20,542 bases of DNA from a virus (IMGVR_UViG_3300020156_000004:64001-84542); one strand, 5' to 3'; shown: positions 1 to 20,542, counted from the first letter of the stretch. Notes: generated by a model not told the origin, from the sequence alone. Made by a program: numbers and translations.

Positions 1-2
1 GC

Positions 3-173
3 AAAGCCCAATGGAGAGAAGGAATAGAAACCTCGAGGTATATCAATCAAAGGGTTAAGTCTATATCCGAATCTACCGAAAACGGAGACGATGTAGTGGT
101 AGTTCACTTCTCTAATGGAAGGTACCTAAAGATTCGTTCCCGCCAGAGCCGATTAATTTTTGTAAACCGATAA
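3..173 (+). CDS. C-terminal end of an upstream gene (partial)
   Basis: The only frame open from the window edge runs to a TAA at 171-173 and gives 56 residues with no start inside the window. The visible part is basic and polar. It has a short acidic stretch, then a valine-rich strand (DDVVVVHF), and ends in an arginine-rich tail. The following gene begins 10 bases later, so both are probably in one operon. The other two plus frames are closed by stops at 25 and 56. No family is recognised; the frame itself is fairly secure. Confidence 0.6.
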   Translation, partial: KAQWREGIETSRYINQRVKSISESTENGDDVVVVHFSNGRYLKIRSRQSRLIFVNR

Positions 174-183
174 AAATACCCAA

Positions 184-522
184 ATGATTTTTCAATTTAC
201 TGGCCTATCCCGACTCACTCTGGAATCAGCCGAAAATATTAAGACTTATATCAAATCGGTTGAGGTTCAGCTGGTTCATAATAATGCAGACTCTCAGCCA
301 ACCCCATTTGAAATAGAAGGTATACCCACCATTTACGGGTATAAGATTCTAAGTCAAACCTTTATTCATGGTATAATTGCAAATATAAAGGGTTCTCATG
401 AAGCGGGATATTGGAATGAGGTGGAACACATCAAATGGGTTATAGATGAACTCGGAAGGGCCTTTGCTAATCCAACGAACCCAACTCAGGAAAGAGACTT
501 TGATGAAAATACCTTAAAATAA
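184..522 (+). CDS. hypothetical protein, 112 aa
   Basis: A soluble, mildly acidic protein without signal peptide or membrane segment. The first 60 residues alternate short strands, and the segment around residues 70-95 (GYWNEVEHIKWVIDELGRAF) looks helical. The start ATG lies 10 bases after the preceding stop, and the next gene follows 10 bases after its TAA, which suggests co-transcription. No conserved motif that I recognise; function unknown. Confidence 0.8.
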   Translation: MIFQFTGLSRLTLESAENIKTYIKSVEVQLVHNNADSQPTPFEIEGIPTIYGYKILSQTFIHGIIANIKGSHEAGYWNEVEHIKWVIDELGRAFANPTNPTQERDFDENTLK

Positions 523-532
523 AAATAGATAT

Positions 533-760
533 ATGAATAGAACCAACATTCACCTCCTCGCTATGTGGTTATTAGTGATAGGTTTAGTACTTAGGCATGC
601 CTATATTGAAAAGGAATTTGCCAGCACCCATAATACCCTTAAACTGGGTATAGAGGTAAATAATCGAGCAATAGATGCTCTAAATAATTCCAATAAAAGG
701 ATGGAAGAATACCTCGATAAAACCCGATTGGAACCAATAATTAATCATATAAATCAATAA
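533..760 (+). CDS. small membrane protein with coiled-coil tail, 75 aa
   Basis: Residues 8-23 form one hydrophobic membrane segment (LLAMWLLVIGLVL), followed by a polar region that reads as an amphipathic helix or coiled coil (about 30-70). The downstream gene, three bases away, encodes a lipoprotein. A single-span coiled-coil protein next to a small lipoprotein is the architecture of inner- and outer-membrane spanins, but size and order alone do not prove it. Function otherwise unknown. Confidence 0.78.
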   Translation: MNRTNIHLLAMWLLVIGLVLRHAYIEKEFASTHNTLKLGIEVNNRAIDALNNSNKRMEEYLDKTRLEPIINHINQ

Positions 761-763
761 ACA

Positions 764-1009
764 ATGAAACAGAGTTTTTATGTATTAGCCGCCTTTATTT
801 TAGGCTTCCTTATTGCCTGTGTATCTAATGATTCTAGGCCCAAAGCTCAAAGTCATGGTCAGGGCATCCCTGACATAAGTATTCAAGGTTTCCAAGATTT
901 TGAGTTTGGTCATAATAGCGTGAGAGTATACCAATGGATGGACCGCTCTGGTAGAGTTTATTTGGCCATTCCCGAGCATTCATATGGGGGAGCATCTATC
1001 ACAAGATAG
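764..1009 (+). CDS. small lipoprotein, 81 aa
   Basis: The N-terminus is a signal peptide with lipobox LIAC; Cys19 would be the lipidated residue, followed by V-S-N-D. The mature part is about 60 residues, with a strand-forming C-terminal half (VRVYQWMDRSGRVYLAI). It starts three bases after the coiled-coil membrane protein gene and ends just before a promoter, so it is the last gene of this unit. It could be an outer-membrane spanin partner or another envelope-modifying protein; not identified. Confidence 0.78.
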   Translation: MKQSFYVLAAFILGFLIACVSNDSRPKAQSHGQGIPDISIQGFQDFEFGHNSVRVYQWMDRSGRVYLAIPEHSYGGASITR

Positions 1010-1011
1010 AT

Positions 1012-1042
1012 TTTATTTCTGGTTCTAATTCCTTTATCTTTA
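1012..1042 (+). promoter_or_regulatory. Bacteroidota-type promoter for the 1059 operon
   Basis: TTTA at 1012-1015, a 19-base spacer and TATCTTTA at 1035-1042. The spacer contains CTGGTTCTAATT, with GG at spacer positions 6-7, the arrangement shared by ten promoters in this window. The predicted start of transcription is about 10 bases before the ATG at 1059. Confidence 0.6.
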
Positions 1043-1058
1043 TTCAAATAATTAATTT

Positions 1059-1286
1059 ATGAAAAAGACCCGAATCTATTTATGCGCCTTTAAAGATCAC
1101 CAAGCTGTTATCCTGGCAAAAGGAAGAAAGGAAGCCGCAAAGTTGATGGTATCAAATTTCATGTCTGCTACCGAAAGAGAGATAATGGCTGAGGCTAAAA
1201 CCGTTATTGTTACCCGGATAAGGAAATCCACTCCGACTCCTAGAATTCTATTACTTAAAACAATACTTAAAACAATTCCCGAATGA
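1059..1286 (+). CDS. hypothetical basic protein, 75 aa
   Basis: A small, strongly basic protein. The N-terminal stretch RIYLCAFKDHQAVILAKG resembles GIYLCIFKPKKVVIYANG in the 5894 gene product, so the two may share a small alpha/beta domain. The C-terminus is rich in Lys, Arg, Ile and Leu. It is the first gene after the promoter at 1012 and overlaps the next gene by ATGA (1283-1286). Function unknown. Confidence 0.72.
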   Translation: MKKTRIYLCAFKDHQAVILAKGRKEAAKLMVSNFMSATEREIMAEAKTVIVTRIRKSTPTPRILLLKTILKTIPE

Positions 1287-1486
1287 GAAAGATACTTTGG
1301 ATAGCCCTGGTATTATTCATCCTTGCCGAGATCTTCCTGAGCTCTGACCCTCAATCGGTAATAATGGAAGATATACCGGACTCCTTGAAGATCGCAAAGG
1401 ACACCTCAGGTTTTCCTGATCGAATGGTTCCTTTGCCCAAAAAGAAATTCAATGAGGAAAACCCCATAATAACCATAGAGAAATGA
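1283..1486 (+). CDS. small exported or membrane-anchored protein, 67 aa
   Basis: Residues 4-20 (ILWIALVLFILAEIFL) form one signal-anchor or signal peptide, followed by a short, polar, proline- and lysine-containing region of about 45 residues that would lie outside the cytoplasmic membrane. No lipobox cysteine. It is coupled to both neighbours by ATGA overlaps. The opposite-strand ORF over this region is a shadow. Confidence 0.72.
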   Translation: MRKILWIALVLFILAEIFLSSDPQSVIMEDIPDSLKIAKDTSGFPDRMVPLPKKKFNEENPIITIEK

Positions 1487-1845
1487 GCCGAACCAAGAAA
1501 CTCTACACTATCCACAAAGTTACCAAACATGACATTTGGAAAGGTAACCACTTCTTTGTAAAACACTATCTTACCGGTAAATACATTACCGCAATTGCCC
1601 AATCACGAATCTATAAACAGGAAGGTCTTGAGTATATTGATGTTCTTTGGCCCGATGATACATACGGAAGGGCAGTATGGGTTGATGGGGATGCTCTAAA
1701 ATTCCGCGAAAGGCCACATTGGGAGGTAGCCGATGGAGAAGGCCCAACTCTATTTGCTGGGGATGTTCCTAAGACCTGGGATGAAGCAAAAAAATTAAAC
1801 CAGGAATTAGGAATTGCGGTGGATAAAAAGGTGGATAAAAATTAA
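1483..1845 (+). CDS. hypothetical protein, 120 aa
   Basis: A soluble protein with basic N-terminus and acidic middle, rich in aromatic residues (IDVLWPDDTYGRAVWVDGD, then FRERPHWEV). The pattern suggests a small beta-rich domain followed by a helix near residues 98-110. It closes the operon begun at 1059, with an ATGA overlap at its start. The next promoter begins eight bases after its stop. No family recognised. Confidence 0.8.
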   Translation: MSRTKKLYTIHKVTKHDIWKGNHFFVKHYLTGKYITAIAQSRIYKQEGLEYIDVLWPDDTYGRAVWVDGDALKFRERPHWEVADGEGPTLFAGDVPKTWDEAKKLNQELGIAVDKKVDKN

Positions 1846-1853
1846 GATTCAGG

Positions 1854-1884
1854 TTTTTTCCTGGTTCTAATTATTATATATTTG
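1854..1884 (+). promoter_or_regulatory. Bacteroidota-type promoter for 1915
   Basis: TTTT (1854-1857), 19 bases, TATATTTG (1877-1884). The spacer carries CTGGTTCTAATT with GG at positions 6-7. The TTG at 1882 that would extend the next reading frame lies inside the -7 element, so it cannot be the real start codon. Confidence 0.65.
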
Positions 1885-1914
1885 GATATTCAAAGGGAAT
1901 CAATAAAACCATAT

Positions 1915-2355
1915 ATGACTAAGAAAAAGAAACGGGGCCGTCCAAAAAAGATTGACGTTAAAAGCACCCCGAAAAAGGAACATTGGAAGACTCGCCAAAA
2001 ACGGGAACGCGAATCTGCCAAATTGCAAATCGAAACTCCCGAACCAAAGAAGGATGATCTTTTTGAAATCTTCGAGCCGGTATCTATTGGTAAACAATAT
2101 GCCAAAACTGCTCGCATTGCGGAGAAACTCGAAAAGACCCTTAAAATCCTTAAACCCCGCCAGGCATTCAGAATTAAGAAGGAAGAAACTTCAAATGCCT
2201 TTGTTAGGCAATATCTGAATGACAAATACCCGAATCGGGACTATCGGGTATCCTCCTATCAAAAGAATGATGGGGTAGAATTTTTCATCGTAACCTATGT
2301 ACAGGAAACCAAACCCTCATACCCACAGGAAATCAAAAATCGGAAGTCCCGTTGA
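1915..2355 (+). CDS. basic protein with N-terminal AT-hook motif, 146 aa
   Basis: The start is set at the ATG at 1915 because the frame's earlier TTG lies in the promoter. The first ten residues hold the AT-hook core KKRGRPKK, a minor-groove DNA-binding element, followed by a long Lys/Arg-rich linker to about residue 50. The last 60 residues (from about FVRQYLNDKYPNRDYRV) look like a small folded alpha/beta domain. A DNA-binding or nucleoid-like role is plausible from the AT-hook; the C-terminal domain is not recognised. It is the only gene of its unit before a strong hairpin at 2383. Confidence 0.78.
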   Translation: MTKKKKRGRPKKIDVKSTPKKEHWKTRQKRERESAKLQIETPEPKKDDLFEIFEPVSIGKQYAKTARIAEKLEKTLKILKPRQAFRIKKEETSNAFVRQYLNDKYPNRDYRVSSYQKNDGVEFFIVTYVQETKPSYPQEIKNRKSR

Positions 2356-2382
2356 TATATGGATTATGGGTTAGTTAGTTAC

Positions 2383-2406
2383 GGAGCCGGATGTCTATCT
2401 GGCTCC
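2383..2406 (+). terminator. strong hairpin between genes, terminator-like
   Basis: GGAGCCGGAT (2383-2392) pairs fully with ATCTGGCTCC (2397-2406) around a four-base loop (one G-T pair). The run of five T starts about ten bases further on (2416-2420), too far for a classical intrinsic terminator. It could be a weak terminator, a processing site or an mRNA stabiliser between 1915 and 2446. Confidence 0.45.
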
Positions 2407-2445
2407 CACCTAACATTTTTCAAAAACTTCAAAATTTAAAATACC

Positions 2446-2880
2446 ATGAACATTAATGACTTCGACAAAGAGCCAACAGATGAAAACTGCACCTTTGATC
2501 TTAAAAAAGAGGCCGAGAGAATCCTCTTATCCCACAAGGCCTCATTTATGCTCAACTTTCTATCCAACCAGCCCTGGTATACAAGTCGTCGAGTAGAGGA
2601 CGTTGTTAGGGATGCTGCTGGGGCCTGGGATAAATTAGTTGCCAGTGGCCATATTGATGGTCTGATGGATGAAATTACCGAAAAACTCCGAGAGCGCCAT
2701 GACCATCATCAAATGAGGGAAATGATTGAAAAAGCCCTGGTAAACGGTGGAGTAATTGTACCTGACCAGGAAGGCAGACTTAAATTCCAGGCTCTCGATT
2801 CCCCTGACCAGGATATTTCTGATGAGGCTCCGGTAGTTCAGGAAACTAAGAAAAGGAAACCCCGAAAATTTGATGCTTAA
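2446..2880 (+). CDS. hypothetical helical protein, 144 aa
   Basis: Mostly helical and charged. Residues 15-95 read as successive amphipathic helices. A histidine-rich segment (ERHDHHQMREM) sits near residue 88. The C-terminus is acidic and then ends in a basic tail (KKRKPRKFDA). No signal peptide. It is followed after 11 bases by another basic gene, 2892, with which it probably forms an operon. No family recognised. Confidence 0.8.
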   Translation: MNINDFDKEPTDENCTFDLKKEAERILLSHKASFMLNFLSNQPWYTSRRVEDVVRDAAGAWDKLVASGHIDGLMDEITEKLRERHDHHQMREMIEKALVNGGVIVPDQEGRLKFQALDSPDQDISDEAPVVQETKKRKPRKFDA

Positions 2881-2891
2881 AATAAAATACC

Positions 2892-3335
2892 ATGGCAAAA
2901 GCAAAAAAGAAAGCCGCTCCTAAGAGAAGGGCGGCTCCTAAAAAGAAATCAGCTCCAGAGAAAACAATCAAACCCGATTTAAAACTCCTCAAAAAGGGTG
3001 CAGCACTCCAAATTGAATGGGACAATGGAAGCCTTAGATGTGAACGGGGGTATGTACTGTATAATGACAAAAACGAAATTGAACTTGTAACCTCCTCAAA
3101 GGCCCTTGAGGTGAAATACCATTTTATACCCAAAAGAGACATAGTAGCCCTCAAGCCTGTTAAATTGGATTTCCTATATATCCCAAATTTAACCGATGGG
3201 GGGTATAATGGTATCATTGATAAAAAGAGTAAGAAGATGAGGGTAGGATGCAATGAGGTAAAAATGGAACACATTAAAACCCTATATGATTTCTACTTCG
3301 GAGATAAGCCCCATAAATGGAAACATCGCAAATAG
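2892..3335 (+). CDS. protein with histone-like basic N-terminal tail, 147 aa
   Basis: The first 30 residues are almost entirely Lys, Ala, Pro and Arg (AKAKKKAAPKRRAAPKKKS), resembling bacterial H1-like tails. A mixed alpha/beta domain follows, with strands such as LQIEW and YVLYND and a basic loop, KKSKKMRVGC. The tail suggests nucleic-acid binding; the folded part is not recognised. It is the last gene before the terminator at 3349. The long opposite-strand frame here arises from the Lys/Ala-rich codons and is rejected. Confidence 0.8.
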   Translation: MAKAKKKAAPKRRAAPKKKSAPEKTIKPDLKLLKKGAALQIEWDNGSLRCERGYVLYNDKNEIELVTSSKALEVKYHFIPKRDIVALKPVKLDFLYIPNLTDGGYNGIIDKKSKKMRVGCNEVKMEHIKTLYDFYFGDKPHKWKHRK

Positions 3336-3348
3336 GGGTTGATTCTAG

Positions 3349-3386
3349 TGGGGATATCTGATTTATGGATATTCCCATTATTTTTT
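3349..3386 (+). terminator. intrinsic terminator
   Basis: TGGGGATATC (3349-3358) pairs with GATATTCCCA (3368-3377), with one G-T pair. A nine-base loop lies between the arms and TTATTTTTT follows. It lies 13 bases after the 2892 gene and ends that unit. Confidence 0.75.
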
Positions 3387-3425
3387 GGAAATAAGACGAC
3401 TAGACATACCCGAAATTAATTAAAA

Positions 3426-3456
3426 TTTGCCCCTGGTTCTTATATCCATATATTCA
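3426..3456 (+). promoter_or_regulatory. Bacteroidota-type promoter for 3475
   Basis: TTTG (3426-3429), 19 bases, TATATTCA (3449-3456), with CCTGGTTCTT in the spacer and GG at positions 6-7. The TTG at 3427 that would extend the next frame is part of the -33 element. Confidence 0.65.
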
Positions 3457-3474
3457 CAATTCAAATTAAAGAAG

Positions 3475-3798
3475 ATGAAGGAAATTACCCTCACCCCCCA
3501 ACAAAGAATCGAAGCCTATCAATATGTGCTAGATCAGGTTAGGGCAGGAGAATATCGCAATTGGATTTGCCTACACCTCCAAAATTGGATAGGTATAAAT
3601 TACCATAGGCAAATATCCACTTCAACACTCCTTAGATTATTCCCTGAATTTGCCGAGCAAAAGCCCATCAAACTGTATGACGAGAATCAGGATGTAGAGG
3701 GTGCTTGGTGGAATGGGTTAGATCGGGAAATAAGAATCAATGTACTTCAAAATGCCATCAAAAAATGTCAAGAATATGAAACCGGAAGAAATGATTGA
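3475..3798 (+). CDS. hypothetical protein, 107 aa (tandem paralogue of 3873)
   Basis: The start is placed at the ATG at 3475, downstream of the promoter; the frame's earlier TTG is promoter sequence. By eye it matches the product of 3873: an N-terminal helix with R-x-x-A-Y, a central W/C-L-x-x-W block, then F-P-E-[FL]-x(4)-P, a G-A/x-WW pair, and a C-terminal helix with a cysteine (NAIKKCQE versus DMCIQEVK). The two lie in tandem and probably arose by duplication. No biochemical role is apparent. Confidence 0.8.
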   Translation: MKEITLTPQQRIEAYQYVLDQVRAGEYRNWICLHLQNWIGINYHRQISTSTLLRLFPEFAEQKPIKLYDENQDVEGAWWNGLDREIRINVLQNAIKKCQEYETGRND

Positions 3799-3883
3799 CC
3801 TTGCCTTGACAGTATGTAAATTCCTAATACTGCTGGGCTTATTTCTCTATTTAATGGATAAAAACTCATATCATGAGCATTAA
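3776..3883 (+). CDS. micro membrane protein, 35 aa
   Basis: A short frame bridging the two paralogues. It starts at ATG 3776 (an in-frame alternative is 3791) inside the end of 3475 and stops at 3881-3883 inside the start of 3873. Residues 8-27 (LALTVCKFLILLGLFLYLM) form one clear transmembrane helix, followed by a short polar tail ending in HEH. The overlap on both sides fits the translational coupling seen elsewhere in the window. Function unknown. Confidence 0.5.
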   Translation: MKPEEMIDLALTVCKFLILLGLFLYLMDKNSYHEH

Positions 3884-4241
3884 AGTAATTCCGCCCTTAA
3901 CAAGGCTCAGAGCCTATAAGGAAATCAGGGCCGAACTTATGATGAATCCCGCCAATCGACCATTGCCTTTCCTTTGTGCAAGATTAGCTGGGTGGGTATG
4001 TAAAAGATTACCCGAATATAAAATAGACGGTTTGTTAGTATGGGTTACAGTGGCCTTTCCTGAATTGGAAAGAAGGAGGCCTAAGGGTATGGGATGTGCG
4101 GGGTGGTGGCCTATCAATGATTATGAAAGTAGAATCCAAGCCCTTGATATGTGTATTCAAGAAGTTAAATCAATAATATATGCCAACAATCAAAACAGAA
4201 CGGATGGACCCGGACGTAATCTACCTACAAAAGAGGTATGA
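3873..4241 (+). CDS. hypothetical protein, 122 aa (paralogue of 3475)
   Basis: Aligned by eye to the 3475 product: R-x-R-A-Y near the start, a hydrophobic block with cysteines (LPFLCARLAGWVCKRL), the FPELERRRP segment, a GWW motif near residue 75 and a C-terminal helix. The last 20 residues (NNQNRTDGPGRNLPTKEV) are polar and overlap the start of the 4180 gene. The opposite-strand frame is a shadow. Function unknown; DNA or protein binding is possible. Confidence 0.8.
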   Translation: MSIKVIPPLTRLRAYKEIRAELMMNPANRPLPFLCARLAGWVCKRLPEYKIDGLLVWVTVAFPELERRRPKGMGCAGWWPINDYESRIQALDMCIQEVKSIIYANNQNRTDGPGRNLPTKEV

Positions 4242-4335
4242 CGGGGTAATAGAAATCGGGGGTATCAGGTATCAATATGTATCGTATGTTACTACTACCT
4301 TCAATACTCAACTTTATAAATACAAAAGATTATGA
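4180..4335 (+). CDS. small hypothetical protein, 51 aa
   Basis: A frame from ATG 4180 (or ATG 4204, 43 aa) to TGA 4333-4335. The composition looks like a real beta-rich mini protein: DGVIEIGGIRYQYVSYV, then TTTFNTQLYKYKR. It overlaps the end of 3873 by about 60 bases if the first ATG is used. It fills what would otherwise be a gap before the next promoter. No family recognised. Confidence 0.5.
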   Translation: MPTIKTERMDPDVIYLQKRYDGVIEIGGIRYQYVSYVTTTFNTQLYKYKRL

Positions 4336-4348
4336 TTGAACCTTTCAG

Positions 4349-4379
4349 TTTGAATCCGGTTTGATATTCCTTATATTTG
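4349..4379 (+). promoter_or_regulatory. Bacteroidota consensus promoter for 4402
   Basis: A perfect match: TTTG (4349-4352), exactly 19 bases, TATATTTG (4372-4379). The spacer holds CCGGTTTGATATTCCT with GG at positions 6-7. It drives 4402 and the coupled lipoprotein gene 4710. Confidence 0.75.
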
Positions 4380-4401
4380 GATAAATCAAAAAATTGATTA
4401 T

Positions 4402-4713
4402 ATGCCTTGGAACAAAGAAATCAAACAAAACCTAATTGAAAAGGGTATCAAGGCCCTAAAAGAAGAAATGTTCAGGTCTAATCGGATGCAGTTATTAACT
4501 ATTCGAGATAACGTAGTGATGGTGAGATCAGAGATGGAGCCGGGAGAGTTCATATCCTGGGTAATGGCAATTCTGGTCAAGGGTTATGATGAGGAAACCG
4601 ATGAAGAAAATAACCTGGACCTGACTGCTGGTAACCTGGACTTCTACCAGGATGATCTTGATACCGGATATATCTGGGTATATTCATTAACCATAAAACA
4701 AATAGAAAGATGA
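4402..4713 (+). CDS. hypothetical protein, 103 aa
   Basis: A soluble acidic protein: an N-terminal amphipathic helix (residues 3-25), then strands (QLLTIRDNVVMVRSE), a hydrophobic helix (FISWVMAILVKGY) and an acidic loop followed by an aromatic C-terminal strand (TGYIWVYSLTI). It overlaps the lipoprotein gene by ATGA (4710-4713), so both are translated from one message. No known family. Confidence 0.8.
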   Translation: MPWNKEIKQNLIEKGIKALKEEMFRSNRMQLLTIRDNVVMVRSEMEPGEFISWVMAILVKGYDEETDEENNLDLTAGNLDFYQDDLDTGYIWVYSLTIKQIER

Positions 4714-5480
4714 AAAAGAGAACACTGTTTTCCGCTTTTGCCCTATTAGGGCTGATGGTATTATTGGGGTGCGAAAAGAATGAGGTTTATAACCCACCCC
4801 CAATTACCCTTGAACCAATCTCTCATGATTATGTCTTGGACCCCCCTGATACCATAACATTGGCAGATGGGCGAAAGGCAGTAGTACAGCAAAGAGTAGT
4901 CTATGACACAATCCCCCTTTCAGGTCCGGAGGTACCTGCCCGCCCTTTCGTCTTAATCGCATCAAGCAGCGGAACGACCTACATGTGGCCCGAGTTCATG
5001 ACAGTATTCAAAGACTTAAACCCTATACAAAAAGGGGTGGGAGGCCATGAATGGGGGCATTTTAGGAAAAGAATCCGCACGGATGCAGTCCCTTATAAAC
5101 CCAGGCAGGTAGTTATTATGGGTGGGGAGAATAATTGGTATAACGTTGTTAGTCGCGGAATAAAATTTGGCCCATTAGATTATGAGTATCTTGTAAAGAC
5201 TACCATTGATTCGGTAAAGAAATTACTCCCGGGGGTACACCTTACCATTGTTGAATGTAAAACCACCCCATATCTGAAGTCCGTTCATGCCCAGATTCGG
5301 GAAGGAAATAATCGAGCCGAGGCATTATTGAAGGTGAGATACCCAAATTCGAGCTTTGTGCGAATCAATGACATATTGGTGGATAGTGATTACCGAACTA
5401 CCGAAATTAACCGAATGCATTTGGTACCCGCAGCCAATAAGAAATTGGAATCCCGCATCAGGCCTGCGATAATAAAATAA
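4710..5480 (+). CDS. SGNH/GDSL-fold hydrolase-like lipoprotein, 256 aa
   Basis: The signal peptide ends in lipobox LLGC, with Cys21 as the lipid anchor. The body follows the order of SGNH hydrolases. Block I is FVLIASSSGTTYMW (82-93), Ser86 probably being the nucleophile. A GVGG turn (109-112) stands for block II. Block III is PRQVVIMGGENN (131-142), with Asn141 as the oxyanion residue. Block V is EINRMHL with His237. The segment PYKPRQVVIMGGEN closely resembles the GDSL subgroup that reads YKPRxIVxYAGEND. The position three before the histidine, normally the catalytic Asp, is Asn234, and the block I glycine is Ala84, so activity may be altered. Likely role: de-esterification of surface glycans or peptidoglycan at the envelope (inference). 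It is the second gene of the 4402 unit. Confidence 0.72.
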   Translation: MKKRTLFSAFALLGLMVLLGCEKNEVYNPPPITLEPISHDYVLDPPDTITLADGRKAVVQQRVVYDTIPLSGPEVPARPFVLIASSSGTTYMWPEFMTVFKDLNPIQKGVGGHEWGHFRKRIRTDAVPYKPRQVVIMGGENNWYNVVSRGIKFGPLDYEYLVKTTIDSVKKLLPGVHLTIVECKTTPYLKSVHAQIREGNNRAEALLKVRYPNSSFVRINDILVDSDYRTTEINRMHLVPAANKKLESRIRPAIIK

Positions 5481-5482
5481 AG

Positions 5483-5513
5483 TTTGATTGTGGTATCTAT
5501 TCCTATATATTTG
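5483..5513 (+). promoter_or_regulatory. Bacteroidota consensus promoter for 5518
   Basis: TTTG (5483-5486), 19 bases, TATATTTG (5506-5513), with GTGGTATCTATTCC in the spacer. The ATG of the next gene begins only four bases after this element, so the transcript should be leaderless or nearly so. Confidence 0.75.
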
Positions 5514-5517
5514 ATAT

Positions 5518-5877
5518 ATGGAAAAAAATATAATCAAAACAACAGACCCTTACCTCGCTCAATGTATCAAATACTTAGCAGATACATTGGGCGAGATTAA
5601 GGTAACCGAGGATATTAACCTCGAAACATTCAAAGAATTGACCACCATAATTGAGCTCCATAATGGAGGATTCAAGACCCCGATAGAAATGACGGATGGC
5701 CGAATTGGGGATGGTAGATATTCCGATTTAGAATGGGCAGCCCTGGTTCATCAACAAATGCGAATTGCCGATAATTATGACCTCTATGGGTTTGAAGAGG
5801 CGAGGGTTGCATTTAAGGATTTCAAGAAAAGATGGCCCGCATTATATGAACTGTTCGAGTTATTTGCATGGGGATAA
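5518..5877 (+). CDS. hypothetical protein, 119 aa, probably leaderless
   Basis: A soluble, acidic, largely helical protein with no signal or membrane segment. The ATG at 5518 lies directly behind the -7 element. The next in-frame Met is residue 58, so this start appears genuine and translation probably begins at or next to the first transcribed base. The C-terminal third (KDFKKRWPALYELFELFAW) is an aromatic amphipathic helix. No family recognised. Confidence 0.8.
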   Translation: MEKNIIKTTDPYLAQCIKYLADTLGEIKVTEDINLETFKELTTIIELHNGGFKTPIEMTDGRIGDGRYSDLEWAALVHQQMRIADNYDLYGFEEARVAFKDFKKRWPALYELFELFAWG

Positions 5878-5893
5878 AAAATCAACCAAATAT

Positions 5894-6214
5894 ATGGCAA
5901 CATTAATTTTTCCAAATTCAGACATGCGGAAGATTACCGAGACCTCGGCAAAGATGATGTCCTTTGTAAAGGATTCCGGTATATATCTTTGCATCTTTAA
6001 ACCTAAGAAAGTAGTAATCTACGCCAATGGATATGACCCGAGAAAGAGTGATGTTTGGGACAGGGCAAGAGAGGCAGTGGGTGGGGATGATTTCGTCGAA
6101 GAAATTGAGGTTGATGATGAAATAAGGAAGTATGTATCAGAAGGTTGGGATTTTATGATTAAAGTAACCCCCGATACCCTTCAAACCGGATTTCAAAAAC
6201 CCAAAAATAAATAA
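5894..6214 (+). CDS. hypothetical protein, 106 aa
   Basis: The frame stays open upstream into the end of 5518, but the ATG at 5894, 16 bases after that gene's stop, is the sensible start. The core GIYLCIFKPKKVVIYANG resembles part of the 1059 product. Acidic residues follow (DDFVEEIEVDDE), then a C-terminal strand and basic tail. It is followed after one base by 6216, so it lies inside an operon driven from 5483. Function unknown. Confidence 0.78.
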   Translation: MATLIFPNSDMRKITETSAKMMSFVKDSGIYLCIFKPKKVVIYANGYDPRKSDVWDRAREAVGGDDFVEEIEVDDEIRKYVSEGWDFMIKVTPDTLQTGFQKPKNK

Positions 6215-6215
6215 C

Positions 6216-6545
6216 ATGCCACGTAAGTACAAAGACAATGAAGCAGCCCTTAAAGGTTTCATTAAGGATGCTGCCTGGAATGCACACCTCCTCGCATTAA
6301 CCCGAGAAAGGCTTCTTAAAATGGTGGATTTAACTCGCCAGAGTATTAGGGAAAATCCCACAGCCTTTGATAACCCCTTATATCATCATACCCATTATTT
6401 AGCCTGGTGCGATAAGGTAGAAGAACATCTGGGTTTTGAAGAGGATAAACCTGCCTATGATAATACCAAACAAAACCCAATGGAGAGTATGCAAGAGTAT
6501 TTTGATAGGGCTAAAAGAGAAGGTTTCGACCCCTTAAAAGATTAA
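6216..6545 (+). CDS. hypothetical helical protein, 109 aa
   Basis: The ATG comes one base after the preceding TAA. The N-terminal half is basic and helical (ALKGFIKDAAWNAHLLALTR, then RLLKMVDLTRQSI). The middle has a histidine/tyrosine cluster (PLYHHTHYLAWCD), and the C-terminus is a second helix ending in GFDPLKD. No signal peptide. It is the last gene of the 5483 unit and overlaps no neighbour; the next promoter starts two bases after its stop. No family recognised. Confidence 0.8.
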   Translation: MPRKYKDNEAALKGFIKDAAWNAHLLALTRERLLKMVDLTRQSIRENPTAFDNPLYHHTHYLAWCDKVEEHLGFEEDKPAYDNTKQNPMESMQEYFDRAKREGFDPLKD

Positions 6546-6547
6546 GG

Positions 6548-6578
6548 TTTGAATGTGGTATTCTATTCCTTATATTGC
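6548..6578 (+). promoter_or_regulatory. Bacteroidota-type promoter for 6594
   Basis: TTTG (6548-6551), 19 bases, TATATTGC (6571-6578), with AATGTGGTATTCTATTCCT as the spacer. The block TATATTGCATCAAAT recurs at the promoters at 8124 and 10742. Confidence 0.7.
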
Positions 6579-6593
6579 ATCAAATAAAAGAAT

Positions 6594-6941
6594 ATGAAAA
6601 AACTCACACCTATTCAAGCCGCCTTTCTCTATTGGGTAATATTCAACTTTGGAGAAACGGGTTGGAAATCTCATGAGCCCATTATTAATGAGGCAAAAGC
6701 AATCCTTGGCAATTCCAATTACCCATCGGAGGTAGTATATGACAATGAGGGGGCGCCAATGATTGATTGGACCCAATTTGGCGGAGAGAGCCCAGATCAT
6801 TACAACCCTGCAAATTGGCTTTGGGAGAATGAGGAAGAAGGTGAGGAAAAACCCCAGTATAAGGCTCCATTCGATTTCCTATTTGAATTTCCCACACCTG
6901 AGAATCTTGGTTTTATAATCACCCAAATAAAAGAATCATGA
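6594..6941 (+). CDS. hypothetical protein, 115 aa
   Basis: Acidic and aromatic. The N-terminus is a hydrophobic helix (PIQAAFLYWVIFNFGETGW) that is probably part of the fold, being preceded only by MKKLT. An acidic, tryptophan-rich middle (NPANWLWENEEEGEE) and a phenylalanine-rich end (FDFLFEFPTPENLGF) follow. It overlaps 6938 by ATGA. The frame on the other strand is a shadow. No known family. Confidence 0.8.
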   Translation: MKKLTPIQAAFLYWVIFNFGETGWKSHEPIINEAKAILGNSNYPSEVVYDNEGAPMIDWTQFGGESPDHYNPANWLWENEEEGEEKPQYKAPFDFLFEFPTPENLGFIITQIKES

Positions 6942-7261
6942 GAACCCTTATCACATTAGTCTCATTGACCTTTATCATGGCAATGACATTCTTTATCGAG
7001 CCCAAACCGACTCCTCATTCATGCCCATTTGGAATGTGTCCCATGACCGGAGAGGTTTATTTCTCACCCCAATATGATGGGTGCGATAATTACATCTGTA
7101 CCCAATTAGATTCGATTCATTGGGCATATCCTACCTTCGATTATGACCAATGTGATTCGGTATTGACGGTTTGGAGCAAATCAAATCCCGCCCTGGCTGA
7201 TTCCATAGCCCGATTTGAGGCTATAGAAATGCAGAGACTTGAATATCAAGGCCTCAGGTAA
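6938..7261 (+). CDS. exported cysteine-containing protein, 107 aa
   Basis: A signal peptide or anchor covers residues 3-20 (TLITLVSLTFIMAMTFF), with no lipobox. The mature part has five cysteines (29, 34, 49, 54, 72) in a compact stretch of 45 residues, suggesting disulfides in the periplasm. A helix rich in Ala, Glu and Gln forms the C-terminus. It is coupled by ATGA to 6594. It is the last gene before the promoter at 7269. Function unknown. Confidence 0.76.
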   Translation: MRTLITLVSLTFIMAMTFFIEPKPTPHSCPFGMCPMTGEVYFSPQYDGCDNYICTQLDSIHWAYPTFDYDQCDSVLTVWSKSNPALADSIARFEAIEMQRLEYQGLR

Positions 7262-7268
7262 AAATATT

Positions 7269-7300
7269 TTTGATTTAGGGTTCTAATTTTATTATCTTCG
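7269..7300 (+). promoter_or_regulatory. Bacteroidota-type promoter for 7325
   Basis: TTTG (7269-7272), a 20-base spacer with AGGGTTCTAATT, and TATCTTCG (7293-7300). It shares the GGTTCTAA spacer block with the promoters at 1012 and 1854. Confidence 0.6.
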
Positions 7301-7324
7301 CATAAATAATAATATATTCATTTT

Positions 7325-7687
7325 ATGGCAAAAAAGAATGAAGTTAGAATTTATCACTCGCAGGTGGGTGGACATCAGCCGGAATTTTCAATGAATCCCT
7401 CAGAGTATCTGGTTGATGCAGATATACCCAAATTGGACCTATCAAAATTGCATTATCATCCGGGTGATGAAGAAGAAGAAGAACCGGGATATTACAGTTA
7501 TCCGGTGGGTTCAAATCCTGATGAGATTCCAACCAATTGGGGGGTAGAGAGAACCGGAATAGATGATACCTGGGATTTATTTACATGGGGAGTGAAAGAG
7601 GGTTCAGATATGATGAAAGAGGTTGAGTTATTTGCAGAGCATTGCAAGGAAAGGCTCGGAAGAACCATTATTATTAACTGTTATTAA
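7325..7687 (+). CDS. hypothetical acidic protein, 120 aa
   Basis: A soluble, acidic protein with a run of five Glu after GD near residue 50 (HPGDEEEEEPGYYSYP). The middle is rich in Pro, Gly and Tyr and probably unstructured. The C-terminal 40 residues (LFTWGVKEGSDMMKEVELFA onward) form a helix and a final hydrophobic strand, RTIIINCY. It is the first gene of a unit with 7694 and 7852. No family recognised. Confidence 0.8.
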   Translation: MAKKNEVRIYHSQVGGHQPEFSMNPSEYLVDADIPKLDLSKLHYHPGDEEEEEPGYYSYPVGSNPDEIPTNWGVERTGIDDTWDLFTWGVKEGSDMMKEVELFAEHCKERLGRTIIINCY

Positions 7688-7693
7688 TCAGGT

Positions 7694-7846
7694 ATGATTA
7701 TCCAACAAAAGAACACAACGATCAAACAAAAGGGTAAGGAGATCAAACTCCTTATCCCTCACCATATAATTGAGGTAAATGTGACCCTGCATCAAGAGGG
7801 TTATCATGGCCCTGCAAAATACATTTTTAACAAGGTATTAAATTAA
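7694..7846 (+). CDS. small hypothetical protein, 50 aa
   Basis: A clean frame from ATG 7694 to TAA 7844-7846, filling the gap between 7325 and 7852 with six and five bases on either side. The product is basic, with a hydrophobic strand pattern (KEIKLLIPHHIIEVNVTL) like that in the 7852 product (LLILPAHTVLEIG), so the two may share a small beta fold. No family recognised. Confidence 0.6.
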   Translation: MIIQQKNTTIKQKGKEIKLLIPHHIIEVNVTLHQEGYHGPAKYIFNKVLN

Positions 7847-7851
7847 CCATT

Positions 7852-8118
7852 ATGAACCTGAATCACATTGACATTAGCCTCCTTCAAGAAGCCGAATTAG
7901 AGGAGTTTAAACAATCAACTTATGCGGTTGAAAAAGGTCTATTTGTTGCGGTGGATGCCGAAGATATAGACCTATTAATCCTACCAGCCCATACAGTCCT
8001 GGAAATCGGTAAATCAACGGATAAATATGGTGATATGAACCTACATGTAAGGTATTTGGCAGGCGGTAAAGAATTCCTTACCCATATATCGGGTAGTTAT
8101 GCCTTCATTCATAAATAA
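7852..8118 (+). CDS. hypothetical protein, 88 aa
   Basis: A small acidic protein with an N-terminal helix (LLQEAELEEFKQ) and then alternating strands (GLFVAVDAEDIDLLILPAHT and NLHVRYLAGG). No signal peptide or membrane segment. It starts five bases after 7694 and ends just before the 8124 promoter. No family recognised. Confidence 0.8.
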   Translation: MNLNHIDISLLQEAELEEFKQSTYAVEKGLFVAVDAEDIDLLILPAHTVLEIGKSTDKYGDMNLHVRYLAGGKEFLTHISGSYAFIHK

Positions 8119-8123
8119 TGTGG

Positions 8124-8154
8124 TTGGAATGTGGTATGTGAATCATTATATTGC
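8124..8154 (+). promoter_or_regulatory. Bacteroidota-type promoter for 8170
   Basis: TTGG (8124-8127), 19 bases including AATGTGGTATG, TATATTGC (8147-8154). It shares GAATGTGGTAT and TATATTGCATCAAAT with the promoter at 6548. The message would have a leader of only about 10 bases. Confidence 0.65.
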
Positions 8155-8169
8155 ATCAAATTATAAGAT

Positions 8170-8523
8170 ATGAATAATTCGAGGTATTCAATTAACAAGT
8201 TGACAAATCGCAGGTTTGATTATCTTATCCGCCGCGAGAGGTGGAAGAAAGACCGTAATAAATGGTTATCCCTGGCGGATTCATTGACAATGCAGGCCTC
8301 CTTCCCCGATTCAGGGTATTATTATAGCCTGCAATCAAGGGAAAGGGATAGGATAGGCCTTAAGATCATTGACAAATTACCGAAGAAAACCAAGATTCTA
8401 TACCTATATAAGGCCAAACAGATTGAACGGAGAAATGCCTCATATTATGAATCCACAATCCAGTTGCAAGATGGAAGTTGGGTGAGCCCCTATGAATTGG
8501 ATGCAATGATGGTATACCATTAA
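8170..8523 (+). CDS. hypothetical basic protein, 117 aa
   Basis: Strongly basic. The N-terminal 40 residues are Arg/Lys-rich (RFDYLIRRERWKKDRNKWLS). The middle is tyrosine-rich, and the strands KKTKILYLYKAKQIER and ESTIQLQDGSWVSP suggest a small beta element. A single-gene unit between its promoter and the next one. Nucleic-acid binding is possible from charge alone; no motif supports it. Confidence 0.78.
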   Translation: MNNSRYSINKLTNRRFDYLIRRERWKKDRNKWLSLADSLTMQASFPDSGYYYSLQSRERDRIGLKIIDKLPKKTKILYLYKAKQIERRNASYYESTIQLQDGSWVSPYELDAMMVYH

Positions 8524-8541
8524 TCGGGTACGGAAAAAAAG

Positions 8542-8573
8542 TTTGGAATCAGGTTCAAAATGATTTATATTTG
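8542..8573 (+). promoter_or_regulatory. Bacteroidota-type promoter for 8610
   Basis: TTTG (8542-8545), 20 bases with ATCAGGTTC, TATATTTG (8566-8573). GG lies 12 bases before the -7 element, as in the other members. The leader would be about 30 bases. Confidence 0.65.
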
Positions 8574-8609
8574 TTATGTCTTTAATTATTCACATAAAAA
8601 CTCCAAAAC

Positions 8610-9002
8610 ATGGAATCAAAGACCACAGCTCCTGAAGTAAAGGACAGCCCTGCAAAAAAGAAATCACAGGGTAAGAAATCCAAACTCCAGAAAAAGAACA
8701 TCGACAAGGCCGCAAAGAAGGCAAAGGATGAGGAAGAAGAATCCAGCCGGGAATTGCTCTACAATTATCCAGCCGATGTAAAGACCGCATCCGACAAGAA
8801 AACATGGCGCCGACAATTCCGTGCCAAAAGGGATTCGCTCCTGAAAAAGATCGCGAAAGCCCGTAAGGACGACATGAAGGAAGCCCGCAAATTGTTCAAG
8901 GAACTCAATGAACACCTGAAAGAGTCTTGCACTCAATCGGGCATTGACAAATCACTCCAGGGTTTCAAAGCCCTTCCTGCGAAGGAGAAAGCAACCGCTT
9001 AA
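8610..9002 (+). CDS. basic protein with RE-x-x-Y-x-YP motif, 130 aa (related to 11696)
   Basis: The first 47 residues are low-complexity Lys/Ala/Glu/Ser. A helical domain follows, opening with SRELLYNYPADV and continuing with KKTWRRQFRAKRDSLLKKI and a long charged helix. The same order, with DRESFYKYPEFV then KAWREKRRKVL, occurs in the 11696 product, so the two appear homologous despite the different base composition of their genes. The basic tail and helical body are compatible with DNA or RNA binding or a virion-core protein. Followed by the hairpin at 9033. Confidence 0.8.
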   Translation: MESKTTAPEVKDSPAKKKSQGKKSKLQKKNIDKAAKKAKDEEEESSRELLYNYPADVKTASDKKTWRRQFRAKRDSLLKKIAKARKDDMKEARKLFKELNEHLKESCTQSGIDKSLQGFKALPAKEKATA

Positions 9003-9012
9003 ACGGGGTTCC

Positions 9013-9063
9013 TCGACTGCGGATGATCTAGTAAGGAATCCAGTCGATTAGATTGGATTCCTT
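9013..9063 (+). terminator. terminator hairpin with possible pseudoknot arm
   Basis: AAGGAATCCA (9033-9042) pairs perfectly with TGGATTCCTT (9054-9063), followed by TAATTCATT, a weak T tract. The loop contains GTCGA (9043-9047), complementary to TCGAC at 9013-9017; including overlapping bases, TCGACTG pairs with CAGTCGA over seven bases. It lies just after the 8610 stop. Confidence 0.55.
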
Positions 9064-9132
9064 TAATTCATTAAAAAATCCGCTAGAATCTACACTAAAA
9101 TGACCCAAAAACATACCTAAAACATATCTATC

Positions 9133-9684
9133 ATGGAAGGATTTATTCCCGGTTTTATAATAGGGTTTGCGAGCTCTATTCTCCTAATAATAATCGCAAT
9201 ATTCACCGCAAGATGGTTCATTCGAGAGTTCCGGGTGGACGATCATAATAAGGCCAAGATCAAAGGCAAGAAAGAACCCAATATGGAGGCCTTATCAAAT
9301 GAGAACATTTACCGAGAAATCCAGAACCTCTCACACCTGCCCGAACGAGCAGACCAAAAGACTATGGAAAAATGGGCATGGGAAAGAATACAAACCCATA
9401 GCCTTGAAATCCTGAAAGAAATCGAGTTCATATATGGACTAAGAAAGGAAGAACCCAGCCTACATCTCATAAGATACCCAATGATGCTCAATGCTATATC
9501 AAACCCAATAATTGCGGCATATAAACAGATGAAAGGCCCGATATCAAAAGATACCATAAACCTCATAATCGAGGAACACCTAAACGAGCCCAAATCCAAC
9601 ACAGATAAGGAGTACCAAGAAAACCCTGTAATGCAACGCAATAAAAACAGAGAGCAAGAACCCGGATATCAAAACATAGATTAA
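9133..9684 (+). CDS. single-span membrane protein with helical cytoplasmic domain, 183 aa
   Basis: Residues 5-28 (IPGFIIGFASSILLIIIAIF) form one transmembrane helix, followed by basic residues. The rest is a soluble, mainly helical domain: KTMEKWAWERIQTHSLEILK, then a hydrophobic helix at MMLNAISNPIIAAYKQM. The C-terminal 30 residues are polar and probably disordered. No close promoter of the window's usual type was seen; it ends at a clear terminator (9705). Function unknown. Confidence 0.8.
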   Translation: MEGFIPGFIIGFASSILLIIIAIFTARWFIREFRVDDHNKAKIKGKKEPNMEALSNENIYREIQNLSHLPERADQKTMEKWAWERIQTHSLEILKEIEFIYGLRKEEPSLHLIRYPMMLNAISNPIIAAYKQMKGPISKDTINLIIEEHLNEPKSNTDKEYQENPVMQRNKNREQEPGYQNID

Positions 9685-9704
9685 AACATAAGCTCACTAA
9701 ACCA

Positions 9705-9734
9705 AGAGGGTATGTTTTATACCCTCTATTTTTT
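9705..9734 (+). terminator. intrinsic terminator
   Basis: AGAGGGTAT (9705-9713) pairs perfectly with ATACCCTCT (9719-9727) around GTTTT, followed by ATTTTTT. It is 21 bases after the 9133 gene. Confidence 0.85.
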
Positions 9735-9752
9735 AACCCAAATATAAAGGCC

Positions 9753-10577
9753 ATGAAAGCCCGCAAAACCAAGAAGAATAAAAACGGAATCAAGAGAACG
9801 CAAATAGATATACCAAAAGGCCTAAGGGTACCCAGATTAAGAGGTACCACATTAATGGCCATCGAAGCCCACCAAACCAAAGATAAGAAGGAAACTATCA
9901 TGAGTAATATAAGGAAACTCTATATAGACCATTACACACTCAATAATATGACTGTATTAGGGAGAACTGTAAATATAGAGGATATGGCAACCTGGCTAAA
10001 TATACCAACCAAATACCTATTGAGAGAGTTAAATAGAGAAGTCGGAAGGATAGGAAACATACTCCAAGGTAAGGATGGGGCTCAATTCACTAGGGCTCTC
10101 TTAATGGGCTTAATTTCGAAAAGCCTAGAAGCCCACAGCCTCATTGCCAATCAGGTACACATATTAAGTAGCCAACAGGGCCGTGAATATGTACCCTTTC
10201 TTACCTCTGAGCTCAATAAGATCTTGGCAACCTTAAGTACTGCTACTAAACCAGTTACGGAGATAGTGAAGCTATTAACGGACAACAATCCAGGCGTAAT
10301 AATCAACAACGTGAACGGTGCCCAGGCTAACATATCTAATTCATCTATTACAGTAGATCAAGCAGTGAATCTTATTAAGTCTGAGGGCTTTTTATCTATG
10401 CTGGAAGATGAGGGTTTACTTAACCAGAAGTTGTTGACGATGGGTACCGATTTACCCGAAATAAGGGCCCAATACCAAGACCTAAACTCCATAGGCATTA
10501 AGGTACCCAATAAGGCTATTGATGGGCCCAATGAGCCCACGAAGCCTTATAAGGATGATATTATAGAGATACAATAG
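9753..10577 (+). CDS. DNA-binding protein, possible small terminase subunit, 274 aa
   Basis: A basic N-terminal tail (about 1-50) precedes a helix-turn-helix-like segment near residues 60-100 (VNIEDMATWLNIPTKYLLRE). A helical region at 112-175 (TRALLMGLISKSLEAHSLIA and YVPFLTSELNKILATLSTAT) comes next, then a short asparagine-rich strand (GVIINNVNGAQANI) and a polar C-terminus. HTH plus helical oligomerisation region plus a tail is the general layout of phage small terminases, but no large-subunit gene is in the window and the match is not diagnostic. A transcription regulator is the alternative. It lies alone between two terminators and lacks a recognisable promoter. Confidence 0.6.
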   Translation: MKARKTKKNKNGIKRTQIDIPKGLRVPRLRGTTLMAIEAHQTKDKKETIMSNIRKLYIDHYTLNNMTVLGRTVNIEDMATWLNIPTKYLLRELNREVGRIGNILQGKDGAQFTRALLMGLISKSLEAHSLIANQVHILSSQQGREYVPFLTSELNKILATLSTATKPVTEIVKLLTDNNPGVIINNVNGAQANISNSSITVDQAVNLIKSEGFLSMLEDEGLLNQKLLTMGTDLPEIRAQYQDLNSIGIKVPNKAIDGPNEPTKPYKDDIIEIQ

Positions 10578-10578
10578 T

Positions 10579-10593
10579 TCACTATATATAGCT
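10579..10593 (+). repeat. first copy of TCACTATATATAGCT
   Basis: The 15-base sequence TCACTATATATAGCT, containing the palindrome CTATATATAG, is found again exactly at 11237-11251. This copy lies directly after the 9753 gene; the other lies after the terminator of 10788. Together they bracket about 640 bases holding one gene. Confidence 0.6.
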
Positions 10594-10602
10594 AACCACT
10601 AA

Positions 10603-10630
10603 GGCCCGGATTTACCATCCGGGCCTTTTT
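10603..10630 (+). terminator. intrinsic terminator
   Basis: GGCCCGGAT (10603-10611) pairs perfectly with ATCCGGGCC (10617-10625) across a five-base loop, followed by TTTTT. It ends transcription of 9753. Confidence 0.88.
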
Positions 10631-10648
10631 ATTGGTTTTTTAGTGTGT

Positions 10649-10721
10649 GGGCCGTTACTAGGAGCCAAATGGGCCATCTAGGCCTTAATAGGGGTAAATG
10701 GCCAGGTAGGCCACTTGGGCC
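10649..10721. repeat. GGCC-rich non-coding repeat array
   Basis: Six GGCC sites in 73 bases. Two copies of GGCC-N5-GGCC (10672-10684 and 10700-10712) lie 28 bases apart, each able to form a small hairpin; the second reads TGGCC-AGGTA-GGCCA. Each is preceded by AAATGG. They are flanked by GGGCCGT at 10649 and again at 10717. No reading frame explains this stretch. Confidence 0.6.
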
Positions 10722-10741
10722 GTATTAAATAAAAATTTGGC

Positions 10742-10772
10742 ATTTATCCTGGCATTAAAATCCTTATATTGC
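10742..10772 (+). promoter_or_regulatory. promoter for 10788 with weak -33
   Basis: TATATTGC at 10765-10772 is followed by ATCAAAT, exactly as at 6548 and 8124, and GG sits at spacer positions 6-7 (CCTGGCATT). The -33 tetramer at the right distance is only ATTT, though TTTGG occurs six bases further upstream. Confidence 0.55.
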
Positions 10773-10787
10773 ATCAAATATTTTTAT

Positions 10788-11153
10788 ATGCAAGAAAGAT
10801 TAATCGACTCCTTTAAGAGAACCATCTCAGCCTACAGATTATCAAATGGGACACCCCTATATCACCTGCATCATGCCTCCATTTTGAACCTGGAGGATGA
10901 ATCTGGATATTCGGCCCATATATGGAAAGGGAATATGCCGAATGAAGAAACCGAAGAAGAATACTACGCATTGGACCTAACATTAGCCCAGATATTGAAT
11001 AATATGAACCCCGATGGGGACTGGAAGAAGATACATGGAGAGGACCATGATTCAACCAAAACAATTTGGACGACTGAGGCCGGAGATATGATACACCTGC
11101 ATTATGCCGATAATTCGATTCATCTCTACACCTTTGATTCCGGTCAATATTAA
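10788..11153 (+). CDS. hypothetical protein, 121 aa
   Basis: The start is set at ATG 10788; an earlier in-frame TTG at 10737 precedes the promoter and is discarded. The protein is acidic, with a basic helix first (RLIDSFKRTISAYRL), a histidine pair in LYHLHHASILNL, and acidic, tryptophan-containing strands later (DSTKTIWTTEAGDMIHLHYA). No signal peptide. A single-gene unit closed by the terminator at 11187. No family recognised. Confidence 0.78.
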   Translation: MQERLIDSFKRTISAYRLSNGTPLYHLHHASILNLEDESGYSAHIWKGNMPNEETEEEYYALDLTLAQILNNMNPDGDWKKIHGEDHDSTKTIWTTEAGDMIHLHYADNSIHLYTFDSGQY

Positions 11154-11186
11154 CCTGATTCTCCTGGTTCCATAGACACAATCAAG

Positions 11187-11217
11187 GCCCGGATATTTTT
11201 TATATCTGGGCATTTTT
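11187..11217 (+). terminator. intrinsic terminator
   Basis: GCCCGGATA (11187-11195) pairs with TATCTGGGC (11203-11211), one G-T pair, followed by ATTTTTG. It ends the 10788 unit. Confidence 0.8.
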
Positions 11218-11226
11218 GTGGTATAT

Positions 11227-11251
11227 AATATATAGCTCACTATATATAGCT
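11227..11251. repeat. tandem TATATAGCTC repeats
   Basis: Two adjacent copies of an A/T-alternating unit ending in TATATAGCTC (11229-11238 and 11243-11252). The second contains the exact 15-base copy of the repeat at 10579-10593. This starts the long gene-free stretch 11154-11695. That stretch otherwise holds a terminator, a change to AT-rich sequence near 11310, an octamer array, a promoter and a leader. Confidence 0.55.
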
Positions 11252-11322
11252 CGTACCTTGCCTTGATGCAGCCCCCCCTGGCCCTAATTCCGACCTGGGA
11301 TATTTGAAAAAAAAAATTCGAC

Positions 11323-11354
11323 ATTTTGACTTTTTGACTTTTTGACTATTTGAC
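11323..11354. repeat. 8-bp tandem repeat array, consensus TTTTTGAC
   Basis: Four head-to-tail octamers, ATTTTGAC, TTTTTGAC, TTTTTGAC, TATTTGAC, preceded by another GAC at 11320-11322, so five GAC triplets occur at an exact 8-base period. A further TTTTTGAC lies at 11565-11572. The array is about 125 bases upstream of the promoter at 11479. Confidence 0.75.
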
Positions 11355-11478
11355 TTTTATACGTTTATTGTCAAAAATTCATCTATTTATTATAAAACTA
11401 TTCTACAATTATTCTAAAATTGATCTAAAACAATTAATAAAAAATTGCAACAAATTTGCAAAATTCGATAGGTAAATA

Positions 11479-11509
11479 TTTGGATTCCGCTTTTAGATAA
11501 TTATCTTTG
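11479..11509 (+). promoter_or_regulatory. canonical host-type promoter of the AT-rich module
   Basis: A perfect match: TTTG (11479-11482), exactly 19 bases, TATCTTTG (11502-11509). Unlike the ten other promoters, its spacer has no GG at positions 6-7. Confidence 0.75.
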
Positions 11510-11515
11510 TATTGC

Positions 11516-11695
11516 GCGAGACAGATGAGGAATCGTTGCAAAGGTCAAATGTCCAATATCCTTTTTTGACTTTTCAATTCTCGCAGAATATTTGAAATAG
11601 GGAATGTATTAATTTTTGCAAAAGGGAATAATGCAAAAGTTATTACTATTTATAAATCTGTTTTTTATTTTCTAATTTTTAAATTTTAAATGTTT
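11516..11695 (+). other. long 5' leader with possible structure
   Basis: About 180 transcribed bases separate the promoter at 11479 from the ATG at 11696, whereas the other promoters sit 4-40 bases from their genes. GCGAGA (11516-11521) can pair with TCTCGC (11579-11584), enclosing GTCAAA that can pair with TTTGAC. An alternative AAAGG/CCTTT pairing competes with the inner stem. The last 40 bases are almost only A and T. Confidence 0.4.
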
Positions 11696-12241
11696 ATGGA
11701 ACAGAATCTAACAAACGTTGCAAACGTTGCAGAAAATTCGCAAAACAATCAAATTGCAGAAAAAGCAAAAATTGTAAATCCTAAGAAAAAGGATGCAAAA
11801 AAGAAAAGCGAAGCAAAAAAGGAAAAGTTACAAATTACAAACATTTCTTCCATTGCTTCTCGCATCCTTGCAAAAGGGGAGAAGGGCGAAAGGAAAGATA
11901 GAGAGTCGTTTTACAAATATCCTGAATTTGTAGAGGGGGAGAAGGGGAAAAAATTTGCAGGAAATAAGGATGTAATTTCTGGACATATCGGGAAAGCATG
12001 GAGGGAAAAGAGAAGAAAAGTTTTAGACAATTTTGTTACACGTTTGACCTTTGCGGATGCAAAAAAGGATATGCAAAAATGCAAGGAAATTGTAACAGAT
12101 TGGAAAAGAGTTTACAAAGAGTTTTATCTCAAAAATGATTATTCTTTGAATAGCGTGAGACAATCTGGGAAAAAGGAAGAGTTAGAGGAAGTAACTTATT
12201 TCTTAGAATTGTGCAAAAAATACATTCGCAAAGAATCTTAA
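11696..12241 (+). CDS. basic helical protein, 181 aa (related to 8610)
   Basis: The frame has ATG-TTT-ATG at its start. The second ATG (11696) is chosen because TGTTTATGGAACA recurs at the start of 12297. The N-terminal 60 residues are low-complexity Lys/Ala/Asn. A domain beginning DRESFYKYPEFVE, followed by GKAWREKRRKVLDNF and charged helices, matches the 8610 product in order and spacing. Codons are much AT-richer than in that gene (GCA, AAA, AAT, TTA). It ends at a terminator. Function unknown; possibly nucleic-acid binding. Confidence 0.8.
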   Translation: MEQNLTNVANVAENSQNNQIAEKAKIVNPKKKDAKKKSEAKKEKLQITNISSIASRILAKGEKGERKDRESFYKYPEFVEGEKGKKFAGNKDVISGHIGKAWREKRRKVLDNFVTRLTFADAKKDMQKCKEIVTDWKRVYKEFYLKNDYSLNSVRQSGKKEELEEVTYFLELCKKYIRKES

Positions 12242-12252
12242 TTTTCTAACGT

Positions 12253-12282
12253 AAAAGGGGAATGTAATAATTCCCCTTTTTT
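12253..12282 (+). terminator. intrinsic terminator
   Basis: AAAAGGGGAAT (12253-12263) pairs perfectly with ATTCCCCTTTT (12270-12280), followed by more T. It lies 11 bases after 11696 and before three further small genes. Confidence 0.82.
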
Positions 12283-12296
12283 AAACTTTCTTGTTT

Positions 12297-12419
12297 ATGG
12301 AACATTTACAATTTCCACATTTGTTCTGGAACCTATTGAATAGTGAATTATTTTCTTATGTGGATTCTTTAACTATGGATAAAATATGCGACGTTGCAGA
12401 ATCTTTATCCGCAAATTAA
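12297..12419 (+). CDS. small hypothetical protein, 40 aa
   Basis: A frame from ATG 12297 to TAA 12417-12419. The start context TTGTTTATGGAACA is nearly identical to that of 11696. The product is hydrophobic/aromatic at first (LQFPHLFWNLLNSELFSYV) and then polar. The next gene follows after six bases. No family recognised. Confidence 0.55.
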   Translation: MEHLQFPHLFWNLLNSELFSYVDSLTMDKICDVAESLSAN

Positions 12420-12425
12420 AACAAC

Positions 12426-12515
12426 ATGAAAAAATTTATCTTGCATCCTGAAACATTAATCACATTACTAACTTATGTGATTATTATTCTTGTTTATTAT
12501 ATCACAACAAAGTAA
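12426..12515 (+). CDS. micro membrane protein, 29 aa
   Basis: A frame from ATG 12426 to TAA 12513-12515. Residues 11-26 (LITLLTYVIIILVYYI) form one transmembrane helix, with a basic N-terminus and KTT-type polar end. The start context TAAAACAACATGAAAAA is repeated exactly at the next gene (12522), supporting both as real translated genes. Confidence 0.55.
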   Translation: MKKFILHPETLITLLTYVIIILVYYITTK

Positions 12516-12521
12516 AACAAC

Positions 12522-12749
12522 ATGAAAAATTTATATAGATTTAATCCGATTGTTCCGCATAAAGCAATAACAATGGATAGAGAAATTGTAAAGGAACAGA
12601 CAGTATTAAACACTATCCTACATTCATATCTTAAGACACATAAAATAAGGAATAAAAAAGGAAAAAAGAAGATAGCTTTAACTGTCTGTGATATGTGGGA
12701 TAAAAAAGCGAAGCAATATTATAAAGTAATTAGAGAGATTACTTATTGA
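12522..12749 (+). CDS. hypothetical basic protein, 75 aa
   Basis: Basic throughout, with a Lys/Arg cluster in the middle (THKIRNKKGKKKIALTVCDM). The strand pattern of the last 25 residues suggests a small fold. It starts six bases after the 12426 stop with the same TAAAACAACATGAAAAA context. The last plus-strand gene before the convergent point. No family recognised. Confidence 0.72.
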   Translation: MKNLYRFNPIVPHKAITMDREIVKEQTVLNTILHSYLKTHKIRNKKGKKKIALTVCDMWDKKAKQYYKVIREITY

Positions 12750-12755
12750 TCTATT

Positions 12756-12790
12756 AGGAGAAACGTCCTCTAAGTTTCTCCTTTATTTTT
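12756..12790 (+). terminator. intrinsic terminator ending the AT-rich module
   Basis: AGGAGAAAC (12756-12764) pairs perfectly with GTTTCTCCT (12774-12782), followed by TTATTTTT. It faces the minus-strand terminator at 12877-12910. Confidence 0.8.
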
Positions 12791-12866
12791 ATCTTCCTGG
12801 GATGCCGAATGCGGCAATCAATACTACCAAAGCCCCATGCATGGTAAGCCCTCTGCCAAATGCCAT
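12789..12866 (-). CDS. possible 25-aa hydrophobic peptide
   Basis: A minus-strand frame from ATG (12866-12864) to TAA, with a hydrophobic core LTMHGALVVLIAAFGIP. It lies downstream of the minus-strand terminator, between two facing terminators. Its higher GC than the neighbouring module and its protein-like composition are the only support; it may be chance. Confidence 0.25.
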   Translation of the reverse strand: MAFGRGLTMHGALVVLIAAFGIPGR

Positions 12867-12876
12867 ATGCCCACAC

Positions 12877-12910
12877 AAAAATACCGCATAGCTTTTACAC
12901 ATATGCGGTA
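12877..12910 (-). terminator. minus-strand intrinsic terminator
   Basis: On the minus strand TACCGCATA (12910-12902) pairs perfectly with TATGCGGTA (12890-12882), followed by TTTTT. It lies eight bases after the stop of 12918 and closes the minus-strand unit beginning at 13585. Confidence 0.85.
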
Positions 12911-12917
12911 GCCCGAT

Positions 12918-13115
12918 TTACCTAATGAATTGGAAAAAGTCTGGGTAGTCTCTCCGGGTTTGCCTCATGTATAAAATCCTCTGGAGTGCATGGAAATGGA
13001 ACAGGAAATCCTTGGTATCATCCGGGTGCTGTTCAGGTAATGTTACCCATGCTTTCCAAGCCTCTTGAAGCTTAATATCTACTATTATCTCCTCGTCCTT
13101 TAATGGTGTGGTCAT
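12918..13115 (-). CDS. small helical protein, 65 aa
   Basis: Two predicted helices joined by LPEQHPDD. The pattern W-x(4)-LP-x-QHP-x-D then HALQRIL-x-RQTRR looks like a small conserved phage-type helical hairpin, but I cannot name its family. No signal peptide. It is the third gene of a unit with 13319 and 13124, spaced by eight bases, and ends at a terminator. Confidence 0.75.
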   Translation of the reverse strand: MTTPLKDEEIIVDIKLQEAWKAWVTLPEQHPDDTKDFLFHFHALQRILYMRQTRRDYPDFFQFIR

Positions 13116-13123
13116 GGGTTTAT

Positions 13124-13312
13124 TTATTTCTTAAGGTTAGGTTCTATTCTCCAGGTTTCGTAATTCCACCTCTTACCAAATTTAACGAATTCCCTGGCCA
13201 TATCCCATTGTTTCCTGGCCTCAATCTGCTTCCTAACCTTGGCAATGAGAACCCTAAGATGCTGACAGGAATCCCTTGGTGGATTCGGGGGTGGTACTGG
13301 TACATAAGGCAT
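13124..13312 (-). CDS. small basic protein, 62 aa
   Basis: It opens with a proline-rich stretch (MPYVPVPPPNPPRD) and continues as a basic helix (LRVLIAKVRKQIEARKQW). It lies six bases after 13319 and eight before 12918. Two other frames over this stretch, one on each strand, are shadows. No family recognised. Confidence 0.65.
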   Translation of the reverse strand: MPYVPVPPPNPPRDSCQHLRVLIAKVRKQIEARKQWDMAREFVKFGKRWNYETWRIEPNLKK

Positions 13313-13318
13313 AAAGAT

Positions 13319-13585
13319 TTATTTTTTAATATCATAAGCTTTATCAATCAATACCTCTATCTGGGTCTTTGCCCGGAATAGGCCATGATGCTTTCCTTCG
13401 TGATAACGCAGACTATCCAATCCCCAGGTTTTCATCTGGCTTTGGATATGGTTCGTCTCCTCTAACCATTCCTCTCTTACCCGATTCTGGGCATCCATGA
13501 GGCCTTGTAAATAGGCTCTATCTACCGAATGTTTATCATAGCATCCTACCAATAAAACCATAAAAACTAAACTTAGAATTTTCAT
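13319..13585 (-). CDS. small lipoprotein, 88 aa
   Basis: The signal peptide ends in lipobox LVGC, with Cys15 as the anchor. The mature part is mainly helical and charged (YLQGLMDAQNRVREEWLEET, then RAKTQIEVLIDKAY). It is the first gene of a three-gene unit. A coiled-coil, lipid-anchored small protein in a phage could be an outer spanin or an envelope or exclusion factor; neither is proven. No clear promoter could be assigned in the AT-alternating sequence upstream. Confidence 0.76.
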   Translation of the reverse strand: MKILSLVFMVLLVGCYDKHSVDRAYLQGLMDAQNRVREEWLEETNHIQSQMKTWGLDSLRYHEGKHHGLFRAKTQIEVLIDKAYDIKK

Positions 13586-13642
13586 ATTTGATCTTTATAT
13601 ATATATAATAGTATGCCTATTACCCCATATAAAAATACCACT

Positions 13643-13671
13643 AAAAAACCGGGCCCTCGCAACGACCCGGT
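13643..13671 (-). terminator. minus-strand intrinsic terminator of the long operon
   Basis: On the minus strand ACCGGG (13671-13666) pairs with CCCGGT (13653-13648), followed by a run of six T (overlapping the stem end). It lies about 20 bases after the 13693 stop and ends the long ATGA-coupled operon. Confidence 0.75.
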
Positions 13672-13692
13672 GAAAACTCCGCGAGTTTTTCT

Positions 13693-13863
13693 TTAACTAT
13701 TTATATCCCTCCAACCCAATATCACGGGTCCGTCAAAATACCTTCTTCTAGGGTCCCTTTTCTCTATACTCTGGGTATACCTTAACCAGAATATCAAATG
13801 TTGTAAATACTTTGAGGAATCATTACGACTTCCGGGTATGGGTATAAATGCTGGCTTAATCAT
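13693..13863 (-). CDS. small basic protein, 56 aa
   Basis: A frame from ATG (13863-13861) to TAA (13695-13693). The product is basic and aromatic: PGSRNDSSKYLQHLIFWLRY, then KRDPRRRYFDGPVI. Its start overlaps the stop of the 19-codon frame upstream by ATGA, matching the coupling used throughout this operon. It is the last gene before the terminator. No family recognised. Confidence 0.55.
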   Translation of the reverse strand: MIKPAFIPIPGSRNDSSKYLQHLIFWLRYTQSIEKRDPRRRYFDGPVILGWRDINS

Positions 13864-13919
13864 GGTTGTATTACTTTTTCATGGTAAGTTAGTTTTCTTG
13901 ATCCTTTAATCTCTATCAT
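13860..13919 (-). CDS. possible 19-codon coupling ORF
   Basis: ATG (13919-13917) overlaps the stop of 13916 by ATGA. Its own TGA overlaps the start of 13693 by ATGA, so it exactly bridges the two. The peptide is basic (IEIKGSRKLTYHEKVIQP) with no recognised motif. It may be a real peptide or only a device that carries ribosomes to the next gene. Confidence 0.4.
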   Translation of the reverse strand: MIEIKGSRKLTYHEKVIQP

Positions 13920-14068
13920 TTTGGGTATATTTTCCATTTAGCGATAAGTTCGGGAGAATAAAAAATTCCGGTATTCCTTGGGCGGAAATAGTAGAATATC
14001 AGGAACGTGTAGGGATACAACTTTACCTCTCTATCACATTGATACATTACTATTGGTTCTCCTTTCAT
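13916..14068 (-). CDS. small basic aromatic protein, 50 aa
   Basis: A frame from ATG (14068-14066) to TGA (13918-13916). Tyrosine/phenylalanine-rich core (VKLYPYTFLIFYYFRP), then SPELIAKWKIYPK. It starts nine bases after the 14078 gene. The larger plus-strand frame overlapping this place is rejected as a shadow. No family recognised. Confidence 0.5.
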   Translation of the reverse strand: MKGEPIVMYQCDREVKLYPYTFLIFYYFRPRNTGIFYSPELIAKWKIYPK

Positions 14069-14077
14069 GGCTCGGTT

Positions 14078-14296
14078 TTATTTGTTATTCAAGTTGGTGT
14101 CACCTAACACACGTATCAATTCATTCTCGGGGCCGTAAACGTGGCATATTGCATCCTGAGGGACTATGCCATCAGCTTTCATTTTGTCCCATATTTCTTC
14201 CATTAGTGTTTTACGTGGTTCTGCCGGTGGTTTTGGCGGGTCGAACTTTGCGAGGTAGGCGGCTTTGTCGGGTGGCAGCGAAGTGTTCTTGCTCAT
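14078..14296 (-). CDS. hypothetical protein, 72 aa
   Basis: The frame is open further upstream, but the start at ATG 14296 forms an ATGA overlap with the end of 14293 and gives a normal N-terminus (SKNTSLPPDKAAYLAKFD). A proline-rich linker (PPKPPAEPRK) and a helix plus strand (LMEEIWDKMKADGI and ELIRVLGD) follow. The upstream extension would duplicate coding sequence of the neighbour and is discarded. No family recognised. Confidence 0.7.
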   Translation of the reverse strand: MSKNTSLPPDKAAYLAKFDPPKPPAEPRKTLMEEIWDKMKADGIVPQDAICHVYGPENELIRVLGDTNLNNK

Positions 14297-14649
14297 CTTT
14301 TCGGTTTTAATAAGTAATAAATGCCTATGGATAGGTTTATGGTATAATACCCCAATACAAAATACCCAATGAAAGATAACCATGTATATGGACTCGGTAT
14401 TAAGAAATATCGGGCAAAGGTTAAAAATACTACCCATATGATCATACATTTTACCCATTCCTTCTTAGGTAGCTTGGCCCAGTCTACCTTGGGTTTCTTT
14501 GGTTCAGATATTCTTAGGAAGGATTTATCAAATTTGCCCAGGGGTTGGTTATGCTCGTCCATTAATACAAAGTAGGTTTGGGTAATCTCCCCAACATACC
14601 CCGTAACCATTTTACCATTGACCTCATCCCAAATGGTAATTTTAGACAT
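14293..14649 (-). CDS. two-span membrane protein, 118 aa
   Basis: The start is placed at ATG 14649, which overlaps the stop of 14642 by eight bases; an upstream ATG would overlap far more. The N-terminal 45 residues are a soluble beta-like segment (ITIWDEVNGKMVTGYVGEI). The C-terminus has two hydrophobic helices (VKCMIIWVVFLTFARYFLI and WLSFIGYFVLGYYTINLSIG) and ends in KPKR. A membrane protein of unknown role in the coupled operon. Confidence 0.72.
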   Translation of the reverse strand: MSKITIWDEVNGKMVTGYVGEITQTYFVLMDEHNQPLGKFDKSFLRISEPKKPKVDWAKLPKKEWVKCMIIWVVFLTFARYFLIPSPYTWLSFIGYFVLGYYTINLSIGIYYLLKPKR

Positions 14650-15016
14650 ACTGGCCATAGAATTGTTTGAATCTTTCTGGGTCATATTGGGTAATTTGTT
14701 TAAAGTTCTGGTTAATATAGGCTAAGGTCAATTCCGCTAATCTCCTGAAATCTGTGGGCCAGTTAAGATTCAAATAGGTGTATACTTTAAGCTCTGTTAA
14801 ATACTGCATATATACCCCTAATTGCATGGCAGCAGGTAAATCATGGTATTTTGGTAATTCCACCTGCAAATCCTTCCTTATGGGTAATTGCAGGGTTTTC
14901 CAATGATTCATCTTCTTCCAATTATCTATCCACCAACAGAAGTGGGCTACAGAGTGCGGCCATTTAACTTTAGCCTCGTTCCAGAAATTTTCTTTGGTTA
15001 ATTGTTCGATCATCAT
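14642..15016 (-). CDS. hypothetical protein, 124 aa (related to 15324)
   Basis: Tryptophan- and tyrosine-rich soluble protein. The central motif YHDLPAAMQLGVYMQYL matches YEELPGALQTGIWLEYW in the 15324 product, and both have an aromatic helix before it, so they look like diverged paralogues. Starts by an ATGA overlap with 15013. No domain name can be given; the protein is probably all-helical. Confidence 0.78.
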   Translation of the reverse strand: MMIEQLTKENFWNEAKVKWPHSVAHFCWWIDNWKKMNHWKTLQLPIRKDLQVELPKYHDLPAAMQLGVYMQYLTELKVYTYLNLNWPTDFRRLAELTLAYINQNFKQITQYDPERFKQFYGQYV

Positions 15017-15327
15017 GGTTTTAGTTTTATAATTATGATAGAATCATTTTGGGCATGTACTATTGCCTTCTTTCCCACTCTAAATCTTAATTCACCCACC
15101 GTTATCCACATCGAATCCTCTCTTACCTCAGATAACCTTTGTTTAAGGAAATTACTATCATATAACTGGTTTTGTAATTCCGTCTTGCTTTCTATTTCTT
15201 CAACCCATCTGCTTTTATATCCTTCGGCTCTACCGGAGAGGGCCTTATTTTCCTCTACTAATCCATATATTCCTATGGCACTTGCGATAAGGAATATAGA
15301 TACTAATAACAATACTACATCTTTCAT
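15013..15327 (-). CDS. single-span coiled-coil membrane protein, 104 aa (spanin-like layout)
   Basis: Residues 4-23 (VVLLLVSIFLIASAIGIYGL) are a transmembrane or signal-anchor helix. A charged coiled-coil region (about 25-70) and a short C-terminal strand domain (WITVGELRFRVG, then SIIIIKLKP) follow. This is the layout of inner-membrane spanins and Rz-like proteins. Small lipoprotein genes lie in the same block (13319, 16038). Linked by ATGA to both neighbours. The spanin role is an inference. Confidence 0.75.
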   Translation of the reverse strand: MKDVVLLLVSIFLIASAIGIYGLVEENKALSGRAEGYKSRWVEEIESKTELQNQLYDSNFLKQRLSEVREDSMWITVGELRFRVGKKAIVHAQNDSIIIIKLKP

Positions 15328-15617
15328 GAGCTCATTTTTTTAAGTTGTTTAATCATGGCCTCCTGGTAAGATAGGAATACTTCCATCTGGTACCTGAGTC
15401 TCCATGTGAATACAAAGGCTTTTTCACAGGTTTCGCAATTCGTATGCCAATACTCTAACCATATTCCGGTTTGTAGAGCTCCAGGCAATTCTTCATACTT
15501 CCTGTTAATTGCCGCATCGTGGAGATAGGCGTTAGCATATCCATAGAAGTTCCTCCAGGCTTTAGGATAGCATTTTTTAAACATTTCAATTTCATCGGGT
15601 TTTAGGGCCTTAATCAT
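15324..15617 (-). CDS. hypothetical protein, 97 aa (related to 14642)
   Basis: Soluble, helical and aromatic (KAWRNFYGYANAYLHDAAIN). It shares the LP-x-A-x-Q-x-G-x(4)-Y motif with the 14642 product. Cysteines at TNCETCEKA make a CxxC pair absent from the paralogue. Coupled by ATGA at both ends. No family recognised. Confidence 0.76.
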   Translation of the reverse strand: MIKALKPDEIEMFKKCYPKAWRNFYGYANAYLHDAAINRKYEELPGALQTGIWLEYWHTNCETCEKAFVFTWRLRYQMEVFLSYQEAMIKQLKKMSS

Positions 15618-15856
15618 ATCAAGGGGATTGGTTTTACGATTAGGGTAATTTCTTTATCTTCTTGGCTCCATATCATCTGGACTTCCCAGCCCATAGATCG
15701 GAGTCTTATATTTGCTCTCTCTACCTTGTCATTCATTTCTTCCAAGGCTATTGTATCAAGGAGCTCTAACCCCACCACTTCTTCTTTCAAGGCTCTATGT
15801 AATAGGGTTAAGGTTTCTTCGGGTTCGTTTTTGAAGGTCCAGGGTTTTGTGGCCAT
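15614..15856 (-). CDS. hypothetical protein, 80 aa
   Basis: Soluble, acidic, helical in the first 50 residues (EETLTLLHRALKEEVVGLEL), then a strand pattern (GWEVQMIWSQEDKEITLIV). It overlaps the end of 15808 by 49 bases if the ATG at 15856 is used; the next Met is at residue 41, so the long overlap is accepted. Coupled downstream by ATGA. No family recognised. Confidence 0.72.
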   Translation of the reverse strand: MATKPWTFKNEPEETLTLLHRALKEEVVGLELLDTIALEEMNDKVERANIRLRSMGWEVQMIWSQEDKEITLIVKPIPLI

Positions 15857-16041
15857 TGTTGAATTTTTAGGGTTTTCTTATCTTGATTAGGGAACGTTCT
15901 AGTCCTTCCATCAGGATAAACATAAATGATATGGGGAGCATTGAAGTCTGTCGCTAGATAGAGTCCCAGTATTGCCCCAATAGTCAATCCAATGAAGAAC
16001 GTAATCCACGGCGGAATCCAGATAGGGTCGTCGAATTTCAT
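15808..16041 (-). CDS. single-span membrane protein, 77 aa
   Basis: Residues 8-30 (IPPWITFFIGLTIGAILGLY) form one transmembrane helix with a short acidic N-terminal end. The C-terminal 45 residues are polar and proline-rich. Starts by ATGA overlap with 16038. Its tail overlaps the next gene by 49 bases. Function unknown. Confidence 0.72.
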   Translation of the reverse strand: MKFDDPIWIPPWITFFIGLTIGAILGLYLATDFNAPHIIYVYPDGRTRTFPNQDKKTLKIQQWPQNPGPSKTNPKKP

Positions 16042-16526
16042 AAGGGTTTGGATTTAGAGCGAGGTTTAGGAATAAATCTCAATACTTGGTAACTCGGGAA
16101 ATGATTATTACCTATCTCTGACCACATCGGGGTAAAATACTTAGGGTACCCAACCTCGTATCTATATTTAAAATCCACCTTATATAGATAGGCCCAAAAG
16201 GGTTTGGGGGGATTTACCAAAATGGAGCCATGTTCATTAGAGACTAAGGTATCTATATCGTTCCAATCAATAGAATATAATTCCCCTAAACCGAATGTTG
16301 TATCTATCCTATCCCAAGAATCTATGGTAAAAATCTTAGAGGTATTAGGCATTACTTCGGAGGTAGAGTCGGATAGTTTAATCACCCCATTAAATTTAAG
16401 GGTGGGGGTTCCGATAATGGTTTTAGGAGGTACAGTATCTACCAGGGGATAAATCCATTTCTGATGTTTACCCGGAGTACAAGCAAGGATAAGGGAAAGC
16501 AGTGCAGCAGTTAATAGTGGTTTCAT
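16038..16526 (-). CDS. lipoprotein, 162 aa
   Basis: The signal peptide ends in lipobox LILAC, Cys16 being the anchor. The mature part is a soluble, tyrosine- and tryptophan-rich domain (DTTFGLGELYSIDWNDIDTL, then PFWAYLYKVDFKYRYEVGYP) that probably forms a beta-rich fold, with a basic C-terminus. ATGA overlaps on both sides. No catalytic motif seen; may be an envelope or exclusion protein. Confidence 0.78.
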   Translation of the reverse strand: MKPLLTAALLSLILACTPGKHQKWIYPLVDTVPPKTIIGTPTLKFNGVIKLSDSTSEVMPNTSKIFTIDSWDRIDTTFGLGELYSIDWNDIDTLVSNEHGSILVNPPKPFWAYLYKVDFKYRYEVGYPKYFTPMWSEIGNNHFPSYQVLRFIPKPRSKSKPL

Positions 16527-17137
16527 TTTACAAAAATTATGGGTTTAGGTTTAATATTTGGAGCCATTTGGGAGGGAGGTATAGTACGAGGACCGGAAAT
16601 AGCCTGATAAACTTCTCTTTCTAAATTCACGGGCCTTGTTACACCCTTATTAGTAATAGTAAAAACTCCATTACTACCAGTTCCGGTCTCTGCCCCTAGA
16701 GAATCCCGCCACCTATTAAATTGTTTAGTCCAATAATTGAATAATTTAGGGTCTCTTGGAGCTTTACCCATTTCATATTCCTTATTCCAGCCATAAAAAA
16801 TACATAAATCGCATCCATCACAGTTATTTTTACCATGTTTCCAGCAAACCTCACAGAAATATTCGACTTTGCCCTTTATTTGAGGCTTCTTTTTGTCATG
16901 TATATGCCTCATAGTCGAAAGGTCAGAAATTAAATATGTAGTATCGGTCTTTATGGGCTTGGATATAGCAATTTTTTGGGCTCTTTCAGGGGTATCGGGA
17001 AGAAAAATAACTCCCTTAGGAGCAATTTGAGTCTCCTTAAAGGGCCTTATATAAATCGAATCCTGTGATCGGCCCAAAAAGAAGCATAAAACAAGGAAGA
17101 TGATAATGGCAATGATTTTTAAAATGTACTCTTTCAT
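16523..17137 (-). CDS. membrane-anchored protein with cysteine cluster, 204 aa
   Basis: Residues 5-22 (ILKIIAIIIFLVLCFFLG) form a signal anchor. The soluble part has a cluster of five cysteines, C95-x2-C98-x7-C106-x2-C109-x2-C112, set in aromatic sequence, then a tryptophan-rich helix (FNYWTKQFNRWRDSLG) and a basic proline-rich end. The cysteines could bind a metal or Fe-S centre or form disulfides. It is the first gene of the long ATGA-coupled operon and follows a terminator-like hairpin. No family recognised. Confidence 0.76.
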   Translation of the reverse strand: MKEYILKIIAIIIFLVLCFFLGRSQDSIYIRPFKETQIAPKGVIFLPDTPERAQKIAISKPIKTDTTYLISDLSTMRHIHDKKKPQIKGKVEYFCEVCWKHGKNNCDGCDLCIFYGWNKEYEMGKAPRDPKLFNYWTKQFNRWRDSLGAETGTGSNGVFTITNKGVTRPVNLEREVYQAISGPRTIPPSQMAPNIKPKPIIFVK

Positions 17138-17157
17138 GGCTAATGGGGTTTAAAGGT

Positions 17158-17192
17158 TAAAAATCGGCCTTACGAGTAGAAACTCCGGGCCG
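17158..17192 (-). terminator. probable minus-strand terminator
   Basis: On the minus strand CGGCC (17192-17188) pairs with GGCCG (17169-17165), with an inner GAGT/ACTC stem, followed by ATTTTT. It separates the 17224 gene from the 17137 operon; the interrupted stem lowers confidence. Confidence 0.45.
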
Positions 17193-17223
17193 TTGTTTAT
17201 GGAATCAAAAAAAAAACATTTGT

Positions 17224-17460
17224 CTATAAGTTATCAGCCTTGGTCTCCTCGGGTATTAATAAACCCATATAAATACCAGACTTAGTACTCTGTGGAACTG
17301 CACCTTTACCTACGGTCACGTATACCTTTGGGTCCTCAAACCCAGTTACAATATCCATGCTCATTATTACACTCACATTATTGAATTTTGCCCAGGATTC
17401 AACCATGCCTTGAACCTGTCGTCTAAGATTAATGATCTCTTTATCTAATTGGGTGTTCAT
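17224..17460 (-). CDS. hypothetical protein, 78 aa
   Basis: The N-terminal helix (LDKEIINLRRQVQGMVESWA) has coiled-coil character; two strands (VSVIMSMDIV, KVYVTVGKG) and a polar end follow. No signal peptide. It lies 27 bases after 17488 and probably shares its message. No family recognised. Confidence 0.74.
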   Translation of the reverse strand: MNTQLDKEIINLRRQVQGMVESWAKFNNVSVIMSMDIVTGFEDPKVYVTVGKGAVPQSTKSGIYMGLLIPEETKADNL

Positions 17461-17487
17461 ACGGGTTATTTTAGTGTATTTCTAGTC

Positions 17488-17805
17488 TTAAATTTTCTCA
17501 TTTTCGGGAGATTCCCCCTTTTCTTCATCCAATGCTACTAGATCATCCCGTAATCCCACTGGGAATGCCGGGGAATTGATCGAAGCAATTTCACCTTGAT
17601 TTGAAAAGGTTAAAAAGAATTTACCTTTACACTGCATCAAAGCCTCAATTTCCATTTGGTTAAATTCAAGCATAATGGTAACGGAACCATCTTGCCTCTT
17701 AAGGGCTGGGATAAAGCCAGTTTTCTCATGGAAGAGCTGGTTAGGGTTCCTAATGTTCTTAGGAAATAAATTGGTATTGGCACTTGGGAAATTAAGGCAT
17801 TTCAT
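17488..17805 (-). CDS. hypothetical protein, 105 aa
   Basis: The frame extends 14 codons further upstream, but that extension overlaps a promoter-like sequence (17847-17819), so the ATG at 17805 is preferred. The protein alternates strands (GFIPALKRQDGSVTIMLEFN, KFFLTFSNQGEIASI) and ends in an acidic tail (LDEEKGESPENEKI). No signal or membrane segment. No family recognised. Confidence 0.75.
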   Translation of the reverse strand: MKCLNFPSANTNLFPKNIRNPNQLFHEKTGFIPALKRQDGSVTIMLEFNQMEIEALMQCKGKFFLTFSNQGEIASINSPAFPVGLRDDLVALDEEKGESPENEKI

Positions 17806-17818
17806 AATTGTTAAAGAT

Positions 17819-17847
17819 TTTATAAGATAATAGTCCACCCCTGTCAA
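17819..17847 (-). promoter_or_regulatory. promoter-like sequence with sigma70 spacing
   Basis: On the minus strand TTGACA (17847-17842), 17 bases, TATAAA (17824-17819), ahead of the 17805 start. This is the enterobacterial sigma70 layout, not the Bacteroidota one used on the plus strand, so it may be fortuitous. TATCTTAT inside the spacer is an alternative -7 element. Confidence 0.35.
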
Positions 17848-17849
17848 GT

Positions 17850-17886
17850 GGTAAAAATAAAAAACCCCGCATAGAAATGCAGGGTT
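17850..17886 (-). terminator. minus-strand intrinsic terminator
   Basis: On the minus strand AACCCTGCAT (17886-17877) pairs with ATGCGGGGTT (17872-17863), one T-G pair, followed by TTTTATTTTTAC. It ends the 17936 unit. Confidence 0.85.
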
Positions 17887-17935
17887 GGCTTGTCTTCGTC
17901 GGTTCGAAAAATATCCGGCTTAATGGATACCTATG

Positions 17936-18286
17936 TTAGTTACGCCATCGGAACTCCCTAACATTCATTACCATATTAGGGTCAACTCGTTTCCACGCCT
18001 CATCGAAGAGTACCGAGGTCTCGGATTTTAACTGGGCTACCTTAGGACTGAATGTAAGGGTTTTCAAAAGATAACCTTTGTTAACCGAAACATATCCTGC
18101 GGTATCTACGTCCAGATAATACTTAACCTGGAGTGTGTCAACCTTTGTCTGTAACGTGTCAGTATAGGGAATCCCGGCTGGGGTAACAGTATCTTTGGGG
18201 GGTGTCTTAGGTCCTTTCTTTGGGCCCTGTGCCGAAGCTCCGAATCCGACGATCAGAAGGGTGAGAATCAGAATCACATTTTTCAT
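17936..18286 (-). CDS. secreted protein, 116 aa
   Basis: A clear signal peptide, MKNVILILTLLIVGFG followed by ASA and then QG, suggests cleavage after Ala19. The mature protein starts with a Pro/Lys/Thr-rich stretch, then a threonine-rich strand segment (DTLQTKVDTLQVKYYLDVDT) and an acidic/basic helical end. It lies alone between two terminators, so it probably has its own promoter in 18287-18340. No family recognised. Confidence 0.76.
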   Translation of the reverse strand: MKNVILILTLLIVGFGASAQGPKKGPKTPPKDTVTPAGIPYTDTLQTKVDTLQVKYYLDVDTAGYVSVNKGYLLKTLTFSPKVAQLKSETSVLFDEAWKRVDPNMVMNVREFRWRN

Positions 18287-18344
18287 GGTAAAATCATTTC
18301 CCTCATATAGTATACCTCGATTTCTAGTGGGATGGACAATAAAA

Positions 18345-18367
18345 AACCCCGCTGGTCAGGCGGGGCT
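18345..18367 (-). terminator. minus-strand intrinsic terminator
   Basis: On the minus strand GCCCCGC (18366-18360) pairs with GCGGGGT (18352-18346), followed by TTTTTTATTG. It lies about 25 bases after the 18392 stop. Confidence 0.82.
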
Positions 18368-18391
18368 CGATCGAAAGGCAGCAGGCAGAAA

Positions 18392-18778
18392 TTATTTGGA
18401 TATAACCTGGGAGTTCTTAGTGGTTGCATCCTTAGGGGGTAAATAACCTAATTTACCGCCGCCGATTTTCTTTGAGGCTAAATTGGGGATAATTACGTCG
18501 TATACCATCTTAAACAGGTTGAATATCGAATTATCCTTTTCGGATGGGGTTAGACGAACAATCACATCAATGAATACCAAAAGAGCCGTACTAACTGCAA
18601 CCCAATGTTCTTTCAGAAAGCCCTCGACTGAGCTTCCCCCCGCATCGGCTCCTCCGATTGCGGTACTGTCTTGAGCGAAAGAACTCTGAAACATACACAT
18701 AGCGATCACAGTTAGAGTTAAAGCAATCAAATACCATGCCAGGTTCTTTAAAAAAGTCCGGTTGAAAATCGAGTTCAT
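18392..18778 (-). CDS. holin-like membrane protein, 128 aa
   Basis: A hydrophobic N-terminal helix at 13-30 (LAWYLIALTLTVIAMCMF) is followed by SSFAQ, a possible signal-peptidase site. A glycine-rich linker follows, then a second hydrophobic helix at 58-75 (HWVAVSTALLVFIDVIVRL), the motif LTPSEKDNSIFNLFK, and a polar, lysine-containing tail. The second helix followed by R-L-x-P-[ST] and a helix is what I associate with holin-like proteins of Bacteroidota phages. It lies next to the endolysin-like gene but on the opposite strand. The holin role is an inference. Confidence 0.65.
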   Translation of the reverse strand: MNSIFNRTFLKNLAWYLIALTLTVIAMCMFQSSFAQDSTAIGGADAGGSSVEGFLKEHWVAVSTALLVFIDVIVRLTPSEKDNSIFNLFKMVYDVIIPNLASKKIGGGKLGYLPPKDATTKNSQVISK

Positions 18779-18873
18779 AAAAAATAATTTTTGGTTGAGA
18801 GTTGTTAGAATATAGAAATTCCGGTCTCCAAAATAGCTGCAATACCTTGACCATCATTTATAAATAGCACCCG
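18779..18873. promoter_or_regulatory. divergent intergenic region
   Basis: These 95 bases separate the minus-strand holin candidate from the plus-strand methyltransferase, so they should hold promoters for both. A weak minus-strand candidate is TATATTCT (18814-18807), with TTTTGG starting 19 bases upstream. On the plus strand only TTTATAAATAG near 18858 is visible. Neither matches the GG-spacer promoters of the left arm. Confidence 0.3.
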
Positions 18874-19893
18874 ATGAGAGTATTAGGTATTAGTTCAGGT
18901 ATGGGAGTTTCCCTTTATGCTTTCAGGAAATACGTAGTGGGAAATGTAGAGCCCAGGCCTATATTTCATACCCCAGGCAATATTCAGTGGAATTTGAATT
19001 ACCCGGGTGTACGACTGGAAAAAACTGTAGAAGCACTGAAGGATTTAGCCGATATAGACCTAATCGTATCTTCACCAGATTGTGGGAGTGGAAGCATCCT
19101 TAGGTTATCAGTAGCCAAGAAGTATGGGGATTACAAGAACAATCCATCCTTAGAGGCCTTCTTTGAGGGTGTAAATCATTTCAAACCCAAAATCTTCTAT
19201 TTCGAGAATTTAGAAGGCCTCTTTAAATCGGTATCGGAGGATAAGTTCAAGGCTTTATTGAATAATGGGTATAGGCTCATTAAACATATTGCCCCAGTAT
19301 CGAATTGGGGAAATTCACAGATTCACAGGAAAAGGCTCATCATTATAGGGGTACGAGAAGATTTGAGTAGAAAGGTTGATAAGTTTTTCAAATTACCCCA
19401 TTTAACCGAAGAACATAAAACCTGCCTGGAGTTATATGGTGATTTGGATGAGCTTTCAAATGAGGAATGCCTAGAGTTAGCCCATGTCAGAGAATCAATG
19501 GACGAGCTCACTACCATCCATTCAGGACGGAAAATCCCTAATTGGCAAATTACCGAGATTTGGAATAAGGAGCTTAAGGGGAAAAAGAGGTGGGAGGTTC
19601 AGGGGAGGAAGTTTACCACTGCTCCGGGGGTTTATCGGAATCGAAAGAAGGATTACCCTGCTACTGCTAGGAAAGCATCAAGACAATACGATCATAAAGG
19701 CCTAATGCTTACTCCCCGTCAATTGGCCCGGATTCAGGGTGTTCCTGACCATTTCAGAATCTATATCGACCAAGAGAGGCTGGGGTATTGGATTAATAAG
19801 GGTAGGGTTCTTGTTACTAAGACTCCACCTCATGAGGTTTCAGTTTGGTTAAGAAGAAAATTGGAAAAACTTAAAACCCTAAATTTCATCTAA
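18874..19893 (+). CDS. cytosine-5 DNA methyltransferase (orphan), 339 aa
   Basis: Transfers a methyl group from S-adenosylmethionine to C5 of cytosine. Motif I is VLGISSGMGVSLYAF (3-17). Motif IV is VSSPDCGSGS, with catalytic Cys70 in the form P-D-C rather than P-P-C. Motif VI is FYFENLEG with Glu111-Asn112. Motif VIII is QIHRKRLIIIGVR (149-161). The recognition region is about 170-255. Motif IX is YPATARKAS, and LTPRQLARIQGVPDHF is the usual R-x-L-A-R-x-Q-G-x-P-D block. The final motif reads NKGRVLVTKTPPHEV instead of GN-x-V-P-P. No restriction gene is nearby, so it is probably a solitary phage enzyme protecting its DNA or marking it. The target sequence cannot be read from the protein. It overlaps 19893 by one base (TAATG). 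Confidence 0.88.
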   Translation: MRVLGISSGMGVSLYAFRKYVVGNVEPRPIFHTPGNIQWNLNYPGVRLEKTVEALKDLADIDLIVSSPDCGSGSILRLSVAKKYGDYKNNPSLEAFFEGVNHFKPKIFYFENLEGLFKSVSEDKFKALLNNGYRLIKHIAPVSNWGNSQIHRKRLIIIGVREDLSRKVDKFFKLPHLTEEHKTCLELYGDLDELSNEECLELAHVRESMDELTTIHSGRKIPNWQITEIWNKELKGKKRWEVQGRKFTTAPGVYRNRKKDYPATARKASRQYDHKGLMLTPRQLARIQGVPDHFRIYIDQERLGYWINKGRVLVTKTPPHEVSVWLRRKLEKLKTLNFI

Positions 19894-20441
19894 TGAATAA
19901 GCCCAAATTAACTCGAAAAGAACTCGAGAGAATGATCTCAACCCATAAGATTGAGGATAGAGTGTTTGTTGTAGGTATTAGAGGGTATTACAAAAGAACC
20001 ATGGGAAACCCGCTCAAGAACGATAGGGGAATTTATGATGATGCCCTTTTCATAGTTACCCCGGATTCTTTCCAGCCTTTCAATGCTAATACAGACCCAT
20101 CTAAATTCGGGAAGAATAAATCAGGTAATGGTATAGCTACATTAGTTCCAGGCATGTATAGGTATAGACCTGGCCCACATGGGATTAATTCAGGGAAACC
20201 TTACCCTGCTTTTATTCAGGCAGATAAAGTCAAGGTTACTAGGGATGGTAATGGAGACCGAATCTTTGAAGGGTATTTTGGTATTAACATCCATAGAGGT
20301 GGCTCTATAACTACCTCATCAGAAGGCTGTCAAACCATCTATAAAACCCAATGGGAGAAATTTCATAGCCAATTGACCCTAGAACTGGACAAATGGCACC
20401 AAGAGACCTTTACTTACCTTTTGATAGACCCAGAAAACTAA
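19893..20441 (+). CDS. L,D-transpeptidase-fold endolysin-like protein, 182 aa
   Basis: The C-terminal segment FGINIHRGGSITTSSEGCQT holds a compact YkuD-like active site: His134, a Ser at 142-143, Gly145 and nucleophile Cys146, in the spacing H-x(11)-C. Upstream, GYYKRTMGNPLKNDRGIYDD and FQPFNANTDPSKF are blocks I associate with a conserved phage and prophage protein group ending in this active site. No signal peptide or membrane helix, so export would need a holin; the 18392 product is a candidate. Predicted role: cutting or exchanging cross-links of peptidoglycan at lysis. It starts one base inside the methyltransferase stop. Activity type (transpeptidase, carboxypeptidase or endopeptidase) is open. 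Confidence 0.72.
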   Translation: MNKPKLTRKELERMISTHKIEDRVFVVGIRGYYKRTMGNPLKNDRGIYDDALFIVTPDSFQPFNANTDPSKFGKNKSGNGIATLVPGMYRYRPGPHGINSGKPYPAFIQADKVKVTRDGNGDRIFEGYFGINIHRGGSITTSSEGCQTIYKTQWEKFHSQLTLELDKWHQETFTYLLIDPEN

Positions 20442-20483
20442 CTCCCGAGTTTCTTTTTTTTTAATTTTTTTTCTTTGGGTCTA

Positions 20484-20511
20484 AATACTTCTTTCTAAGT
20501 ACAGAAGTATT
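20484..20511. repeat. inverted repeat after the endolysin-like gene
   Basis: AATACTTCT (20484-20492) and AGAAGTATT (20503-20511) form a perfect nine-base inverted repeat with a ten-base loop. T-rich sequence (20451-20476) precedes it. It may be an operator, or a weak terminator read from the other strand; the window ends 31 bases later. Confidence 0.45.
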
Positions 20512-20542
20512 AAGTTAAAGTAAGAATAGTAATTGCTAAGAC

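Follow-up and report, generated by a model that had tools for sequence, protein, structure and literature searches.

Host promoters in Bacteroidota have AT-rich spacers of variable length (PMC7366714). Among phages, the closest described arrangements come from T4 and its relatives. In T4, 12 +/- 1 bp separate the MotA box from the -10 element (PMC2988021), and the early promoters of T4-like phages carry an additional consensus that differs between these phages (PMC1524935). In the literature searched, we found no papers on transcription in Bacteroidota phages, which is not proof that none exist; next to nothing is recorded there on the takeover by phages of these hosts, whose sigma factor and promoters are unlike those of E. 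coli. Here we describe a class of phage promoters that combines elements of the Bacteroidota housekeeping type with two nearly invariant G residues inside the spacer.

The window, meaning the whole stretch of DNA analysed (20,542 nucleotides), comprises positions 64,001-84,542, the final 20.5 kb of a virus contig (G000) with a length of 84,542 bases; the remainder of the contig was covered as loci L001-L004. The contig represents a myovirus, with PHROG matches to tail sheath, portal, terminase, DNA polymerase A, a UvsX-like recombinase, and SbcCD. DNA comparison with the annotated phage collection revealed no close relative, and searches with single proteins likewise found none. The nearest annotated relative that we found is MT121964, from the human gut, whose DNA polymerase (L127 11168-14446) is a single 1092-aa frame with an insert resembling an intein or homing element. 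A search with an alignment of its sigma region-4-like (sigma4-like) protein recovered 31 IMG/VR loci. We refer to records that group with MT121964 and other faecal records as the gut clade and to the others as non-gut, labels given by this grouping and not by where each IMG/VR contig was sampled. The -7 elements described below point to a Bacteroidota host for the phage. Two family contigs, L180 and L181, lie inside public metagenome-assembled genomes labelled Spirochaetaceae and Dysosmobacter (the only two such contigs from the genome scan), and this placement probably reflects mis-binned phage.

The preliminary description of the window had listed ten promoters, and all ten were located, each on the plus strand. 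They span positions 1012..1042 (-33 TTTA, GG at 1021-1022, -7 TATCTTTA at 1035), 1854..1884 (TTTT, GG at 1863-1864, TATATTTG at 1877), 3426..3456 (TTTG, GG at 3435-3436, TATATTCA at 3449), 4349..4379 (TTTG, GG at 4358-4359, TATATTTG at 4372), and 5483..5513 (TTTG, GG at 5492-5493, TATATTTG at 5506). The remaining five are at 6548..6578 (TTTG, GG at 6557-6558, TATATTGC at 6571), 7269..7300 (TTTG one base further out, GG at 7279-7280, TATCTTCG at 7293), 8124..8154 (TTGG, GG at 8133-8134, TATATTGC at 8147), 8542..8573 (TTTG one base further out, GG at 8552-8553, TATATTTG at 8566), and 10742..10772 (ATTT, GG at 10751-10752, TATATTGC at 10765). Thus, the -7 element is exactly TATATTTG at four sites and TATATTGC at three, with TATCTTCG, TATCTTTA, and TATATTCA used once each.

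These sites had been said to follow the Bacteroidota pattern throughout. This holds for the -7 element, which reads TATnTT in 10/10 sites, but the -33 element is weaker than claimed. TTTG is in register at only 4/10 sites and rises to 6/10 if the two promoters with TTTG one base further out (7269 and 8542) are included; the other four are degenerate (TTTA, TTTT, TTGG, and ATTT). A T-tract at -23/-22 relative to the -7 element is also kept in the class. As previously described, GG occupies a fixed place that ends 12 bases before the -7 element, corresponding to -14/-13 when counted from its first T, in all ten sites. With the -7 element taken as -11 to -4, this places the GG at about -25/-24. 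Nine sites read GGT, the exception being 10742 with GGC. The two sub-classes noted earlier, GGTTCTAA-like and GTGGTAT-like, are both present, and the TATATTGCATCAAAT tail is common to three sites.

The GG feature is real and strongly conserved, as several calculations confirm. Away from this offset, GG occurs in the same sites with a frequency of 0.027, and its presence in 10/10 sites by chance has a probability of about 8e-15 with 38 offsets allowed for, assuming that the sites were not picked for GG. To this assumption we can bring a matrix scan of the whole contig, on both strands, in which the GGT columns were ignored. The ten sites and one new site at G000 56628, outside the window, scored at least 24.6, and the next best match reached 16.2. 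The eleventh site has CTGGTTT at the box position, and the exact 12-base placement of GG relative to the -7 element therefore holds in 11/11 sites. That a matrix blind to the GGT columns ranks the same sites at the top and adds another site with GG guards against an artefact of site picking. Furthermore, each G column carries 2.6 bits, compared with 0.2-1.2 for most spacer neighbours and at most 1.6 for the -7 columns. Weak -7 matches across the genome show little GG excess, and GG is therefore the mark of one promoter class and not of every TAnnTTTG. That the ten sites and G000 56628 form a single class is well supported. A pattern scan over viral contigs gave matches that, among those listed, apparently arose mostly by chance.

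The box, by which we mean the G-containing spacer element, also occurs in related phages. The promoter directly downstream of the sigma4-like gene is kept in nearly all relatives. GG is found at the same place in L130/G001 (TTTCTGGTAGTTAATAATATATATTTG), where protein identity to this phage is 48%, and in L131/G002 (CCCCTGGGTTTAAATTTATTATATTTG), where it is about 40%; in L180, this promoter has a box that contains G. In G002, GG at this offset accompanies 11 noncoding -7-like sites, which lie mostly in its accessory region. About ten of its box promoters are of the TTGGGTTTTAA type and stand mostly before genes without a homologue in the present phage; likewise, most accessory genes of the present contig lack a homologue in G002. 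Other, more distant lineages carry different letters at about the same place, with each consensus drawn by eye: TTGCATGGGGA in L137, TTGCAnAGGGATAT in L142, GGTTAT-like boxes in L140, and GTTATT-like boxes in L146, L147, and L153. By the same reading, AGTTA appears in 3/7 sites of L136/G006, and L180 has GTWWACnTAGTGTT, in which GTT is one base further upstream and GTWWAC stands in place of TTTG.

The gut clade differs from this picture. In a strict promoter set, G is present at -14 in 64% of 67 non-gut sites versus 7% of 28 gut-clade sites, and T at -12 in 69% versus 7% of the same sites. A clade formed by L133, L134, and L143 also has no clear box. The box appears on most deep branches of the tree, a distribution that, judged by eye, fits ancestry of the element followed by loss in two clades. 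The main new result of this comparison is that the feature extends to a family of phages, with a box whose letters change while its position stays.

Promoter-like sites on Bacteroidota plasmids were used for comparison. G at -14 occurs in 6/36 plasmid sites versus 41/66 sites of non-gut phages (p about 1e-5), and stricter filters give smaller samples with the same direction (p 1e-4 to 4e-3); the plasmid sites are predicted promoters from Emticicia, Spirosoma, Pedobacter, Mucilaginibacter, Chryseobacterium, Flavobacterium, Pontibacter, and Flagellimonas, genera that need not include the true host. As far as this small sample goes, the box does not appear to be a general Bacteroidota feature.

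Not all promoters of the phage carry the box. The comparison promoter of host type, at 11479..11509 on the plus strand, has TTTG and, with its -7 element TATCTTTG at 11502, reads CG at -14/-13, which agrees with the earlier statement that it lacks GG. Several head-to-tail TTTTTGAC-like repeats lie upstream of it in a very AT-rich segment (11322-11360) and could be an operator or an iteron array. GG-less promoter-like sites elsewhere in the contig include G000 59575, 61513, and 36529, the last on the minus strand. Downstream of the site at G000 59575, L004:11658-12068 encodes a 136-aa protein that is extremely acidic, with runs of Asp and Glu, and that has a similar counterpart in MT121964. The promoter of a minus-strand core gene (35850-36473) is also without G in G002, G003, and G012; the orthologous promoter in G002 and G003 is TATATTTG without G, though both phages have box promoters.

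A second motif, ACTATW, lies a short distance ahead of several core genes. It is found upstream of the gene at 54439 in 22/22 sequences (expected 2.1), and upstream of those at 41249 (6/6), 36633 (5/6), 61540 (7/10), and 24369 (4/6), counts that are inflated by kinship and for which the form of the motif is not independent of the data, since it was spotted by reading and then counted. The 22/22 result is nonetheless notable, given that the proteins concerned share 32-57% identity. The motif before the 54439 gene (L004 6438) is found in the gut clade as well. Within the window, ACTATT occurs at about 11645 on the plus strand, and ACTATW near 17829 and 18306 on the minus strand. Most ACTATW sites have no adjoining TAnnTTTG. 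We consider ACTATW a putative second class of promoter-like motif before core genes across the family.

Which protein might read these elements? The preliminary description had proposed a phage-specific activator, sigma factor, or RNA polymerase modifier. The phage-specific spacer element at its core is supported, being more invariant than the -7 element, common in position though not in letters to diverged relatives, and mostly absent from the small sample of predicted plasmid promoters and from other promoters of these phages. A complete phage sigma factor or RNA polymerase is not supported: with controls working, profile searches of five phages gave no match to an RNA polymerase beta subunit or to sigma region 2 (Sigma70_r2). 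Therefore, the host RNA polymerase is presumably used. A sigma region-4 profile likewise had no match in this genome. However, the family-wide sigma4-like protein (L004:7644-8558, 304 aa) is confidently modelled (mean pLDDT 88.8) with a region-4 fold at its N-terminus. Most of its top PDB matches are sigma -35-binding domains, with a best target-normalised TM score of 0.84, an rmsd of 1.2, and a probability of 1.00, at E-values >0.1. About 240 residues after this fold have no credible Pfam match. The gene follows a NusG-like gene in an operon with ACTATW in front.

As a reader of the G box, the sigma4-like protein has been set back. Its recognition helix (S/A-H-Y/F-K-Y/F-L-E, about residues 40-46) hardly changes across all lineages, whereas the box is variable. 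Because both the helix and ACTATW are invariant, the protein suits the ACTATW class better. P209 (L004:8661-9290, equal to G000 56661-57290) is a better candidate for the box, though that it is the reader is a guess. It is the first gene behind the conserved box promoter at G000 56628, and every lineage checked has kept it. Three helices at the end of its model could form a helix-turn-helix, and a fold search with this model gave no confident match. Seven alignment columns of P209 fully separate box lineages from gut lineages, three of which (202, 203, and 206) lie in the last helix; for the sigma4-like protein, 1/26 separating columns falls within the sigma4-like domain. This apparent co-variation with the box is suggestive only, because all gut lineages belong to one branch.

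The reading we prefer, at a probability of roughly 0.4, is that the host sigma factor recognises the -7 element while the box is recognised by a protein that the phage encodes or recruits and that activates early and accessory operons together. The class would consist of a Bacteroidota housekeeping-type promoter (a T-tract or TTTG at -33 and TAnnTTTG at -7) to which the spacer box is added, and it would drive early and accessory operons of small, fast-evolving genes. The box-binding protein would dock beside the host holoenzyme in the manner of T4 MotA, and its preferred letters would shift by lineage, such that the box drifts while its position remains fixed. The early timing is suggested by the promoter type and by the genes served, which mostly lack homologues in relatives; that a protein reads the box and activates is likewise our inference. 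Several observations weigh against this reading. First, P209 has no confident fold match, and its co-variation is confounded by one clade split. Second, the -33 element is kept in most sites and hence, L180 excepted, there is no plain MotA-like replacement. Third, if the class is immediate-early, an activator made by the phage would come too late unless it were injected. Finally, T4 early promoters carry an extra lineage-specific consensus and yet are read by host RNA polymerase (PMC1524935, PMC2988021).

This last point leads to the main rival, a serious one that we nevertheless think somewhat unlikely, in which host RNA polymerase reads the box directly. The sites would then be over-strong immediate-early promoters, the G would be a strengthening contact, and differences between lineages would be differences between hosts. 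The presence of the -7 and mostly of the -33 element suits this explanation, as does the lack of matches to a phage beta subunit or sigma region 2. In T4, the extra early consensus is thought to optimise binding of host RNA polymerase (PMC2988021), and it varies among T4-like phages (PMC1524935). The gut clade, whose hosts are probably different, is without the box. However, predicted plasmid promoters of eight non-Bacteroidales genera mostly lack the G (in a small sample, and the host may differ), and Gs that are more invariant than the -7 element would be odd for an auxiliary contact. The orthologous 35850-36473 promoter, G-less in G002 and G003 beside their box promoters, also weighs against direct reading.

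Rather improbable is a box that serves as an operator, at which a phage protein silences all early operons jointly when expression shifts to the middle or late phase. A position in the spacer suits repression, a single lineage-specific box on class-wide operons fits coordinate shut-off, and the ACTATW class before core genes makes a class switch plausible. However, a dyad operator is unsupported: the eleven sites have no dyad symmetry (best centre 0.40 paired, p=0.96), which is unusual for a dimeric repressor. Still less probable, and in our view very unlikely, is that the promoters are recent cassette copies spread by recombination, with GG reflecting shared ancestry without function. The TATATTGCATCAAAT tail and the sub-classes are what such copying might leave behind, but divergence has left the spacer neighbours with 0.2-1.2 bits, against 2.6 for the Gs, and the Gs sit at the same position in diverged phages, mostly before unrelated genes. 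Sigma-54 promoters (GG at -24, GC at -12) are excluded in spite of the placement of GG at about -25/-24, as every site has a housekeeping-type -7 element and GC at N10 after GG occurs in 0/11 sites.

Activation through a protein that reads the box can be extended, quite speculatively, to the whole family, which may place two phage-specific codes on host RNA polymerase: the drifting -25/-24 box with a co-drifting phage reader (P209 or another early protein), and the invariant ACTATW with a region-4 protein of unusual architecture. If true, it would extend takeover of the sigma-appropriation type beyond the T4 world. A box that drifts at a fixed place would also have practical value. It predicts co-regulated genes, could be used to list early genes in the sequences of uncultured phages, and brings the reader within reach of a simple assay.

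Compared with known systems, the class resembles Bacteroidota sigma-ABfr promoters (TTTG at about -33 and TAnnTTTG at about -7) in its -7 element and, mostly, in having a T-tract or TTTG at -33, 19-20 bases further upstream, and it differs in adding a near-invariant G box to the spacer. With T4 middle promoters, it shares a box at a fixed and similar distance from a host -10-type element (here 12 bases, 11/11) and, presumably, the use of host RNA polymerase. However, the sequence of the box is unrelated, the -33 element is mostly kept and not replaced by the box, and no MotA or AsiA homologues are among the PHROG matches of genes scanned at 43.5-63.4 kb, where small ORFans are only partly covered. 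As in T4-like early promoters, the upstream element of the host type is mostly kept, the class stands before many novel genes, and its consensus beyond the sigma elements differs between relatives; what sets it apart from them is that the extra element consists of two spacer Gs that are more conserved than the -7 element itself.
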